NCBI GenBank assembly: GCA_020850325.1
Contig: JADZEW010000008.1
Coordinates: 62,001 to 126,000, forward strand
DNA length: 64,000 bases
Direction: 5' to 3'
Source: Methanoregulaceae archaeon
Lineage (GTDB): Bacteria; Armatimonadota; Fimbriimonadia; Fimbriimonadales; Fimbriimonadaceae
Shown here: positions 1 through 64,000 of the stretch, in pieces
Layout of the letters: each line of letters begins with the position of its first letter
Position numbering within the stretch: the first letter of the stretch is position 1
Notes under the pieces: model-generated
What the model was told of the DNA's origin: nothing
Database searches by the model: none
Seen by the model: the letters and a program-made list of their open reading frames with translations, nothing else
Translations under genes and position numbers: made by a program

Positions 1-1343
1 GCCATACCGAAAGCCACGCCGAGGTTGCGCACGCCTCGCTCGCGTTGGCCGAGCAGCCAGCCAAAACCAAGCGTTGCGAGGATGGCCCACGGCACCGCCA
101 GTCCCATCGCGAGCTTTCGCTGGAACAAGGCGGGAAAGTATGGGGCGAGCAGTCCGATGAGCGCCCAGCAAAGGACCAGGTCGTGGCCCGGATGTCCGGT
201 CCGCAACTGGGTCGCGAGCGCGATGACCAATCCGAATCCGACTCCAAATGCGAGCGCCCCCATCCAATAGCCCTCGGCGTGCCGCAGCGCCAATCCGTAA
301 GCGGCGACCATGAGGATCACAGTGGCCCAGACGGCCATTTGCCGGTATCGATCAGAAGCGGGCTTGCCAATGAGGTCGTCGCGCCCGTCGGTCTTGGTCT
401 GGAGGAGCCCGATCAGCGCCAGTACGATCAGCACCGAGAACCCCATGAGAACGGTCTGGAAATTTGGAGAATACGTTTCCGTCGCGGCACGAGCTTGGAA
501 GACTGCATCCTGACGCAGCACGTACATGAACCACAGTGCGCTGGGCACGGCTCCTAGTCCGATCACGGCGGCGCGGGCAACCCAAGCGCCGGTCACCAGC
601 CGGCTTGCCGCACTGACGACGAGGAAAGCGACGAGCACGAACGTGATCAGCAGCACGTCGTAGCTGTGGATGTTCATCAGCACCGCCATCGCGAGCACGC
701 CGTAAGGCACCGGCCGCCAACTCTCGCGGCTATCCAGCACCGCGATGAATACGGCAATGATGAGGCAAAGCGACGCCATGAAGAGGCCGTTCTCCAGCAT
801 CGAAGGGAAGACAAACGCTTCGGTTTGCCACACGTCGACCGGCAGGCGGCCTTGGGTCAACGGCGCGAGAGGAGAGCCCTTGGTGTGGGCGATGCCAAAG
901 TGGTGCCACACCAGAAACCCAAGTCCGCCGCCAATAACGGTCACGATCACGCCGAGCTTCTGCACGTAGTTGTCGGTGGTTACCCGGCGGATGAGCTGGT
1001 ACACCGCCCACACAAACAGGCCGGAAAAGACGATTCGGGCCGCGCTTAAGGCAAGGGTGATCCCTAGCCCTTTCGCGAGGATCCCCAAAAACCAGAAGTA
1101 GAGGTGAATGGTTAGCCCGGGTTGGGCATCGAGGGTAAACCGGTTATCAAAGAGGAACCTTCCGTCCATCGCCTGACGCATCCAGGCGGCGTACACCATG
1201 TTGTCGTCCGCGGCAATCGGCACCCCCAGCAACGCCGAGCCCGGGGGGGCGGCGAGCAGTCCGTAGAGGTAGGGCAGGAAGGCCACGAGGGCCGCAACAA
1301 TGGCGGCCCGGATCGCAAAACGGCGTGCGGAAGGATCTTCCAA
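1..1343 (-). CDS. Multi-pass membrane protein, 3' end outside window
   Basis: An open frame of about 447 codons runs off the left edge on the minus strand, so the C-terminus is missing. It encodes many hydrophobic helices (for example AIVAALVAFLPYLYGLL near the N-terminus) separated by short polar loops. One loop near residue 43 reads ADDNMVYAAWMRQAMDGRF. This resembles the polytopic family of uncharacterised or GT-C-like glycosyltransferase membrane proteins, but I see no motif that proves glycosyl transfer. The only plausible upstream start is the TTG directly after the TAG of the preceding gene (1344-1346), so translation is probably coupled. It is the last visible member of the minus-strand envelope cluster. 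Confidence 0.75.
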   Translation of the reverse strand, partial: MEDPSARRFAIRAAIVAALVAFLPYLYGLLAAPPGSALLGVPIAADDNMVYAAWMRQAMDGRFLFDNRFTLDAQPGLTIHLYFWFLGILAKGLGITLALSAARIVFSGLFVWAVYQLIRRVTTDNYVQKLGVIVTVIGGGLGFLVWHHFGIAHTKGSPLAPLTQGRLPVDVWQTEAFVFPSMLENGLFMASLCLIIAVFIAVLDSRESWRPVPYGVLAMAVLMNIHSYDVLLITFVLVAFLVVSAASRLVTGAWVARAAVIGLGAVPSALWFMYVLRQDAVFQARAATETYSPNFQTVLMGFSVLIVLALIGLLQTKTDGRDDLIGKPASDRYRQMAVWATVILMVAAYGLALRHAEGYWMGALAFGVGFGLVIALATQLRTGHPGHDLVLCWALIGLLAPYFPALFQRKLAMGLAVPWAILATLGFGWLLGQRERGVRNLGVAFGM

Positions 1344-1733
1344 CTACTTGGGAATGGGACGGCCCATGCTGCGATAAATGCCTTCGATCAGTTCGATCTG
1401 CTTCTTTGCGTGCACGTTCTTGGCGTCGACCTTCTTGACACCACGATACAAGCGGAGTGACTTCGGATACTTGTCCTTCGGAGCAAGCGCCGGGCTGATC
1501 AAAACCGCGTCGGCCAGCTTCGTTGCAGCGTCGATGTGCGCCTTCTTCAGCTTCGCATCGCTTGGCTTCTTCTTGTAGGCCGCCTCAGCGGCGACATGCT
1601 TCTTCTCAAGACCGGCCAGCATCGCCAGTTCCTTCTTGTCCATGTCACTCAACTTGGCTTGGGCAGGCGCCGAAGCAGTCAGCGAGGCGAAGAGGCCGAG
1701 AACAAGTGCACAGGTAAGGCTAATCGTACGCAT
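1344..1733 (-). CDS. Small secreted protein, unknown function
   Basis: A 129-residue protein. It starts with a clear signal peptide (MRTISLTCALVLGLFASL, then a cleavage-like APAQA) followed by a Lys/Ala-rich, mostly helical domain ending in PIPK. The open frame continues upstream in the same phase, but the ATG at 1733 is chosen because it gives a signal peptide and lies 6 bases after a TATAGT -10-like hexamer. No catalytic motif is visible and I do not recognise the family. It sits between the DUF4350 gene and the membrane protein gene that starts straight after its stop, so it is likely co-transcribed with the latter. Confidence 0.75.
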   Translation of the reverse strand: MRTISLTCALVLGLFASLTASAPAQAKLSDMDKKELAMLAGLEKKHVAAEAAYKKKPSDAKLKKAHIDAATKLADAVLISPALAPKDKYPKSLRLYRGVKKVDAKNVHAKKQIELIEGIYRSMGRPIPK

Positions 1734-1739
1734 CACACT

Positions 1740-1745
1740 ACTATA
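1740..1745 (-). promoter_or_regulatory. -10-like TATAGT, leaderless start
   Basis: TATAGT lies 6 bases before the ATG at 1733, inside the short gap after the DUF4350 gene. The spacing would place the transcription start at or next to the start codon. There is no Shine-Dalgarno sequence. The hexamer was found by eye and no -35 was identified. Confidence 0.5.
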
Positions 1746-1747
1746 AC

Positions 1748-2944
1748 TCAGAACCGCGAACGACGGGTTCCGTCGCTGCGGACTTTGCGGCGACTGGCGA
1801 TCCGCTCCTTGCCGACAAACGCGGTCACTTCCCGATCCAGGTCCATGGCCACACGAATCGCATCCTGGGGGCGGATGCGCTCTTGAGAAGCGATTTCCAC
1901 CTCGCGGTAGATGTGCCTGAGCGACTCGGGAATACGCGCGCTCCAAACCGCCCACTCCGTACCTCTAGCCAGCTTCAACTCGCTCAGAATCTTGTGGCGC
2001 GCATCGGCGAGCGCGGCCCTCAGGGCAACGTCGGTTGCATTGGCGCGACGGTAGAAGCCGGCCGTCGCTTCGACCAAGTCCCTCTGGCCACGCTGAGGCG
2101 GCCGGACTACCGGGGGTAATCCAAACCCGCGTCCCAAGGTGTAGGCCACGATGAGCAGGCAGATGATGATCTGACCCCATCCTGCCGCGTAGCCGGGGCC
2201 TAAGCGATCGAGGATGCCCGGTTCCTGCGAGTTGCCCCATGCTGCCTCCAAGAAGCGCAACCGGGAGTCGGGCGGAGCGAGCTTCTTTAACGCACCCATC
2301 AGGATGGGAGCGTGGTCGGCTTCGGTAATGAAGCGATTCGTTGCCGGGAGCCAGTCGTAGAGAACGATCAGGCGACCCTTGCCAACCGTTACGACGTCGA
2401 GAAATGGGGCACCGCTCTCGGTTTGCCAGACGGGCGAAATGACGTCTTCCGGACCAACCCAGTTGCCGATCGACCCCTGAGTCGTCACCAGGGAAGTCTC
2501 GGCAGTGATTTCCTGGTCAGCACTCGACACCTTGACGCGTTGTCGGCCATCGATCGACGCCTTGCGGAAGTTGCCTGAGAGTCGGCCGACGATCGCGGTC
2601 CCTCCTTCCCTCACGAACGTCAGCACGTGATCTTCGAAGGCCTTCTCCTCGTCGCTTTGCTCGAGTTCGGCGATCCAGTCCGAAACCGAAGTCGTTTCGA
2701 TGAGAATCACGACGGGAACGTCGCGCGGCTCAAAGCGGGGAAGCGGATCGCGCGTGGAGTCAAGATCGAACCCGGCCGATCGGGCGAGGGTGGCTAAGAT
2801 TCTTAGTCCGCTCGGAGCCGCACTACCGGCGCTGGGCCGGGTCGCCGCATTGCTTTGCGCAAGGGTGAGCATCGATGCCGCAAGGCCCAGGATGCCGAGG
2901 AGCACCCAGATTCCGACCGGCATGCCTCGGACGATGCGCCTCAC
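1748..2944 (-). CDS. DUF4350 domain-containing membrane protein
   Basis: About 398 residues. An N-terminal membrane helix (VGIWVLLGILGLAASML) is followed by a soluble domain of the DUF4350 type (GLRILATLARSAGFDL, then EPRDVPVVILIETT and FVREGGTAIVGRLSG). A second membrane helix near residue 270 (GWGQIIICLLIVAYTLGRGFG) precedes a helical C-terminal tail. The start is placed at GTG 2944 because it overlaps the TGA of the upstream DUF4129 gene by 4 bases (GTGA). DUF4350 proteins commonly sit with DUF4129 and MoxR-type genes in envelope-associated clusters. No MoxR gene is visible here, though one could lie beyond the left edge. Biochemical function is unknown. Confidence 0.8.
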   Translation of the reverse strand: MRRIVRGMPVGIWVLLGILGLAASMLTLAQSNAATRPSAGSAAPSGLRILATLARSAGFDLDSTRDPLPRFEPRDVPVVILIETTSVSDWIAELEQSDEEKAFEDHVLTFVREGGTAIVGRLSGNFRKASIDGRQRVKVSSADQEITAETSLVTTQGSIGNWVGPEDVISPVWQTESGAPFLDVVTVGKGRLIVLYDWLPATNRFITEADHAPILMGALKKLAPPDSRLRFLEAAWGNSQEPGILDRLGPGYAAGWGQIIICLLIVAYTLGRGFGLPPVVRPPQRGQRDLVEATAGFYRRANATDVALRAALADARHKILSELKLARGTEWAVWSARIPESLRHIYREVEIASQERIRPQDAIRVAMDLDREVTAFVGKERIASRRKVRSDGTRRSRF

Positions 2945-3843
2945 GCCGCCTTCCTCCGCGTAAGTTCGGTGATCTCGACGTACCACGTGCGGAACGCCTG
3001 CACATCGTCACGCCCGCGAACCTCCATGCCGTACCAGATGCGGTCGAACGCGAGAGTTGCTGGGCGGAAGTTCAGCCCGTCGGGACGAAGCGGGCTTTGC
3101 TCGACCCGCCGGAAATGCTCCCAGTTGGTCTCGCCTCTCACAAATCGGGCGATCCGCGCCTCGTCAAATCGGATCAGGCAAGCCAGATACAGGGCGCGAA
3201 CCGCCTCCCGATACCGCCCCTGCGCCTCGAGTTCGTCAGCTTTTTGCAACCACTCATCGAGTGAGTAGTCCGGCTCATCGTCATCCAAGATCGCCCGCGC
3301 CTTTCGCCGTAGCTGGGAACGCCAAGAGAAATGACGGAACGCGAAGTAGAGGAACACGGCCAAGAGCCCGATGAGGATGCCCCAAACCAAGTAGATCAGT
3401 CCTTGTCCTAATCCTCCGAACATGGGCGGACTGATGTTGGGCGCTCGCGGCGCGCGATCTCGCTGGAGCCAACGGGCGATCGCCTCGAACGCTTGGGCGA
3501 TCCAGTTCGAGCCTTCTCGGGCGCCGCTGTCCCGGTAGAGCGGCGATGACCGCTTCTCCTTCTGTGCGGCTTCCCGGTAAGACGGGTCTAACCCCTGAGT
3601 GGCCCGTTCAGCGGCGGCTCGGTCGCGTACGGCTTGGCGAATCTGATCGTTGTCAAGGTCGTCGATCAGCGGCGCAAGGGGATCCGCCTCGGGCAGCCCG
3701 TCTCGAACCACCTGCCGCAGCTGCGGGTCGCGCACGTTGGCGACCCGCTCCTCCAGCTCCGTTGCGGACTCTTGAGCGAGCGCGCTACAGCTGGAAGCGA
3801 TGACCAGGAGTATTGCGCCAAACCTCTTGCGCCAACACTTCAA
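2941..3843 (-). CDS. DUF4129 domain-containing protein
   Basis: 300 residues. A signal peptide (LLVIASSCSALAQ) leads into a charged extracytoplasmic region. One membrane helix around residues 150-170 (IYLVWGILIGLLAVFLYFAF) is followed by a cytoplasmic C-terminal DUF4129 domain with the typical YREAVRALYLACL helix and a WYGMEVRGRDDVQAF-like end. The start ATG at 3843 overlaps the 3' end of the upstream membrane protein gene by 59 bases. It is kept because it is the start that supplies the signal peptide. It forms a tight unit with the downstream DUF4350 gene. The family is linked by context to envelope or transglutaminase-like systems but has no proven reaction. Confidence 0.85.
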   Translation of the reverse strand: MKCWRKRFGAILLVIASSCSALAQESATELEERVANVRDPQLRQVVRDGLPEADPLAPLIDDLDNDQIRQAVRDRAAAERATQGLDPSYREAAQKEKRSSPLYRDSGAREGSNWIAQAFEAIARWLQRDRAPRAPNISPPMFGGLGQGLIYLVWGILIGLLAVFLYFAFRHFSWRSQLRRKARAILDDDEPDYSLDEWLQKADELEAQGRYREAVRALYLACLIRFDEARIARFVRGETNWEHFRRVEQSPLRPDGLNFRPATLAFDRIWYGMEVRGRDDVQAFRTWYVEITELTRRKAA

Positions 3844-4807
3844 TGTCGTATCCCTCCCGGCTTACGCGCCGCTCGAAGTAGAGAATGGTGCAGACGGTGC
3901 TCCACATGGGCACCGAAACCCAGATGACCAGATACCACGGAATGTAGGCAAACGTCGCCGCGACGATGTCGTGGGCGGCCGCCCCGACGAACGTGTTGGC
4001 CACCCATTGGCCGATGCCCAGTTGGGCATCCAGGGCAAAGAGGCCCCAGCCAAAAACTCCGAAGAGAAAGGCGATCAGCAACATCGCGATCATGGGCGCG
4101 CCCACACTCGAACCGATGAGATTACGCCCTCGGCGGATCGCTTCCCGTGCCGGCAGGTTCTCGAGCACGGCGGCCGCGGGCACGAGCGCATCCCTCACCA
4201 AGACCGCTGGGGCGAATGCGATCGCAAACGCAAAGGTCACCACCGCCAGACCCGCTGACAGGGCGGCCATGCCAAAGCTCTCATTGCCCTCGCTGGTGAG
4301 TGCACTGAGGAAGAGCAGTCCCAGCGAGATGATAAAGAACACCCCCGCGGTTGCCACCTGGCGCAGAAGCAGGCGAAGCAGGACCGGGGTCGCCCGCCGG
4401 GCCGCAGTCTGGGCGGCGGCCGCATTGGGCAGGTTGCCCGCCATGAAATCGCTGACGATGTGGGTAGTCAGTGCGGCGACGTAGGCCGCCCCGTAGAGCG
4501 CGACCGGAGCCGCCACAAACACCGCCAGACCCATCGCTCCGATCGCCTCACCAATCTGGGCACGGGTGTCGTCGGGGTTCCGCGTGGACCAGAAGAGCGG
4601 AAACGCGTAGGACCAAAAGAACATGAAACCTGCGAGCCCCAGGAGCGAAGCCGGAGCTGCCGCGGCCAGCAAGGTCCGAGCGGAGTTTCGATACGCCTCC
4701 AGCGCAAGTTCGACCACCTCGCTGGGCGTCATCGGACGCAATCGCTCACGGCGGCTCTGAGCCGCACGGCGACGAATCTGGTAACGCTGAAGCGGGTCGT
4801 GCGTCAC
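3785..4807 (-). CDS. Polytopic membrane protein, DUF4129-cluster partner
   Basis: 340 residues with about six hydrophobic segments (LLAAAAPASLLGLAGFMFFW, VFVAAPVALYGAAYVAALT, GVFFIISLGLLFLSAL and others) and an Arg-rich cytoplasmic N-terminus. A PAREAIRRGRNLIG segment before a late membrane helix resembles the glycerophosphodiester-phosphodiesterase membrane-domain-like proteins often found with DUF4129 genes. It is the first gene of the minus-strand cluster. The frame starts at GTG 4807, and a TAAACT hexamer lies 9 bases upstream. The exact role is unknown. Confidence 0.75.
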   Translation of the reverse strand: MTHDPLQRYQIRRRAAQSRRERLRPMTPSEVVELALEAYRNSARTLLAAAAPASLLGLAGFMFFWSYAFPLFWSTRNPDDTRAQIGEAIGAMGLAVFVAAPVALYGAAYVAALTTHIVSDFMAGNLPNAAAAQTAARRATPVLLRLLLRQVATAGVFFIISLGLLFLSALTSEGNESFGMAALSAGLAVVTFAFAIAFAPAVLVRDALVPAAAVLENLPAREAIRRGRNLIGSSVGAPMIAMLLIAFLFGVFGWGLFALDAQLGIGQWVANTFVGAAAHDIVAATFAYIPWYLVIWVSVPMWSTVCTILYFERRVSREGYDIEVLAQEVWRNTPGHRFQL

Positions 4808-4927
4808 GAAGGATGGAGTTTACACGGCCCGAAGGACCCGCACGGGAATCCCGGTGCTGGAAACTGACGTCTTGATAAAGGGGATCCCCCCGCACTTTCA
4901 CGAGAAACAGGAGTTACACCGAACACA

Positions 4928-5629
4928 ATGCTGCATCTGACAACCCTCGCCGCCGTCGCTCTCGCCGGTCAAGCCAACCCGGACTGGAACGACATCGTGC
5001 AGAAGAACTTCCGCGATGCATTCTTCGTCGCGAAGGTCGTTCGGGGCAACCAAGCCGAGCTCAAAAAGATCAACGGCGACTTCGCCTACTCCTACCGCTT
5101 CACCACGACCACGGCCCGCGTAAAGGAGCCCTTTAAGATGCGGTTGGAGGCGGTCGTGGAGGACGCCAAGCTTCTGTACATCATCAACGGAGCGAAGAAG
5201 CACTACAACGTCGACAACAAGTTGAAGGGCGTCGATGATGTCTCCAAAGCCCCGGGCAAGCGCCAGACGACGCTCGATTTCGGCATCCTCACGCCGTCGC
5301 TTTTTGACGACCTCTTTGTCGCCAAATTTGTCCGAACCGATCGCGAGTCGGGCAACTGGATTTTCGACATCACGTACACAAAGAACGACAATAGCCGGCA
5401 TCGCGTCTGGGTCGACAAGGACAAGAAGTTCATCACGCGTCGCGCTTGGTTCAACCAGGAGGGGCTCCAGTTGGCCACGTTCATCTATGAGAACCCGAAG
5501 AACGAGGGTGGAGTCTGGTTCCCGACCAAGTGCACGGTGAAGAACGTCGAGGACAAGGTAGCCGGGATCACGGAGTACCAGCGAATGGCGATCAACAAAG
5601 GCATCGATGATGCCATGTTTCGCTGGTAA
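4928..5629 (+). CDS. LolA-like outer-membrane lipoprotein-sorting family protein
   Basis: 233 residues with a short hydrophobic secretion signal (LTTLAAVALAGQANP). The mature part has the alternating beta-strand pattern of the LolA/LolB fold: KINGDFAYSYRFTT, then FKMRLEAVVEDAKLLYII, and finally WFPTKCTVKNVEDKVAG near the C-terminus. Relatives are annotated as outer-membrane lipoprotein-sorting proteins, which implies a periplasm and an outer membrane. Assignment rests on fold-like pattern rather than a catalytic motif. It is a single gene, and TACACC lies 7 bases before the ATG. The following gene is convergent. Confidence 0.65.
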   Translation: MLHLTTLAAVALAGQANPDWNDIVQKNFRDAFFVAKVVRGNQAELKKINGDFAYSYRFTTTTARVKEPFKMRLEAVVEDAKLLYIINGAKKHYNVDNKLKGVDDVSKAPGKRQTTLDFGILTPSLFDDLFVAKFVRTDRESGNWIFDITYTKNDNSRHRVWVDKDKKFITRRAWFNQEGLQLATFIYENPKNEGGVWFPTKCTVKNVEDKVAGITEYQRMAINKGIDDAMFRW

Positions 5630-5648
5630 AACATAGACATAAACTGAA

Positions 5649-5671
5649 GCGGACCGGCATCGCCGGCCCGC
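5649..5671. terminator. Stem-loop between convergent genes
   Basis: A 10-bp inverted repeat with one mismatch (GCGGACCGGC against GCCGGCCCGC) and a 3-base ATC loop sits between the LolA-like gene and the convergent PEP-CTERM gene. There is no long T-run, so it may act as a bidirectional or factor-assisted terminator. Confidence 0.45.
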
Positions 5672-5700
5672 AAACAGGAGTTAGAAGAGCTGATCGTAGC

Positions 5701-6249
5701 TTATCGTTTGTTACGTCTTCGGCGGAGAACCGTGGCGGTGCCAATCCCGAGGATAGCCAGTGAAGCTGGCTCAGGCACGGCCGTATCTTCGAACTGACCT
5801 TCGAAATAGAACGTTTCGATGCAATCGTCGAGCGATACACGCGCGTGAATGCCAAAGGTTTCGACCGTGCCGCTCACATTCTGGAACGTGAAGTCTTGAT
5901 CGTGGCCGGGCTTGACGCCCTTGTTAGGATTCGTCTTGAACCCTGCGATGCCGCCGGTTCCAGAGTAGTTCTGGTTGTAGGTCCACACGCCAGAACTCTG
6001 GCCCTGAGCCGACATGTCGTTGTCGTTATCGAGGAGCCAGAAGCCGAAGACGTCGAGGACGTTGTAGGTGTTCCCCTTCCATGTGATGGTTGGAGCACCG
6101 TTCAGGGCGAGGTTCCAACTCTTCGGCCCCGTGCCTTCGATGATGATTCCAGTCCAAGTTGTCGGAGCCGAGAAAGAGCTGCGCGATTGGGCGTTCGAAA
6201 TGCCCACCACCGCTAGACCAAGGATGCTAATGAATGCCGCTTTTTTCAT
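5701..6249 (-). CDS. PEP-CTERM sorting domain protein
   Basis: 182 residues. The N-terminal signal peptide is MKKAAFISILGLAVVG followed by ISNAQ. The middle is rich in Gly, Asn, Thr and aromatic residues, as is usual for beta-rich surface proteins. The C-terminus is the standard sorting tag: VPEP, a hydrophobic helix (ASLAILGIGTATVL) and an Arg/Lys tail (RRRRNKR). Such proteins are exported and then processed by an exosortase, which is not in this window. The open frame extends upstream, but the ATG at 6249 gives the signal peptide. It has no detectable relation to the other two PEP-CTERM proteins here beyond the tag. Confidence 0.85.
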   Translation of the reverse strand: MKKAAFISILGLAVVGISNAQSRSSFSAPTTWTGIIIEGTGPKSWNLALNGAPTITWKGNTYNVLDVFGFWLLDNDNDMSAQGQSSGVWTYNQNYSGTGGIAGFKTNPNKGVKPGHDQDFTFQNVSGTVETFGIHARVSLDDCIETFYFEGQFEDTAVPEPASLAILGIGTATVLRRRRNKR

Positions 6250-6342
6250 GAATGAATCTCGCTTAGAGGACACTAACGAGAAACAGCAGGACATGGGCCA
6301 TACACCTAAACGGGACGGGAGCCGGCACATATACCTGGGGTC

Positions 6343-7056
6343 TTATCCACGAACCAGTTCGACGACGGCTCGGACGGCATCCTCATCGACGACCATGTGA
6401 TGGCCGTAGTCCACCTCGGTCCCGAGCCGCGAGGTGGGGTCCATGGCCTCGACAAATGGGCCGAAGTGGATGCAACTGGGTTCAAGCGTGTCGACCACGA
6501 GGGCAACGTTGTTCGCACGAATGCCCTCGCAAGGCTGGACAACAATGCGACCCGCGGCGTGATCCATGATTCGGCGCAATTTAGGGAGCCCAGTCAGGAT
6601 TTCGCGAGTTTGGCCGCTTGAGAGTACGCGATCGACTCCCGCATCGACCAGCGCATCGATGGCGGCCAGCGGATCGGGGGTTACATCGAACGCTCGATGA
6701 CACATTACGGGTAGCGTCCCGGCCCGGCGGCGCAACTTCTCCATCCTGGGCCGGTCGATCGAACCGTCGGCGAGCAGGATGCCAAAGACCACTCCATCTG
6801 CTCCGGCAGAGACTAACTCGTCCACTTCACGCTCCATGGTTGCGAACTCCGATTCCGAGTAGAAGAACCCACCCTCGCGAGGACGAATCATCGCCATAAC
6901 GGGAAGGGAACACGCTGCCTTAACCGAGCGCAGCAGCCCCGTCGACGGAGTAACGCCTCCGGCGATGATTCCGGCGCAGAGCTCGATGCGGTCGGCCCCG
7001 GCCCGCTCGATGGCAAGGGCATCTTCGACAGAACAGCCGACGACTTCCACGATCAT
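6343..7056 (-). CDS. cutC: CutC family TIM-barrel protein
   Basis: 237 residues covering the whole CutC family: IVEVVGCSVEDALAIERAGA at the start, RIELCAGIIAGGVTPSTGLL, MAMIRPREGGFFYSE, MCHRAFDVTPDPLAAI and the late RVLSSGQ strand. The fold is a TIM barrel. The name comes from proposed copper homeostasis, but the reaction is not established. The start at 7056 removes an unlikely 32-residue extension and lies 6 bases after TATGGT. The gene is divergent from the halogenase-like gene at 7109 with only 52 bases between, so both start signals sit in that gap. Confidence 0.9.
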   Translation of the reverse strand: MIVEVVGCSVEDALAIERAGADRIELCAGIIAGGVTPSTGLLRSVKAACSLPVMAMIRPREGGFFYSESEFATMEREVDELVSAGADGVVFGILLADGSIDRPRMEKLRRRAGTLPVMCHRAFDVTPDPLAAIDALVDAGVDRVLSSGQTREILTGLPKLRRIMDHAAGRIVVQPCEGIRANNVALVVDTLEPSCIHFGPFVEAMDPTSRLGTEVDYGHHMVVDEDAVRAVVELVRG

Positions 7057-7062
7057 CCTCGC

Positions 7063-7068
7063 ACCATA
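7063..7068 (-). promoter_or_regulatory. -10-like TATGGT for cutC
   Basis: TATGGT lies 6 bases before the cutC ATG at 7056, in the 52-base divergent gap. No Shine-Dalgarno sequence is present. This fits the leaderless pattern seen across the window. Confidence 0.5.
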
Positions 7069-7095
7069 CCCGTGGCATGAGGAGAAAACTTGTGT

Positions 7096-7101
7096 TATCG
7101 T
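7096..7101 (+). promoter_or_regulatory. -10-like TATCGT for halogenase-like gene
   Basis: TATCGT lies 7 bases before the ATG at 7109 and faces the cutC hexamer across the same 52-base gap. A weak AAGG could serve as a ribosome site, but it would leave almost no leader. Confidence 0.4.
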
Positions 7102-7108
7102 AAGGTCG

Positions 7109-8788
7109 ATGCCTGAGGTTTGTATTCTTGGTGGAGGCCCCGCCGGGGCCACGGCGGCGATCTACCTGCGTAAGTTCGCGCCCGAATGGAATGTCACCGT
7201 GCTGGAGCGCGAGAAGTTTCCGCGCGACCATATCGGTGAGAGCTTGCTGCCGCCCGTGTGCTACCTGCTCGACGAGATGGGTGCGTGGGACAAGGTCGAA
7301 GCCGCCGACTTTCCGATCAAGATCGGGGCGACCTTCCGCTGGGGACAGTCCGACAAACTGTGGGATTTCAGCTTTCTGGGCCACGAAGAGTTCGACAACA
7401 AGGCCCGTCCGGGTCGATTCAAGGGACAACGGAAATTCACCGCGTTCCAGGTCGACCGCTCGGTGTTTGACAAGATCCTGTTGGATTACGCCGCGGAACT
7501 CGGCGCGACGGTGTACGAAGAGACGGCGGTTAAGGACGTCATCATGGACAGCGACCGAGTCGCGTCCGTCCACCTTGCGAACGGAGAGGAACTTACGCCG
7601 GACTACGTGCTCGACTGCACCGGCAACGCCGGGTTCCTGCGGCGAAAGCTGGGCATCGGCGCCGAAGAGCCTCCGTCGTTGAAGAACATCGCGATTTGGG
7701 ATTACTGGCAGAACGCGGAGTGGGCAGTCTCGCTGGGGACCGGCGGCACGCGCATCTTGGTGATGAGCGTCGAGTTCGGATGGCTGTGGTTCATCCCGAT
7801 CAGCCCAACCCGTACCAGTCTTGGACTCGTCGTGCCCGCTGAGTATTACAAGTCGTGCGGGTTGAACAAGGAAGAGCTGTACCGAAAAGGGATCGACGCC
7901 GAGCCCACGATCCGGCGGCTTGTCGAAAATGCAACGCCCGAAGGCAAGCTTGAGGCGACCAAAGATTGGTCCCACATCTGCGACCGCTTGACCGGCGAAA
8001 ACTGGTTCATGGTTGGCGAATGTGCGGGCTTTGCCGACCCGATTCTCTCCGCCGGTTTGACCCTTGCGATGACGGGCGCACGGGAGGCGGCCTTCAGCTT
8101 GATCGAACTTGAGCGGGGCGAGCAGCCCGCCGATTGGCTGAAAGCCAGCTACGAAGAGAACCAGAAGTCGCGGATCGGGCAGCATATCCGTTTTGCCAAC
8201 TTCTGGTACGCCGGGAACGGCATCTTTACGGATCTCCAACAACATACGACGGAGATCGCCAGGGCGAGCGGGCTGGAACTCGATCCCGGACAGGCGTTCC
8301 GCTGGCTGGGCACGGGTGGGTTCGCTCAGGACGATCCCGGCCTTGCGTCCGTGGGGGTCTTCAGCGTGGCCGCGATCAAGGAGTTCGCCTCCAAGTTCTT
8401 CCCCGGCCAGAACGACTGGAAGATCAACGAGTTCAACGAGTTTCGGCTCGACATCCACGGCGCCGAGCGGGTACCCATCCCGGTGTATAGCGACGGCCGC
8501 GTGCTGCCCGTGCTCTGCTACCGCAAAGATGGCAAGGCGTTGCCCATGCATGGGCTGTACCGGGTCGTGACCCACGCCCTCGGCAAGACGCACAAAGCCC
8601 GGCCCCTGCTCGCCGAACTGAGGTCGATGTACCAAGGGGACGAGCAGGGAGTGGGGCAGGCGCTTGAAGTCCTTGAGGCGATGGTCGAGACCGGATGGGT
8701 GAAGGCGAAGTTCAACAAGAATGAACCGAACCTCCGGTTCCACGTCGCTGGCAGCATCCGCGACACTTCGGACGTGTCCACCGCCTGA
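7109..8788 (+). CDS. Flavin-dependent halogenase-like FAD monooxygenase
   Basis: 559 residues. The N-terminal FAD dinucleotide-binding motif is GGGPAGATAA (residues 8-17). Three further hallmarks of FADH2-dependent halogenases are visible: Lys71 in FPIKIGATFRWG, matching the position of the catalytic lysine; WLWFIP at 225-230, matching WxWxIP; and FADPILSAG at 308-316, matching the FxxPxxSxG motif. About 120-150 C-terminal residues form an extra domain, as in phenol- and pyrrole-type halogenases. The expected activity is electrophilic chlorination or bromination of an aromatic substrate using reduced flavin. The substrate is unknown, and no flavin reductase or biosynthetic cluster is nearby. 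A geranylgeranyl-reductase-type oxidoreductase is the main alternative. The ATG at 7109 trims a 48-residue unsupported extension. Confidence 0.75.
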   Translation: MPEVCILGGGPAGATAAIYLRKFAPEWNVTVLEREKFPRDHIGESLLPPVCYLLDEMGAWDKVEAADFPIKIGATFRWGQSDKLWDFSFLGHEEFDNKARPGRFKGQRKFTAFQVDRSVFDKILLDYAAELGATVYEETAVKDVIMDSDRVASVHLANGEELTPDYVLDCTGNAGFLRRKLGIGAEEPPSLKNIAIWDYWQNAEWAVSLGTGGTRILVMSVEFGWLWFIPISPTRTSLGLVVPAEYYKSCGLNKEELYRKGIDAEPTIRRLVENATPEGKLEATKDWSHICDRLTGENWFMVGECAGFADPILSAGLTLAMTGAREAAFSLIELERGEQPADWLKASYEENQKSRIGQHIRFANFWYAGNGIFTDLQQHTTEIARASGLELDPGQAFRWLGTGGFAQDDPGLASVGVFSVAAIKEFASKFFPGQNDWKINEFNEFRLDIHGAERVPIPVYSDGRVLPVLCYRKDGKALPMHGLYRVVTHALGKTHKARPLLAELRSMYQGDEQGVGQALEVLEAMVETGWVKAKFNKNEPNLRFHVAGSIRDTSDVSTA

Positions 8789-8789
8789 C

Positions 8790-9098
8790 ATGGCAAGTGA
8801 ACTCGTTCAGGAGCTTTACGATTGGGTCCGTCGCGTTCCGGCGGGACGTTGCGTGGCGTATGGCGACCTCGGCCAAGCCCTGTCGCAACCCGTCAGCGGC
8901 TACCTGGTCGGCCGGTGGATGGCGTCGTGTCCGCCCGATGCTCCGTGGTGGCGGGTCGTCGCGAAATCGGGTGACTTACCGGTTCACAAGCGTGACCCCG
9001 CCCTCGCTCGCGAGCAAGAAAACTTGCTCTCAAAAGAAGGAATACCCGTCCTTGAGGGACGGGTAGACATGTCGCGATTCGGCTGGTACCCCGACTAG
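8790..9098 (+). CDS. Alkyltransferase-like (ATL) DNA-binding protein
   Basis: 102 residues, the size and sequence of the MGMT DNA-binding domain without the N-terminal domain. It has VPAGRCVAYGDLGQAL and then APWWRVVAKSG at 51-61, where O6-alkylguanine transferases have PCHRV. Trp replaces the alkyl-accepting Cys, which defines alkyltransferase-like proteins. They bind O6-alkylguanine and pass it to nucleotide excision repair rather than dealkylating it. The family more often reads PWHR, so the second Trp (PWWR) is unusual. The ATG at 8790 starts one base after the halogenase stop, so the two are likely co-transcribed. The 3' end overlaps the convergent Bax-inhibitor gene by 4 bases. Confidence 0.85.
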   Translation: MASELVQELYDWVRRVPAGRCVAYGDLGQALSQPVSGYLVGRWMASCPPDAPWWRVVAKSGDLPVHKRDPALAREQENLLSKEGIPVLEGRVDMSRFGWYPD

Positions 9099-9841
9099 CG
9101 GCGAAGCTTGGCAAGCAGCCGCAGAATCTCGATGTAGAGCCACACGACGGTGACCAGGAGTCCGAAAGAGGCGTACCACTCGGTCGCCTTCGGGGCACCC
9201 AGCGCCTGCATCTGCTCAATGAAATCGAAATCGATGATTAGGTTCAGTGAGGCAATCGTGATACAGAACAGCGAGAACACGATGCCGATCGGCCCTGAAC
9301 TGTGAATGTAGGGCACCTGCACCCCAAACAGGCCCAGCAAGAGCGTAAGTCCGTAGGTTACGACAATGCCAAGCGTGCATGCGATCACGACCGACTTGAA
9401 CTTCTCCGTCGCCTTGATGAGCCCCGCCCGATACGCCAGCAACATCGAGACAAATACGCCCATCGTGAGGGCAACCGCCATGAGGGCGATGCCTTCGTAG
9501 CGCTGGTTCAGCATCGACGAAAGAGCGCCAAGAAAGACGCCTTGCGCCACGGCATACACGGGCGATAAGAACGCGGCGGTTCTCGGCACGAACGAGATCA
9601 CGAGGCCTAGGATGAAGCCTACGATTAACGAGCCGAGTAGCCACGGCATCCACACTTCCGGCTGTGCCGGATTCGAAGCCACCATGTACCACGTGTACGA
9701 TGCCCCGGCGAGCAAGAAGAGCAGCAACAGGCTGGACTTCATGATCACCCCGTTGACGGTCATCGTTGCCGACGAGTCGTGCCCCGTAACGGCTACGCGG
9801 TGAAAAACATCTTCCCGCAATGTCGGATTGGATCCTCTCAT
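9095..9841 (-). CDS. Bax inhibitor-1/YccA family membrane protein
   Basis: 248 residues with seven hydrophobic segments, starting after a polar 30-residue N-terminus (MRGSNPTLREDVF). It shows the Bax1-I pattern: PVYAVAQGVFLGALSSML, GLIKATEKFKSVV, then PIGIVFSLFCITIASLNLIIDF and a C-terminal ATEWYASFGLLVTVVWLYIE. Family members are inner-membrane proteins with proposed calcium-leak or protease-regulator roles, and no enzymatic reaction is established. A Shine-Dalgarno-like AGGAG lies about 9 bases before the ATG. The gene is convergent with the ATL gene. Confidence 0.9.
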   Translation of the reverse strand: MRGSNPTLREDVFHRVAVTGHDSSATMTVNGVIMKSSLLLLFLLAGASYTWYMVASNPAQPEVWMPWLLGSLIVGFILGLVISFVPRTAAFLSPVYAVAQGVFLGALSSMLNQRYEGIALMAVALTMGVFVSMLLAYRAGLIKATEKFKSVVIACTLGIVVTYGLTLLLGLFGVQVPYIHSSGPIGIVFSLFCITIASLNLIIDFDFIEQMQALGAPKATEWYASFGLLVTVVWLYIEILRLLAKLRR

Positions 9842-9921
9842 CGTTCTAAACTCCTAACGCTCCTTATGATACGATATGACGTGCGTCAAAGGGTCCGTGA
9901 CGCCGGATTTGCTTTGTGAAC

Positions 9922-10422
9922 ATGGAATACCTCGATCTTCGCTACTTGGAGGGCAGCAGCCTTACTTTGGATCGCCCGGAAGGATCGTCGGACATGAGGG
10001 CGATCATCGAGGGCGATCGGTGTGTCCTTGGTGCGCGCTTACGGCGGGTGTTTCCCTTGTCTCACCCTGACCGCTACTTCTCGCTTCAGGATGGGGAGGG
10101 CAAGGAAGTCGGCATTGTGCGATCGCTCGATGAACTCGATCATGCCTCGCGGAGGGTCGCTGAGCAGGAAATCGACTGGAGGTACTTCACCCCAAAGATC
10201 TTGAAGCTCAACTCGGTGAAGCAGGAGGGCGGCTTGTGGACATTCGACGTGCTGACGTCGCGTGGCCCCATCCAGTTCTATGTGCGCAACTGGCGTGACT
10301 CCTCGTCAGAGATTGCGCCGGGTCGCTTCCTGATCCAGAGCGTCGACGGCCAACGGTTCGAGATCGAGGACTATAGCCGGCTCGATTCTGCCAGCCAGTT
10401 GCTCATCGAGCAACTGTTCTAG
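9922..10422 (+). CDS. DUF1854 domain-containing protein
   Basis: 166 residues matching the DUF1854 pattern: RRVFPLSHPDRYFSLQDGEG, KEVGIVRSLDELDHASRRV, a WRYFTPKI segment, then GPIQFYVRNWRD and VDGQRFEIEDYSRLDSAS near the C-terminus. The family is often found next to ABC transporters linked to cyanophycin metabolism, but no such transporter is here. Instead it is followed 6 bases later by comF. The frame also offers a GTG at 9916, two codons upstream. The ATG is preferred, without strong evidence. Confidence 0.8.
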   Translation: MEYLDLRYLEGSSLTLDRPEGSSDMRAIIEGDRCVLGARLRRVFPLSHPDRYFSLQDGEGKEVGIVRSLDELDHASRRVAEQEIDWRYFTPKILKLNSVKQEGGLWTFDVLTSRGPIQFYVRNWRDSSSEIAPGRFLIQSVDGQRFEIEDYSRLDSASQLLIEQLF

Positions 10423-10428
10423 GGCGAT

Positions 10429-11037
10429 ATGGACTGGCTGGCCATCTTCTATCCGACCAAGTGCGCCCTATGCGCAAGGAGCGGCGAAGCCGTCATCTGC
10501 GAGCGGTGCGCCGCGGAGATGGAGCCCTTGCCGGACGAACCGTCGTTGACAGAGGGACCGCTAACTCGCCGAGTTGCCTATCTCGACTACACCGGCCGTG
10601 CGGCCCAAGCGGTGCGGCGGCTCAAGTACGACCGAGTAACTTCCCATGCCGCGCTGATGAGCCGTCAGATGGCCGAGTTGGCGGAGCGGACTGGAGTGGA
10701 TCAGGTCGATGCGGTCGTCCCCGTGCCGATCCACTGGAGCCGACGATGTCTACGGGGATTCAATCAAGCCGAGCTGCTCGCCGAGGCGTTCCCCGAGGTT
10801 CAGTTAGGGCTACTTCGGCGTATCCGACCGACCCGGCCCCAAGTGGGACTCAGTACGGACGAGCGGCTGAACAACCTCCAAGGGGCCTTTCTGGCCGATG
10901 ATCGAGTCAAGGATCAGTCGATCCTCTTGCTCGACGATGTGACGACGAGCGGCGGTACCGCCCTCGAATGCGCCAGAACCCTGCTCGAAAGAGGAGCGCG
11001 CGAAGTCTCACTCATCACCTACGCGACTGGCGGATAG
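10429..11037 (+). CDS. comF: ComF family phosphoribosyltransferase-like protein
   Basis: 202 residues. An N-terminal zinc-binding segment (CALCARSG, then CERC) is followed by the ComF body with PVPIHWSRRCLRGFNQAELL and the phosphoribosyltransferase PRPP-binding loop ILLLDDVTTSGGTA at about 164-177. ComF proteins are needed for DNA uptake in naturally competent bacteria and act on the cytoplasmic side, with the reaction still unclear. The gene follows DUF1854 by 6 bases and ends just before a strong stem-loop. Confidence 0.9.
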   Translation: MDWLAIFYPTKCALCARSGEAVICERCAAEMEPLPDEPSLTEGPLTRRVAYLDYTGRAAQAVRRLKYDRVTSHAALMSRQMAELAERTGVDQVDAVVPVPIHWSRRCLRGFNQAELLAEAFPEVQLGLLRRIRPTRPQVGLSTDERLNNLQGAFLADDRVKDQSILLLDDVTTSGGTALECARTLLERGAREVSLITYATGG

Positions 11038-11047
11038 ACAGACGCAA

Positions 11048-11081
11048 ATGAGAGCGCGCCCACGAAGGGGTGCGCTCTCAT
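11048..11081. terminator. Bidirectional terminator hairpin
   Basis: A perfect 10-bp inverted repeat (ATGAGAGCGC against GCGCTCTCAT) with a 14-base loop lies between comF and the convergent PEP-CTERM gene. Its position fits shared termination. There is no T-run. Confidence 0.65.
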
Positions 11082-11100
11082 ACAGGGATGATCAGAGGGA

Positions 11101-11709
11101 TTAGCTTTGTTTGCGTCGTCGCATTAGGGCAGCGACACCGATTCCCAGGGCGGCCATGGTGGCTGGCTCCGGAACGACTTGGATGTTCTGATTAACTTGG
11201 CCGATAGAGGCACGATCGAATCCGACAGTGTCGGTCGCCGAAAGCGTAAAGAACTTCTTAGCCCTCATTCGCTCAACGGAACGGCTGAAGTTAATCGTGC
11301 CTGACCAGTTGGTGGGGCCACCTGGGTTGAACACGTGGCTGATCACGCCAATCGGACCGCCGGAAACTTCGTTGCCCAGGCTGTCGAGTTCGAAGATCTG
11401 CTCCTGAAAGAAGATCGTGCCCGAACCCGCAAGTGCGGCGCCGAGATTGATGCCCACTTCGTTCGCCACCGCCGGGCCGGGGGTGTGAGCGTCGTATTGG
11501 ATATTCAACGTGCCAGCGCGGAGCGGATTGACCGGGTCGCCGACAATCGCGTTCGGCAAGAAGAAACTGACCGAGTTGCCTAGAGAGGTCCACGTGGCGC
11601 CCACCGACAGTGGAGGAGCCTCGACGATGATGTTTGAGAATGAGGCTGCGTGTGCGGCGGTAACCGTACAGAGCGCGATACCAATAGAAATGAACTTGAG
11701 TGTCTTCAT
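11101..11709 (-). CDS. PEP-CTERM sorting domain protein, paralogue 1
   Basis: 202 residues with a signal peptide (MKTLKFISIGIALCTVTAAHA), a beta-rich middle and a C-terminal VPEP tag with helix and Arg/Lys tail (MRRRKQS). The body is clearly homologous to the protein encoded at 11878-12480: both share APPLS.GAT, SISFF/SVSFF, AIVGDP, VFNPGG/TFNPGG, TNW and KKFF blocks in the same order. This is a recent tandem duplication. The ATG at 11709 has an AGGGA ribosome site. The product is expected on the cell surface after exosortase processing. Confidence 0.85.
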   Translation of the reverse strand: MKTLKFISIGIALCTVTAAHAASFSNIIVEAPPLSVGATWTSLGNSVSFFLPNAIVGDPVNPLRAGTLNIQYDAHTPGPAVANEVGINLGAALAGSGTIFFQEQIFELDSLGNEVSGGPIGVISHVFNPGGPTNWSGTINFSRSVERMRAKKFFTLSATDTVGFDRASIGQVNQNIQVVPEPATMAALGIGVAALMRRRKQS

Positions 11710-11762
11710 ATCCAATCCCTAATCTGTTCTATGCAATTTAAATGCCAATCGTGTCCAAACGT

Positions 11763-11796
11763 TCACTTTCCAGGCAAAACTGGCAAGGAAGTGAAC
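11763..11796. repeat. Imperfect inverted repeat upstream of paralogue 1
   Basis: TTCACTTTCC pairs with GGAAGTGAA, one base bulged, around an inner CCAG/CTGG pair. It lies 54 bases before the start of PEP-CTERM paralogue 1, so it could be an operator or part of the leader. It could also be a second terminator for paralogue 2. Confidence 0.4.
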
Positions 11797-11835
11797 GGTG
11801 CGCCGGTTACAGTGGAGCGCCCTTCCTAGGGCAAC

Positions 11836-11857
11836 GGGGAAGCGTTTCTGCTTCCCC
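11836..11857 (-). terminator. Terminator hairpin of PEP-CTERM paralogue 2
   Basis: A perfect 8-bp stem (GGGGAAGC against GCTTCCCC) with a 6-base loop lies 20 bases past the stop codon of the gene ending at 11878. Confidence 0.6.
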
Positions 11858-11877
11858 TGATCTCGACATGTCGTCGA

Positions 11878-12480
11878 TCAGTTCTTGCGCTTGCGACGCA
11901 GGAGAGCCGTCACGCCGATTCCAAGTGCGGCCAACGTTGCCGGCTCAGGAACGACTTGGACATTCTGGTTGACGAGGCCAATCGCGGCGAGGTCGAAGTC
12001 GACGGTATCAACCGCCGAAAGCTCGAAGAACTTCTTCGCGCGGAATCGCTCCACCTGACGATCAAACGTGATCGTGCCGTTCCAGTTGGTCGCGCCGCCG
12101 GGATTGAAGGTGTGGCTGGCCGTACCGATCGGGCCGCCAATCTCATTGCCCAGCGAGTTAATCTCGTAAACCTGCTCGAGGAAAGAGACCATGCCGGAAC
12201 CTGCGAGGGCAACTCCGAGGTTCACTCCAACTTGCGCGGCGTAAGCCGGCGCGGCCGTAAAGACATCGTATTCAATAGTTAGGACGCCGGCGCGGAGCGG
12301 ATCGACGGGATCGCCTACGATTGCGCTCGGAACGAAGAAGCTGATTGAGTTACCCGAGGTGTTGAACGTGGCACCGTCGGAAAGAGGCGGAGCCTGAAAC
12401 GTGACGTTCGAGAACGTGATCGCCGCCGCACTGCCAGAAATGGTCAAACCCAAAGCAATCGATACAAGTTTGTAGTGCAT
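11878..12480 (-). CDS. PEP-CTERM sorting domain protein, paralogue 2
   Basis: 200 residues: signal peptide (LVSIALGLTISGSAAA), a body homologous to the neighbour at 11101, and a C-terminal VPEPATLAALGIGVTALLRR tag. The start at ATG 12480 is preceded by GGGGAG 8 bases upstream. The open frame continues another 283 codons upstream, but that part is antisense to surE and is not believable. The divergent surE gene starts 126 bases away. Confidence 0.85.
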   Translation of the reverse strand: MHYKLVSIALGLTISGSAAAITFSNVTFQAPPLSDGATFNTSGNSISFFVPSAIVGDPVDPLRAGVLTIEYDVFTAAPAYAAQVGVNLGVALAGSGMVSFLEQVYEINSLGNEIGGPIGTASHTFNPGGATNWNGTITFDRQVERFRAKKFFELSAVDTVDFDLAAIGLVNQNVQVVPEPATLAALGIGVTALLRRKRKN

Positions 12481-12606
12481 GAAAATCTCTCCCCACCATG
12501 GTACACGAACCCTTCGGGCCCGGCGGGTCAAGTTAGCAAAAACTGGTATCTCGCAGATTCGATCCCGGCAAGAAACCTTGGGGCTCACGCGGGTACACCT
12601 TACGGG

Positions 12607-13380
12607 ATGCGCATCCTCATCACCAATGACGACGGAATCCAGGCGGAGGGGTTGAGGGCGCTCGTCGAGGTCGCGCAGGATTACGGGACCGTCAAGGTCG
12701 TTGCACCCGACCGCGAGCGCAGCGCGTGCGGCCACGCGATGACCTTGCATGACCCACTCCGAGCGAGGCCCGTGACGTCGCTCGGACACGAAGCCCTCGA
12801 AGTCAATGGGGTACCTGTCGACTGTGTGAACATCGCCCTCACCGTCCTCTGGCCCGATAGGTGCGACCTGGTGCTGAGTGGCTTCAATAACGGCCCCAAC
12901 CTCGGCTTCGACGTGACTTACTCCGGCACCGTCGCCGGAGCCATGGAAGGGTGTATCAACGGCATCCGTTCGGTTGCCCTCTCGATGGCGAGTTTCGTCT
13001 CCGGGGCTCCCATCCACTATGAGACCGGGAAGCAGTGGCTGCGCGAGAACTGGGAACTGCTCGTGACCGCTCCGCTTCCCGAGTTGACCTTCCTCAATGT
13101 GAACATCCCGTCGATCGCACCGATCGAGTTGCGAGGAACCCGGGTCGTCGGCATGGGCAAGCGGGTCTATGAAGACCGGGTCGAGGTTCGCCACGATCCG
13201 TGGAATCGGCCTTACTACTGGCAGGGTGGTGTTGTGGTCATGGATCGGAACCAGCCCGGGACCGACGTTCAGGCAGTCTCCGATGGCTTTGCATCGGTGA
13301 CCCCGATCACGCTGGACTGGACCCACCATGCCGCCTGCGAATCCCTAGCTCATCACTTTCGTTCCGGCGTTCCCACATGA
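12607..13380 (+). CDS. surE: 5'/3'-nucleotidase SurE
   Basis: 257 residues. Metal-binding and catalytic SurE blocks are all present: ITNDDGIQAEGLRAL at the N-terminus, PDRERSACGHAMTL, the Asn-containing SGFNNGPNLG, and DVTYSGTVAGAMEG. SurE dephosphorylates nucleoside 5' and 3' monophosphates and short polyphosphates in the cytoplasm. The ATG at 12607 is where family similarity begins. The stop overlaps the next gene by four bases (ATGA), so the VanZ-like gene is translated with it. Confidence 0.95.
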   Translation: MRILITNDDGIQAEGLRALVEVAQDYGTVKVVAPDRERSACGHAMTLHDPLRARPVTSLGHEALEVNGVPVDCVNIALTVLWPDRCDLVLSGFNNGPNLGFDVTYSGTVAGAMEGCINGIRSVALSMASFVSGAPIHYETGKQWLRENWELLVTAPLPELTFLNVNIPSIAPIELRGTRVVGMGKRVYEDRVEVRHDPWNRPYYWQGGVVVMDRNQPGTDVQAVSDGFASVTPITLDWTHHAACESLAHHFRSGVPT

Positions 13381-14090
13381 GGCTCGTTGCGTGGTTTCTC
13401 TTCGGCTTCGTCGGCACGGCGGCCTATGGCCTCGCCATGAATGCCATCGATATCCCAGTGTGGCCGGTCGTCGCGATGGCCCTGATCGTGGGTTCGTTGC
13501 TGATGCGGGTGCCCGCGCTCGAGGCGTCAGCGGTCGCGAGCACGGTGACCTACGCCGCACTCTTTGCGTTGGCGTACTTGCGCTCGTTTGAGCCGCTCGA
13601 AGTCTCGGAACGAATGCAGACCGTCGTCGCGGTAACGAGAATCGGATTGATCGGCACGATCCTCATTGCGGGGGGCGTTACGCTCAAGCAACTGGGCGAG
13701 GAAAAGATCCGCCGTGGCACCTTCCTGTTGGCGGCGCTAGCGATGGGGGCGTTGATCGCCTACGTGAGCGGTAACGCGGGCAGCGCGACTCCCATGCGCG
13801 GATGGCTGTCTGACTACTTCTCGCCCGAGGTCGTCGACGCGATCGTTTGGACCTTCCGAAAATCTGTCCATGTGGTCTTTTACGGGGTGATGGCGTTCTG
13901 CCTCTACCGATCCGCTCGGGGCTACAAGTACGCGGCCATACTGGCCGCGGTCTTCGCTCTGACCCATGGTGTGTTCGACGAGATTCGCCAGTCGACGATC
14001 AACACACGGTACGGGACTCCGATCGACTTGCTGTTCGATGGAGCAGGAGTTACGATCGGGCTGGCGATCGCCAAGCGAAAGCGGCGCTAG
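13377..14090 (+). CDS. VanZ-like family membrane protein
   Basis: 237 residues with about seven membrane helices. The C-terminal half carries the VanZ-like signature: FRKSVHVVFYGVMAFCLYRS, then ALTHGVFDEIRQ and RYGTPIDLLFDGAGVTIGL. VanZ-like proteins are uncharacterised except for teicoplanin resistance by VanZ itself, and there is no van cluster here. The ATG overlaps the surE stop. The gene ends 1 base before the convergent CNNM gene. Confidence 0.8.
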   Translation: MRLVAWFLFGFVGTAAYGLAMNAIDIPVWPVVAMALIVGSLLMRVPALEASAVASTVTYAALFALAYLRSFEPLEVSERMQTVVAVTRIGLIGTILIAGGVTLKQLGEEKIRRGTFLLAALAMGALIAYVSGNAGSATPMRGWLSDYFSPEVVDAIVWTFRKSVHVVFYGVMAFCLYRSARGYKYAAILAAVFALTHGVFDEIRQSTINTRYGTPIDLLFDGAGVTIGLAIAKRKRR

Positions 14091-14091
14091 C

Positions 14092-15105
14092 CTAGTGGAT
14101 GGACACGATCTCACCCAGAACGAGTTCCACGAGATCGTTGAGCGACGCGAGTCCAATGATGTGGCCGTGGTCGTCGCCGATGAACGCCAGGCGCGCTTGC
14201 GAGCCGCGGAGCGTGTTCAACGTTTGGAGCGCGGTCGCTGATTTGGGAATCCTCATGCACGGCATGAGGCACGCGCGAACGCTTTCGAGCGTCGGGTTCG
14301 GATAGGCGAACAAAAGCTCGCGGACTTTGACGTAGCCGACGACGTTGTCCAGATTCCCCTCGGCAACGGGAATCTGCGAACGATCGACCTTAAGCCGCGT
14401 GGCTAGGTGAGCCGGATCGTTCGAGTTTAAGTCGATCCAGGCAATCTGGTTCCGAGGCGTCATCACTTCGGTGATCTTTCGATCGCTGAGCGCGAGGGCA
14501 TTGCGCACAATCTCGAACTCGCTGGGATCGATGAGCTTATCGCGGCGGCCCTCGCGCAGGAGAGTCAGCACATCCCGCTCGGTGAAATCGCTATCCCCCG
14601 TGTCCCGAAGGCGGAGCGTCTTGGCGAACGCATCCACCGTCCAGTTGAGCGCCTTCAAGATCGGCCCCGTGCCCTTGATCCAAATCCACGCCGCCCGCGC
14701 GAAGAACATCGCGGTCCAATCCGCGTAGGCGAACGCGATCCTCTTGGGCAGCAGGTTGACGAACACGGTCAGCAACAAGGTCAGAGCGATGGTCGCGGTC
14801 CAGAAGCCAGCGGATTGGGCGGACGCCGGGTTCAGGCCGCGCGACTCAAACCAGACGCTCAGTGGTTGGCTGAATAGCCGACTTGAGAGCAACCCCATCA
14901 CCGTGGAAGTCAGCGTCATCGCCAGTTGCGAACCGGCAAGGTACCAGCGAGGCGCGCGCAGATAAAGGACGGCCAGCTTCGCCCGACGATCGCCCTGCTC
15001 GGCAAGCGCCAGTAATCGATCGCGCCGCGTCGAAAAGGTCGCCATTTCGGCGGCCACGATGATCGCGGACAACACGGCGAGCAGGCCGTACAGGATGTAG
15101 AGCAT
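14092..15105 (-). CDS. CNNM/CorC-type transporter (DUF21 and CBS domains)
   Basis: 337 residues. The N-terminal DUF21 membrane domain has three to four helices (LAVLSAIIVAAEMATFSTRRDR..., LAMTLTSTVMGLL). A CBS pair follows with the linker VMTPRNQIAWIDL and a second CBS ending DDHGHIIGLASLNDLVE. The usual C-terminal CorC/HlyC domain is absent, so it is shorter than most members. CNNM/CorC proteins are linked to magnesium or sodium-coupled cation efflux. It starts 3 bases after the HerA-like gene stops and is likely in one operon with it. Confidence 0.85.
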   Translation of the reverse strand: MLYILYGLLAVLSAIIVAAEMATFSTRRDRLLALAEQGDRRAKLAVLYLRAPRWYLAGSQLAMTLTSTVMGLLSSRLFSQPLSVWFESRGLNPASAQSAGFWTATIALTLLLTVFVNLLPKRIAFAYADWTAMFFARAAWIWIKGTGPILKALNWTVDAFAKTLRLRDTGDSDFTERDVLTLLREGRRDKLIDPSEFEIVRNALALSDRKITEVMTPRNQIAWIDLNSNDPAHLATRLKVDRSQIPVAEGNLDNVVGYVKVRELLFAYPNPTLESVRACLMPCMRIPKSATALQTLNTLRGSQARLAFIGDDHGHIIGLASLNDLVELVLGEIVSIH

Positions 15106-15108
15106 CGT

Positions 15109-16608
15109 CTATCGGCGGCGGGTCGGCTTGAGCAATCCTCCGAGCACGCCTCGGACGAGCGATCGCCCTAGCTGAGACCCCGCTGAGCGCAGCACTGATT
15201 TCGCCATCGCCTCCATCACCGAGTCGCCCCGACGAGCAGGCGCGGCCTGGGCTTTCGCCTCGGCTTTGGCTTGCTTCTCAGCGGCGATCTCCTCTTGTTC
15301 CTCGGCCACAGCGGCGGCAGCCTTCTCGGCTCTTACCTTCAGAATCTCGTGGGCCGACTCTCGGTCGACCAGCTTGTCGTACTTGCCGCCAACCGGGCTG
15401 GAGTTGAACGTGTCCTGCCGAACCGTCGCATCGCACGGGCCGATTCGCGACTTCGGAGGAACCACGAACGTCTCTTGGACCTCCATCGGCACGCCGCCGT
15501 CTTCGAGGCAGGAGACGAGCGCCACGCCGACGCCCATCGTCGTGATCTTCTCTGCGGTCGAAAACTTCGGATTGACGCGGAACGTGTCCGCCGCTGAGGC
15601 GACGGCCTTCTGGTCGCGCGGAGTGAAGGCGCGGAGCGCATGCTGCACGCGGTTGCCGAGCTGGCCGAGCACCGTGTCGGGAATGTCGAGCGGATTCTGC
15701 GAAATCCAGTAAACGCCAACGCCCTTCGATCGGATCAACCGGACCACCTGCTCGACCTTTTGAACCAAGGCGGGCGGGGAATCGCTGAAAAGCAGGTGGG
15801 CTTCATCGAAGAAGAACACCAGCTTCGGATGATCGGGATCGCCGACCTCGGGAAGCTCCTCGAACAGCTCGGAGAGCAGCCACAGCAGGAACGTGCTGTA
15901 CAGCCGCGGGTTCTGCATCAGCTTATCGGCGGCGAGGATGTTGATGTAGCCACGGCCGCTGGTCGTGGTGCGCATCAGGTCGTTCAGCTCCAGTGCGGGC
16001 TCACCGAAGAACTGGTCCGCCCCTTGCTCTTCCAGCACGAGCAGGTTGCGCTGGATCGTGCCCACCGTGGCGGCACTGACGTTGCCGTAGGTCTTCGTCA
16101 GCTGGCTTGCATTCTCAGCCACGTAGGTGAGCATCGAGCGAAGGTCCTTGAGGTCGAGAAGCAGCAGCCCCTCGTCGTCGGCGAGCTTGAACGCAAGGTT
16201 GAGGACCCCTTCTTGAACGTCGTTCAGGTTCATCAGCCGCGCGAGAAGCAACGGCCCCATCTCGGAAATCGTCGTGCGGATCGGGTGGCCTTGCTGGCCC
16301 CAGAGGTCCCAGAACACCACCGGGTAATCCGTATGGGTCCGCGAACCCGTCAACCCGAGCTGCTCGAGCCGGGCTTCGACCTTCGGGTTGCCGCCGCCGG
16401 CCTGGCAAAGGCCGGAGAGATCGCCCTTGACATCGGCCATGAAGACTGGGGTACCGAGGTCGGAGAACCCCTCGGCGAGGGTCTGCAGGGTGACGGTCTT
16501 ACCCGTGCCGGTCGCGCCGGCGATCAAGCCGTGACGGTTGCCGTATTTGGCAAGGAGACTGACCTCGCGGTCGCTGTAGCCGACAAGAACCTTCTGCGGT
16601 TCGCTCAT
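15109..16608 (-). CDS. HerA-like ATPase (DUF853 family)
   Basis: 499 residues. A Walker A motif [10 protein letters not shown] (residues 31-40) and Walker [13 protein letters not shown] (about 265-276) define a HerA/FtsK-type P-loop ATPase. An [11 protein letters not shown] segment and [14 protein letters not shown] match DUF853 proteins. A Glu/Lys/Ala coiled region near residues 430-455 and a basic C-terminal tail ([17 protein letters not shown]) complete it. HerA relatives translocate or unwind DNA, usually with the NurA nuclease. No nurA is here. Its start is 6 bases after TAACAT. Confidence 0.88.
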
Positions 16609-16614
16609 GGGGCT

Positions 16615-16620
16615 ATGTTA
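16615..16620 (-). promoter_or_regulatory. -10-like TAACAT for HerA-like gene
   Basis: TAACAT lies 6 bases before the ATG at 16608. No Shine-Dalgarno or convincing -35 was seen. This is part of the recurrent leaderless-type start layout. Confidence 0.5.
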
Positions 16621-16664
16621 CACCCGCTTGGCTCTCATTTGAGGATCGCGGGGCCCTCATCGAG

Positions 16665-17231
16665 CTAGGGACTCGTGTTGAAGGCGAACTCGGCCCTTGA
16701 CGCCCAATCTGACTTCTTCACGTGTCCATCAAAGAAGAGAACGTTGAACCATTGGACGGCATCTGAGGGAGCGCTGTGAAAGTGGAAGAAGTCCGAGGCG
16801 AGTAAGTTCTTCGAGGGATTGGGCACACCGGACACCGAGTACTTGCCGAGGACAATATTGAACTCATAACTTGACCCACACCGTTTGAAGTGATTGTTGT
16901 CCCAGTGGACAGCGCCCGTGCCAAAGTCGATAAAGTAATCTCGAGGGCACTTCAACTGTTCTTCTACAACTCCGTAGGGCTTCAGTGCGCTGAGGAACGG
17001 ATGCGGGATGCGAGGGTTGACCGGGGTTGAAGACTCTGCTGGAAGAAAGTCGTTGTGGTCAACGCTGTATCCTAAGAGCGCAACGCCAAGTTGCCTCAGG
17101 TTAGCGAGGCACGTCGTATCTCTCGCTCTCAGCTTGGCTGCCGAGTAGACGGGGAACGTCAAAGCGGCAAGGACGGCAATGATTGCCACGACGACTAGAA
17201 CTTCAACGAGAGTAAAGGCAGAGCGCTTCAT
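16665..17231 (-). CDS. Type II secretion/type IV pilin-like pseudopilin
   Basis: 188 residues with a class III prepilin signal, MKRSAFTLVEVLVVVAIIAV, where cleavage before Phe and the downstream Glu are typical. A NLRQLGVALLGYSVDHND segment follows, which is common in DUF1559-like pseudopilins of Armatimonadota and Planctomycetota. The C-terminal half holds VLFFDGHVKKSDW, another family mark. The product should be processed by prepilin peptidase and assembled or anchored in the envelope. Its ATG overlaps the TAA of the preceding gene. Confidence 0.85.
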   Translation of the reverse strand: MKRSAFTLVEVLVVVAIIAVLAALTFPVYSAAKLRARDTTCLANLRQLGVALLGYSVDHNDFLPAESSTPVNPRIPHPFLSALKPYGVVEEQLKCPRDYFIDFGTGAVHWDNNHFKRCGSSYEFNIVLGKYSVSGVPNPSKNLLASDFFHFHSAPSDAVQWFNVLFFDGHVKKSDWASRAEFAFNTSP

Positions 17232-17764
17232 TACTCTAAGCCTTGGTCACGTCGAGGCATGTATGGGATTGTCTCGAGCGCGACTGCCATCTCTTTCACC
17301 GCGGGTCGAGGATCCTGCTCGTACTTTGCGACTAGGTCTTTGCGATCTGGGACATTCATTCGATACAGAATGACCAGCGCTCCCGCCGCCACGTGCTCTT
17401 CTCGGTCGTCGAGCATGGTTCGCGCGAGTGCGATGGCTTCTTCGCGGCGTCCCGTGTTCTCTTGAGCACGCAACAGCGCTTGAGCGCGGTTGCGGAAGCG
17501 ATCATTGTCGCTCGACAAGTACCTCTTCGCTCTTTCCCATTCCGCGTCTGACAAGGGGAGCCGCAACTCGAAGCATTTCTCGGTGAGCCCCACCAAGTCG
17601 ATATAGTCCTCAGTGTCGAAGCCTAATCGTCGAGCCCTGGCCACCAAGCTATCGTCTCGAACATAAGCCCTCCACCCTAGGTAACCCAGGGCGGGGGCAA
17701 CGACCAAGAGTCCGACCACGACCAGCCGAACTGGCTTGGACCGAAGGGGACCGGGCCTTAGCAT
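17231..17764 (-). CDS. Single-pass membrane protein with helical-repeat domain
   Basis: 177 residues. One N-terminal membrane helix (VRLVVVGLLVVAPALGYLGW) is followed by an all-helical domain with paired helices such as AQALLRAQENTGRREEAIAL and MLDDREEHVAAGALVILYRM. That pattern suggests HEAT- or TPR-like repeats. No enzyme motif is visible. The ATG at 17764 overlaps the TAA of the Cys-rich gene and the stop overlaps the pseudopilin ATG, so three genes form an operon. The function may relate to envelope or pilus assembly, inferred from context only. Confidence 0.7.
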   Translation of the reverse strand: MLRPGPLRSKPVRLVVVGLLVVAPALGYLGWRAYVRDDSLVARARRLGFDTEDYIDLVGLTEKCFELRLPLSDAEWERAKRYLSSDNDRFRNRAQALLRAQENTGRREEAIALARTMLDDREEHVAAGALVILYRMNVPDRKDLVAKYEQDPRPAVKEMAVALETIPYMPRRDQGLE

Positions 17765-17991
17765 CGATAGAACTGGCACCAGTTGTAACACTGGGACAAG
17801 CCGGTGCCCGAGCAGTAAGCGTCACAGGCCGCCAAACACTGTTGACACGAACTTGATGCCGAGCAAGGACCGCCCGGGCGACCATCCGTGTACTTGCAGC
17901 ATTCCGGATAAAGGGGGCCCGCAAACGCAATCGATACTAACAGCAGTGCGATTGAGGTAAGGACCAGTGAGAACGTCTGTCGAGATTTCAT
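17758..17991 (-). CDS. Cysteine-rich secreted peptide
   Basis: 77 residues. A signal peptide (LVLTSIALLLVSIAFAGP) is followed by a compact mature region of about 50 residues with 10 cysteines (PECCKYTDGRPGGPCS, then SSSCQQCLAACDAYCS, then QCYNWCQFYRC). The even number and spacing suggest a disulfide-knotted exported peptide, either structural or toxin-like. I do not recognise the family. The ATG at 17991 has GGAGG about 10 bases upstream and a good promoter. It is the first gene of an operon with the helical-repeat protein and pseudopilin. Confidence 0.75.
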   Translation of the reverse strand: MKSRQTFSLVLTSIALLLVSIAFAGPLYPECCKYTDGRPGGPCSASSSCQQCLAACDAYCSGTGLSQCYNWCQFYRC

Positions 17992-18013
17992 CGTCTTGAC
18001 ACCTCCACCGCGA

Positions 18014-18042
18014 ATATTAGCGCACTTTCCACTAAATTCCAA
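18014..18042 (-). promoter_or_regulatory. Promoter of the Cys-rich peptide operon
   Basis: On the minus strand, TTGGAA (18037-18042) and TAATAT (18014-18019) are separated by 17 bases. Predicted transcription starts near 18007, giving a 15-base leader with the GGAGG site. The 13-base poly-G/poly-C tract starts 18 bases upstream of the -35. Confidence 0.55.
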
Positions 18043-18060
18043 GTACGTTTCACAATTTTC

Positions 18061-18073
18061 GGGGGGGGGGGGG
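18061..18073. repeat. Homopolymer tract of 13 G
   Basis: Thirteen consecutive G on the plus strand (C on the coding strand of the Cys-rich operon) lie about 70 bases before that gene's start. It is the longest mononucleotide run I noticed in the window. It sits between the operon promoter and the end of recG, so length change would alter spacing upstream of the promoter rather than a reading frame. Confidence 0.95.
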
Positions 18074-18127
18074 ATTTCAGGTAATTGTACTAGCATTGAC
18101 GAGTTAAGGTGCCAGCGAGCCTGTCGA

Positions 18128-20200
18128 TCACGCCACGGGCATCGAGTTGATCTTTGCCCGCCACTCCAGCACCTTAGCGCGCAATAGCTGGTACGTCGGC
18201 TTCTCTAGGAACGGATCGTAGGCGGCCAGCTTCATCGCCGCTCCCCGGGCTTCCTCGAGGAGGCGTCCATCCTGGATCAAGTCCGCGATTTTCAAGTCGA
18301 GATTGCCGTGTTGGCGGGTTCCGGCAACCTCGCCAGGCCCGCGGAGCTTAAGATCCTCTTCGGCGATCTTGAAGCCGTCGGAGGTCGCAACCATGGTCTC
18401 CATCCGGCGCTGAGCTTCGTCGTTCTTCGCATCGGCGATCAAGATGCAAAAGCTCTGGGCGGCTCCGCGTCCGATGCGTCCCCGCAACTGGTGCAGCTGG
18501 CTCAACCCAAACCGATTCGCGTCCTCGATAATCATCACCGACGCGTTGGGAACGTCCACGCCCACTTCGATCACCGTCGTGCTCACCAGCACGTCCAGCT
18601 CGTGGCGGCGAAAAGCCTCCATCGTTGCCTCCTTTTCGGCGGACTTCAGCTGGCCGTGGAGCAACCCGACTCTTAGATTGGAGAAGACCGACTGGGTCAG
18701 GCGGTAGTAGAGGTCTTCGGCGGCCTGGGCCTGCATCTTGTCGGAGTCGGCAACCAGCGGACACACCACGTAAGCCTGCTGGCCGAGCGCGACCAACTCC
18801 TGGACGGTCTCATAGACCCTGGGCCGATCCACGGCGGGGCGCCAGTGGGTCTTGACCGGCGTACGCCCCGGCGGCAGCTCGTCGATGATGCTAAGGTCAA
18901 GGTCGCCGTAGAGCGCCATCGTCAGCGTACGCGGGATCGGGGTCGCGGTCATGACGAGCACGTCCGGGTTGCCCAGCCCCTTCGCCCGTAGCGCCGCCCG
19001 CTGCAGCACGCCGAACCGATGCTGCTCGTCGATAATCGCAAGTCCGAGGTGCGAGAACTCGACGCCTTCTTGAATCAAGGCGTGAGTGCCGACAGCGACG
19101 TGGGCCGCGCCAGCGCGAACCTGCTCGTACACCTTCTTCTTCTGGGCGGCGGTCATCTTGCCGACCAGCACGGCCACCGTGATGCCCTGCGGCTCCAGCA
19201 TGTTTCGCAGATTGATCGCGTGCTGCTCGGCGAGGATCTCGGTGGGGGCCATGAGGCACGCCTGATATCCCGATCGCACCACCGCGAGCATCGCGCACGC
19301 GGCGACCGCCGTCTTGCCCGAACCCACGTCGCCTTGCACCAGCCTGTTCATCGGCTCGGGGCGGCGGAGGTCGTCGAAGATCTCGCCGACGGCCCGCTGC
19401 TGCGCTCCGGTCAGGGTGAAGGGAAGCATCGTCGCCATGTCTTCATGGACCGATTCGGGGATCGCGAAGGCAATGCCCGGCTCCTGATGGGTCTCTGCCC
19501 GCTGCATGGCGAGGGCCATCTGCATGACGAAGAACTCCTCGAACACCAGGCGGCGGCGTGCCGCCTTGCGGTCATCGTCACTCTGGGGTCGGTGGATCGC
19601 CTGCAGGCACCAATCGAGCGGGGGCAGTTCGTACCGACGGCGAAGGTTCTCGGGCAGCGGATCCACGACATGGCCAAGATAGTTGTCGAGCGCCGAAGCC
19701 GCTGCGCGCCGGACGAAGAGCTGGCCCAACCCTTCCGTGAGCGGATACACCGGCGTGATGCGGGCGAAGGCCTCGCCCCCGTCTTCGTCGATGAGCTCGT
19801 ACTCGGGAGAGGCCATCTCCAGCCAGGTCGACCCCTCCTTGACTTGGCCATAGGCGATGAGTTCACCCCGGTAGGCCTCCAGCTTCTTACGAACCCACGG
19901 TTGGTTGAACCACACCAACTGGATGCCCGAGTTTCCGTCCGACAGCATCGCCTTGATGATCACGCGTCCGCCGCTAATCGGCCGGGCATCGAGGCCGGTC
20001 AGCCGCCCGCGGACAGTCGCCCAATCACCCGGGCGGAGCGAACTGAGCGGAGGCAGGTGGCTCCGGTCCTCGTAGCGCCGCGGGAGGTGATACAGCACAT
20101 CGCGGACGGTCTTGATTCCGACCTTGTTGAACAACGGCGCGAGCTTCGGGCCGACGCCTTTGAGGAACTGGATTTCGGTGTCGAGAGGTTCGCGGGACAT
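18128..20200 (-). CDS. recG: ATP-dependent DNA helicase RecG
   Basis: 690 residues, the normal RecG length. The N-terminal wedge/OB region (LKGVGPKLAPLFNKVGIKTV, PLSSLRPGDWATVRGRL) is followed by the helicase core with Walker A GDVGSGKTAVAA, the RecG-type DEQHRFGV box, TATPIPRTL and the C-terminal QLRGRIGRG motif. RecG reverses stalled replication forks and processes branched DNA. The ATG at 20200 is chosen because upstream codons fall in a palindromic repeat. It is divergent from the ATP synthase operon. Confidence 0.96.
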   Translation of the reverse strand: MSREPLDTEIQFLKGVGPKLAPLFNKVGIKTVRDVLYHLPRRYEDRSHLPPLSSLRPGDWATVRGRLTGLDARPISGGRVIIKAMLSDGNSGIQLVWFNQPWVRKKLEAYRGELIAYGQVKEGSTWLEMASPEYELIDEDGGEAFARITPVYPLTEGLGQLFVRRAAASALDNYLGHVVDPLPENLRRRYELPPLDWCLQAIHRPQSDDDRKAARRRLVFEEFFVMQMALAMQRAETHQEPGIAFAIPESVHEDMATMLPFTLTGAQQRAVGEIFDDLRRPEPMNRLVQGDVGSGKTAVAACAMLAVVRSGYQACLMAPTEILAEQHAINLRNMLEPQGITVAVLVGKMTAAQKKKVYEQVRAGAAHVAVGTHALIQEGVEFSHLGLAIIDEQHRFGVLQRAALRAKGLGNPDVLVMTATPIPRTLTMALYGDLDLSIIDELPPGRTPVKTHWRPAVDRPRVYETVQELVALGQQAYVVCPLVADSDKMQAQAAEDLYYRLTQSVFSNLRVGLLHGQLKSAEKEATMEAFRRHELDVLVSTTVIEVGVDVPNASVMIIEDANRFGLSQLHQLRGRIGRGAAQSFCILIADAKNDEAQRRMETMVATSDGFKIAEEDLKLRGPGEVAGTRQHGNLDLKIADLIQDGRLLEEARGAAMKLAAYDPFLEKPTYQLLRAKVLEWRAKINSMPVA

Positions 20201-20213
20201 GTTGGCGTGGGGC

Positions 20214-20282
20214 GGCTGTGGGATGTTGTCTGTCGGATGTTGTGCGGAGTCCGCGACATCCGACATTCAACATCCCACAGCC
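20214..20282. repeat. GGATGT palindrome R1 between recG and atp operon
   Basis: Two 27-base arms (20214-20240 and 20256-20282) match at 25 positions as an inverted repeat around a 15-base loop, which contains its own GCGGAGTCCGC mini-palindrome. The arms are built of GGGATGTTG and CGGATGT words. The same words recur at 27205-27329 and 55261-55328. The right end lies 8 bases before the atp -10 hexamer. Confidence 0.85.
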
Positions 20283-20290
20283 AAGGCAGG

Positions 20291-20296
20291 TACCTT
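20291..20296 (+). promoter_or_regulatory. -10-like TACCTT of the ATP synthase operon
   Basis: TACCTT lies 6 bases before the ATG at 20303 and 8 bases after palindrome R1. There is no Shine-Dalgarno sequence. Confidence 0.45.
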
Positions 20297-20302
20297 TCCT
20301 TT

Positions 20303-20722
20303 ATGACGGACGACCGCCACGATTTGCCGGAGCCGGAGGACCCGATCGAGAAAGGTCTGCAGGAACTCCAGCGACAAGCCGACGAACTCAAGGTCGAGTC
20401 GAAGGGCGACCAAATCGACGCTGAGTTCGACGAGCGGATGAAGCGGCTGGAAGGGCGGGTGCAAGAATCGAAGGCCGTCCGAGAATCTCAGCAGCGTGAG
20501 ACGAAGCGGCAACTGGCGAGCGACCGGGAGAGCGCGCGCGGCCTCGGCGTCGGCCTTTCTATCGCCTACACCATCATCGGTTTGCCACTCTTCGGCTACG
20601 CCGTCGGTTACTTCATCGACCAATCGACCGGCGGGGAGTCGGCGAAGGGCATCGCCATGATGATCGGCGCGATCGCCGGCATCGGGATGGCGTTCGTGAT
20701 CCTCAATCGGCAGAACTCGTGA
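20303..20722 (+). CDS. atpZ: AtpZ/AtpI-family ATP synthase accessory protein
   Basis: 139 residues. A long polar, charged coiled-coil-like N-terminal region (about 1-75, rich in Glu, Lys and Gln) is followed by two membrane helices, LGVGLSIAYTIIGLPLFGYAVG and GIAMMIGAIAGIGMAFVIL, joined by DQSTGGESAK. That two-helix hairpin is typical of AtpZ/AtpI proteins encoded first in atp operons and thought to help magnesium/calcium handling or c-ring assembly. The N-terminal region is longer than usual. The stop overlaps the next gene's GTG (GTGA). Confidence 0.8.
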   Translation: MTDDRHDLPEPEDPIEKGLQELQRQADELKVESKGDQIDAEFDERMKRLEGRVQESKAVRESQQRETKRQLASDRESARGLGVGLSIAYTIIGLPLFGYAVGYFIDQSTGGESAKGIAMMIGAIAGIGMAFVILNRQNS

Positions 20723-21081
20723 AGCGCGCGATCAAGGATCCAAAGCTCTGGGTGATCTGCAGCCTGATCGCAGTCGGGGCGAGCTTCGGCATCGGCGGTT
20801 CGATGGGCGCGATCGGGATGGCGGCCGGGCTTCTCGGCACCGCCTTCAACATGTTCGCGCTCTGGCTCATCATCCGGCTGCTGGGGAATGCCATGGCCGA
20901 CAAGCCACAGGCGCGCTTCGGTGCGTTCGTGACGGTCGTGATGTTCCTGATCAAGCTCCCGGTGCTCATCCTCTTGGGCTTTGCGATGCGCAATCTTGGC
21001 CCGACGGCGCTGAACCACTTTTTGATCGGTTTGGGTTTGGTATACTTCGCGCTGGTCGGATGGTCGCAGTCGCAAGACTAG
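20719..21081 (+). CDS. atpI: ATP synthase subunit I-like protein
   Basis: 120 residues with four hydrophobic segments: LWVICSLIAVGASFGIGGSM, MAAGLLGTAFNMFALWLIIR, FVTVVMFLIKLPVLILLGFA and HFLIGLGLVYFALVGW. It lies between atpZ and atpB, the usual place of AtpI/AtpR-type subunits that assist c-ring assembly. GTG start, 4-base overlap with atpZ. The family is judged by position and topology rather than strong sequence motifs. Confidence 0.7.
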   Translation: MKRAIKDPKLWVICSLIAVGASFGIGGSMGAIGMAAGLLGTAFNMFALWLIIRLLGNAMADKPQARFGAFVTVVMFLIKLPVLILLGFAMRNLGPTALNHFLIGLGLVYFALVGWSQSQD

Positions 21082-21097
21082 CGCCCCGTTTTTATGT

Positions 21098-21862
21098 ATG
21101 GGTGAAGTGTTGACAGCAGGGACGCTGCTCGGAGCAGCCGGAGGCGAGGGTGGTGCACATGGCGCCAGCTACGAGGGCCTCTTCGTCTACCTTGGCATCG
21201 TCGTCGTCATCCTCTTCCTCTTCTTGGCGAACGCCAAGCAAGGCCTGAACAATCGGGTCTTCAAGAAGTGGACCACGCAGTGGACCGAGCAGCTCTACCT
21301 GTTCATCGAGAACATGACGGTGGGCATCATCGGCGGCCATGGCCGGAAGTACATTCCGCTGATCATGGCGCTGTGGATGATCATCTTCGTGTCGAACATT
21401 GTCTCGCTGTTCTTCCCGACCGCCCCGACCGCAGACCTCAGCTTCAACCTCGCCCTCGCGCTCATTTCCATCGGCTATGTCCAGTGGGAAGGCATGAAGG
21501 CGAATGGTGTGGCAGGCCACTTTAGCCACTTCGCCGGCCCCAAGCTGGGCGGCGGCCTCGTTCTCATCTCGTTGATGATCTTCGTGATCGAACTGATCTC
21601 CGAGGTGATGAAGAACGTTTCGCTCTCGCTGCGACTCTTCGGCAACATCGAAGGCGGCCACCAAGCCGTCGTTGCCATGAATGAGTTGGGCGCGGGCGTG
21701 TACATCCCGATCGGCTTCTTCTTGCTGCCGGTCAAGCTGCTCACCTGCGTGGTGCAGGCGCTCATCTTCACCCTTCTCACCTGCGTGTACATTTCGCTCG
21801 TCACGCACCACGAGGAAGAGGGTCATGAGCACAGCCACGGTGAACTGGCGGGGGCGCACTAA
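21098..21862 (+). CDS. atpB: F0F1 ATP synthase subunit a
   Basis: 254 residues. Five to six membrane helices are present and the essential arginine sits in LSLRLFGNIEGGHQ. Preceding ELISEVMKN and a late LPVKLLTCVVQALIF helix match subunit a. It forms the proton half-channels against the c-ring in the inner membrane. A His-rich C-terminal tail (HHEEEGHEHSHGELAGAH) is unusual and could bind metal, though it may only be a disordered end. Confidence 0.95.
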   Translation: MGEVLTAGTLLGAAGGEGGAHGASYEGLFVYLGIVVVILFLFLANAKQGLNNRVFKKWTTQWTEQLYLFIENMTVGIIGGHGRKYIPLIMALWMIIFVSNIVSLFFPTAPTADLSFNLALALISIGYVQWEGMKANGVAGHFSHFAGPKLGGGLVLISLMIFVIELISEVMKNVSLSLRLFGNIEGGHQAVVAMNELGAGVYIPIGFFLLPVKLLTCVVQALIFTLLTCVYISLVTHHEEEGHEHSHGELAGAH

Positions 21863-21898
21863 CAACAATTTCCAGCTGAAAGGCTTTGGGAGCTCATC

Positions 21899-21905
21899 AG
21901 GAGGA
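21899..21905 (+). promoter_or_regulatory. Strong Shine-Dalgarno site of atpE
   Basis: AGGAGGA matches the anti-Shine-Dalgarno consensus and is the best such site in the atp operon. It lies 12-13 bases before the ATG at 21918, slightly longer than ideal. It fits the higher copy number needed for subunit c. Confidence 0.7.
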
Positions 21906-21917
21906 TATAGAACAACA

Positions 21918-22130
21918 ATGACTGGTCACGTTTTTGGTCTCGGTATCGGCCTCGCCGCACTCGGTGTCGCCATTGGTCTCGGTCTTATCGGTTATTCGGC
22001 GATGCAGGGCATGTCCCGCCAGCCAGAAGCCATCGGTAAGATCCAGACGGCGATGCTTATCGCGCTCGCGTTCGTCGAGCTCGTATTCCTGCTCACCGTC
22101 TTCGTCGTCCCCGGCTCGCTCAAGATCTAA
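21918..22130 (+). CDS. atpE: F0F1 ATP synthase subunit c
   Basis: 70 residues forming two membrane helices with the polar loop RQPEAIGKI and the ion-binding Glu in ALAFVELVFLL. The residue after that Glu is Leu rather than Ser/Thr, which argues for proton rather than sodium coupling. The glycine-rich first helix (GLGIGLAALGVAIGLGLIG) is typical. The upstream frame is the shadow of atpB and is excluded. Confidence 0.97.
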   Translation: MTGHVFGLGIGLAALGVAIGLGLIGYSAMQGMSRQPEAIGKIQTAMLIALAFVELVFLLTVFVVPGSLKI

Positions 22131-22150
22131 ACGGGGCACAACCGCGCGAA

Positions 22151-22186
22151 CGGGTAGGGGTCGAGGATTTCCTCGGCACCTGCCCG
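22151..22186 (+). other. Intercistronic stem-loop between atpE and atpF
   Basis: CGGG (22151-22154) pairs with CCCG (22183-22186), and CGAGG (22162-22166) pairs with CCTCG (22171-22175) around an ATTT loop. There is no T-run, so it looks like an RNA stability or processing element rather than a terminator. It separates the highly translated atpE from atpF, which has no clear ribosome site. Confidence 0.5.
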
Positions 22187-22199
22187 CTCCTTGAAACCT

Positions 22200-22820
22200 A
22201 TGGCAAATCAGAAATCGTCGTCAGGTCTTCCGTTTCCGGTGATTCTCGTCATCGGCATCGTGATGATGGCGGGCGGGTTTTACGTCTCGAAGAATGTCCA
22301 CATCGACTTCCTCACGAAGCTCGCTGAACAGGGCATTTCTCTCGATCCAGGTAAGACCATCTCGGCCATCGGCGTGCTGCTGATCTTGTTCCCGGTGATC
22401 CGATCGTTTTACATCGGACCTCTTGGGGACGCTATCAGTGGGCGAACCAATGAGCTCGAGCGCACGTTCACTGAAGCGGAGTCGCTGCGAAGTGAAATGA
22501 CGCAGATGCGCTCGGATTACGAGCGACGTCTCGTCGAAACCGAATCGGCGGCTCGCGAGCAGATTCAGTCGGAAATCCGCAAGGCTCAGGAACTTCGAGG
22601 TCAACTCGAAGCCGATGCGCGTGCGCGGGCCGATGAGTATCTGCACAAGGCTCAGGCGGACATCGAGAACGAGAAGAATCGGGTCATCAACGACCTGAGA
22701 ATTCACGTCGTCGATCTCACCCTCGGCGCCACCGAGAAGATTCTCGGCGAGAATGTGGACTCCGATCGGAACCGCAAGCTCATCGCTGAGTTCATCGACA
22801 AGGTCGAGGTGCCCGGCTAA
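22200..22820 (+). CDS. atpF: F0F1 ATP synthase subunit b
   Basis: 206 residues. The long helical stalk (LERTFTEAESLRSEMTQMRS onward) and the C-terminal LTLGATEKILGENVDSDRNR match subunit b, which tethers F1 to F0. It is about 40-50 residues longer than most b subunits because a first hydrophobic helix (FPVILVIGIVMMAGGFYV, about 12-29) precedes the usual one (ISAIGVLLILFPVIRSFYI). The ATG at 22200 is preferred to an in-frame TTG at 22191. No Shine-Dalgarno sequence is visible. Confidence 0.9.
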   Translation: MANQKSSSGLPFPVILVIGIVMMAGGFYVSKNVHIDFLTKLAEQGISLDPGKTISAIGVLLILFPVIRSFYIGPLGDAISGRTNELERTFTEAESLRSEMTQMRSDYERRLVETESAAREQIQSEIRKAQELRGQLEADARARADEYLHKAQADIENEKNRVINDLRIHVVDLTLGATEKILGENVDSDRNRKLIAEFIDKVEVPG

Positions 22821-22822
22821 GC

Positions 22823-23374
22823 ATGGATAGTCGCGTCGCGAAACGATATGCGCGAGCGCTCTTCAATGCGGCCGAGCATGCGGGCGTCATCGAAGCCGTC
22901 GAGAGCGATCTCGGCGCGATCTCGAGTCTCGCTGCCGACAACCCGCAGTTCCGAGGGTTCCTTCAGAGTCCTCGGATCAGCCGCGACGACAAGGTGAGGA
23001 TCGCCGAGCTTCTCTTCTCTGACCGCGTTACCGCACTCTCAATGTCGATGCTCAGGCTCATGCTGAACAAGCGACGCGAAAGCGAGTTCGACGCAATCCG
23101 CGAAGAGTACGTGCGCATGCGTCGCGAGCGAGGTTCCGTGCTCTACGCGGTGATCACTTCCGCGGTGGAACTCACCGAAGCAGAGAAGACCGCCCTCATC
23201 GGGAAACTCGCCTCGCAAAGCGGGAAGACCGTGGAACCCGATTTCCGCATCGAACCCGCCCTTATGGGCGGTGTTAAGGTCGCCGTCGGCGACTACGTCT
23301 TGGACGGCACGGTGCGGGGTTCGCTGAACCTCCTCCGCGACCGCCTCAAATACGACTTACTCAAGCAACACTAA
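22823..23374 (+). CDS. atpH: F0F1 ATP synthase subunit delta
   Basis: 183 residues with the N-terminal RVAKRYARALFNAAEHAG helix of delta/OSCP. A FLQSPRISRDDKV segment and a C-terminal PALMGGVKVAVGDYVLDGTV end are the family signature. It joins the b-stalk to the top of alpha3-beta3. It follows atpF by 2 bases and precedes atpA by 6. Confidence 0.95.
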   Translation: MDSRVAKRYARALFNAAEHAGVIEAVESDLGAISSLAADNPQFRGFLQSPRISRDDKVRIAELLFSDRVTALSMSMLRLMLNKRRESEFDAIREEYVRMRRERGSVLYAVITSAVELTEAEKTALIGKLASQSGKTVEPDFRIEPALMGGVKVAVGDYVLDGTVRGSLNLLRDRLKYDLLKQH

Positions 23375-23380
23375 ACGACC

Positions 23381-24910
23381 ATGGCTATTCGACCGGATGA
23401 AATCACTAGCATTCTCCAGCAAGAACTGGAGAAGTTTGAGCGCGGCGTAGAGACGCAGCACGTTGGCACCGTCTTGCAGGTTGGCGACGGCATCGCTCGC
23501 GTGCACGGCCTGCCCGACTGCCAAATGGGTGAACTCCTCGAGTTCCCCGGCGGCGTTATGGGCCTGGCCCTGAACCTCGAAGAGGATTCGATCGGCGCGG
23601 TCTTGATCGGTGAATCGAACGCGATCAAGGAAGGCGACCCGGTTAAGGAAACCGGCCGCATCATCCAGATCCCCGTCGGCAACGGCATGCTCGGACGCGT
23701 TGTCAACGCGCTCGGACAGCCGATTGACGGTGGCGGTCCGATCGCCAGCGAAGAGTTCCGACTGCTCGAGATCAACGCTCCCGGCGTTGTCGACCGCCAG
23801 CCCGTTAAGGAGCCTCTCCAAACCGGCATCAAGGCCATCGACGCGATGATCCCGGTTGGCCGCGGTCAGCGCGAGCTCGTCATCGGCGACCGCGGTACGG
23901 GCAAGACCCAAATCTGCGTCGACACGATCATCAACCAGAAGTACACCCATGCCCCGGGCTCCGGAGAGAACCCGGTTTACTGCATCTACGTGGCCATTGG
24001 ACAGAAGATGTCGAACGTGGCACGCGTCGTCCAGATGCTGAAGGAGTTCGGCGCGATGGAGTACACGACCGTCGTCGTCGCTAGCGCTTCGGACTCGAAC
24101 GCCATGCAGTATCTCGCGCCCTTCGCTGGTGCGACGATCGGTGAGTTCTTCCGCGACAACGGCCGCCACGCGCTCGTCGTTTACGATGATCTCTCCAAGC
24201 ACGCTGTCGCCTACCGCGCTCTGTCGCTGTTGCTCCGCCGCCCGCCGGGCCGCGAAGCCTATCCGGGTGACGTTTTCTACCTCCACAGCCGCTTGCTCGA
24301 GCGAGCCGCGAAGCTGTCGGACGAAAGAGGCGCAGGCTCGCTGACCGCGTTGCCGATCATCGAAACGCAGTCCGGCGACGTGTCTGCGTACATTCCGACG
24401 AACGTCATCTCGATCACCGACGGCCAGATCTACCTGGAGCCCGACCTGTTCTTCGCCGGCGTCCGTCCCGCCTTGAACGTCGGTATCTCGGTTAGCCGTG
24501 TCGGTGGTAACGCGCAGATCAAGGCCATGAAGCAGGTCGCCGGTAAGGTGAAGCTCGAAATGGCGCAGTTCCGCGACGTGCAGGCGTTCGCCCAGTTTGC
24601 TTCGGACCTCGACCGCGCTACGCAGATGCAGCTCATCCGCGGCCAGCGCCTTACCGAGTTGCTCAAGCAGAACCTCGCCACGCCGTATGACGTGACCGAC
24701 CAGATCGTCGTGATCTATGCCGGTACCTCGGGCGTGCTCGACGAGCTCAGCAATGAACAGGTTGCGCCCTTCGAGAAGGGACTGCTTAAGTACGTCCACG
24801 AGAAGTATCCGGACATCATCGAAGGCATCAAGTCTTCGAAGGCTCTGAGCAAGGAGAACGAGCAGTCGCTCGCTACGGCTTGCAAGGAGTTCGCGGCCTC
24901 GTTCAAGTAA
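23381..24910 (+). CDS. atpA: F0F1 ATP synthase subunit alpha
   Basis: 509 residues, full length. Walker [11 protein letters not shown] (about 170-179), the [11 protein letters not shown] strand, [14 protein letters not shown] and the late [19 protein letters not shown] element are all as expected. It is a non-catalytic nucleotide-binding subunit of F1. A long antisense frame covers it and is rejected as a shadow of biased codon use. Confidence 0.98.
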
Positions 24911-24916
24911 GCATCC

Positions 24917-25774
24917 ATGGCTAACCTGAAGCAGATTCGTCAGCGGATTAAGTCCGCGAAGAATATCCAGCAGATCACCCGCGCGATGAAGCTGGTGGCG
25001 GCGGCGCGCCTGAGAAAGGCGACCGACCGCGTGATGGAAGCTCGGCCCTACAGCGACAAGCTGCGGGAGATTATGGTTTCCCTGGCCGGTGCCGGCGAAC
25101 TGCCCGAGCATCCTCTGATGGAGAAGCGCGAGGTCAAGAGGGTGGCGCTCGTTATGATCGCCGCCGACCGTGGTCTCGCGGGTTCTTACAATACGAATCT
25201 GCTCCGCAAGGGCGGCGACTTCCTCCGATCCCTTGAGACGGAGAAGGTGATGCTCGCCGTGGGCCGCAAGGCCAACCAGTTCTTCTCCAAGCGGGGCATC
25301 AACGTGGTTTATGCCCACTCGGTTCCGTCGGCGGGCGCGCGATATGAAGATGCGCTCGTGCTCGGCGAGAAGGTGAAGGAGCTGTACACGAGCGGCGAAG
25401 TCGACGCGGTGTACATCTGCTACTCCAAGTTCTATTCGGCGATCCGCCAGGTTCCGCAGGTTGTGCAGCTTTTGCCGATCGAGGCTCCTGACGTTGAGGA
25501 GAGCCACGGCTCGACGGATTACCAGTTCGAGCCGAATGCGGACGAGGTCTTGAACACGTTACTTCCGCGCTACTTCATGGGCCTGGTTTGGCAGGCGTTG
25601 ATGGAAGCGACGGCCTCGGAGCACGGCGCGCGCATGAGTGCGATGACCAGTGCCACTGACAACGCGGGCAAGATGATCCAGAACTTGACCCTGAAAGCCA
25701 ACCGCGAGCGCCAGGCGAACATCACCAAGGAGATCTTGGAAGTCGTCGGCGGCGCAGAAGCTCTGAACGGCTAG
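24917..25774 (+). CDS. atpG: F0F1 ATP synthase subunit gamma
   Basis: 285 residues. The N-terminal LKQIRQRIKSAKNIQQITRA helix and the C-terminal ERQANITKEILEVVGGAEAL helix form the rotor shaft. DRGLAGSYNTNLLR sits in the central domain. It is the last gene of this operon. The usual next genes atpD (beta) and atpC (epsilon) are missing from the window, and a minus-strand gene follows after a terminator-like hairpin. Confidence 0.97.
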   Translation: MANLKQIRQRIKSAKNIQQITRAMKLVAAARLRKATDRVMEARPYSDKLREIMVSLAGAGELPEHPLMEKREVKRVALVMIAADRGLAGSYNTNLLRKGGDFLRSLETEKVMLAVGRKANQFFSKRGINVVYAHSVPSAGARYEDALVLGEKVKELYTSGEVDAVYICYSKFYSAIRQVPQVVQLLPIEAPDVEESHGSTDYQFEPNADEVLNTLLPRYFMGLVWQALMEATASEHGARMSAMTSATDNAGKMIQNLTLKANRERQANITKEILEVVGGAEALNG

Positions 25775-25790
25775 TTGGGCTTGATAGCGT

Positions 25791-25853
25791 GTTGGCCTGT
25801 TAGCTTGTTGGTGTGTTGGACCCCGAAGGGGTCTTAGAGCTTAGCCCTGGGTC
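25791..25853. repeat. Left imperfect inverted repeat flanking 25918-26547
   Basis: A degenerate array of TGTTGG/TGTTAG words is followed by the hairpin GACCCCGAAGGGGTC (25819-25833) and TTAGAGCTTAGCCCTGGGTC. The reverse complement of 26585-26668 has the same parts in the same order. The hairpin also follows atpG by 45 bases and may terminate the atp operon. Confidence 0.7.
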
Positions 25854-25917
25854 AACGCCGGTCGACCCAGCGTATAGTTCGCGGACCAACCCGCACCCCG
25901 GAGGGGGGCCAGAACAC

Positions 25918-26547
25918 TCACCCCCGCAATCCGAGCTCTTCAATCGCCTCCTCTCGGGCGGCGACCAGGGCCTCCAGCTCATGGAGATTCTCCAGGCTCT
26001 CTTCGGACTGGTCGGGACTCAGCAAGAGCTTCTCGGTATGCTGTCGAACTTGGCGGAGCCATTCTAGATCCGCGTCAATTTGCCGCTCGGCCCCTTCTCG
26101 AGTGTACGAGTAGGCCGCCGCTGCTCCGAGTGCCAGATCAAACGCTCGGCGGAATCGTTCGTTTGATCGGGCAATGAGCCTCTTCCGATCCAGGGTATCA
26201 GCGCCGCCCTGACCCAAACTGTTGACGATTTGTTCGAGATCGAGGGCGGCCTCATTGAGCTGCTCTGCGCGAGGTCCGATCGCCTCGCTCAGGTGGCCCC
26301 GCCGCGAGGCAAGAACGAGTCCACTCAACTTGACGCGGCGGTGATTTCGATGGTGGTGGAGCGCCATGGGAACAGACCCGGCGACTGCGAACAGAGCGCC
26401 GAGCCCGACACTCACCCAGGGGTATGGGTCGCCGATCATGAACCAGCAGACACACGCGATCCCAAAACCGGCGAGCATCGAAACGATGACGGGCCACGGC
26501 ACGGACCAGTCGAACTCCCTCCGGATCCAGCGCGCCAGCGGCTCCAT
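25918..26547 (-). CDS. Hypothetical two-helix membrane protein
   Basis: 209 residues. After a basic N-terminus (MEPLARWIRREFDWSVPW), two membrane helices (VIVSMLAGFGIACVCWFMI and WVSVGLGALFAVAGSVPMAL) lead to a cytoplasmic tail. The tail is predicted helical and coiled-coil-like, rich in Glu, Arg and Leu (for example EQLNEAALDLEQIVNSL). No known family is recognised. Starts at 26562 or GTG 26574 are also possible. The gene is enclosed by imperfect inverted repeats at 25791-25853 and 26585-26668, which suggests acquisition or shuffling as a unit. Confidence 0.65.
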   Translation of the reverse strand: MEPLARWIRREFDWSVPWPVIVSMLAGFGIACVCWFMIGDPYPWVSVGLGALFAVAGSVPMALHHHRNHRRVKLSGLVLASRRGHLSEAIGPRAEQLNEAALDLEQIVNSLGQGGADTLDRKRLIARSNERFRRAFDLALGAAAAYSYTREGAERQIDADLEWLRQVRQHTEKLLLSPDQSEESLENLHELEALVAAREEAIEELGLRG

Positions 26548-26584
26548 GCGCGCATTGTACATGTGATCTGGCACCCCGCCGGGC

Positions 26585-26668
26585 GACCCGGGGCTAAGAT
26601 CTTCGACCCTCCGGGGTCAATCGGCCCAACAGACCAACAACCTACAAGCCAACAAACTAACACACCAA
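26585..26668. repeat. Right imperfect inverted repeat flanking 25918-26547
   Basis: Read on the minus strand it has TGTTGG/TGTAGG words, then GACCCCGGAGGGTC, then TTAGCCCCGGGTC. This mirrors the left element at 25791-25853. It also abuts the stop codon of the thioesterase gene and may terminate it. Confidence 0.7.
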
Positions 26669-27196
26669 CTACGGCATTCGCGCCATCAAATCCTCATCCG
26701 AGAGGCTCTGAAGAGACTCCACCTGCGCGGCGAGCTCCTCTCGCTGCTGCGCGCGATAGGTTCGCCGAAGCTGCCCTTCGAGGAACAGGAGCCGATCCTC
26801 GCGAGTCTCGCACACCAGTGCCGGCACCGGCGTCGGCTTGCCTTCCTTGATCGCCACCATCGTGACCCGAGCCGTATTTGTACGCCGCCGCCTCTGCTCG
26901 AAGATATTCTCAGCGAACACCTCGATGGTCACTTCGAGCGACGTTCTACCCGTGTAGGAGATACGTCCCTCACAGATGACCAACTCCCCGACCTCGATCG
27001 GTTCGTGAAAATCGACGCGATCGAACGACGCCGTAACGCAGATGTTGCCGGCGAAACGGGATGCCGTCGCATAAGCCACCAAGTCGAGGAGCGAGAGAAT
27101 CGAACCGCCAAACACCTTCCCGAGGAAGTTTGCGTCGGTCGGCTCCATGACCTTGGACATGATCACGCGGGAACTTGAGACGGTTTTGCTATCCAT
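26669..27196 (-). CDS. Acyl-CoA thioesterase, hotdog fold
   Basis: 175 residues. The hotdog core is visible: VMEPTDANFLGKVFGGSILS with the family Asn and Gly-Gly, then LLDLVAYATASRFAG on the central helix carrying the Asp, and VDFHEPIEVGELVICEG on the strand. This matches YciA/ACOT7-type acyl-CoA hydrolases that free fatty acid and CoA. A charged helical tail (LEGQLRRTYRAQQREELAAQ) extends the C-terminus. Palindrome R2 lies immediately upstream. Confidence 0.88.
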   Translation of the reverse strand: MDSKTVSSSRVIMSKVMEPTDANFLGKVFGGSILSLLDLVAYATASRFAGNICVTASFDRVDFHEPIEVGELVICEGRISYTGRTSLEVTIEVFAENIFEQRRRRTNTARVTMVAIKEGKPTPVPALVCETREDRLLFLEGQLRRTYRAQQREELAAQVESLQSLSDEDLMARMP

Positions 27197-27204
27197 GGGA
27201 ATCC

Positions 27205-27329
27205 GGGATGTGGGATGTCGGATGTGGCTGGCGGGAACTGGGAAGTCGCATGCGATCCAAACTCAGATCAGGAGTCCAGCGACATCCTACATTCGACATC
27301 CCACACTCGCCCTCAACATCCCACATCCC
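27205..27329. repeat. GGATGT palindrome R2
   Basis: The left side carries GGGATGTGGGATGTCGGATGT-type words. The right side carries their complements (CGACATCCCACA and CAACATCCCACATCCC). The arms are degenerate and unequal. It fills the gap between the thioesterase start and the EF-G-like gene end. Words are shared with palindromes R1 and R3. Confidence 0.75.
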
Positions 27330-27341
27330 ACAATCGCACGG

Positions 27342-29414
27342 CTAGTGATCCGATTCGTGGTCCGAGCGGCGCTTCTGATACTCGGCCATCAGCGCCTGCT
27401 GCTCCGGATGCGGCAGCTCGTCATAGTGCGATACGTTCTGCCGGAACCGGCCTCGACCCTTGGTGATTGAGCGCAAGTCCAGCGCGTATCGGGTCATGGT
27501 CGCCATCGGCACCTGGGCTCGAACTCGCGTCTTGCCTGCCGCGATCGGATCCATACCCTGCAGGCGACCACGGCGCCCGTTCAGATCGCCGACCACGTCG
27601 CCGACGGTGTCGTCCGGCACATCGACCTCGAGTTCGAGAATCGGTTCGAGAATGACCGGGTTGGCATTCTCTGCCGCCGCCTTAAACGCAAGCGATCCCG
27701 CGATCTTGAACGCCATTTCACTGGAGTCCACGTCGTGGTACGAGCCGTCATACACCGTCGCCTTCACGTCCACCACTTTGAATCCCGCGAGGAATCCGTG
27801 GTCCATGGTCTCTCGAATTCCCTTCTCGATGGCCGGGATGAAGTTCTTCGGAATCGAGCCTCCGACAACCTTGTTGTCGAACGAGAATCCTTCGCCACGG
27901 CCGACGGGTGAGAGTTCGATCCAGCAGTCGCCGTATTGCCCTTTGCCTCCGGTCTGGCGCTTGTGCCGACCTTGAGCCTTTGAGGCGGCGCGGATGGTTT
28001 CGCGGTACGGAACCCTGGCTTCTTCCGTCGAGACGCTGACCCCAAAGCGGGTCTTCAACTTTTCGATGGTCGCGTCGAGGTGGATGTCGCCCATGCCCTC
28101 CAGGATTTCCTGGTGCAGTTCGGCGTCACGCACGTACCTCAGCGTCGGGTCCTCCTCGAGGAGTTTGGCCAGCGCCGGACCGAGCTTGTCTTCGTCGCTC
28201 TTCGCCACCGGCTTGATCGCCACTCGGTAGATGGGATCCGGGAACTCGACCGGCGGGAGCATGATCTTATCCTTGCCCGTGGTCAGCGTATCGCCGGTGT
28301 GGGTGTCCGAGAGCTTCGCGAGCACGCAGATATCCCCCGCAATGACATTCTGGGCCGGTTCTTGTCCCTTGCCGTGCGCGAAGTACATGTTGTGCAACCG
28401 CTCTTCCTTCTCGCGGTTCATGTTCAGCACGTTCATGTCGTGCTTAAGCGTGCCGCTGAAGACGCGCACGTAGTTGAGCTTGCCCACGTACGGGTCGGCG
28501 GTCGACTTGAAGCAGAACGCGGCCAGCGGGCCATCGGGATCAGGCTTCAGTTCGCGGCCTTCGAAGTCCTTTGGCTTGTCTTTGGGGGAGGGAAGTTCGC
28601 CGATGATCCGGTCGAGCAGCGTGGCGACACCGATACCGCTCATCGCCGAACCGAGAAGGACAGGAACGACCTTGCCGTTCTCCGTGCCAACCAGAAGGCC
28701 GTGCTCGATCTCAAGCGGATTCAGGTCCTCGCCCTCGAGATACTTCAGCGCCAGTTCGTCGTCACCCTCGGCGGCCGCGTCCATCATCTTGTCGCGCCGC
28801 TCGGCGGCTTCTTCGGCGTAGCCGGTCGGCAGTTCTTCCATCTCGACGCCGCGGTCCTTGCCTTTGTAAACCTTCATGTTCAGCAGGTCGAGGACGCCGC
28901 TGAAGGCGGCTTGGTGGCCGATCGGAATCTGCACGCACACGACTTTGCGCCCGTATCGCTCGTGCAGCGTGTTGATGAGGCCGTCGAAGTCGGCGTTGTC
29001 GCGCTCCAGCTTGTTGACAAAAATGCACTTGGCGAGGCCGTACTGCTCGGCGACTTCCCATGCCAGCTCAAAGCCCACGTCCAAATCGGCTTTGGCTTCG
29101 CAGACGATGATCATCGCTTCGACGACACGGGCCACCCCATGAAGGTCCCCAATGAAGTCGGGGTATCCCGGAACGTCGATCAGGTTGATCTTGTGATCGT
29201 GCCACTCCAAGGGAACGATGGAGGCACTGATGCTGATCTTGCGGCGAATTTCGAGCGGATCGTAGTCGCTCTGGGTGTTGCCCGCATCCACGGAGCCCAC
29301 CCGGTCAACGGCCCCGGCGGTGTACAGCAAGTGCTCGACGAGCATCGTCTTGCCGGAACCGCCGTGGCCTACAATGGCCACATTTCTAATCTTGTCAGCG
29401 CTATATTGCTTCAC
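27342..29414 (-). CDS. EF-G-like translational GTPase (FusA2 type)
   Basis: 690 residues with the five-domain EF-G layout. Domain I has GHGGSGKTMLVEHLL (residues 16-30), the form typical of EF-G-like second paralogues rather than canonical EF-G (AHIDAGKTT). DVPGYPDF is the G3 box. The G4 box reads NKLE instead of NKxD. Domain IV has GGKGQYGD and the C-terminus YALDLRSITKGRGRF. It probably acts at the ribosome, but the role of this subfamily is not settled. GTG start with GGAGG close upstream. Confidence 0.88.
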   Translation of the reverse strand: MKQYSADKIRNVAIVGHGGSGKTMLVEHLLYTAGAVDRVGSVDAGNTQSDYDPLEIRRKISISASIVPLEWHDHKINLIDVPGYPDFIGDLHGVARVVEAMIIVCEAKADLDVGFELAWEVAEQYGLAKCIFVNKLERDNADFDGLINTLHERYGRKVVCVQIPIGHQAAFSGVLDLLNMKVYKGKDRGVEMEELPTGYAEEAAERRDKMMDAAAEGDDELALKYLEGEDLNPLEIEHGLLVGTENGKVVPVLLGSAMSGIGVATLLDRIIGELPSPKDKPKDFEGRELKPDPDGPLAAFCFKSTADPYVGKLNYVRVFSGTLKHDMNVLNMNREKEERLHNMYFAHGKGQEPAQNVIAGDICVLAKLSDTHTGDTLTTGKDKIMLPPVEFPDPIYRVAIKPVAKSDEDKLGPALAKLLEEDPTLRYVRDAELHQEILEGMGDIHLDATIEKLKTRFGVSVSTEEARVPYRETIRAASKAQGRHKRQTGGKGQYGDCWIELSPVGRGEGFSFDNKVVGGSIPKNFIPAIEKGIRETMDHGFLAGFKVVDVKATVYDGSYHDVDSSEMAFKIAGSLAFKAAAENANPVILEPILELEVDVPDDTVGDVVGDLNGRRGRLQGMDPIAAGKTRVRAQVPMATMTRYALDLRSITKGRGRFRQNVSHYDELPHPEQQALMAEYQKRRSDHESDH

Positions 29415-29497
29415 TATCGCCTCCGTCCAGCTCTCACGCCAGACTGTATGCTCACGTTACCCAAAGTACGCCGCAGGTTTGGCTCGCACTGGATGAG

Positions 29498-29575
29498 ACC
29501 ACGAGGCGCACGGGGGCGTTGTACCGCGCAGCAGCGGACAAACCACGAGGCGCGCGGGGGCGTTGTACCGCGCAG
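29498..29575. repeat. 34-base tandem direct repeat upstream of carB
   Basis: Copies at 29498-29531 and 29542-29575 are identical at 33 of 34 positions, with a 10-base spacer (44-base period). Each begins ACCACGAGGCGC and ends TTGTACCGCGCAG. They lie in the divergent gap between the EF-G-like gene and carB, 54 bases before the carB start. Confidence 0.95.
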
Positions 29576-29628
29576 AGCGCCTGACTCGAAACCCACACCA
29601 CCGGCCACCATGTCACAATCATGCTTTG

Positions 29629-31323
<1,695 letters not shown>

Positions 31324-31331
31324 GTCCTGAC

Positions 31332-31337
31332 TACAAT
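31332..31337 (+). promoter_or_regulatory. -10-like TACAAT before the DinB-like gene
   Basis: TACAAT lies 6 bases before the ATG at 31344. The identical hexamer with the same 6-base spacing occurs before the genes at 44758 (minus strand) and 54228. Confidence 0.4.
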
Positions 31338-31343
31338 GCGGCC

Positions 31344-31787
31344 ATGGTCGCCTTGTTCGCTGAGGTTTTCGAGGGGCAGCCTAAAGGGATCCCTACCTGG
31401 ATCCTCGAGCGCGAAGATGGGTTGCTTCAGCTTCTCGAGGGTCTATCAGCAGAGGCAGCCTCTCGTCAGGTAGCGCCAGGACTCAATTCTTGCGCCGCGC
31501 ATGCCTACCATGTGAACTACATCCTGAGTTTGACGAACGGCTTCATTCGCGGAGAGAATCCGACCCCAGACTGGGAGTCGTCATGGTCTCGGCAGGCCTT
31601 CGAGGAGTCGGAATGGAAGGATCTTAGGGATTCGATTCGCCGGGAGTATGCGGGTGTTCTCGCCTTTCTTTCCTCAAATCCAGAATGGCCCAGCGAAGAC
31701 TGGCTGAAAGGGGCCATGGCCCTCATCCCACACATGGCCTATCACGCCGGCTCAATCCGGCAACTTGCGCGCATGGTTGACAGTTAG
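31344..31787 (+). CDS. DinB-like superfamily protein
   Basis: 147 residues, all-helical. An early His in CAAHAYHVNYILSLTNGFIRG and a late IPHMAYHAGSIRQLARM match the metal-binding three-His layout of DinB/YfiT-like four-helix proteins. Those include thiol-dependent transferases and many unknowns. WLKGAMALIPHMAYHAGSIR is the strongest family segment. An alternative GTG at 31320 overlaps the carB stop (GTGA) and has AGGGGG 7 bases upstream, adding 8 residues (MSPDYNAA). The two starts cannot be separated by eye. Confidence 0.75.
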   Translation: MVALFAEVFEGQPKGIPTWILEREDGLLQLLEGLSAEAASRQVAPGLNSCAAHAYHVNYILSLTNGFIRGENPTPDWESSWSRQAFEESEWKDLRDSIRREYAGVLAFLSSNPEWPSEDWLKGAMALIPHMAYHAGSIRQLARMVDS

Positions 31788-31806
31788 GCGTGGTTGTTGT
31801 TATGAT
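31777..31806 (+). promoter_or_regulatory. Consensus promoter for the STN-like gene
   Basis: TTGACA (31777-31782) and TATGAT (31801-31806) are 18 bases apart, near-perfect matches to a housekeeping sigma promoter. The ATG at 31812 is only 5 bases after the -10, so the start would be at or next to the ATG. The promoter overlaps the end of the DinB-like gene. Confidence 0.7.
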
Positions 31807-31811
31807 GGGCC

Positions 31812-33755
31812 ATGCTAGCGCTGGTCCTCGTGGTGGTGGCTCAGGCGGAGATCGAAGTCCCGGCGACGGTTGCTCCGCTTTCGCGATTGCTTCCTGAACT
31901 CGGCCAGCGCGCGAACAGGAAGCTCGTCGCTGGGGCGAGCGTACGCGAGGATGTCGTCGGCATCGCCAGCCCCAAGCGCCCCGTGCGCGAACTCATGGAC
32001 GGCATCGCGGAAGCGGTGAACGCAACCTGGACAGAGACTCGTGGGGAATGGGTTCTCTCTAGGACCAAGAAGCAAGAAGCTGAAGACCAAGCGATCGACG
32101 CGGCCTATCGCACCAAGCGGCTCGAGGCCGCGCTCGCGGAGATCAAGATCGATCAGCCGTTCGAGGAAGCCCATGCGCTAGCTCTCGCGGCAATGCGCAA
32201 GGAGGTGCTGACCAAAGATCCCACCCGAATCAACGCGGCCGAGATGAAGTCACTTGGCGACCGCGCGCCCGCGAATCGCTTCGGTCGTCGGCTGATCGAG
32301 CGGATTGGCATCCCGACGCTGGCCTCGCTCCCGTATAACGCGACGACCGTTTTCAGCACGAATCCGACCCGTCGCCAACGTAAGCTCGCCCTACCAAGCC
32401 TCGATGAGATGTACCGCGCCTTTGCCGAAGAGCAGAACCGGTACGCAAGGGCGATCGCTCAATTGGAGGGTAGTCCACCTCCCCGAACGAATGGAGGGTT
32501 CGACCTCATCACCCCCGCTCCAACGACGCCATCATCGATCTTGGTACTGGTGACACCGCAACTTGCGGGCACCATGCGGATTCAGCTGATCTTCGCGGAC
32601 CGAGACGGTGGTCATCTCTTGAACCAGTATGTGAGCTTGCCGGTTCCTCGTAGCGCAAACCCCTACGAGCCTGACCGCGGGACTCCGAATCTGACGTTCG
32701 AGTCCGGATCGATAGTACTGGCGCAGAATCGAGCGGAGTGGACTCCCGCCGTCTGGGACCGCCTCCAACAGCCAGAGAAGTACGAGCCGCTCGCCCCGTT
32801 CTGGCGCGAGAGTCTTGCCGCGTGGAGCGCATTCCGAGACCGTCCGGTCATTGCTCAGTGGTCCGACGAGCTGCTAGGGCTGTGGCCTGCGCCAATCTCA
32901 GAGGTCCCTCTCGCGCTCATGCAGTCGGGACTCGCGCGATCGCACGCTATCGAAGTTTCCGCCTCTCGCGTCGTGATTCGACCGCACCAGCCAGCACTTT
33001 CTCATGCGATCCGGGTGAACCGTCCCGCGGTTGGACGATTCACTCGTCTAACGCGGCAGAACGAGGTGACTTCGATGACCGCCTTGATCGAAGTCCTTTC
33101 CCAAACCGACCAGCATCAAGAAATGGCGGTCGAGAACTATCTGAACCGACTCTTCTCCCCCCAACTGATCTGGGATAACACGGGGATGGCGCGATTGATC
33201 GCCCTTGCCGGTCCGACGCAACGAGCGGGGCTCGAGCGCACCGGCAAGCTGGCGTACGCCGACATGAATCCCGCCCAACGAAACTGGCTCCAGCACATGG
33301 TGTTCGACCGGCGTCACTTCAACCAGATGGGAGAGTGGACGGCGGGCGTGACCGACCGGTTCCAGAACTCGCTCCAGAGCGAGCCGACGCAGGTGTATCC
33401 CAACGATCTTCCTCCCAATCTGACTCTGAACTTGTCGGTAGAGGTAGGCGAAGGGGCGCTCGTGAACCGCACGGGAGAGATGTGGGCGGCGCTCACTTTG
33501 GATGAGATTGCCGCGCAACGCCTGCCGCTGGGGATACCGATTCCAGAGTCCCTCCGCTATCGACCAGGCAAGCTTCGACGTTACACGGCGAGCCTCCGGC
33601 TGAACTCGGTGCAGGGATGGGACTTCACTGCAACGGATGTGAGCGGTCTCAGTGCGAAAGGCGTGCCGTACGATGAGCTCAGCGAGGAGTTTCGTAAGCG
33701 GGTTCAGGAGCGAATGGCCGAGGTTCGGCGACGGGCGGGCATCCCGCCGCAATGA
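31812..33755 (+). CDS. Secreted protein with secretin/TonB N-terminal (STN)-like domain
   Basis: 647 residues. A short secretion signal (LALVLVVVAQA) is followed by a segment resembling the STN domain: VAPLSRLLPELGQRANRKLV, then SPKRPVRELMDGIAEAVNATW and EWVLSRT. The remaining 550 residues show no domain I recognise. They hold repeated RAIAQLEG-like helices and several beta stretches such as SILVLVTPQLAGTMRIQLIF. It stands alone between DinB and the sugar dehydrogenase. A periplasmic or outer-membrane-linked role is inferred from the signal and STN-like segment only. Confidence 0.65.
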   Translation: MLALVLVVVAQAEIEVPATVAPLSRLLPELGQRANRKLVAGASVREDVVGIASPKRPVRELMDGIAEAVNATWTETRGEWVLSRTKKQEAEDQAIDAAYRTKRLEAALAEIKIDQPFEEAHALALAAMRKEVLTKDPTRINAAEMKSLGDRAPANRFGRRLIERIGIPTLASLPYNATTVFSTNPTRRQRKLALPSLDEMYRAFAEEQNRYARAIAQLEGSPPPRTNGGFDLITPAPTTPSSILVLVTPQLAGTMRIQLIFADRDGGHLLNQYVSLPVPRSANPYEPDRGTPNLTFESGSIVLAQNRAEWTPAVWDRLQQPEKYEPLAPFWRESLAAWSAFRDRPVIAQWSDELLGLWPAPISEVPLALMQSGLARSHAIEVSASRVVIRPHQPALSHAIRVNRPAVGRFTRLTRQNEVTSMTALIEVLSQTDQHQEMAVENYLNRLFSPQLIWDNTGMARLIALAGPTQRAGLERTGKLAYADMNPAQRNWLQHMVFDRRHFNQMGEWTAGVTDRFQNSLQSEPTQVYPNDLPPNLTLNLSVEVGEGALVNRTGEMWAALTLDEIAAQRLPLGIPIPESLRYRPGKLRRYTASLRLNSVQGWDFTATDVSGLSAKGVPYDELSEEFRKRVQERMAEVRRRAGIPPQ

Positions 33756-33885
33756 CGATACGATCTGGCCCTGTGGGTGAGCGAAGCGCTACATCCCGTC
33801 CGTCGTAGCCGCGGGATGAAACGTGCCGCGCCGAACCCCTGCTTCAGGTTCACCAACCCTCCCCAAGGTACACTCTGAGGCCGCC

Positions 33886-35100
33886 GTGAGTTCAACTACT
33901 ACCCTTTCCGTGTATGGGCTTGGCTACATTGGCCTGCCTACCAGCCTCGAGTTCGCCCATGCCGGATACCGGGTCGTCGGCGTTGACGTCAACCAGCGCG
34001 CAGTAGACATGCTGAACGCGGGTGAGGTCCACATCTTCGAAGAGGGCCTCGCTGAGTGGTACACCGAGGTGCGCTCCGCCGGACTTTTCTCGGCGACCAC
34101 CGAGCCCGTGCCCGCCGACGTGTTCTTCATCGCGGTGCCGACGCCGATCAAGCCGGATAAGACCGCGGAAATGGAGTACGTGGAGAGCGCGACCCGCTCG
34201 ATCGCCAAGGTGCTTCAGCCCGGCAATCTCGTGATCCTCGTGAGCACCAGCCCGCCCCGCACGTGTCTCGACCTGATCGCCCCAATCCTCAAGGAAGCCA
34301 CCGGGCTCGACCACGAGACCGACTACGACCTCGTCCACTGCCCCGAGCGGGTCATCCCCGGCGCGATCCTGAAGGAGTTCAAAGAGAACGACCGTATCGT
34401 CGGCGGGACCACCGACCGTGCGACCCAGCGCGCTTACGACTTGTACGCGAGCGTCGTCGACACGAGCAAACTGCACCGCACCGACTCGGTGACCGCCGAG
34501 ATGTGCAAGCTCATGGAGAACACCTTCCGCGATGTGAACATCGCGCTCGCGAACGAAATGGCGAAGGTGTGCGAGCGGATGGGCATCGACCCACGGGGCG
34601 CGATGAAGCTCGCCAACTTGCATCCGCGCGTTAACTACCTTGCGCCGGGCATCGGCGTCGGCGGCCACTGCATCCCCATCGATCCCTGGTTCATCATCGA
34701 GAAAGCGCCGGACATTACGCCTCTCATGAAGGCGGCCCGTTCGGTCAACGACCAGCGTCCGCACGAGGTGGTCGAGCAGATACTCGATGAAGCGGCCGTC
34801 GGGCCGATTGCGATCCTCGGACTGGCCTTCAAGCCGAACGTGGACGATCTGCGTGAGTCACCGGCCGTGGAGATCGCAGTATTGGTCGCTCAGCACGACG
34901 ATGCCGAGATTCTCATCTGCGAGCCGTTCATCCACGAGTTGCCGGAGGAACTTGTCGAATACACGAACGTACGGTTGGTCTCGCTCGAGGAGGCGCTGAC
35001 CGCGCCGACGGTGGTGGCGTTGGTCGCCCACGACGCGTTCCGTAGCGTCAGTCGGCAAGCTGATGGCAAGCGGCTCGATTTCGTCGGCGTTTTTGCGTAG
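33886..35100 (+). CDS. wecC: UDP-N-acetyl-D-mannosamine-type nucleotide-sugar dehydrogenase
   Basis: 404 residues. An NAD-binding VYGLGYIGLPTSLEFAHAG motif at the N-terminus and the catalytic cysteine in GVGGHCIPIDPWF are clear. The GGHC..DPWF form fits UDP-ManNAc/UDP-GlcNAc 6-dehydrogenases (WecC/WbpA) rather than UDP-glucose dehydrogenase. It oxidises a UDP-HexNAc to the uronic acid for surface polysaccharide. The start is GTG at 33886, preceded by TGAGG. No neighbouring glycosyltransferases are seen, so the polymer is unknown. Confidence 0.85.
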   Translation: MSSTTTLSVYGLGYIGLPTSLEFAHAGYRVVGVDVNQRAVDMLNAGEVHIFEEGLAEWYTEVRSAGLFSATTEPVPADVFFIAVPTPIKPDKTAEMEYVESATRSIAKVLQPGNLVILVSTSPPRTCLDLIAPILKEATGLDHETDYDLVHCPERVIPGAILKEFKENDRIVGGTTDRATQRAYDLYASVVDTSKLHRTDSVTAEMCKLMENTFRDVNIALANEMAKVCERMGIDPRGAMKLANLHPRVNYLAPGIGVGGHCIPIDPWFIIEKAPDITPLMKAARSVNDQRPHEVVEQILDEAAVGPIAILGLAFKPNVDDLRESPAVEIAVLVAQHDDAEILICEPFIHELPEELVEYTNVRLVSLEEALTAPTVVALVAHDAFRSVSRQADGKRLDFVGVFA

Positions 35101-35248
35101 AGTCGAACGAATCACCAGAGGCCAGTGGTCTTATGAGTGGGTTCGCGTCAACTGTGCCGCGACCCGCTCGTGTAAGGGGGACCGGTAAAGATGATCTCCT
35201 CCGGGTTCCAGCTTTCCTTTCGGGGAGGGCACCTTCGCGAGTTCTCTC

Positions 35249-35294
35249 GGGCGGGGCGATCCAAACCAGGGCAGGACGCCCTCGCCCACCTTTT
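35249..35294 (+). terminator. Terminator after the sugar dehydrogenase
   Basis: GGGCGGGGCG (35249-35258) pairs with CGCCCTCGCCC (35277-35287) with one bulge. ACC and TTTT follow. The gap 35101-35299 otherwise holds nothing I can name. Confidence 0.5.
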
Positions 35295-35299
35295 GTCGG

Positions 35300-35773
35300 C
35301 TAGACGGCCCGCTCGAAGTACACGACGTCGGGGATCGGACGTGGCTGGTAGGGCGCGCAGCGTTGGAAGCCCATATCTTCATAGAGCTTGATCGCGGGCT
35401 CCATGCGCTCAAGCGTATCCAGCTTCATTTCGCGATAGCCTTGCAGCCGCGCTTCGCGAAGGAGCCGCCGGACAATCGCCCGGCCGATTCCCTGGCCGCG
35501 GGCGTCGGGAGCGACATAGAGTCGCTTCATTTCGCAGGTCTTGCCCGTCAAAGGACGAATGCACCCACAGGCCACCGCGGTCCGTTGCAGGAAGCCAAGC
35601 ACGATGAGGCCGCCCGGGCGTCGATAAGGTCCGGGGAGCGTGGCCAGCTCTTCCTCAAAGCCATCGAGGCACAACTTCTCGCCCATGTCGCGCTCGTAGT
35701 CATGCATCAGTTGACGGACCACGTCGGCATCCTCGGGAAACCGGGCTTCGCGAACCGACCACTTTACAGGCAT
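35300..35773 (-). CDS. GNAT family N-acetyltransferase
   Basis: 157 residues with the acetyl-CoA binding loop LYVAPDARGQGIGRAIVRRL (RGQGIG at about 93-98) and the following YREMKLDTLERMEPAIKLYE. The fold is GNAT, transferring acetyl from acetyl-CoA to an amine. The substrate cannot be told. It overlaps the 3' end of the phzF-like gene by 10 bases, so the pair is co-transcribed. Confidence 0.88.
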   Translation of the reverse strand: MPVKWSVREARFPEDADVVRQLMHDYERDMGEKLCLDGFEEELATLPGPYRRPGGLIVLGFLQRTAVACGCIRPLTGKTCEMKRLYVAPDARGQGIGRAIVRRLLREARLQGYREMKLDTLERMEPAIKLYEDMGFQRCAPYQPRPIPDVVYFERAV

Positions 35774-36516
35774 AAGGTTCCCTCGACCACGGTTATGGCC
35801 TTACCGGACAGCTGCACCCTCTCTCCCCGCATTTCCGTACGAACATACCCGCCTCGGGCAGACGCTTGGTAGCCCAACAACTCAGTTTTGCCGAGTTTTG
35901 CGCACCAAAAGGGCGAGAGGCCGCAATGTGCGGATCCCGTGACGGGGTCTTCGGGCACGCCGACCTGCGGAGCAAAGAACCGGCAAACGTAGTCTGCTTC
36001 GGTGTTCTTGGCCGGAGCAGTGACGATCAGTCCGCGCGCGGGCATCGCTTGAATAGCCAGAAAGTCCGGTGCGTACTGCACGACGGCGTCTTCGTTCTCG
36101 AGCAAAGCGAGGATGTCCATGCGGTTGCGTCCGGTCCAGAGCGCGGCCGTTCCGGGGATCGCGTCCTGACTCTCATCGAAAGGCTCGGCGGGGAAGTCGA
36201 GTTCCCATCCGTTGGGGCTTTGGCGGGCGGTGAGTACCCCCGAACGGGTGATGAAATCGACGCCTTTACCCAGAGCATGAGCCGATGCCAAGGTGGCATG
36301 CCCGCAAAGGTCGACCTCGGTCGTCGGGGTGAACCACCGTAGCCGGTATCGAGACCCTTCGGGCCAGACAAATGCGGTTTCGGCTTGGTTGATCTCGCCG
36401 CCGATCGCCTGCATCGTCTCGTCGGGCAACGGCGCTTCCAAGATGACGACCCCGGCCGGATTGCCCGTAAACGGACCGTGCGCAAACGCGTCGATCAAGA
36501 AGAAGGGGACTCGCAT
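35764..36516 (-). CDS. PhzF family isomerase
   Basis: 250 residues. The PhzF blocks are all present: IDAFAHGPFTGNPAGVV, the catalytic Glu in NQAETAFVWP, LRWFTPTTEVDLCGHATLA and the C-terminal EDPVTGSAHCGL. The family performs isomerisations such as that in phenazine synthesis, but most members, including this lone gene, are not in phenazine clusters. TAACTT lies 7 bases before the ATG. Confidence 0.9.
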   Translation of the reverse strand: MRVPFFLIDAFAHGPFTGNPAGVVILEAPLPDETMQAIGGEINQAETAFVWPEGSRYRLRWFTPTTEVDLCGHATLASAHALGKGVDFITRSGVLTARQSPNGWELDFPAEPFDESQDAIPGTAALWTGRNRMDILALLENEDAVVQYAPDFLAIQAMPARGLIVTAPAKNTEADYVCRFFAPQVGVPEDPVTGSAHCGLSPFWCAKLGKTELLGYQASARGGYVRTEMRGERVQLSGKAITVVEGTLCL

Positions 36517-36523
36517 CCGCGCG

Positions 36524-36529
36524 AAGTTA
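36524..36529 (-). promoter_or_regulatory. -10-like TAACTT for phzF-like gene
   Basis: TAACTT lies 7 bases before the ATG at 36516 with no ribosome site between. Same layout as the other leaderless-type starts. Confidence 0.45.
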
Positions 36530-36590
36530 CCCCAACCTGTACCAGTGGAAGTATGTCAACATCTTTTGCGTGGTAACCCCCGACGGTCAA

Positions 36591-38333
36591 ATGCGGATCG
36601 TGTTCCCGCCTCGCGATGAAGCGGCGGAGAGAAAGCTCCAACGCGAGCTGGGGATTCCCGCCATGGTCGCGGCGGTCTTGTCTTCGCGTGGCATTACTGA
36701 TCTCGAAGAAGCACACCGGTTTCTCTACCCCAGCCTAGAGGAACTCGGCGACCCCCGCAAGCTTCCCGACTACGAAGCGGCCGAAAAGGCCATCCTCGGG
36801 GCGCGCGAGCGCAAAGAACTCATCTTCATCCACGGCGACTACGACACCGATGGCGTCACCAGTGCCGCGCTGCTGAAGCGCTTCCTTGAGACCATCGGCT
36901 GTACCGTCCATGCCCACGTACCTCACCGGATGAAGGAAGGCTACGGCATCCACATGGACGCGGTGTATCGGGCCAAGGAGATGGGAGCCTCCGTATTCTT
37001 GACCTGCGACTGCGGAATCAGCGCGCACGAGCAGGTTGCGGCCGCCCAAGAGGCGGGCATGACCGTCGTCGTCACCGACCACCACACCGTCCCCCCTGAC
37101 CTGCCGCAAGCGACCGCTCTCGTGAATCCACACCGCACCGATTCCGAGTACCCCTTCCGCGACCTCAGCGGGGTCGGCGTCGCGTTCCGATTTGCCGAGG
37201 GCCTAACGCGTACGCTCGGGATGCCGGTCGACAAGTTCCGGCGGGCGTTCCTCGATTTGACCGTGCTCGGCACGATTGCCGACGTCATGCCGCTCGTGGG
37301 CGAGAACCGGGTGATCGCCCGCCATGGGTTGGTTCAGCTCGCCCAGACCCGCAAAGAGGGGCTGCTCGCCTTGATTCAAGAAGCGAACCTGGGTGAGCGT
37401 GCAGCTGGGGGTGCGCTGCTCTCCAGTGACGTTGGTTTTGCCTTGGGACCGAGACTCAATGCGACCGGACGCATCGACGACGCCGCGCGCGCGCTGCAAC
37501 TGCTCATCTCTAAGGATCCGCTGGAGTGCAGCAAGCTCGCCAAAGAGATCGAGGATCTCAATCGGAAGCGAAGGGAACAGCAAGACGAAGCGATCCGCCA
37601 TGCCATGGAGATGGTCGATCAGATGAGGATGGAGGACCAGTACGCGATCGTGGTCGGCCATAGCAGCTGGCATCCCGGAATCATTGGTCTGGTGGCGGGC
37701 AAGGTGCGCGAGAAGTACAACCGACCTGCGTTCGTCATGAGCTACAACATGGAGACCGGCGACGCCAAGGGCTCGGCGCGCTCGATCCCCGGCTTCAACC
37801 TCGCCGAGTGCTTGCGCGCCTTCCCCGACCTCGTACAAGGTGGTGGCCACGCCATGGCCGCGGGATTTGGCATGCCGCTGAAGAATATCGAGGCGGTAAA
37901 GCGTGCATTCAACCGCTACGCCCGCGAGCGGCTTTCTGCCGAGGACTTCGTGCCGGTGGTCGAGGTGTCGGCTCTGTTGCCGGGGTCCGAGATTTCGTTT
38001 GACGCAGTCGAGAAGCTGGAGATGCTCGCTCCGTTCGGTATGGCCAATCCGACCCCAGTCTTTGCCACTCAGCGAGCGACGGTCAGCTTGATCAAGCCTA
38101 CGAAGAACGAGAACATCGTGCAGATGGACCTTCAACTGCATGAGGGCGGACGCTTTATGGGAACGACCTTTACCCAGGCGGAAGCGGCCTTGGCGCTCGA
38201 TCGTGGCGATGAGATCGGGATCGTTTTCCGGCCCGAGATCGAGGAGTATCGCGGAGTCCGCAAACTCAAGTTCCGGCTGAACTACTTCACGCGCGACATG
38301 GCGTGTATGCCCGCCGCCGTGCCTTCCGGGTAG
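36591..38333 (+). CDS. recJ: Single-stranded-DNA-specific exonuclease RecJ
   Basis: 580 residues. DHH-type motifs are visible: HGDYDTDGVTSAALL (metal ligands), LTCDCGISAHEQ, VVTDHHTVPPDLP, and further PHRTDSEYPFRDLSGVGVAF. The DHHA1 domain has VQGGGHAMAAGFGM. RecJ degrades 5' single strands in recombination and repair. The ATG at 36591 is used. A GTG at 36570 would add 7 residues and cannot be excluded. It is long enough to include the OB-like C-terminal domain. Confidence 0.95.
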   Translation: MRIVFPPRDEAAERKLQRELGIPAMVAAVLSSRGITDLEEAHRFLYPSLEELGDPRKLPDYEAAEKAILGARERKELIFIHGDYDTDGVTSAALLKRFLETIGCTVHAHVPHRMKEGYGIHMDAVYRAKEMGASVFLTCDCGISAHEQVAAAQEAGMTVVVTDHHTVPPDLPQATALVNPHRTDSEYPFRDLSGVGVAFRFAEGLTRTLGMPVDKFRRAFLDLTVLGTIADVMPLVGENRVIARHGLVQLAQTRKEGLLALIQEANLGERAAGGALLSSDVGFALGPRLNATGRIDDAARALQLLISKDPLECSKLAKEIEDLNRKRREQQDEAIRHAMEMVDQMRMEDQYAIVVGHSSWHPGIIGLVAGKVREKYNRPAFVMSYNMETGDAKGSARSIPGFNLAECLRAFPDLVQGGGHAMAAGFGMPLKNIEAVKRAFNRYARERLSAEDFVPVVEVSALLPGSEISFDAVEKLEMLAPFGMANPTPVFATQRATVSLIKPTKNENIVQMDLQLHEGGRFMGTTFTQAEAALALDRGDEIGIVFRPEIEEYRGVRKLKFRLNYFTRDMACMPAAVPSG

Positions 38334-38336
38334 ATT
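38331..38336 (+). promoter_or_regulatory. -10-like TAGATT for the S9 peptidase gene
   Basis: TAGATT is 6 bases before the ATG at 38343 and overlaps the recJ stop. The same hexamer and spacing precede xylA. Confidence 0.45.
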
Positions 38337-38342
38337 CCTTGC

Positions 38343-40529
38343 ATGTCCCGAACCTGGTTCGCGCTTCTCTTTGCTACGACATGCCTTGCCGGTGTCCAAG
38401 CTCAAGAACTCCCCAAGATCGCGGGCGAGATTCCGTTCGAGCGTCTCTACCAATATCCGATCCTCAACGGCCGCAGCCCGGCCGCGCCGGCGATGTCGCC
38501 GGACGGACGCCATATCGTCTTCGGATGGAATCAGACCGGCGTTCGCAAGCTCGACGCCTGGATCATGGACTACCCGTCCGGCGAGAAGCGACGAATCATC
38601 GAAGCCGCAAAGATCGAAGAGCTGCCGCGCCAAGACGACACGCGAACCCAACTCGCGAAGGATGAAGCCGTCCTCTACGACGGCGGCATCAGCGGATTTA
38701 CCTGGGCGCCGGATTCGCACGAGTTCTTGTTTAGCTACAAAGGCCGCACCTTCCGAAGCAATGTGCGTGGCGAGTTCGAGCCGATCGTCGATGCCGCCGA
38801 GGGCATGTACGGGTTCAAGTACTCGCCGAACGGACGATACATCGGCTACCTGAAGGGTAGCAACGTGTATCGCATGGATCGCCGCAACGGTTTCGTCAAG
38901 CAGCTCACGTTTGTTGGAAAGCCGGGCGCGACGATTGACAGCTTCGACTGGTCTCCGGACAGCAAGTGGATCGCGATCTCGTGGAGCGATAGCAGCCGCA
39001 TGGGCCGCCACGTGATGATGGACTTCTCGAAGGACCGGGCAGAGGTGGTGAACATTCAGCGCCTCTGGCATGGCGACCAAAGCTGGGACAGCCAGTACGG
39101 CCTCGTGAGCGCCGACGGGGGACTCATCAAGTTCATCAGTGGAATCCCGCGCTACAACTGGGGCATGGGCGTCTCGTGGTCTCCGGACAGCAGCCGATTT
39201 GCGATCGGCTGGATGTCTCAGGACTTCATGAACTTCAACATCACCGTGGTGCCGACGTCCACCGGCCAGGGCTACTCGACCTACCAAGAGAAGGCGCCGA
39301 AGAACTACCTGAATGACTGGCGTCCGATGACGTGGACCCGGGATGGCAGCAAGATTCTGCTCGGCACCGATGTCGTGGACGGCAAGTTCTCCAACCGGTC
39401 CGTGCTCGCAATCACCCCGAACGGCAAAGACGTCACCAAGGTCTATGCGGAGGACCACGACGTGGTCGCGATGACGCGCCCGAAGAACAGTGACCGCCTC
39501 ATCCTAGTCACGATGGCGCGAACCCAGCTCACCACCGAGATCACGATCGTGGAACCAGGTGGCACGCGAACTTTCCACAACCCAATGCCGGATGGTTTCG
39601 CCACCCCTTCGCAGTTCGACGAGGCCTCGGAGCCGCTCGTCAGCGACGACGGCAAGTCGATCGCCACGCTCTGCAGTAACCGAAAGATCAACAACGAGCT
39701 GTACTCGGTCGAGCCAAGCATCAAGCGGCTCACTCAGAGTCAGCTTCCCGAGTTCGGCAAGATCAAGTGGGCGAACTTCGAGCCCGTCACCTTCAAGATG
39801 AAGGATGGCGAGACCATCAACGCGGTGCTCGTCACGAAGCCCGGCCTCGACAAGTCGAAGAAGCACCCTGCCTTCCTCAGCAACATGTACGCGAACAGCG
39901 CGAAGATGACCTGGGGCGGCTACCTTGAGAACTACGCGGCAATGGAGCTCGACATGGTCGTGCTGCTCGTCGATTTTCGCTCCAGTTGGGGCCGTGGTGG
40001 GGAGTTCAACAGTGGCTACCACAAGTCTTTGGGTGTGATCGACGCCGATGAGGCGGTCGCGGCGAAGGACTATCTCGTCTCGCTGGGCTACGTCAATCCG
40101 GATCGTTGCGGAGTGTGGGGATGGAGCTACGGCGGATTCCTCACTTGCATGATCCAGCTGACCAAGCCGGGCGTCTTCGATACCGGAGTCGCCGTGGCCT
40201 CGGTCACCGACTGGAAGTCGTACAACGAGTGGTACACCCGCCGCCGACTCGGAATGGAGAAGGACGATCCCGAGGTCTACAAGAAGACCAGTCCGGTCCA
40301 CCACGCGGCCGGGCTCAAGGGCAACCTGTATCTGGTCCACGGCATGCTCGACGACAACGTGCTCTATCAGGACACCGCGCGGCTCATCCAGCAGCTGATC
40401 GAGAAAGGCAAGTCGTTCGACATGCTCGCTTATCCGCGAGATGACCACGGCATTGGCAAGGACACGAGCCGCCCCCACGTTCAAGCCGCCATCATTCGAT
40501 ACCTGTGGCAGAAGCTCGGCCGACCGTGA
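38343..40529 (+). CDS. S9 family (DPP-IV/prolyl oligopeptidase-like) peptidase
   Basis: 728 residues. A signal peptide (MSRTWFALLFATTCLAGVQA) points to the periplasm. The N-terminal beta-propeller has repeated WSPDSK/FAPDG-type blades (APAMSPDGRHIVFGW, FDWSPDSKWIAIS, VSWSPDSSRFAIG). The C-terminal alpha/beta hydrolase has the triad Ser595 in WGWSYGGF, Asp670 in HGMLDDNV and His702 in RDDHGI. It should remove dipeptides or oligopeptides, often after proline. It sits 9 bases after recJ, with the lipoprotein gene overlapping its stop. Confidence 0.92.
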   Translation: MSRTWFALLFATTCLAGVQAQELPKIAGEIPFERLYQYPILNGRSPAAPAMSPDGRHIVFGWNQTGVRKLDAWIMDYPSGEKRRIIEAAKIEELPRQDDTRTQLAKDEAVLYDGGISGFTWAPDSHEFLFSYKGRTFRSNVRGEFEPIVDAAEGMYGFKYSPNGRYIGYLKGSNVYRMDRRNGFVKQLTFVGKPGATIDSFDWSPDSKWIAISWSDSSRMGRHVMMDFSKDRAEVVNIQRLWHGDQSWDSQYGLVSADGGLIKFISGIPRYNWGMGVSWSPDSSRFAIGWMSQDFMNFNITVVPTSTGQGYSTYQEKAPKNYLNDWRPMTWTRDGSKILLGTDVVDGKFSNRSVLAITPNGKDVTKVYAEDHDVVAMTRPKNSDRLILVTMARTQLTTEITIVEPGGTRTFHNPMPDGFATPSQFDEASEPLVSDDGKSIATLCSNRKINNELYSVEPSIKRLTQSQLPEFGKIKWANFEPVTFKMKDGETINAVLVTKPGLDKSKKHPAFLSNMYANSAKMTWGGYLENYAAMELDMVVLLVDFRSSWGRGGEFNSGYHKSLGVIDADEAVAAKDYLVSLGYVNPDRCGVWGWSYGGFLTCMIQLTKPGVFDTGVAVASVTDWKSYNEWYTRRRLGMEKDDPEVYKKTSPVHHAAGLKGNLYLVHGMLDDNVLYQDTARLIQQLIEKGKSFDMLAYPRDDHGIGKDTSRPHVQAAIIRYLWQKLGRP

Positions 40530-41467
40530 ACGTGCGCTGGCTTTGGATGACGGTGGCATTGCTCGCCGTCGTGGGCTGTCGACGCGGCCTGCCTTCTCAC
40601 GAGGGGGCGTCGTTCGGAGTGTCCTCCGATGGGATGGCTATCGCTTGGACGACGGGAGCGGGTGGGCAGAACGAGCTTTGGATTCGGGATGCCGCAGGCT
40701 CGCGGCGGGTGGCCGGGGGTCGGTACTTTGAGAGTCCGACATTCACCGGTGAGGGCCAATTGGTCGTAGGGGAGGGCGACAGCATCCGCAATCGGATGTC
40801 GTTCGTACAAGTCGATCTGAAGGACGGCTCGAGGAAGCCGATGTTGGATACCCCCGAGCTCTCGCAGTACTCCGCAACGTTCGCCCCGGATGGACGGATG
40901 GCATTCCGCGGCGCGGCCAAGCCGCGCTCACGAGCATTCGGCGGGCTGCAGTGGCATGATTTCGACCTTTATGTGGCGACTCCCAAGGGCGGCACGTACT
41001 CCGCTAAAGACCTCAAGCGGCTGAGCCAGGACAAGTTCATCCGCATGTCCGCGCCGTCATGGTCCGAAGATTTCAAGAAGCTTTGCTTCAGCTATCTGGA
41101 CGATGGGGGTGTGAGTTGGCTGCGAGTCATCGATGTCGAGAGTGGCAAGACCGATTTCGAAACGAAGCTGAAGAACAACGAGTCGATGCCGGTGTTTGTG
41201 GGTGGCCGACTTGCGATCGTATCCGATCGCGAGCGCATGGGGCGCTACCGGCTGGCGTTCATCGATGCCGAGTCGGGCGTCGTCACGCCGATCACGGAGT
41301 CGGAGAGCTACTTCCTGGAGCCGATGGCGGCTGCCGGGGCGATCTACGCGCTGGAAGACGCCACGCACAAGATGCGGTTCCGCATCGCAAAGATCGATCC
41401 CAAGACCGGGGCAGTGGAGGAAGTGATCCCCGAATCTTCATTCGACGCCGCTCCCAAGCAACCTTAA
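40526..41467 (+). CDS. TolB-like beta-propeller lipoprotein
   Basis: 313 residues. A lipobox LLAVVGC follows a basic start, so the mature protein is likely a lipoprotein. The rest is made of TolB/WD40-like blade motifs (SSDGMAIAW, FAPDGRMAFRG, then WSEDFKKLCFSYLDDGG). The start is the GTG at 40526 that overlaps the peptidase TGA. It is likely a partner or paralogous propeller of the S9 peptidase. No enzyme motif is seen. Confidence 0.75.
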   Translation: MNVRWLWMTVALLAVVGCRRGLPSHEGASFGVSSDGMAIAWTTGAGGQNELWIRDAAGSRRVAGGRYFESPTFTGEGQLVVGEGDSIRNRMSFVQVDLKDGSRKPMLDTPELSQYSATFAPDGRMAFRGAAKPRSRAFGGLQWHDFDLYVATPKGGTYSAKDLKRLSQDKFIRMSAPSWSEDFKKLCFSYLDDGGVSWLRVIDVESGKTDFETKLKNNESMPVFVGGRLAIVSDRERMGRYRLAFIDAESGVVTPITESESYFLEPMAAAGAIYALEDATHKMRFRIAKIDPKTGAVEEVIPESSFDAAPKQP

Positions 41468-41495
41468 GCCCTCGGTTTGCGTAAAATCCTCCGAC

Positions 41496-41999
41496 GTGGC
41501 GAACGAGCACCGAATCAATAGTGAGGAAGATGTCGAGGAGATCCTCAAGCTGGCCATCCGCCAGTCGCACGAATCGACGACCGACTTGAAGTTACGGTTG
41601 CAGCAGACCGCTACTGAGTTGGGGATCGCCCCGGAAGCGATCGCTCGCGCTGAGCAGCAGTACTTCCAGGGCAAGACGATCAAGGAAGAACTTCGCGAAT
41701 ATGACGAGGAACGTCGCCGATCGGCTCGCCTCCATCTCATCTCGTACATCGCGGTGAACCTGGGATTGCTGGGGATCAATCTACTCACCGCTCTGGGCGA
41801 CAGGGATCCAAGCCTTTGGGCTCTCTATCCCCTCATGGGTTGGGGGATCGGACTGATGATCCACTTGGGAAGCGTGTACTTCACCAAGCCGAGCGTTACC
41901 GACGATGAGTTTCTTTCCTGGCGTCGTCGCCGAAACCGGGCACTCCGGGGTGAGGGTCGCCGGTCGTGGGATGATGATGATGACGACGATGACGACTAG
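41496..41999 (+). CDS. 2TM domain protein with poly-Asp tail
   Basis: 167 residues. A helical N-terminal part (LKLAIRQSHESTTDLKLRLQ) is followed by a two-helix hairpin of the 2TM type (LHLISYIAVNLGLLGINLL, DPSLWALYPLMGWGIGLMIHLG). A basic stretch (RRRRNRALRGEGRRSW) then ends in nine consecutive Asp encoded by GAT/GAC repeats. Tail length could vary by slippage. GTG start, with TAAAAT 8 bases upstream. It is convergent with trpE and their stops are adjacent. Confidence 0.75.
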   Translation: MANEHRINSEEDVEEILKLAIRQSHESTTDLKLRLQQTATELGIAPEAIARAEQQYFQGKTIKEELREYDEERRRSARLHLISYIAVNLGLLGINLLTALGDRDPSLWALYPLMGWGIGLMIHLGSVYFTKPSVTDDEFLSWRRRRNRALRGEGRRSWDDDDDDDDD

Positions 42000-43466
42000 C
42001 TAAAGGAAGTCGCCTCGCTGAGCGAGTTCGATCGCGCGCAAGCACGCGCGGGCCTTGTTCTCGGTTTCAGCAAACTCGCTGGCGGGGTTTGAGTCGTACA
42101 CAATCCCTGCTCCCGCCTGAACATACGCCCGGCCGTCCTTGGTCAGGATCGTGCGGATGGCAATGCACAGGTCGAGGTCGCCATCGTAGCCCACGTAGCC
42201 GACCGATCCCGCGTAGAGACCCCGCCTGGTGGACTCCAGTTCATCGATGATCTGCATCGCCCGCACCTTTGGCGCTCCCGAAACCGTACCGGCCGGGAAG
42301 GTAGCCCGGACGAGATCGAAGCCATCCTGCCCCGCAGCGAGCGTGCCGCGCACGTCCGAGACAATGTGCATGACGTGGCTGTAGCGCTCGACCTCCATAA
42401 GATGCCCGACGCGCACCGACCCGGTCTCGCACACTCGGCCGAGGTCGTTCCGGCCCAGGTCGACGAGCATGATGTGCTCTGCCCGTTCCTTTTCGTCAGC
42501 CAGCAACTCGGCGGCCAGGGCTTGGTCCTCCTCCTCGGTGGCTCCCCGTTGCCTCGTGCCCGCGATCGGCCGAACACGCGCCTCATGATGGTTGAGACTG
42601 ACCAGGATCTCGGGTGAAGCGCCCACCACGTCCATGTCGCCGAATCGAAGCAGGAACATATAGGGCGAGGGGTTGAGCGAGCGCAGGGCGCGATACACGG
42701 AGAGTGGGTGGGCATCGACCTGCGTCTCGAACCGTTGCGATAGCACCATCTGGATCCCGTCGCCTGCGCCGATGTAGTCGATCACCCGGGAGACGTTGCG
42801 CTCAAAGTCCGCTCGGTCGACGTTGGAGATCACCGGGTGCGTGGGCCAAGACCCCCCCGGTAACGGAGGACGCGGAGCCGCTAATCGCTCGCGCATCTCG
42901 GCAATCCGCGCGACCGCGGCATCGTATGCCGCCTCATTGGGCTCCGCGTTGACGATCAGCCGAAGCGTGTTCTTGGCGTGATCGAACACCGCGACCTCGT
43001 CGCACAGCATCATCGCCAAGTCATCGATGGCAAGTTCGTCGTCGCAGGTGTCGGGCAGTCGCTCAAAGAACCGAACGAGGTCGTAGCCGAGCATCCCCAC
43101 CGCCCCGCCATGGAATTTGGGAAGGCCCGGTACGTCGAGCCCAGGGCGCATCGCAGTCTGCAAGACGTTGAGAGGGTCGAAGCCCTCGGCAAGGTGCGAC
43201 GCGAGTCGAGCTTGCGGCGTCTCGTGGGTGACACGGAGTCCCTTCGTGCGAATCACCAGCCGGGGCCGGACCCCGAGGATGCTGTAACGGGCGAGTTGTT
43301 CGCCACCGGTCACGCTCTCCAGCAGAAAGCTGTACGTCTCATCGTGGGCCAGCTTCCAGTACGCGCTGAGCGGAGTCTCGACGTCGGCCAGCAGATCTGA
43401 CCAGACAGGGACCAGTACGCCCGCCGCCGATTGCTCGATGAACTGCTCGCGAGAAGGGAACACCAC
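42000..43466 (-). CDS. trpE: Anthranilate synthase component I
   Basis: 488 residues. The conserved SPYMFLLRFGDMDVVGASPE, PIAGTRQRGATEEED, LVDLGRNDLGRV and FPAGTVSGAPKVRAMQIIDE blocks of TrpE/PabB are present, as is the N-terminal LLESVTGGEQLARYSILG expected of TrpE with its tryptophan-binding site. It makes anthranilate from chorismate with a glutaminase partner (TrpG) not seen here. The frame extends 65 codons upstream into the MFS gene. GTG 43466 fits the MVFPSREQF start. The gene is separated from other trp genes. Confidence 0.92.
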   Translation of the reverse strand: MVFPSREQFIEQSAAGVLVPVWSDLLADVETPLSAYWKLAHDETYSFLLESVTGGEQLARYSILGVRPRLVIRTKGLRVTHETPQARLASHLAEGFDPLNVLQTAMRPGLDVPGLPKFHGGAVGMLGYDLVRFFERLPDTCDDELAIDDLAMMLCDEVAVFDHAKNTLRLIVNAEPNEAAYDAAVARIAEMRERLAAPRPPLPGGSWPTHPVISNVDRADFERNVSRVIDYIGAGDGIQMVLSQRFETQVDAHPLSVYRALRSLNPSPYMFLLRFGDMDVVGASPEILVSLNHHEARVRPIAGTRQRGATEEEDQALAAELLADEKERAEHIMLVDLGRNDLGRVCETGSVRVGHLMEVERYSHVMHIVSDVRGTLAAGQDGFDLVRATFPAGTVSGAPKVRAMQIIDELESTRRGLYAGSVGYVGYDGDLDLCIAIRTILTKDGRAYVQAGAGIVYDSNPASEFAETENKARACLRAIELAQRGDFL

Positions 43467-43483
43467 GGGCACGATTATGCGCG

Positions 43484-44758
43484 CTAGGTCGATCCCTTGA
43501 CTCGGCGGATCAGCGTCGAGCCGAGCAAGAAGCCGAACGAGGCGATGATGAAGATGATCGTATAGCCGTAAAACTGGCCGGTCCAACGAGCGTTGAGTGT
43601 ATCGACCAGCACGCCCAGACCACCGGAGATCACCTGCGGCGTAGCGACGCTCATCTGCCACAGCCCCATGTTCTTTCCGAACCCGTCATCGCTGCCCAAA
43701 ATGTCGGACACAAGCGCCCAATCTGATGAAAGATATGCGCCATAACCTATACCAAACGGAACGGCGAGCGCCAAGATCACCCAGTAGTTCGGAATCAGCG
43801 CGAAGGGTACGAGCGAGGCGAACATGAGCCAGCCGGCCACGACCACGATGCGCTTGCGACCCTTCTGGTCGGCAAGCCGTCCGGCGATAACCGACGAAAC
43901 TGCGCCCACCAGGGAGATGACGACCGCGACGAGAATCGTGGCGGTGAGCGGCTCAGCCGCGAGTTTGGCTGTGAACCCGGTCGGCGAGTTCGCGGCCAGC
44001 GCGGGCAACACGCGGTCGCTCAAGTAGTAACGCAGATACACGAGGATCATGTAGAAGCCGAACGCGTTGAGGAAGCTCGTGATCCAGATCCAACGAAAAT
44101 CGGGCTGCGCGAACGGCCGCCAAAACGCCCGAGCCCGGTCCCATAGCGGACCGCTGTGGACCTGCGCCTCACCTTTGAACTGCGGCTCGTCTCGGATGGT
44201 GTAGAGCACCCACACTGCGCAGATTAGGTTCAAGACCGCCATGATCGCGTACATGGTGAGAATCTGAGATCCAAACAAGACCCCGACGACCGCCGCCACC
44301 AACTGGGCGATCAGCTTGAGCAGCCCCATGATTCCAGAGGCGCGTCCGCGATTCTCCTCCGGCACGAACTCGGGCACGATCGCACTGTAGGGGCCGGTGC
44401 CGACGTCGTCGGCGACCTGCAGTAGGAGGTAGCCGACGAAGAACATCCAAACCTGGTCGGCGGCTCCTAGCCAAAGGAGTGCCAGCGCGGTGAGAGCACC
44501 GCCGATCGCGATGAACGGACGCCTTCGCCCGAATCGAGAGCGGCACTGATCGCTGAGCCAGCCGAACAACCCCGGGCCAATCATCGCCCAGATCGCACCG
44601 ACCATCACAATGCGGCCCCACCAGGTGTTTGCTTCTCCACCGGGAACGATCGCTTGAACCTGCCCGGAAAGCAGGAAGAACAGGATGAACCACTTAAAGC
44701 TGGTTGCGAACCAATAGCTCGAAACGCCGATGTACCAACCCAGCCGGTCGCGGTGCAT
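43484..44758 (-). CDS. MFS transporter
   Basis: 424 residues with about 12 membrane helices. The loop after the second helix reads GWLSDQCRSRFGRRRPFIA, a form of the MFS GxxxDRxGRR signature. A second such loop, GRLADQKGRKRIV, begins the second half. The overall form resembles the GPH/SLC45-like sugar branch, but the substrate cannot be inferred. TACAAT lies 6 bases before the ATG at 44758. It is upstream of trpE on the same strand. Confidence 0.85.
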   Translation of the reverse strand: MHRDRLGWYIGVSSYWFATSFKWFILFFLLSGQVQAIVPGGEANTWWGRIVMVGAIWAMIGPGLFGWLSDQCRSRFGRRRPFIAIGGALTALALLWLGAADQVWMFFVGYLLLQVADDVGTGPYSAIVPEFVPEENRGRASGIMGLLKLIAQLVAAVVGVLFGSQILTMYAIMAVLNLICAVWVLYTIRDEPQFKGEAQVHSGPLWDRARAFWRPFAQPDFRWIWITSFLNAFGFYMILVYLRYYLSDRVLPALAANSPTGFTAKLAAEPLTATILVAVVISLVGAVSSVIAGRLADQKGRKRIVVVAGWLMFASLVPFALIPNYWVILALAVPFGIGYGAYLSSDWALVSDILGSDDGFGKNMGLWQMSVATPQVISGGLGVLVDTLNARWTGQFYGYTIIFIIASFGFLLGSTLIRRVKGST

Positions 44759-44764
44759 TCGCCG

Positions 44765-44770
44765 ATTGTA
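44765..44770 (-). promoter_or_regulatory. -10-like TACAAT for the MFS gene
   Basis: TACAAT lies 6 bases before ATG 44758. GCTACAATCGG is also the context of the -10 before the gene at 54228. Confidence 0.5.
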
Positions 44771-44827
44771 GCCCAGTTCGCGGGTGCACCCTGGGGATCC
44801 TACTAGGATAAACCGAATCTAAAGGGG

Positions 44828-44856
44828 TTGACTTGGGATGGAGATTGAGGTAGACT
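44828..44856 (+). promoter_or_regulatory. Housekeeping promoter of the LysM/NlpC gene
   Basis: TTGACT (44828-44833) and TAGACT (44851-44856) are separated by exactly 17 bases. The transcript would have a leader of about 70 bases containing AAGGAGG. This is a conventional promoter, in contrast to the leaderless starts. Confidence 0.7.
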
Positions 44857-44932
44857 GCACCGTCCGTAAAGAGTTTTTGGGGCGTTCAGGGCGCTCCGGT
44901 AGCTCGATTACCCAGGGCAAGGAGGAAGAGTC

Positions 44933-46423
44933 TTGCAAAGCAAGATGTTCTTGTTCGTTGCGTTGACGTTAATCGTCGGCGTTGCGAGCGCGCAGAACAA
45001 GACTTACACCGTCCAGCAGGGCGATACGATATCGGAGATTGCGAACCAACATAAGGTTCGCCGCGCAGAGCTAATCGCCGCGAATAGCCTGCCGAACTCG
45101 CACCGTCTGGTGCCGGGAATGAAATTGCGCATTCCGGCCCGTCGGCCCGAGGCTTCCCCGTTGGCACCGCCATCGGGAACGACCTATTACACCGTGCGCA
45201 ACGGTGATTTCGACTGGGCGCTCGCCAAGAAGCTTGGCACCACGGTTCAACAGCTCCATGCGTTGAATCCGGGCGTCAACTTCGCCAAGCTCCCTGTCGG
45301 AGTACGACTCGCGGTTCCCGCAAAGTCGACGTCGCTGATCGCCAAGGCCGCACCGGCCAAGCCGATCGCGCAGGCTAAGGCCCCCGTCAAGACCCCTGTG
45401 GTCAAGACCGCGGTCCGCACCCACAAGGTGAAATCGGGCGAGAACGACTGGATCATCGCGCGGCACGCTGGCGTTTCGCTCAGTTCGCTGCGACAGGCGA
45501 ATCCGGGCGTGAATACCGCGAAGTTGCAGATCGGGCAGATTCTGAAGGTTCCGGGCGGCTCGTTGCCGAAGACCACCGCGACGGTGGCCAAGGCGACAAC
45601 CCCGCGGAAAATCACCACGCCTTACGCGATCGTTACGGGTTCCGGCTCGACGATTCGTCGTAGTCCGTCGGTGACCGCCGGGAAGATCACCGCGGTCGAT
45701 GCCGGGACGCAAGTCAAGGTCCTCGACCATGAGAACGGTTGGTACAAGCTGCGTTTCCCGAAGGGAACCGAAGGTTGGATGAGAGGTGATCTCATTCGGC
45801 CCGTGACCTCGACGGTCGTGGCGAAATCCAAGAAGACGACGGTGGCTAAGGCTCCGGCCAAGCCCAAGGCAAAGACGAGCATCGTTGCCGCCGCTCCTCG
45901 GACCACGGTCGCTAAGCGAAGCTCGCGTCCCTCGCTCTCCGCGGGACCTGCGTCGTCGGATCTGATCAAGACCGCTTACAGCCAACTCGGCACGCCGTAC
46001 AAGTGGGGTAGCACCTCGCGATCAAACGGCGGCTACGACTGTTCCGGCTTCGTTACCTACGTCTACAAGACGAAGGGCGTGAAACTGCCGCGAACGAGCC
46101 GAGATATGGCTAGGGCGGGACAGAGCGTCTCCACGAAGAACCTCAAGTCGGGCGACCTCGTCTTCTTTAAGACGGGCCGCAGCAGCCGCATCAACCACGT
46201 CGGCATGTATGTTGGCAATGGTAAGTTCATTCACTCGAGCAGCGGCCAGGGTGGTGTTCGGATCGACTCGGTGAACTCGGGATACTACGCTCGCAAGCTG
46301 GTATCAGCTCGGCGAGTTGCTAATCTGAGCCCGTCGAAGCCGGTTGCTCCCAAGAAGCCGGTCGTTGCTGCGAAACCGGCCGCCCCCAAGGCGGACGCGG
46401 AAACGACTGCCGCTGAAGAGTAA
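44933..46423 (+). CDS. LysM-SH3b-NlpC/P60 cell-wall hydrolase
   Basis: 496 residues. A signal peptide (LFVALTLIVGVASA) leads to three LysM repeats (about 24-68, 83-130, 161-205), including YTVQQGDTISEIANQHKV and a weaker third copy. A Lys/Ala/Pro linker and an SH3b domain (IRRSPSVTAGKI) follow. The C-terminal NlpC/P60 domain has catalytic Cys in YDCSGFVTYV and His in RINHVGMYVGNGKFIH. It should cut the D-iGlu-mDAP bond of peptidoglycan stems. The start is TTG at 44933, 7 bases after AAGGAGG. ATG 44945 is too far from it. Confidence 0.92.
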   Translation: MQSKMFLFVALTLIVGVASAQNKTYTVQQGDTISEIANQHKVRRAELIAANSLPNSHRLVPGMKLRIPARRPEASPLAPPSGTTYYTVRNGDFDWALAKKLGTTVQQLHALNPGVNFAKLPVGVRLAVPAKSTSLIAKAAPAKPIAQAKAPVKTPVVKTAVRTHKVKSGENDWIIARHAGVSLSSLRQANPGVNTAKLQIGQILKVPGGSLPKTTATVAKATTPRKITTPYAIVTGSGSTIRRSPSVTAGKITAVDAGTQVKVLDHENGWYKLRFPKGTEGWMRGDLIRPVTSTVVAKSKKTTVAKAPAKPKAKTSIVAAAPRTTVAKRSSRPSLSAGPASSDLIKTAYSQLGTPYKWGSTSRSNGGYDCSGFVTYVYKTKGVKLPRTSRDMARAGQSVSTKNLKSGDLVFFKTGRSSRINHVGMYVGNGKFIHSSSGQGGVRIDSVNSGYYARKLVSARRVANLSPSKPVAPKKPVVAAKPAAPKADAETTAAEE

Positions 46424-46440
46424 GCCTTCAGCAACAGGGA

Positions 46441-46473
46441 AGCCCGAAGCGATTCTTCGCTTCGGGCTTTTTT
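46441..46473 (+). terminator. Intrinsic terminator of the NlpC gene
   Basis: A perfect 12-bp stem (AGCCCGAAGCGA against TCGCTTCGGGCT) with a 4-base loop is followed by six T. It is the clearest rho-independent terminator in the window. Confidence 0.95.
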
Positions 46474-46478
46474 GCATT

Positions 46479-47579
46479 CTAGAGGGGCCGGCCGTGGTGG
46501 CCAGGCGGTGGGGTGAAGACCTCCCACCGTACTTGCGGCATCGTGCCAGCCAAAGCCACGGCCAACGCTTCAACACCTGGCTGCTCGGTCGCGTAGTGTC
46601 CGGCGGCGATGATCGGCAAACCCGACTCTGATGCCTCGAGCGCAATGTGCTGCTTGACCTCGCCCGTGAGAAAGACGTCCGCCCCGGCACTGCGGGCAAA
46701 CCTCCCCTCGCCATCAGCGGCTCCGCCAACGACGGCTACAGTTCGCACGGACCGCTCAGGATCCCCCCATGCCCAACTGCGGGTTCCGAGCACGCGGTCG
46801 GTGTACGTAGCGAACTCGGCTAAGCTCATCGGCTGGGAAAGTTCACCCACGCGCCCCGCCGGCTGCTCAAACGCTTCGTTGAGCACATACACATCGATCG
46901 CGGGTTCTTCATAGGGGTGCACGGTCCGGATCGCGTGGTTCACTGCCCCTACGAGCTCGGCGCGGCAGGTCATCTCGATCCGCGTTTCCGCGACCTCCTC
47001 GAATCTTCCCACGGCTCCGATGGCCGGATGGGCGCCCTCTGTGGGCAGGAACTGGCCTACACCCTCGGATCGAAACGCGCAGTGGGTGTAGTTGCCGATG
47101 AGACCGGCCCCCGCATCGCCGGCGGCTTGCGCCACCGCGGCGGCTCGTGCCGAAGGAACCGTGACCACCAGTTTCCGCATCTCGACGCTGGCCGCGGAGC
47201 CAAAGCTGCGAACGTCCACCAGTCCGAGCCGCGCAGCAAGGGCATCGTTCACCCCGCCCCGGGCGGAGTCCCAGTTGGTGTGGGCGGCGATACATGCCAT
47301 GCCCGTCTCGATGAGCCGGATGGCGGTTCGCTCCTGATGGCTGCGCGTCGTGAGCCGAGGCATCGGGTCGAAGAACAGCGGATGATGGGCGACCAGAAGC
47401 TCCGCTCCGAGACTCCTTGCGAACTCGATAGCGCCCAACGATCGGTCGAGCGACACGACCGCCGAGGTTACGGAAGCCGCGGGATCGCCAACCTGCAATC
47501 CTACCGAGTCGAACCCGAAGGCGAAGCGGGAAGGAGCGAGGGATTCGATCGCCTGCAGAACATCATGGACGGTCGCCAT
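46479..47579 (-). CDS. NIF3/YbgI-like dinuclear metal protein
   Basis: 366 residues. Metal ligands are in LLVAHHPLFFDPMPR and IAAHTNWD. The GGAADGEGRFARSAGADVF, LTGEVKQHIALEA and IIAAGHYATEQPGVEALA segments near the C-terminus complete the NIF3 domain. The middle insertion (about 130-230) is the PII-like domain found in long members (EMRKLVVTVP...HPYEEPAIDVYVL). The family is highly conserved but its reaction is unproven; it has been described as a GTP cyclohydrolase 1 type 2 homolog. Confidence 0.92.
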   Translation of the reverse strand: MATVHDVLQAIESLAPSRFAFGFDSVGLQVGDPAASVTSAVVSLDRSLGAIEFARSLGAELLVAHHPLFFDPMPRLTTRSHQERTAIRLIETGMACIAAHTNWDSARGGVNDALAARLGLVDVRSFGSAASVEMRKLVVTVPSARAAAVAQAAGDAGAGLIGNYTHCAFRSEGVGQFLPTEGAHPAIGAVGRFEEVAETRIEMTCRAELVGAVNHAIRTVHPYEEPAIDVYVLNEAFEQPAGRVGELSQPMSLAEFATYTDRVLGTRSWAWGDPERSVRTVAVVGGAADGEGRFARSAGADVFLTGEVKQHIALEASESGLPIIAAGHYATEQPGVEALAVALAGTMPQVRWEVFTPPPGHHGRPL

Positions 47580-47610
47580 GGCCTGCAGTAAACCGCAAAG
47601 GGAGGATATC

Positions 47611-47687
47611 TGGTAGCCCGGACGGGATTCGAACCCGCGATTTCCGCCGTGAAAGGGCGGCGTCCTAAACCGCTAGACCACCGGGCC
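47611..47687 (-). tRNA. tRNA-Glu (TTC)
   Basis: 77 bases including encoded CCA (47611-47613). The acceptor GGCCCGG pairs with CCGGGCT (one G-U). The anticodon loop CTTTCAC (47649-47655) gives anticodon TTC at 47651-47653. The T arm GCGGG-TTCGAAT-CCCGT is normal. Confidence 0.97.
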
Positions 47688-47717
47688 AGATCGCTCACGA
47701 TTATATCGCATTTGGGT

Positions 47718-48731
47718 TCATTCGGGCTGATTGGCGTGGTCGCGCGGACGAACGCCTTTGCGGAACCCCTCGAACCCGAACGGTGAGGGCTCGTACTTAC
47801 CGACGATGCGTACGTCGGCGCGGTCGGGAATCTGCTTCTCCAGCCTGGTCATCCAAAACGCACCGTTCACGAGCAACCGGCGAAGGTCTTCGTTGAGGAA
47901 GTCGGTGGCGGATCCCATCGTGACGGTAAGAACTCGATTGGTCGTTTCTGAGTCGTTGAAGACGTTGCGAGTCCACACGATCGGCATCATGGGGTCATTG
48001 AGGTCTTGCTCGACCCCCTTCGCGGTCTTCTTGCGCCCACTCGCAGCCGGATCGGTCGGTTTCATTCCTTCGACGACCTGGCCTCGGACCAAGATTGTCG
48101 CGTCCGCTGGCGGAGCAGCTTCGTACACGTCGGTGGTCCCAAACACATCGGCGACGCCTTTCAATACGGGATGCGTGCGATGGTCTGGTTCGATAACTCC
48201 CCGCGTGGCCTGGCTACCATGATTGCCCCAATGGCTGATCCACGTCTCGCCCAGGATCATCCTCCCAAATCCGCCTGCCCACTCGCCACCACGCCAGCCG
48301 AACCTCGTGTACAAGCTCTTGGAGGGGGTGGGGTAGTCGAAAGCGTGGGTGCTGGTGCGCACGGCCAGAATCGGCCTGCCGGCCTTCCAGTAGTCGACGA
48401 AGTGGGCCATTTGTTCGTCGGGCCAGGTTCGGAAGCGGAGCATCATCACGCACAGGTCGGCGGTCTTCAGCGCTTCGAGTCCCGGTTGATTGGTGCGGTG
48501 GTTGGGATCGATCTCCCCCTGATCGTTGATCGAGAAGAGCACGGTGCACTTGAAGCCGTGCCGGGTGGCGAGGATCTTGGCGAGTTGGGGCAGGGCCTCT
48601 TCAGAGCGATACTCCTCATCCCCCGCCAAGAACACGATGTGCTTGCCCAAGCCCGGCCCTTGCGTTCCCACAAACTCGACCCAAAGCCGATCCTGAGTCA
48701 TCAAGCTCGCTGCCACTAACACTCCTAGCAC
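47718..48731 (-). CDS. ThuA-like domain secreted protein
   Basis: About 337 residues. A short hydrophobic signal (MLGVLVAASLMTQDRLWVEF) leads to a ThuA/type-1 glutamine amidotransferase-like fold: KHIVFLAGDEEYRSEEALPQ, ADLCVMMLRFRTWPDEQMAH, PILAVRTSTHAFDYP, and HPVLKGVADVF late. Members are linked with trehalose or sugar use and are common in Planctomycetes-like secretomes. There is no catalytic Cys evident. GTG 48731 is chosen: TATGCT lies 6 bases upstream. The longer frame has no signal peptide. Confidence 0.75.
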   Translation of the reverse strand: MLGVLVAASLMTQDRLWVEFVGTQGPGLGKHIVFLAGDEEYRSEEALPQLAKILATRHGFKCTVLFSINDQGEIDPNHRTNQPGLEALKTADLCVMMLRFRTWPDEQMAHFVDYWKAGRPILAVRTSTHAFDYPTPSKSLYTRFGWRGGEWAGGFGRMILGETWISHWGNHGSQATRGVIEPDHRTHPVLKGVADVFGTTDVYEAAPPADATILVRGQVVEGMKPTDPAASGRKKTAKGVEQDLNDPMMPIVWTRNVFNDSETTNRVLTVTMGSATDFLNEDLRRLLVNGAFWMTRLEKQIPDRADVRIVGKYEPSPFGFEGFRKGVRPRDHANQPE

Positions 48732-48737
48732 CTGCCC

Positions 48738-48743
48738 AGCATA
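48738..48743 (-). promoter_or_regulatory. -10-like TATGCT for the ThuA-like gene
   Basis: TATGCT lies 6 bases before GTG 48731. Another leaderless-type start in the window. Confidence 0.4.
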
Positions 48744-48810
48744 CACGCCCAGGGCACGGTCAACGCGAAGAACGCTCAACCACTTTGTCAGGTTTTGTGC
48801 TGTGAAGACC

Positions 48811-48837
48811 TGAAGAACCCGGTTGCTTTGCCGATAA
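48811..48837 (+). promoter_or_regulatory. Sigma-28 (FliA)-like promoter of the flagellar operon
   Basis: GCCGATAA (48830-48837) is a perfect match to the FliA -10 element. TGAAGAAC (48811-48818), 11 bases upstream, resembles the TAAAGTTT -35. The element is 51 bases before the fliM start. Confidence 0.6.
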
Positions 48838-48888
48838 CGATACTGATGACCCGGAGAATGTCTCCCGGGACCGGAGCAAGCAGTCACC

Positions 48889-49908
48889 GTGTCGAACATC
48901 CTCTCGCAAGCCGAAATCGAAGCCCTGCTCAACTCTCTCTCTGACGGAGGAGCGGAGGGTACATCGACCACTCCGAACCAATCTACGGGTGTTCAGCTGA
49001 ACAACGCGACCTCCGGCCGAACAGGCAAGGGGATGGTCGCCTACGAGATTTACGACTTCCGCCGCCCCGACAAGTTCAGCAAGGACCAGCTGCGTACGCT
49101 CCAAATGCTGCACGAGACGTTTGCCCGAATGGCGGGTAGCGGCCTTTCGGCGTACCTGCGATCTCAGGTTCAAATCGACTTGATCTCCCTCGAGCAGGTT
49201 CCTTACGAGGAGTACCTGCGAAGCATCACCCAGTCCGTCTTCACGGTGATGTCACTGCCCCCGCTCACCGGCCAGGCTGTGCTTGAAATCGAGTTCAGTC
49301 TGATCTTCACGATGATCGATCGTCTACTGGGTGGTCCCGGCCGTGCCATCAACCGCAACGTGCTGACCGACATCGAGAAGCCCCTGGTGCGTCAGGCACT
49401 CGACCGAATGTTCAACGCCCTCAAGGTGGCGTGGGAAGGCGTGGTTATCGTCAATCCGGCGCTGGAAGGCATGGAGACGAGTGCGCAGTTCGTGCAGATC
49501 GCCCCGCCGAACGATATCGTCGTCACGATTCTGTTTGAAGTCAAGATCGGCAACCAGCGCGGAGCGATGAGCCTCTGTATCCCGTACTTGCTGCTCAAGC
49601 CGATCACCACCAAACTCAGCGCCCAGACCTGGTTCGTCAGCAACTCGCGCAAGCACTCTCCGCAGAGCCGCCGGATGCTCTCCGAGCAGGTTCAGCAATC
49701 GCACGTGGAGTGCATTGTCGAACTGGGCAAGGCCAAGCTGCCGTTCTCGGCGTTCCTCACGCTGAAGCCGGGCGACGTCCTCCGGCTGAATCAAGGCACG
49801 GAGCACGACATTAGATTCCTTGTCCAGGGCGTTCCCAAGTTCACCGGGAAACCTGCCCTCAAAGGCAAGAAACTCGTTTTCTCGATTCACGACACCATCG
49901 AAGACTGA
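48889..49908 (+). CDS. fliM: Flagellar motor switch protein FliM
   Basis: 339 residues. The N-terminal [17 protein letters not shown] is the CheY-binding EIDALL-type peptide. [20 protein letters not shown], the [18 protein letters not shown] block, and [20 protein letters not shown] follow. A C-terminal SpoA/FliN-like domain ([20 protein letters not shown]) completes it. FliM forms the cytoplasmic C-ring and sets rotation direction. GTG start at 48889. Confidence 0.97.
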
Positions 49909-49913
49909 TACCC

Positions 49914-50798
49914 ATGAGCAATCAAGCCGAAATCATCAGCCGTTTGGGCAATCTGCAGGGCCAAATCTGGCAGACCATCTCGCAAGCCGTCACGGAGGCG
50001 GCGGGGGAAGCGGTTAACTTCGCCAACCCGCTCACCGTCCAGACGTATGCCGACGACCTGATCGCCGAGATCAGCGCGCCGATGGTGGTCATTCAGTTCT
50101 CCTTTGCCGACCAGCCGGACAACAGCCAAATCCTCCTGATCAACCAGGAGACCTTCGCGAACCTCGTGATGGTCCTCAAGAACGACGTCATCGAGGAGGT
50201 CGACGATGCTTTAGTCAACGACCACCGGATGGTGCTCGAGGCGATGGTCAACGGCATCTGTCTCGCCGTCGGCAACGCTAAGAACCACGTATGCGTCGCA
50301 AACGAGCTGAACGTCAAGTATCAGATCTTTACCTTCCCGCCGAACCTGCAGCGCGCCGATTGGCTGGGCCGCGTTCAGGTCGCGATGTCTTGCGACGACC
50401 TGAGCGGCACGATGATCTGGCTCATGGATCCGCAGTCCGCGGCGTACATTGCCAGTCTCGACTATGCGGACGAGTCGCAAGACACCCCCTTCCTGCAGCT
50501 TCAGAACGGTCTTGACCCCTACGCGACTGACGAGGGCAATGGACTCAACCTGCTCTACGACGTGCCTCTCGAGATCAGCGTCGAGCTTGGCCGGGTCAAG
50601 ATGATGGTGCGCGACGTGCTGGGACTCGGCACCGGCGCGATCATCGAGATCGACAAGGCCGCCGGCGAACCGGTCGATGTGATGGTCAACGGCAGGCTCG
50701 TCGCTCGCGGCGAAGTCGTCGTCATCGAAGACAACTTCGGTGTCCGCATCACGGAGATCGTCCAGCAAGAGCGACCGCGGGTGGGTGAAGCGGCCTAA
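49914..50798 (+). CDS. fliY: Flagellar motor switch protein FliY/FliN
   Basis: 294 residues, three times longer than simple FliN. The C-terminal 75 residues are the FliN/SpoA domain ([20 protein letters not shown], then [20 protein letters not shown] and [10 protein letters not shown]). The first 200 residues resemble a CheC/FliY-type domain, with [20 protein letters not shown] as the closest piece. That form (FliY) may bind or dephosphorylate CheY-P. It follows fliM by 5 bases. Confidence 0.88.
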
Positions 50799-51313
50799 TG
50801 AACGGATTTCGGCGGCTGTTCGGGGTCTCGCTGCTGATGCCTGCCTTCTCGGCGGCCCAGACGCTGGGCACCAAGTCCGACTCCGCTGCCTTGGCCGGTG
50901 GTGGATCACCGGTGGGCGTGATGCCGCTCCTCCAGATGCTCCTCGCCCTCGGCATCGTCTTCGCGCTGCTGAAGTTTGGCCTCCCGAAAGTTGCCAACCG
51001 CCTGAACAAGCATCTCGCGACGCCACTGAACTCGTCGATCCGTATCGAGGAGTCGGCGAACTTTGCCGGAGGCGCGCTGTACTTGGTTTCGGTCAAACAC
51101 CGATCACTGCTTCTGAGCGTCGGCACCCACGGCGTGAACTGCCTCGCTGACGTTACCGATCCGGCTCCAACAGCGGAGCCGACGACCTTTGAAGAGCTCG
51201 TGCAATCTGCCCCGGACTGGACTCCCACCGAGCCCCAGCCGGAAACCGATGGCTCCCTGTCGACCGACGCGATCAAGGCTGCCCTCGATCGACTTTCTCG
51301 CCTTCCGTCCTGA
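50798..51313 (+). CDS. fliO: Flagellar biosynthesis protein FliO
   Basis: 171 residues. A likely signal (VSLLMPAFSAAQ), a single membrane helix (PLLQMLLALGIVFALLKFGL) and a cytoplasmic domain (SIRIEESANFAGGALYLVSV, LLLSVGTHGVNCLADV) match FliO, the poorly conserved helper of the FliPQR export gate. Its ATG overlaps the fliY stop (TAATG). Position before fliP supports the call. Confidence 0.85.
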   Translation: MNGFRRLFGVSLLMPAFSAAQTLGTKSDSAALAGGGSPVGVMPLLQMLLALGIVFALLKFGLPKVANRLNKHLATPLNSSIRIEESANFAGGALYLVSVKHRSLLLSVGTHGVNCLADVTDPAPTAEPTTFEELVQSAPDWTPTEPQPETDGSLSTDAIKAALDRLSRLPS

Positions 51314-51318
51314 TTGCC

Positions 51319-52086
51319 ATGAGGTCGATTCCGTCCACCCTAACGCGCACCGCCCTGGTGATTTTGCTGGGCGTGTTCGCCGCCCTCGGCGTCGCCCAAA
51401 CGGGCACCGCGCTGCCGATTCCCAATGTCTCGATCGGCGTCGGCGGAGCCAAAGCGGAGAACGACGTCGCGGCTTCGCTGCAGATTCTCGCGCTGCTGAC
51501 CGTGCTGAGCGTCGCGCCAGCGATTCTGATTCTCACGACGGCGTTCACTCGCATCGTCATCATCTTCAGCTTCCTTCGCAGCGCGTTGGGTACGCCCACG
51601 ATTCCGCCGAACCAGGTCGTGATCGGCCTGAGCTTGTTCCTTACCTTCTTCGTGATGGGGCCCACCTACAAGCAGGTGAACGACAACGCCCTGCAGCCTT
51701 ACATGAAGAAGGAAATCGCCTTCGACGTCGCTAGTGAACGCGCCCAAGCCCCGCTCCGCGAGTTCATGTTGAAGAACACCTACGAGAAGGACCTCGTCAT
51801 GTTCCTCGATCTTCGGGGCGAAGAGCCAGTCGAGCGCGAGGATGTCTCGTTGCTGACCTTGATTCCCGCCTTCATCATCAGCGAACTCAAGACCGCTTTC
51901 ATCATCGGCTTCTACATCTTCGTTCCGTTCATCATCATCGACCTGATCGTCGCCAGCGGCCTGATGAGCATGGGCATGATGATGCTCCCGCCCACCGTGG
52001 TCGCGCTACCCGCCAAGATCCTCGTCTTTGTACTCGCCGATGGGTGGCACCAAGTGGTCTCCGCCATATTGCAGGGGTATCGCTAG
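51319..52086 (+). CDS. fliP: Flagellar biosynthesis protein FliP
   Basis: 255 residues. A cleavable signal (LVILLGVFAALGVAQ) is followed by the four-helix FliP core: LSVAPAILILTTAFTRIVII, SFLRSALGTPTIPPNQVVIG, SLLTLIPAFIISELKTAF and LMSMGMMMLPPTVVALPAKI. It forms the export gate ring of the flagellar type III system. Confidence 0.97.
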   Translation: MRSIPSTLTRTALVILLGVFAALGVAQTGTALPIPNVSIGVGGAKAENDVAASLQILALLTVLSVAPAILILTTAFTRIVIIFSFLRSALGTPTIPPNQVVIGLSLFLTFFVMGPTYKQVNDNALQPYMKKEIAFDVASERAQAPLREFMLKNTYEKDLVMFLDLRGEEPVEREDVSLLTLIPAFIISELKTAFIIGFYIFVPFIIIDLIVASGLMSMGMMMLPPTVVALPAKILVFVLADGWHQVVSAILQGYR

Positions 52087-52368
52087 ATGGAGCAGTCCAG
52101 CCTCCTCGATATCGGCCGCCAAGGCATGCAGATCGGCCTGATGGTCTCCTTGCCCGCGCTTGCGGTGACGCTGTTCGTCGGCGTTGCAGTGAGCGTGTTC
52201 CAAGCCGTAACCCAAGTCCAAGAAGCGACGCTGACCTTCGTTCCCAAGTTGATCGGAGTCGGCATCGTCATGGCGTTGATGGGCCACTGGATGCTGACCA
52301 CGTTGGTGGCCTTCATGGTGGCGTGTTTCGATCACGCCGCTCGCGTGAGTCTTCCCGTGGGGTTGTAA
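52087..52368 (+). CDS. fliQ: Flagellar biosynthesis protein FliQ
   Basis: 93 residues with two membrane helices and the FliQ motif GIAVSVFQAVTQVQEATLTF-like stretch (here VAVSVFQAVTQVQEATLTFV). It is part of the export gate. Starts immediately after the fliP stop. Confidence 0.96.
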   Translation: MEQSSLLDIGRQGMQIGLMVSLPALAVTLFVGVAVSVFQAVTQVQEATLTFVPKLIGVGIVMALMGHWMLTTLVAFMVACFDHAARVSLPVGL

Positions 52369-53139
52369 ATGCCGCTCGACACGATCACCATCTTCACCTT
52401 CTTCCTGGTGTTCGTACGGTGCTCGGGCATGATGATCGCGGCTCCGGTGTTTGGTGCGGCGAACCTCCCGGTCATGATCCGCGTGTTCATCACCGTCGCA
52501 CTGTCGATGGCGATGACGTTCGCAGTCCGCCCGAACGTGGGCGCGGTTCCGCAAGACATGGGTGAGTTCCTGCTGGTGGTCGGCAACGAGGCCCTGTCCG
52601 GATTGCTCATCGGCGCATTCTTCAGCCTGGTGCTCCACGCGGTCTCAATGGCGGGAGCGATCGTCGACTTGCAGATGGGTCTGGGCCTGAGCCAAGTCAT
52701 GAACCCGGTGACCGGTGTGCCAGTAAGCGTCATCGGCCAGTTCAAGTATATGCTCGGCCTGATGGTCTTTCTGCAGGTGGACGCCCATCACCTGATGCTC
52801 GGCGCATTCCTGCAGAGCTACCAAAGTCTGCCGACGATCAGCACCGAGATCGCCGGCCCCATCCAAGAGTCTTTGGTCGCCCTGCTTGGCCAGATGACGC
52901 TGCTTGCCCTGCAGATGGCGGCTCCCGTCGCCGCGGTGAGCATCGTCGTCGATGCCGCGCTGGGTCTGGTCAACCGAGCCGTCCCCCAGATGCAGGTGTT
53001 CCTGGTGGGTATGCCCGCAAAGACGATCATGGGCATGATCGCCCTGAGCATCAGCATCCCCGCGTTGGTTGGGACCGTGCAAAGCGGGGTTGAAGTTGTC
53101 GCGGACGGTCTGACGCTCGCCTTTCGGGAGGCACCCTAG
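52369..53139 (+). CDS. fliR: Flagellar biosynthesis protein FliR
   Basis: 256 residues with about six membrane helices. VRCSGMMIAAPVFGAANLPV, DLQMGLGLSQVMNPVTG and the late LGLVNRAVPQMQVFLVGMPA are FliR marks. It completes the FliPQR gate. The stop is immediately followed by the flhB start. Confidence 0.96.
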   Translation: MPLDTITIFTFFLVFVRCSGMMIAAPVFGAANLPVMIRVFITVALSMAMTFAVRPNVGAVPQDMGEFLLVVGNEALSGLLIGAFFSLVLHAVSMAGAIVDLQMGLGLSQVMNPVTGVPVSVIGQFKYMLGLMVFLQVDAHHLMLGAFLQSYQSLPTISTEIAGPIQESLVALLGQMTLLALQMAAPVAAVSIVVDAALGLVNRAVPQMQVFLVGMPAKTIMGMIALSISIPALVGTVQSGVEVVADGLTLAFREAP

Positions 53140-54204
53140 TTGGCCGAAGCCGGTTCGGGACAAGAACGAACCGAAGACGCTACGCCACGGCGGCGCCTTC
53201 AGGCGCGCCGAAAGGGCACGGTCGCAAAGTCGCAGGATCTCAACTCTGCGCTCATGATTTGCGCGATGATTGTCGCCCTGCCGCCGGTCTTCTCGGGTTT
53301 GGGAGTCGCGTTCCGACAGTCCTTTGTCGAGAGCCTCCGCGCGGTTCCCGACGAGGTCACACCGACAACGATGCTGCAGTTCGGCTGGACCCAAGTCAGC
53401 GGACCCCTGATCGCGTTCATGCCGCTGCTCGCGGTCATCATGGGGGTGGGCTTGGTGGCCAACTTCGCCCAGGTCGGGTTCGTAATGAGTGGGGAAGCCC
53501 TCAAGCCGAACTTCAACAAGATCAACCCGCTCCAGGGATTCAAGCGGATGTTCTCGGCGCCGGCGACCGTCGAGGGGCTCAAGGCCACCTTCAAAAGCTT
53601 GTTGTTTGGCTACCTAGCGTGGACGTGTATCCGCGCCCGCTGGGATGAACTGGTTTCCCTCGCCGGAGCACCCAGCTACGTCATGCTGGGCACGATCGGC
53701 TCGCTCCTCCACACCATCCTTGTTCGGGTCGGTATCGCTTGGCTCGTGCTTGCGGCCGCCGACTACCTCTTCCAGCGCCAACAGACCGAGAAGCAGCTCA
53801 AGATGACCAAGCAAGAGGTCAAGCAAGAGATGAAGGAGCAAGAGCAGAGCCCCGAGCTCCGGATGGCGATGATGCGCCAGCGGCGCCGAAACAGCAAGCG
53901 GATGATGCAGGCCGTGCGCGATGCCGATGCGATCATCACGAACCCGACCCACTTCTCCGTCGCGATCAAATACGAGCAGGGGAAGACGTTTGCACCGCAG
54001 GTGGTGGCTAAGGGCCAGGACCTCGTCGCCCTGCGCATTCGGGAAATCGCCAAAGAACATGGCGTACCGATCGTGCCGAACCCGCCCCTCGCCCGTCAAC
54101 TCTATAAGAAATGCGAAGTTGGCGATTTCATCCCACGCGAACTCTTCCAAGCGGTGGCGGAAGTTCTGGCATACGTTTATCGAACCGTGAAGTCGGTTCG
54201 GTAG
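53140..54204 (+). CDS. flhB: Flagellar export substrate-switch protein FlhB
   Basis: 354 residues. Four membrane helices precede a cytoplasmic domain with the autocleavage motif NPTH at residues 268-271 and the following FSVAIKYEQGK. The early RTEDATPRRRLQARRKGTVA is typical. FlhB switches export from rod/hook to filament proteins. TTG start directly after fliR. It is the last gene of the operon, so flhA and flhF are elsewhere. Confidence 0.97.
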   Translation: MAEAGSGQERTEDATPRRRLQARRKGTVAKSQDLNSALMICAMIVALPPVFSGLGVAFRQSFVESLRAVPDEVTPTTMLQFGWTQVSGPLIAFMPLLAVIMGVGLVANFAQVGFVMSGEALKPNFNKINPLQGFKRMFSAPATVEGLKATFKSLLFGYLAWTCIRARWDELVSLAGAPSYVMLGTIGSLLHTILVRVGIAWLVLAAADYLFQRQQTEKQLKMTKQEVKQEMKEQEQSPELRMAMMRQRRRNSKRMMQAVRDADAIITNPTHFSVAIKYEQGKTFAPQVVAKGQDLVALRIREIAKEHGVPIVPNPPLARQLYKKCEVGDFIPRELFQAVAEVLAYVYRTVKSVR

Positions 54205-54215
54205 CTCGACGGAGC

Positions 54216-54221
54216 TACAAT
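54216..54221 (+). promoter_or_regulatory. -10-like TACAAT for the gene at 54228
   Basis: TACAAT lies 6 bases before ATG 54228, 11 bases after the flhB stop. It suggests the next gene is transcribed independently. Confidence 0.45.
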
Positions 54222-54227
54222 CGGGGC

Positions 54228-54863
54228 ATGGTGTTCCTGTGCCTCGTGGTGTCGCTGTTAGCCGCCTCGACCGGAGGCGCGCCCCAAAGCAAGAAGAACC
54301 GGGATTGGTTGCTCTTGCTTCCGGTTCAGTTCAAGGCCGAACTGAACGAGGACGAAGTCAAGTCCGTACGCCTGTTGATGCGCGGCCAGACCGTGAATGA
54401 TTGGGAGGCGAAAGGCATCCCGACGGTTTCACCGGTGCAGATGAGCCTGTCTGAGAAGGATTTAGGCCGAAAGCTTGAGGATCTCGAAGGTTGGGACAAG
54501 GATGTCATCGACAAGTTGATCGAACGATGGAAGCCGCGCTATGTCGCGCTTCTGGTCGTGGATCAGCTGGAAAGTAGGGAAGGCGCAGTCTCGACGCCTC
54601 CCGGAACCCCTCCTCCCCCGGGTGGTGTCTTGATCACCGACGCAAAGGTCTCAGGTTGGCTGTGGGACGTGAAGACTCAGAAGTTCATCTTCGAGAAGTT
54701 CGAGGCCAAGGCTCAGCTCAAAGAAGGGCGACCGGGGCCCTCGCAAGAGCAAGTAAACAGGCAGAATCTGAAGGCCGCGCTCGAAGCCTCGCGCACGGTA
54801 TTCAAAGAGTTCTTGAAGAAGTTGCCAACGCCCCGCAAGGTCGGCATCGACGGCGGTCAATAG
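54228..54863 (+). CDS. Secreted protein, unknown function
   Basis: 211 residues. A signal peptide (MVFLCLVVSLLAASTGGA) precedes a mixed alpha/beta domain (RDWLLLLPVQFKAELNEDEV, VIDKLIERWKPRYVALLVVD) and a Pro/Gly linker (TPPGTPPPPGG). I do not recognise the family. The upstream in-frame region is flhB in another phase. It is followed by a bidirectional hairpin. Confidence 0.7.
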   Translation: MVFLCLVVSLLAASTGGAPQSKKNRDWLLLLPVQFKAELNEDEVKSVRLLMRGQTVNDWEAKGIPTVSPVQMSLSEKDLGRKLEDLEGWDKDVIDKLIERWKPRYVALLVVDQLESREGAVSTPPGTPPPPGGVLITDAKVSGWLWDVKTQKFIFEKFEAKAQLKEGRPGPSQEQVNRQNLKAALEASRTVFKEFLKKLPTPRKVGIDGGQ

Positions 54864-54865
54864 AA

Positions 54866-54898
54866 AAGACCCCCGGCTCGCATCGGGCCGGAGGTCTT
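54866..54898. terminator. Bidirectional terminator hairpin
   Basis: AAGACCCCCGGC pairs with GCCGGAGGTCTT with one mismatch, between the convergent genes at 54228-54863 and 54919-55197. The flanking A and T bases are short. Confidence 0.65.
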
Positions 54899-54918
54899 CG
54901 AAAGTTCTCGTTACGAGA

Positions 54919-55197
54919 TTACTTGGCGCAACAGCTCTTGGCCGCCATGGCGACCTTGGTGCTCTTCTTGGCCTTCTTAGCCGACTTGGCCATGCCAGCC
55001 TTGCAGCAAGCGACCTTCTTTCCTTCAGCCTGAGCGGCCATCGCATTGGCCATCGCCAAGAACTCAGCATCCTTCGAGCCGAGGGCCGACGCCTTGTAGA
55101 ACTGCTGCTTGCAGCAACCCGAGGTCATACCGCAATTGTCAGCGGCGAAAGCGGCCGTAACGGCCAAACCGAGAATCATCGTAATTGCAAACTTCAT
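54919..55197 (-). CDS. Small secreted Cys/Lys/Ala-rich protein
   Basis: 92 residues. A signal peptide (MKFAITMILGLAVTAAFA) is followed by a mature region with seven cysteines in CGMTSGCC, ACCKAG and SCCAK clusters and a basic stretch (KSAKKAKKSTKVAMAAKS). The CC pairs could bind metal or cross-link. Start at ATG 55197, the last of three consecutive ATGs, with AGG in front. I do not recognise the family. Confidence 0.7.
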   Translation of the reverse strand: MKFAITMILGLAVTAAFAADNCGMTSGCCKQQFYKASALGSKDAEFLAMANAMAAQAEGKKVACCKAGMAKSAKKAKKSTKVAMAAKSCCAK

Positions 55198-55260
55198 CAT
55201 CATCACCTATCGGCATTTTACCGCCAATAATTAGGATAGACGATCTTTTCCACGAATGTG

Positions 55261-55328
55261 ATGTGTTGCGTGTCGAATGTCGTGATCATTCACTACACAC
55301 ATCCGCCACTCGACATTCGACCATCCTC
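55261..55328. repeat. GGATGT palindrome R3 upstream of xylA
   Basis: The perfect 11-base arms GTCGAATGTCG (55272-55282) and CGACATTCGAC (55311-55321) lie 28 bases apart. Flanking words match palindromes R1 and R2. The stretch from CGACATTC to the -10 also aligns with the right end of R1 before the atp operon. Confidence 0.75.
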
Positions 55329-55345
55329 TCGCAGGCCGAGGCGGG

Positions 55346-55351
55346 TAGATT
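55346..55351 (+). promoter_or_regulatory. -10-like TAGATT for xylA
   Basis: TAGATT lies 6 bases before the xylA ATG at 55358. No ribosome site is seen. Confidence 0.45.
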
Positions 55352-55357
55352 CTCGGC

Positions 55358-56632
55358 ATGGTCTACTTCCCGGAAGTCACGGCACCGATCGCCTACGAAG
55401 GGCCGGCGAGCCGAAACCCGTTCGCCTTCAAGCACTACAACCCTGGCGCTCAGATCGGTGGGAAGAGCATGGCCGAGCACCTTCGCTTTGCCGTCTGCTA
55501 CTGGCACACGATGCGTGGCACGGGTGGCGATCCGTTTGGCGTTGGCACGATGAACCGCCCCTGGTCGAGTGCGAGAGAGACGATGGACGCCGCCTTCGAG
55601 TTCATGGCCAAGCTCGGTGTCGGTTTCTGGTGTTTCCATGATCGCGACCTCGTCGAAGAGGGAAACAGCTTTGACGAGAGTTGCCGCAAACTGGACGAGA
55701 TCGTCGCTTACGCGGAGCAGAAGCAAGCCGAGTCGGGCATCAAGCTGCTGTGGGGAACCGCCAATCTCTTCAGCCACCCGCGCTATCAGGCCGGTGCGGC
55801 AACCAACCCCGACCCCCACGTGTTTGCCTACGCCGCTGCGCAGGTGCGCCACGCGATGGACGCAACGCATCGCCTCGGCGGGAAAGGCTACACCTTTTGG
55901 GGCGGACGCGAGGGCTACGACACTCTTTGGAACACCGACATGAAGCGTGAGTTGGACCAACTCGCGAAGTTCCTGTGGATGGCCGTCGACTACGCTCGTC
56001 AGATCGGATTCACGGGCCAGTTCTACATCGAGCCCAAACCCATGGAGCCGACCACCCACCAATACGACTCCGATGCCGCCTCGTGCCTCAACTTCCTGCG
56101 CGAGTACGGGCTGATCGAGCATTTCAAGCTCAACATCGAAACGAACCACGCGACGCTCGCCGGCCACTCGATGCGGCACGAGCTTCAAGTGGCCCGCTAT
56201 GCCGGAGCGTTGGGCTCGATCGATGCCAACCGCGGCGACGAACTCATCGGCTGGGATACCGACCAGTTCCCGACAAACCTCTATCTCACGACGGAAATCA
56301 TGCTCGAAGTGCTGGCCATGGGCGGCTTCACCACCGGCGGGCTGAACTTCGACGCCAAGATCCGTCGGCAGTCGTTCGAGACGTCGGACCTCTTCCACGC
56401 CCACATCGGCGGCATGGATGCGTTCGCGATTGGGTTGAAGGTGGCGCACGCCATGCATGAGGACGGCCGCATCAAGGAACTCAAGGCCGCGCGGTACGGA
56501 GCTCCGGTCGCCTTCGCGTCACTGGAGGAATGCGAGTCCTTCGTCCGCGCGAACGGAGAACCGATCGTTCGCTCCGGAAGACAGGAGTTGTTCGAGAACC
56601 TGGTGAACGACGTGCTAATGTCGGTGCGGTGA
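55358..56632 (+). CDS. xylA: Xylose isomerase
   Basis: 424 residues. The active-site motifs FHDRDL (His and Asp), [46 protein letters not shown] (metal Glu) and [17 protein letters not shown] are intact. The HDR region fits the larger class II enzymes. It converts xylose to xylulose with divalent metal. No xylulokinase is adjacent. It is followed by a strong terminator. Confidence 0.97.
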
Positions 56633-56661
56633 AAGCAGAAACGACCCACTCTGAACTGAAA

Positions 56662-56687
56662 AGCGGCGTCTGGAATCAGACGCCGCT
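56662..56687. terminator. Bidirectional intrinsic terminator
   Basis: A perfect 11-bp stem (AGCGGCGTCTG against CAGACGCCGCT) with a GAAT loop is flanked by AAA and TAAAATTT. It ends xylA from one side and tRNA-Gly from the other. Confidence 0.88.
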
Positions 56688-56693
56688 AAAATT

Positions 56694-56768
56694 TGGAGCG
56701 GGAGACGAGATTCGAACCCGCGACCTTCTCGTTGGCAACGAGAAGCTCTACCACTGAGCTACTCCCGC
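56694..56768 (-). tRNA. tRNA-Gly (GCC)
   Basis: 75 bases including encoded CCA (56694-56696). The acceptor GCGGGAG pairs with CTCCCGC. The loop TTGCCAA carries anticodon GCC (56734-56736). The T arm has TTCGAAT. Confidence 0.97.
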
Positions 56769-56830
56769 GTCAGGTTCGATTATTTTACCCCGCCCCTCGG
56801 ACGAATGCAAGGGGTGCCATAATCGGGCTC

Positions 56831-57583
56831 GTGACCGACCGGCCTTTTCTCGATGAGCTCGCCGAAATCACGGCTGACGCTGGACGCGTTGGCCGACTCG
56901 CGCGAACACGGTTGGTCAAAGAACTGAAGCCCGATGGCAGCGTGGTCACGAACGGGGATCGCGAAGTGGAGGAGCTGCTCCGCGGACGCTTGACCCAGCT
57001 CTACTCGGCCCCGATCTGGGGCGAGGAGTTCGGCTATGAGGCCCCCAATGTGGAGGGTCAGTGGGTCGTAGATCCCATCGATGGGACCAGTAACTACGCT
57101 CTGGGGTCCCCGTTGTGGGGCGTCAGTGTGGCATTGGTGGTCCAGGGCAAGATTGTGGCGGGATGCGTGGCGCTGCCCGACCTCGAAGAAGTGTTCATTA
57201 CCGGGGAAGGCGCGGGAGTGCATCTGAACGGCACTCCGCTCGATCCGATCCCCGCTGGCAAGATCGAACGCCACGACCTTGTGGGCTATTGCGAAAGCGT
57301 CGCCCGACGCGAACTCGAGGTGCCGGGACGGCAACGGTGCACGGGAGCGTTTGTCGTCGAGGGAACGTGGGTCATGACGCAGCGCTTCCGCGGCATGTTG
57401 GGCATTCATGAGCGTCTCTACGATACGGCCGCCTGCATGCTGATGGGATGGGAGCTTGGGGCCGACGTGCGATACGCCGACGGCCGCCCGATGAACATTC
57501 CCGCACTCCAAGAAGACGTCCGCATCCCAGGGCCTTGGCTCATCTTCCCGGCCAACTCGAACTTCGTCGCCCACGCGAAGTAG
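56831..57583 (+). CDS. Inositol monophosphatase family protein
   Basis: 250 residues. Metal-binding motifs GEEFG (about 75) and VVDPIDGTSNYA (about 83-94) are conserved, and VTNGDREVEELL lies upstream. The C-terminal YDTAACMLMGWELGADVRYADG is a degenerate form of the WDxAAG block, with Y for W and D, T, A, A in place. It dephosphorylates inositol, histidinol or fructose phosphates. GTG start at 56831 with CATAAT 7 bases upstream. Confidence 0.85.
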   Translation: MTDRPFLDELAEITADAGRVGRLARTRLVKELKPDGSVVTNGDREVEELLRGRLTQLYSAPIWGEEFGYEAPNVEGQWVVDPIDGTSNYALGSPLWGVSVALVVQGKIVAGCVALPDLEEVFITGEGAGVHLNGTPLDPIPAGKIERHDLVGYCESVARRELEVPGRQRCTGAFVVEGTWVMTQRFRGMLGIHERLYDTAACMLMGWELGADVRYADGRPMNIPALQEDVRIPGPWLIFPANSNFVAHAK

Positions 57584-57730
57584 TCCCTGGGTATCCCACT
57601 AGCTCCTTTCTTCAAAGGGCTATCCCAGACCTCACTTTACCGGTCTGTCTAGGTTCAATTACGTGCTAGGTAGATGCGTGTCTACTATGATCAGTAGAGC
57701 CTTGTTTCGACCCCGCAAAATTGTCTGGAA
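57584..57730. other. Non-coding stretch after inositol-phosphatase gene
   Basis: No gene was found in this stretch before the mraZ control region. It holds short inverted pieces, including GTAGATGCGTGTCTAC at about 57671, but no firm terminator with a T-run. From here to 57906 the sequence has no long open frame consistent with coding. Confidence 0.5.
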
Positions 57731-57746
57731 AAAGTGGTGAAAGGGG
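57731..57746 (+). promoter_or_regulatory. Candidate MraZ operator box
   Basis: AAAGTGG followed by TGAAAGGGG gives two G-rich boxes 9 bases apart directly upstream of the -35. MraZ is known to bind short direct repeats with TGGGN or AAAGTGG-type units ahead of mraZ. The match here is partial. Confidence 0.4.
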
Positions 57747-57775
57747 TTGGCATTCCCATTTCTGCCCACTATAAT
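57747..57775 (+). promoter_or_regulatory. mraZ operon promoter
   Basis: TTGGCA (57747-57752), a 17-base spacer and a perfect TATAAT (57770-57775) form a strong housekeeping promoter. The predicted start near 57782 gives a leader of about 125 bases. Confidence 0.8.
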
Positions 57776-57794
57776 GGTGGTGAAGTGGAGGCCC

Positions 57795-57838
57795 AGCCCC
57801 AGGAAGGGGGTGGCACCACCCGGGACAGGGCGGGGGCT
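57795..57838 (+). other. Structured leader of the mraZ mRNA
   Basis: AGCCCC (57795-57800) can pair with GGGGCT (57833-57838), enclosing GGGTGG/CCACCC (57808-57821). This is a compact GC-rich leader fold. Its function is unknown. Confidence 0.4.
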
Positions 57839-57871
57839 CTGACCAGATTCGGGGGAGAGAGGGGTTTAAGG

Positions 57872-57925
57872 ATGAACCTCGCTCTTCCCAAGCTTGAGGG
57901 AACACATTGTCAGGGCTGCCCATAG
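57872..57925 (+). CDS. Possible 17-codon leader ORF before mraZ
   Basis: ATG 57872, a GAGAGGGG ribosome-like site about 7 bases upstream, and a stop at 57923-57925. It encodes 17 residues (MNLALPKLEGTHCQGCP). It overlaps the mraZ TTG at 57907 and ends 11 bases before the alternative TTG at 57937, so translation could be coupled. Too short to confirm as a gene. Confidence 0.3.
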   Translation: MNLALPKLEGTHCQGCP

Positions 57926-58392
57926 GATTTGAGCCGTTGCTCGGCACCGATGAGGCGTCCCTCGATGACAAGGGGCGGTTGATCTTCAGCAAAAAGAAGC
58001 GCGACCGGCTCGGTGACAACTTCGTTGTCACGCAAGGTCCCAAAGGCTGTCTGGAGGCGTACCCCCTAGCCATCTGGTTGGATATGGTCGCAAAGCTGCT
58101 GAACATGGATGCTCTAAACGAGGGAGTCGCCGAGTATTCGTCGCTCTTGCTCGGTTCGGCGGAAGACGCCCTTAAGTTTGACCCACAGGGCCGGGTTGTT
58201 ATCCCACTTCGCCTAAGAAACAAAGCAAACATCGAAAAAGATGTCGTGATTGTCGGATGCGGCAACCGTTGCGAGATCTGGGCAAAGAAAGAGTTTGCCG
58301 AGTACGAGAAAGACCGATTGCACTACGGCGCCGAGCGCCGGTCCCTCTTCCGCGAAGCGAGAAAGATGATGGAGGGGCAATGGCCGGAGTAG
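57907..58392 (+). CDS. mraZ: Transcriptional regulator MraZ
   Basis: 161 residues (151 if it begins at TTG 57937). Two SpoVT-AbrB-like repeats are seen: SLDDKGRLIFSKKKRDRLGD in the first and FDPQGRVVIPLRLRNKANIE in the second. The conserved GCLEAYPLAIWLDM element lies between. MraZ binds DNA ahead of its own operon. TTG 57907 has GAGGG 6 bases upstream. TTG 57937 gives the usual family length and has AGGA 9 bases upstream. It opens the dcw cluster. Confidence 0.92.
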   Translation: MSGLPIGFEPLLGTDEASLDDKGRLIFSKKKRDRLGDNFVVTQGPKGCLEAYPLAIWLDMVAKLLNMDALNEGVAEYSSLLLGSAEDALKFDPQGRVVIPLRLRNKANIEKDVVIVGCGNRCEIWAKKEFAEYEKDRLHYGAERRSLFREARKMMEGQWPE

Positions 58393-59369
58393 CCGTTGTC
58401 AATCGGCAAGCCCTTCGTCGTGTGCTGCGCTTGCGCAGCCTGATCGCCGGACCCCTCGCCATGGAAAAGCACCTTCGCCACGACCCGGTCATGCTGGAAG
58501 AGATCGACCAGCTGTTCGCTCTCCGTCCGGAAAGCGTCGTGGTGGACGGCACCCTCGGTCTCGGCGGCCACTCCGAACGATTCCTTTCGCACCTTTCACC
58601 GCGGGGAACGCTCGTCGCTTGCGACTGGGACCTGGGCATGCTCGAGCGGGCTCGCGAGCGCTTGCTGGGCACCTCGCCGGCGCGCATCGAACTGCACCAC
58701 TGCGATTTCCGAGATTTACCGACCCTCCTCCAACAGCTGGGTTTGATGGCCGATGGTTACCTCCTCGACCTCGGCCTCAACTCAGCGCAAGTCGACGACG
58801 CTGACCGAGGGATGAGCTTCCGCGAGCACGGTCCGCTCGACATGCGGATGGATCGCACGCGAGGCGAGCCTGCGTCATCGCTGCTCAATCGCATGGCGCT
58901 GGGTGAACTCGAGTCCGCCCTTTGGGAGTACGGCGACGAGCGATGGGCGCGGATGATCGCGCGCCGGATCGTAGAGCGGCGCAAGCGCGAACCTCTGCGC
59001 ACGACCGAAGACTTGGTCGAGTGCGTCCTGGCCGCGATTCCCCCCGGAGCTCGAGACAAGCGAATCCACCCGGCTACCCGCACGTTCCAGGCGATTCGCA
59101 TCCTTGTCAATCGTGAGCTGACGGAGCTTGACTCGGCCCTGATTGAGTCGGCGAGCTGCCTTGCTCCCGGCGGTGTGCTCGCCGTCCTCAGCTACCACAG
59201 CGGCGAGGATCGCATTGTCAAGAACACGTTCCGCATTCTCGCCGAGTCCGGCGAGTTTGAAGAGGTTTACCGGAAGCCGGCGACGGCAACCGAAGAAGAA
59301 GTTCGTCGTAATCCGCGAAGCCGTAGCGCCAAGCTGCGGGCCCTTCGCCGGGTTGCCCCGACAGGTTAA
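58380..59369 (+). CDS. rsmH: 16S rRNA (cytosine1402-N4)-methyltransferase
   Basis: 329 residues. The RsmH blocks LRHDPVMLEEI, VDGTLGLGGHSERFL (SAM motif), GYLLDLGLNSAQVDDADRG and FREHGPLDMRMDR are present, plus TRTFQAIRILVNRELTELDS and VLSYHSGEDRIVK. It methylates C1402 of 16S rRNA. The start ATG 58380 overlaps mraZ by 13 bases and has GGAGGGG upstream. ATG 58461 gives the more usual family length but no ribosome site. Confidence 0.95.
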   Translation: MAGVAVVNRQALRRVLRLRSLIAGPLAMEKHLRHDPVMLEEIDQLFALRPESVVVDGTLGLGGHSERFLSHLSPRGTLVACDWDLGMLERARERLLGTSPARIELHHCDFRDLPTLLQQLGLMADGYLLDLGLNSAQVDDADRGMSFREHGPLDMRMDRTRGEPASSLLNRMALGELESALWEYGDERWARMIARRIVERRKREPLRTTEDLVECVLAAIPPGARDKRIHPATRTFQAIRILVNRELTELDSALIESASCLAPGGVLAVLSYHSGEDRIVKNTFRILAESGEFEEVYRKPATATEEEVRRNPRSRSAKLRALRRVAPTG

Positions 59370-59374
59370 TCATC

Positions 59375-59740
59375 ATGAGCGCCATTCCTGCATCTCGTCC
59401 GATCGCCGTCCGTTCTCAGACCAAGCGTCGCGCCAAGTCGCGATCGAGAGTGTTCACCAACATTGTTGGTGGAGTAACGCTGTTCTGTGCCGTTGCGCTG
59501 ACGACGTTTCTGGTGAGCAGCATGGCGGGTCAGGTGATGGTGGAGAAGGCGCGGCGCGAGGGCATCTCGGCTCAGCGACGGGCCATCGACGCCAAGCGAG
59601 TCGAAGGCGGCCTGCGGGTGCGCATCAACGAACTCACCGGTTTCACCGCGATGGATAACTGGGCTCTGAGTCACGGATTTGTTGCTCCGGACCGACCCTC
59701 TGTTCCGTCCGAAGAGGTGACCCGTGTCGCACAGCGCTGA
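59375..59740 (+). CDS. ftsL: FtsL-like division protein
   Basis: 121 residues. A basic cytoplasmic tail (QTKRRAKSRSR), one membrane helix (IVGGVTLFCAVALTTFLVSSM) and a short periplasmic coiled region (VEKARREGISAQRRAIDAKR) match FtsL in topology and position between rsmH and ftsI. The sequence is poorly conserved, as is usual. It recruits division proteins at the septum. Confidence 0.75.
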   Translation: MSAIPASRPIAVRSQTKRRAKSRSRVFTNIVGGVTLFCAVALTTFLVSSMAGQVMVEKARREGISAQRRAIDAKRVEGGLRVRINELTGFTAMDNWALSHGFVAPDRPSVPSEEVTRVAQR

Positions 59741-61679
59741 TCGCAAGCGAATCAAGCTCCTCACCGGCGTCAGCTCGTTTATGTTCGTCGCGGCTGGCGT
59801 TAGCCAAGCGCGCGTCCACATCTTTGATCGTGACGAGATCATCGATCGAGCCACTAAGACCGACCGGTTCGTTGTCTCCCGCACCGAGTTCGCGAAGCGA
59901 GGCTCTGTGCTCGATCGCGAGGGTCGCGCGCTTGCTCAGGATGAGGACACTCGCTACCTGACGGTGATGTTCGATAAGGTGCCCCGAAGCGCCGCATTCT
60001 ACATGGACTTGGCTGCGGCAACCGGCATTCCGGCCACCGAGTTCGCCACACTCGCCGAGACGGCAAGGGCTCCCGTGGACTGGCGCAAGCCGATCAGCCC
60101 CACCCAGGCTTCGCTCGTGCAAGATGTCAAGACCCGCTGGCGGGCCGACGGTGTTGGATTGTCGCGGTCAGGACGGCGCAGCTACCCCCTTGGCGAGGCG
60201 TCGGCTTCTCTCGTAGGCTACATGCGCGACAAGGCGCCGCAGGCGGGAATCGAACTGGGCCTCAACTCACACTTGTCCGGCACGAACGGCAAGATCGTGG
60301 GCATTGTCGATCGCGAAGGGAACTACCTGCCCATGCGCCTCGATCGCCAGACGGTACGTCGCAAAGACGGCAAGAACCTCACGTTGACGATCGACGCAGA
60401 GTTGCAGCAGTCGGCCACTGAGGCCGTCAAGCATGCGGTGGACCTGCACAAGGCTGACCAAGGCGTCGCGATCGTCATGGATCCAAGGACCGGTGACATC
60501 CTCGCGATGGCGAGTTGGCCGAGCTTTGATCCGAACCGGCCCATCGAACCCGCTAAAGGCCAAAAGCGCACGCCCGAGTTCAACTCGGCTTACATGTCGG
60601 CGCTGGAGCCCGGGTCGACGTTCAAGATCTTGTCGCTGGCGAAGGCCCTCGATGAAGGCGTCGTCCAGCCCAACGAAGACTACTACTGTCGCGGCACGAT
60701 GACGGTGGGCAAAACGACGATCGCATGCGACCGAGAACATGGCTCGCACGGACTCATCGATCCCCAAATGGCCATCGCCCGTAGCTGCAATCTCGCCGCC
60801 GCCACGTGGGCGATGCGCGTAGGCCAAGACGACTTCTATAAGTTCATGCGTCAAACCGGCCTCTTCGAGAAACCGGGCTTGGGGCTACCTCGAGAGAGCA
60901 TCGGCCTTTACAACGAAAAGGAGTACGCCAAACAACTTCAGTTGGCCAGCAACGGCTTTGGGCAGTCGCTGAATGCGACCCCACTTGCGCTATGTGCAGC
61001 GTTCGCATCGCTCGCTAACGAGGGCAAGCGCGTCCATCCACGCCTCGTGGCGAAGATCGGCGAAATGCCCACCCCGGTGACTCCGGGCAGCCAAGTGGTG
61101 AGTCCTGAAGCGGCGCAGACTGTCCTGCACATGATGCGCTCGGTTCTGGAGTCGGATCGTGGTACAGGCAAATCGCTCCGAATCCCCGGCTACGCTATCG
61201 GTGGCAAGACGGGAACGGCGCAGAAGAAGAACTTTGATACGGGTTCGATGAAGGGCGGGGGCTATGTGTCGAACTTCATCGGCTTTGTACCCGCTGAGAA
61301 GCCAGAGGCGGTTGTTCTCGTCATGGTCGATAACCCCAAGGGCGGATCGTATTACGGCTCGACGGTGGCCGGCCCCGCGTTCCGATCGATCGCCCAGTCG
61401 GTGATTCGGCGCCTCAGGATTCCGCCGACGGTCGCCATTTCTGATCCTGCGCCTGCGCCGCGGTCGGCGGAGAAGCCGAAACCGGTCGTCAAGCCTGCGA
61501 TTGCGCCCACGGCTAAGGCAAAGCCCAAGCCCAAGGCACCCGCCGTCACGGTCAAGGCAAAGCCCGTCGCTAAGTCGCTTGCGAAGCCGGCAAAGCGCGT
61601 TGTGCAAGGGCCTCCGGCACCGGCGGCTAAGAAGCGTACGACGCCAAAGGACGACAAGCAGGTAAACCGAAACCGCTGA
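59724..61679 (+). CDS. ftsI: Septal peptidoglycan transpeptidase (PBP2B/FtsI)
   Basis: 651 residues. An N-terminal membrane helix and a PBP dimerisation domain (RGSVLDREGRALAQDE) precede the transpeptidase with Ser298 in EPGSTFKIL (SxxK), SCN for SxN, and GGKTGTAQ for KTG. The C-terminal 90 residues are a Lys/Pro/Ala-rich disordered tail (KPKPVVKPAIAPTAKAKPKP), unusual for FtsI. GTG start overlaps ftsL by 17 bases. It cross-links septal peptidoglycan. Confidence 0.95.
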   Translation: MSHSADRKRIKLLTGVSSFMFVAAGVSQARVHIFDRDEIIDRATKTDRFVVSRTEFAKRGSVLDREGRALAQDEDTRYLTVMFDKVPRSAAFYMDLAAATGIPATEFATLAETARAPVDWRKPISPTQASLVQDVKTRWRADGVGLSRSGRRSYPLGEASASLVGYMRDKAPQAGIELGLNSHLSGTNGKIVGIVDREGNYLPMRLDRQTVRRKDGKNLTLTIDAELQQSATEAVKHAVDLHKADQGVAIVMDPRTGDILAMASWPSFDPNRPIEPAKGQKRTPEFNSAYMSALEPGSTFKILSLAKALDEGVVQPNEDYYCRGTMTVGKTTIACDREHGSHGLIDPQMAIARSCNLAAATWAMRVGQDDFYKFMRQTGLFEKPGLGLPRESIGLYNEKEYAKQLQLASNGFGQSLNATPLALCAAFASLANEGKRVHPRLVAKIGEMPTPVTPGSQVVSPEAAQTVLHMMRSVLESDRGTGKSLRIPGYAIGGKTGTAQKKNFDTGSMKGGGYVSNFIGFVPAEKPEAVVLVMVDNPKGGSYYGSTVAGPAFRSIAQSVIRRLRIPPTVAISDPAPAPRSAEKPKPVVKPAIAPTAKAKPKPKAPAVTVKAKPVAKSLAKPAKRVVQGPPAPAAKKRTTPKDDKQVNRNR

Positions 61680-63364
61680 TGCGGTTGAGCGAGGTGTTCC
61701 AGCAGGCGGGCGTCATCCCGGATCGTCTTGAGGGTGATACCGAGATCTCCACGTGGGTCATGGACTCGCGGGCGGTGTCCGCTGGCGACTGTTTTGTTTG
61801 CATGCCTTCGGAGAACACCGACTCCCACCAGTATCTAGAGGCCGCCCGCGATCGCGGGGCGGTCGCGGCGGTAGTGCACTCCGAGGAGGGCTTTGCCCGG
61901 GCGCGGTCGCTTGGCTTGGCGACTGCACTAATTGTTCCTACCACCTCCGGCGATCCGTCGATGGATGAGACCACGGAACAGCGCATCCGGCGCAAAACCG
62001 GCCGCTTTTCGGACGCGATGTGGCGACTGGCCAAAGTGGCGTGCGGCGATCCCTCGTCGAAGCTGATCGTGTTCGGAGTAACGGGCACGAACGGCAAGAC
62101 GACGACGGCGTGGCTGATCCGCGACATGATGAACTTGCTCGGTGTGCCCTGTGCGTACATCGGCACGTTGGGGTTCGGAGCCCCCTCCTTTCCAACGGAG
62201 AGGAGGGGGTTGGGGGTGGAGAGTTCCGAAGAACTCCGTCCCCTCGCGAACACCACGCCCTTCGCCATTGAACTCAACGCGATGCTCGCCGAGGCCGTCG
62301 AGCGCGGCTGCAAGGCCGTGGCGATGGAAGTGTCGTCGCACGCCCTTGCGGAGCAACGCTGTGACGGCGTCGAGTTCGATGTCGTGGTTTTCACGAATCT
62401 GAGTCAAGACCACTTGGACTACCACGGAACGATGGACGCCTACCTCGCCGCGAAAGGGCGGCTGTTCGGTCTGAGAGCCCCCTCCTTTCCTTCGGAGAGG
62501 AGAGGGTTGGGGGTGGAGAGCGCTCGTGCCGTCATCAACGTTGGCGATTCGACAGGCGCCAACCTCGCGGCAACGCTCGGATCAGGGGCTGTCCGGTTCT
62601 TGCAGGTCCCCAAACTCAGTCCCTTCGGCGATGTCGACCCGCGAACCGATATCGAGGGGTGCGCCTTCGAGGTCGGCCTCACCCGGATTCACCTCGTGCT
62701 TCAGTCCCGAGACGACGGCGACCACGGGTTCTTTGCTGATCTCGGCGGAGGCTACAACATCCAGAATCTGATCGCGGCGGTCAGCGCGGTGAAGGCAGCC
62801 GGCTACCCGATGTTCGAGATCACTCAGGCGATAACGACGCTCCTTCGCCCCGTGCCCGGGCGCTTCGAGCCCGTGCCGAACGATTCGGGCATCGGCATCA
62901 TCGTGGACTACGCCCATACGCCCGACGCGCTCGACAAGCTCTTGGAAACCGCACGACCCTTGACGAAGGGCAGGATTATCACGGTCTTCGGCTGCGGCGG
63001 AAATCGAGATAAGTCCAAGCGACCGCTGATGGCGCAGGCGGCTGAGCGGGGAAGCGACGTGGTGGTGATCACGAGCGACAATCCGCGAACCGAAGATCCG
63101 GATGCGATCATCGCGGAGGTGGTGGCTGGACTAACCAGGGCCCCTCACCCCCCAGCTTCCTCTCCCCGACATTCATCGGGCAGAGGGGGAGTTTTTGTCG
63201 AGCCCGACCGCCCGCGAGCGGTGGCGCTCGCCATCAAACTCGCCGAGCCTGGCGACTGCGTGATTATTGCGGGCAAGGGGCACGAGAACTACCAGATCAT
63301 CGGGCGCACGAAGCACCCGATGGATGACCGCGAACTGGCTCGCGAGGGGCTGAGGCAGCGATGA
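61679..63364 (+). CDS. murE: UDP-MurNAc-tripeptide ligase MurE with in-frame palindromic insertions
   Basis: 561 residues, about 60 longer than usual. VTGTNGKTTTAW is the ATP loop. The DNPR motif in TSDNPRTEDP indicates meso-diaminopimelate as substrate. IVDYAHTPDALDKLLE and FGCGGNRDKSKRPLMA are also normal. Three extra segments are encoded by palindromic elements: APSFPTERRGLGVES, APSFPSERRGLGVES and APHPPASSPRHSSGRGG. All three keep the frame. The start ATG overlaps the ftsI stop. Confidence 0.95.
   Translation: MRLSEVFQQAGVIPDRLEGDTEISTWVMDSRAVSAGDCFVCMPSENTDSHQYLEAARDRGAVAAVVHSEEGFARARSLGLATALIVPTTSGDPSMDETTEQRIRRKTGRFSDAMWRLAKVACGDPSSKLIVFGVTGTNGKTTTAWLIRDMMNLLGVPCAYIGTLGFGAPSFPTERRGLGVESSEELRPLANTTPFAIELNAMLAEAVERGCKAVAMEVSSHALAEQRCDGVEFDVVVFTNLSQDHLDYHGTMDAYLAAKGRLFGLRAPSFPSERRGLGVESARAVINVGDSTGANLAATLGSGAVRFLQVPKLSPFGDVDPRTDIEGCAFEVGLTRIHLVLQSRDDGDHGFFADLGGGYNIQNLIAAVSAVKAAGYPMFEITQAITTLLRPVPGRFEPVPNDSGIGIIVDYAHTPDALDKLLETARPLTKGRIITVFGCGGNRDKSKRPLMAQAAERGSDVVVITSDNPRTEDPDAIIAEVVAGLTRAPHPPASSPRHSSGRGGVFVEPDRPRAVALAIKLAEPGDCVIIAGKGHENYQIIGRTKHPMDDRELAREGLRQR
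62178..62223 (+). repeat. Palindromic element copy A in murE
   Basis: 46 bases. Arms CCCCCTCCTTTCC (62181-62193) and GGAGAGGAGGGGG (62197-62209) match at 12 of 13 positions with a 3-base loop, then a GTTGGGGGTGGAGAG tail. It encodes APSFPTERRGLGVES in frame. 43 of 46 bases match copy B. Confidence 0.9.
62475..62520 (+). repeat. Palindromic element copy B in murE
   Basis: 46 bases, differing from copy A at 3 positions. Arms at 62478-62490 and 62494-62506. It encodes APSFPSERRGLGVES, the same peptide in the same frame at a second place 297 bases on. Confidence 0.9.
63140..63191 (-). repeat. Palindromic element copy C in murE
   Basis: About 52 bases in the opposite orientation. Starts GCCCCTCACCCCCCAGC; arms at 63159-63169 and 63176-63186 match at 10 of 11. 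It encodes APHPPASSPRHSSGRGG in frame near the C-terminal domain. Confidence 0.85.
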
Positions 63365-64000
63365 GCATTCCCTTGAGCGTATTGGCGGAGCGGTTGGGCG
63401 GAGTGCTAAGCCTTCATCAATCTGCAATCTCTGATTGGCCCCTCACCCCCCAGCCCCCTCTCCCCCAAGGAGGAGAGGGGGAGCCGGAGGTCACCGGGTT
63501 CGCTACCGACTCGCGCGACGTTAAGCCTGGGGACCTCTTCATCGCGATTCGCGGGGCCAACGTCGACGGCCACGAGTTCGTTAAGACTGCTTTCGAACGG
63601 GGAGCCGTTGCCGCACTCGTCGAGCGACCCGACGAAGGGCCTCACATCCTCGTCGAAAACGTCGTGGATGCCCTCGCCCGCATGGCGCTCAGCTTTCGTG
63701 AGGAGTTCGACGGGCCGGTCATCGGTATCACGGGTAGCGCGGGGAAGAGCTCGGCCAAGGAGTTTGTTGCCGCCGCACTGTCGCCCCTCGGAAGGGTCAT
63801 GAAGACCGAGGGCAACCGCAACACGGAGTACACCGCACCGCTCATGTGGGCAGAGCTCCCCCTCTCCGCGAGTGGTTCGTCTCGAGGGGAGGGGGCTGGG
63901 GGGTGGGGAGATCCCGCCGCCGTCGTCGTCGAAATGGGGATGCGTGGCCCCGGCCAAATCGCGCACCTCGCGTCATTCTCCAAGCCGACCATTGCCCTCA
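63361..64000 (+). CDS. murF: UDP-MurNAc-pentapeptide synthetase MurF, 3' end outside window
   Basis: 213 codons to the right edge. The N-terminal domain ends with TGFATDSRDVKPGDLFIAIR. The ATP loop is GITGSAGKSSAKEF and AVVVEMGMRGPGQIAHL follows. It should add D-Ala-D-Ala to the tripeptide. Two palindromic elements are in frame (WPLTPQPPLPQGGEGEP and PLSASGSSRGEGAGGWGD). The start ATGA overlaps murE by 4 bases. The C-terminal half is not in the window. Confidence 0.93.
   Translation, partial: MSIPLSVLAERLGGVLSLHQSAISDWPLTPQPPLPQGGEGEPEVTGFATDSRDVKPGDLFIAIRGANVDGHEFVKTAFERGAVAALVERPDEGPHILVENVVDALARMALSFREEFDGPVIGITGSAGKSSAKEFVAAALSPLGRVMKTEGNRNTEYTAPLMWAELPLSASGSSRGEGAGGWGDPAAVVVEMGMRGPGQIAHLASFSKPTIAL
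63436..63482 (-). repeat. Palindromic element copy D in murF
   Basis: 47 bases. Perfect arms CCCCCTCTCC (63452-63461) and GGAGAGGGGG (63470-63479) with an 8-base loop, led by CCCCTCACCCCCCAG. It encodes PLTPQPPLPQGGEGE in frame, between the first helix of MurF and TGFATDSR. Orientation as copy C. Confidence 0.9.
63856..63910 (+). repeat. Palindromic element copy E in murF
   Basis: 55 bases. Arms at 63858-63867 and 63886-63895 match at 9 of 10; tail GGGGGCTGGGGGGTGGGGAG resembles copies A and B. In frame, encoding LPLSASGSSRGEGAGGWGD just before the EMGM motif. Confidence 0.85.

Follow-up and report, generated by a model that had tools for sequence, protein, structure and literature searches.

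Among described dispersed repeats, the closest in architecture are the BoxC/PIT/TM elements of E. coli (TM_ECO), class II intrastrand triplex motifs of 37 nt that occur in 23 copies, always intergenic and with no association with mobile elements (PMC4666352). The E. coli motif folds in vitro, and in vivo footprinting did not show folding (Holder et al.; PMC4666352). In literature outside subscription journals, searches on triplex-forming repeats gave no account of BoxC/TM elements within coding frames, and a search on Armatimonadota returned no paper on repeats of the kind described here. The closest system in behaviour is a protein-coding palindrome, the RPE of Rickettsia.

We analysed a window of 64,000 nucleotides (positions 62001–126000 of contig C8, in a genome of 3.52 Mb and 41 contigs) in which five palindromic segments had been proposed to lie in frame within murE and murF. 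The best explanation, to which we give a probability of roughly 0.8, is that a dispersed C/G-rich repeat of the BoxC/PIT/TM class gave rise to all five segments, its copies being tolerated in frame in protein loops.

Five copies in murE and murF

All five segments were found within the two genes at the places proposed, and both reading frames are intact. The murE ORF (61679..63364, plus strand, 561 aa in the ORF list) was identified by TIGR01085 (murE, 430 bits) and by Pfam Mur ligase domains, and carries copies A, B and C. Among named sequences, the best relatives of this MurE are from Armatimonadetes/Fimbriimonadaceae, which makes Fimbriimonadaceae the most likely family of the host. The N-terminal part of murF (63361..64000, plus strand; TIGR01143 murF, 309.6 bits), whose frame continues beyond the end of the window, carries copies D and E. 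Copy A (62178..62223, plus orientation, with the G-rich strand as the plus strand) encodes APSFPTERRGLGVES at MurE residues 168–182 and was matched in the triplex scan with n = 13, one Hoogsteen mismatch and no Watson–Crick mismatch. Copy B (62475..62520, plus), also recovered by the triplex scan, encodes APSFPSERRGLGVES at residues 267–281 and differs from A at 3 of 46 bases, which agrees with the 43/46 identity originally reported. Copy C (63141..63191, minus, with the C-rich strand as the plus strand) is partly degenerate, with two mismatches to the T1 pattern described below, and was also recovered by the triplex scan; it gives APHPPASSPRHSSGRGGV at residues 488–505. Copy D (63439..63483, minus) encodes PLTPQPPLPQGGEGE in the N-domain of MurF and was found with both the T1 pattern and the triplex scan, and copy E (63856..63910, plus) encodes LPLSASGSSRGEGAGGWGD in the middle domain and was found with the triplex scan. 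Two further murF copies lie outside the window, at C8:126094 (degenerate) and C8:126565, giving seven copies in the two genes together. AT-rich AATCTGAAATCTG-like stretches adjoin several copies and are likewise in frame (window 63410–63437, and ORFs of L232 and L231), giving peptides such as QTSDLRFQIDD and NLKSEINNPKL; these stretches may be a second dispersed repeat.

A scan of the full motif across the 64 kb returned exactly these five copies, and the statement that the window holds no other clear copy therefore stands; four Markov-shuffled windows gave 0, 0, 1 and 0 matches. The distance from the GTNGKT to the AGKGHE motif of MurE was 395 residues in the genome that contains the window and 413 in a congener (G001), compared with 342–360 in the other relatives, 33 without inserts. 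The excess length of MurE noted in the original prediction is accounted for by its three inserts of 15–17 residues. An AlphaFold model of MurE built with 41 sequences (pTM 0.90, mean pLDDT 88) has the fold of E. coli MurE 1E8C (TM-score 0.77/0.87). Its three lowest 10-residue blocks, with pLDDT of 53, 57 and 60, are residues 171–180 (A), 271–280 (B) and 491–500 (C); the inserts thus coincide with three low-confidence loops that lie, as anticipated, between conserved blocks, in the vicinity of the TTP motif (192) and the AKxxLF segment (258) and beyond the DNPR motif (467).

Architecture and subfamilies of the repeat

Each copy consists of a pyrimidine arm (Y), a loop, a purine arm (R), a short spacer and a third block that mirrors R, and the three-block scan searched for this arrangement with a spacer of 1–5 nt. 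Four subfamilies were observed directly. On its G-rich strand, T1 reads CCCCCTCTCC-loop-GGAGAGGGGG-CTG-GGGGGTGAGGGG; the R arm and third block are GGGGAGGGGG and GGGGGTGGGG in TE, GAGAGGAGGGGG and GGGGGTGGAGAG in T2, and GAGAGGGAGGG and GGGAGGGAGAG in T3. Copies A and B belong to T2, C and D to T1 and E to TE, and the murF copies at C8:126094 and C8:126565 to T2 and TE, so the assumption of a single element behind the five copies did not hold. A simple palindrome is rejected because the third, mirror block is conserved as well.

In all four subfamilies, reversing the R arm gives the third block of the same subfamily, with A faced by T or A. Where the R arm departs from Y by G–T wobble, as in TE, T2 and T3, the third block tracks R. 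Mirror matching between the third block and R extended to 97–99% of positions, compared with 87–91% for strict Watson–Crick pairing of Y with R; the former figure is partly circular because the scan used for the catalogue demands the mirror, a circularity from which the matches to the reversed T2 pattern and the copies of the original prediction are free. Shuffling between copies lowered the mirror match from 0.95 to 0.75. The blocks Y, R and R' are consecutive and R' is the mirror of R, the arrangement of class II purine motifs, and because the third purine block mirrors the purine arm, one strand could form an intrastrand purine triplex. Judged from sequence, the repeat appears to be a motif of the BoxC/PIT/TM class rather than a simple palindrome, and it is probably the DNA structure that is maintained.

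The family is dispersed through the genome. With up to three mismatches allowed, the T1 pattern found 22 strict T1/TE copies genome-wide and its reversed control found none; the T2 pattern gave 21 genome matches forwards and 20 when reversed, because T2 reads the same in mirror image. Searching the genome with a degenerate pattern added only three matches against a noisy control, and a covariance model built from 25 copies was used instead. The model gave 130 genome matches at E ≤ 1, both strands counted. Stretches fetched around matches and filtered by the mirror-seeking scan yielded a catalogue of 85 copies of about 40–60 nt, assigned to T1, TE, T2 or T3 or left unassigned; about 80 copies lie beyond the window, coding copies among them. 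Strict matches were present in 16 of 61 genomes compared. The congener has 11 strict copies and 73 model matches at E ≤ 0.05, and the repeat is also present in other families of the order Fimbriimonadales.

Copies inside genes and empty sites in relatives

Nine recognised conserved genes together contain at least 20 copies, with coding frames judged by length and codon-position G+C and then by Pfam and NCBIfam: three in MurE, four in MurF, five in a rhamnosidase-like protein, two each in MtaB and Cas4, and one each in an AraD-like aldolase, arginyl-tRNA synthetase (ArgRS), class II ribonucleotide reductase (NrdJ) and ApbE. The copy in NrdJ (L236:11409-15182) is near the C-terminus; elsewhere in this protein, residues 285–348 weakly match the YebC N-terminal domain (30.9 bits, cut-off 36). 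Intragenic copies use both orientations and several frames. The mean number of open frames per element was 4.1–5.7 of six, depending on subfamily, compared with 4.4 for random 48-mers of the window and 4.7 for shuffled elements, and frame openness is therefore largely a matter of base composition. When 20 insertions were placed at random on 3000 equal genes, four or more fell in one gene in 0 of 20,000 trials, whereas the observed number was five. Their open frames and conserved flanks suggest that the inserts are translated, and some could have been co-opted.

Alignment of MurE and MurF with relatives showed that, among the genomes compared, the inserts are confined to the window's genome and its congener, and provided direct observation of empty sites. 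MurE inserts A, B and C were found in these two genomes only. In MurF, copy D and the copy at C8:126094 were found in the window's genome only, the sites being empty in the congener and in other genera, and copy E and the copy at C8:126565 are common to both species and absent from other genera. Copy E occupies the same site in the congener, with the same subfamily and orientation. Other shared sites mostly agree in subfamily and orientation, and often in the loop, and the MurE sites are exceptions: site A holds T2 in the window's genome and T1 in the congener, site B holds T2 versus TE plus a second copy, and site C holds a T1-like versus a TE-type copy. These differences reflect either repeated insertion or exchange of elements; orientation is identical between the two genomes at all three MurE sites, which is compatible with exchange.

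Two further observations concern murE in this pair of species. The segment just after insert B (window 62521–62760) is 31% identical between them, with flanks at about 83%, and other pairs with flanks above 80% keep at least 70% there (z about −2.9, in one case); this single instance fits the reported instability around TM motifs. The murE of the congener also contains, in its N-terminal part (L162, about 1771–1797), an eroded TE-type copy with 24 of 27 bases alike and a score of 21 compared with a maximum of 18 in 300 shuffles. The window segment that corresponds to it has lost its resemblance to the element, which suggests that old inserts decay into ordinary codons.

An independent case came from G059, a genome from a different family of the same order, with 115 model matches at E ≤ 1e-4. 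Among the best 30 of these 115, 19 are in coding frames that extend for at least 60 codons to either side; genes with copies include those for MutL, PurK, MnmG, an Mfd-like helicase, a PurL-like AIRS protein, LpxK and MurE. Its MurE has inserts at two places, both different from those in the window. At the second, the insert is missing from four congeners; a fifth carries a degenerate TM-like copy and a sixth an unrelated long palindrome. That different repeats occupy the same MurE loop in different species suggests that the protein tolerates inserts there, not that they form a useful module, and the recurrence of insertion into the same loops argues likewise for sites that reflect protein tolerance. 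In the MurE of G055 (L341), the loop that holds the G059 insert pair carries a different long palindrome in frame, CCCCCTCCTGCAGGTTCCCCC ... GGGGGAACCTGCAGGAGGGGG, possibly another protein-coding repeat family. In G059 a three-block repeat (residues about 473–493 of L326, ORF 1–2412) apparently lies within a MutS intein, with Intein_splicing at residues 254–561 and LAGLIDADG at 380–432.

Spread of the copies and comparison with known systems

On the explanation we favour, hairpin and third purine block could fold a single strand into an intrastrand purine triplex, copies insert all over the chromosome, and those landing in frame in a surface loop persist. Such copies survive because the element keeps most frames open and encodes a flexible Pro/Gly/Arg/Ser loop. 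Copying might proceed by template switching, in the course of aberrant replication or repair at the structure, or be carried out by an enzyme; we infer that template switching at a single-strand structure while the DNA is replicated offers the most economical account. A broader proposal, that this is a transposase-free, structure-driven repeat copied through its own capacity to form a single-strand triplex at replication forks, and that in Fimbriimonadales such a motif has thereby supplied essential enzymes with new loops again and again, is rather unlikely to be correct.

The enzymatic alternative, that these are REP/RPE-type elements moved by a RAYT (Y1_Tnp, HUH) transposase as are GTAG or CGTC REPs, is improbable. 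The genome has eight Y1_Tnp matches, seven above the family cut-off, and short palindromes within ORFs are documented for REPs (PMC3733652). However, a three-block copy was found in only one of the eight Y1_Tnp neighbourhoods, and several Y1_Tnp genes are flanked by different inverted repeats. The Y1_Tnp (RAYT-like) genes lie at L191–L198, with their own inverted repeats, for example CCCTGAGGCTGCGGGTTGCAT around L196. GTAG/CTAC occurred at the ends of 4 of the 85 copies (6.9 expected) and CGTC/GACG at the ends of 1 of 85 (19 expected), so neither end tag rose above background, and examination of the Y1_Tnp genes and their neighbourhoods linked no transposase to the repeat. Flanking direct repeats averaged 0.62 nt compared with 0.84 nt in shuffled controls and reached 5 nt or more in 2 of 85 copies, giving no sign of target-site duplication. 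As these searches revealed neither a mobilising enzyme nor target duplications or end tags, insertion is demonstrated only by presence and absence among genomes.

Clustering of copies, and the close identity of A and B, could instead indicate local duplication or gene conversion within the mur cluster, an origin we consider quite improbable for the five (or seven) copies. A neighbour within 1 kb was found for 45 of 85 copies, compared with 4 expected, a figure inflated by fetching around matches, although the unbiased list of 22 T1/TE copies still shows tight groups. All seven mur copies nevertheless match best elsewhere in a family that is genome-wide, and the original view of an element spreading locally was not sustained. 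The similarity between A and B (0.91) is lower than that of A to C34:32680 (0.96) or of B to copies on C27 and C23 (0.94); for D, E and the distal murF copies, matches to far copies are no weaker than local ones, one of the seven being nearly tied between distant and local matches (0.80 versus 0.79); and three subfamilies are mixed within 2.4 kb. Since the mur copies are closer to copies elsewhere than to one another, they look drawn from a genome-wide pool.

It is very improbable that the segments are hairpins domesticated to regulate murE and murF by slowing their transcription or translation. Their C/G hairpins are strong, and the congener retains E as well as the distal TE copy of murF, but D and the copy at C8:126094 are absent there, the same elements occur in unrelated genes, and E. 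coli PIT elements reportedly showed neither promoter nor terminator activity (PMC4666352). That the segments are ancestral or functional protein loops, C/G-rich by chance, is scarcely credible despite intact frames and several sites common to the two species, given their absence from every other family member compared, the similar peptides in unrelated proteins in several frames and both orientations, and the other subfamilies at sites A and B in the congener.

Copies of a dispersed triplex-type repeat tolerated in protein loops would mean that essential enzymes absorb repeated foreign loops, and that a Pro/Gly/Arg-rich segment of an annotated protein, LTPQPPLPxGE for example, may be a DNA repeat and not a domain. 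Gene-fixed copies with empty sites in relatives also make the spread of BoxC/TM elements directly testable.

Among known systems, MITEs are likewise short, non-autonomous, dispersed inverted repeats, but the present repeat showed no target-site duplication and was traced to no parent insertion sequence. GTAG/CGTC REPs and REPINs with RAYTs (PMC3733652) share short hairpins, singletons and inverted pairs, and some location within ORFs, but the ends of the present copies have no GTAG/CGTC tag and RAYT association was not found. Rickettsia RPE are short palindromic repeats found in frame in unrelated genes, including essential ones, and also between genes. The RPE-like behaviour first proposed for the mur copies is borne out by in-frame palindromic inserts in essential enzymes, by homologues of the same proteins without these residues and by loop positions; the organism differs, a mirror third block is present here, and the likeness is one of behaviour, with no claim of membership in the RPE family. 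With BoxC/PIT/TM, the repeat shares C/G-rich composition and dispersal, the order of Y arm, R arm, short spacer and purine third strand, a closely similar GAGAGGG...GGGTGAGGG signature (derivable from a control oligonucleotide printed in PMC4666352), more than one type, inverted pairs and high copy number with no associated transposase (85 copies; no Y1_Tnp association). It differs in length (about 40–60 nt), in copy number (about 85), in its four subfamilies and longer variable loops, and in location, 20 or more of its copies being in frame in conserved genes where TM_ECO is intergenic. Intergenic location is a property of the E. coli copies and not of the structural class, and we therefore claim the same class of motif, a relation resting on the text of PMC4666352 and on architecture, and not a TM_ECO. 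Taken at the level of sequence, these appear to be BoxC/TM-type triplex repeats living, like RPE, in the reading frames of essential genes, which joins two separate curiosities, protein-coding palindromes and triplex-forming intergenic repeats.
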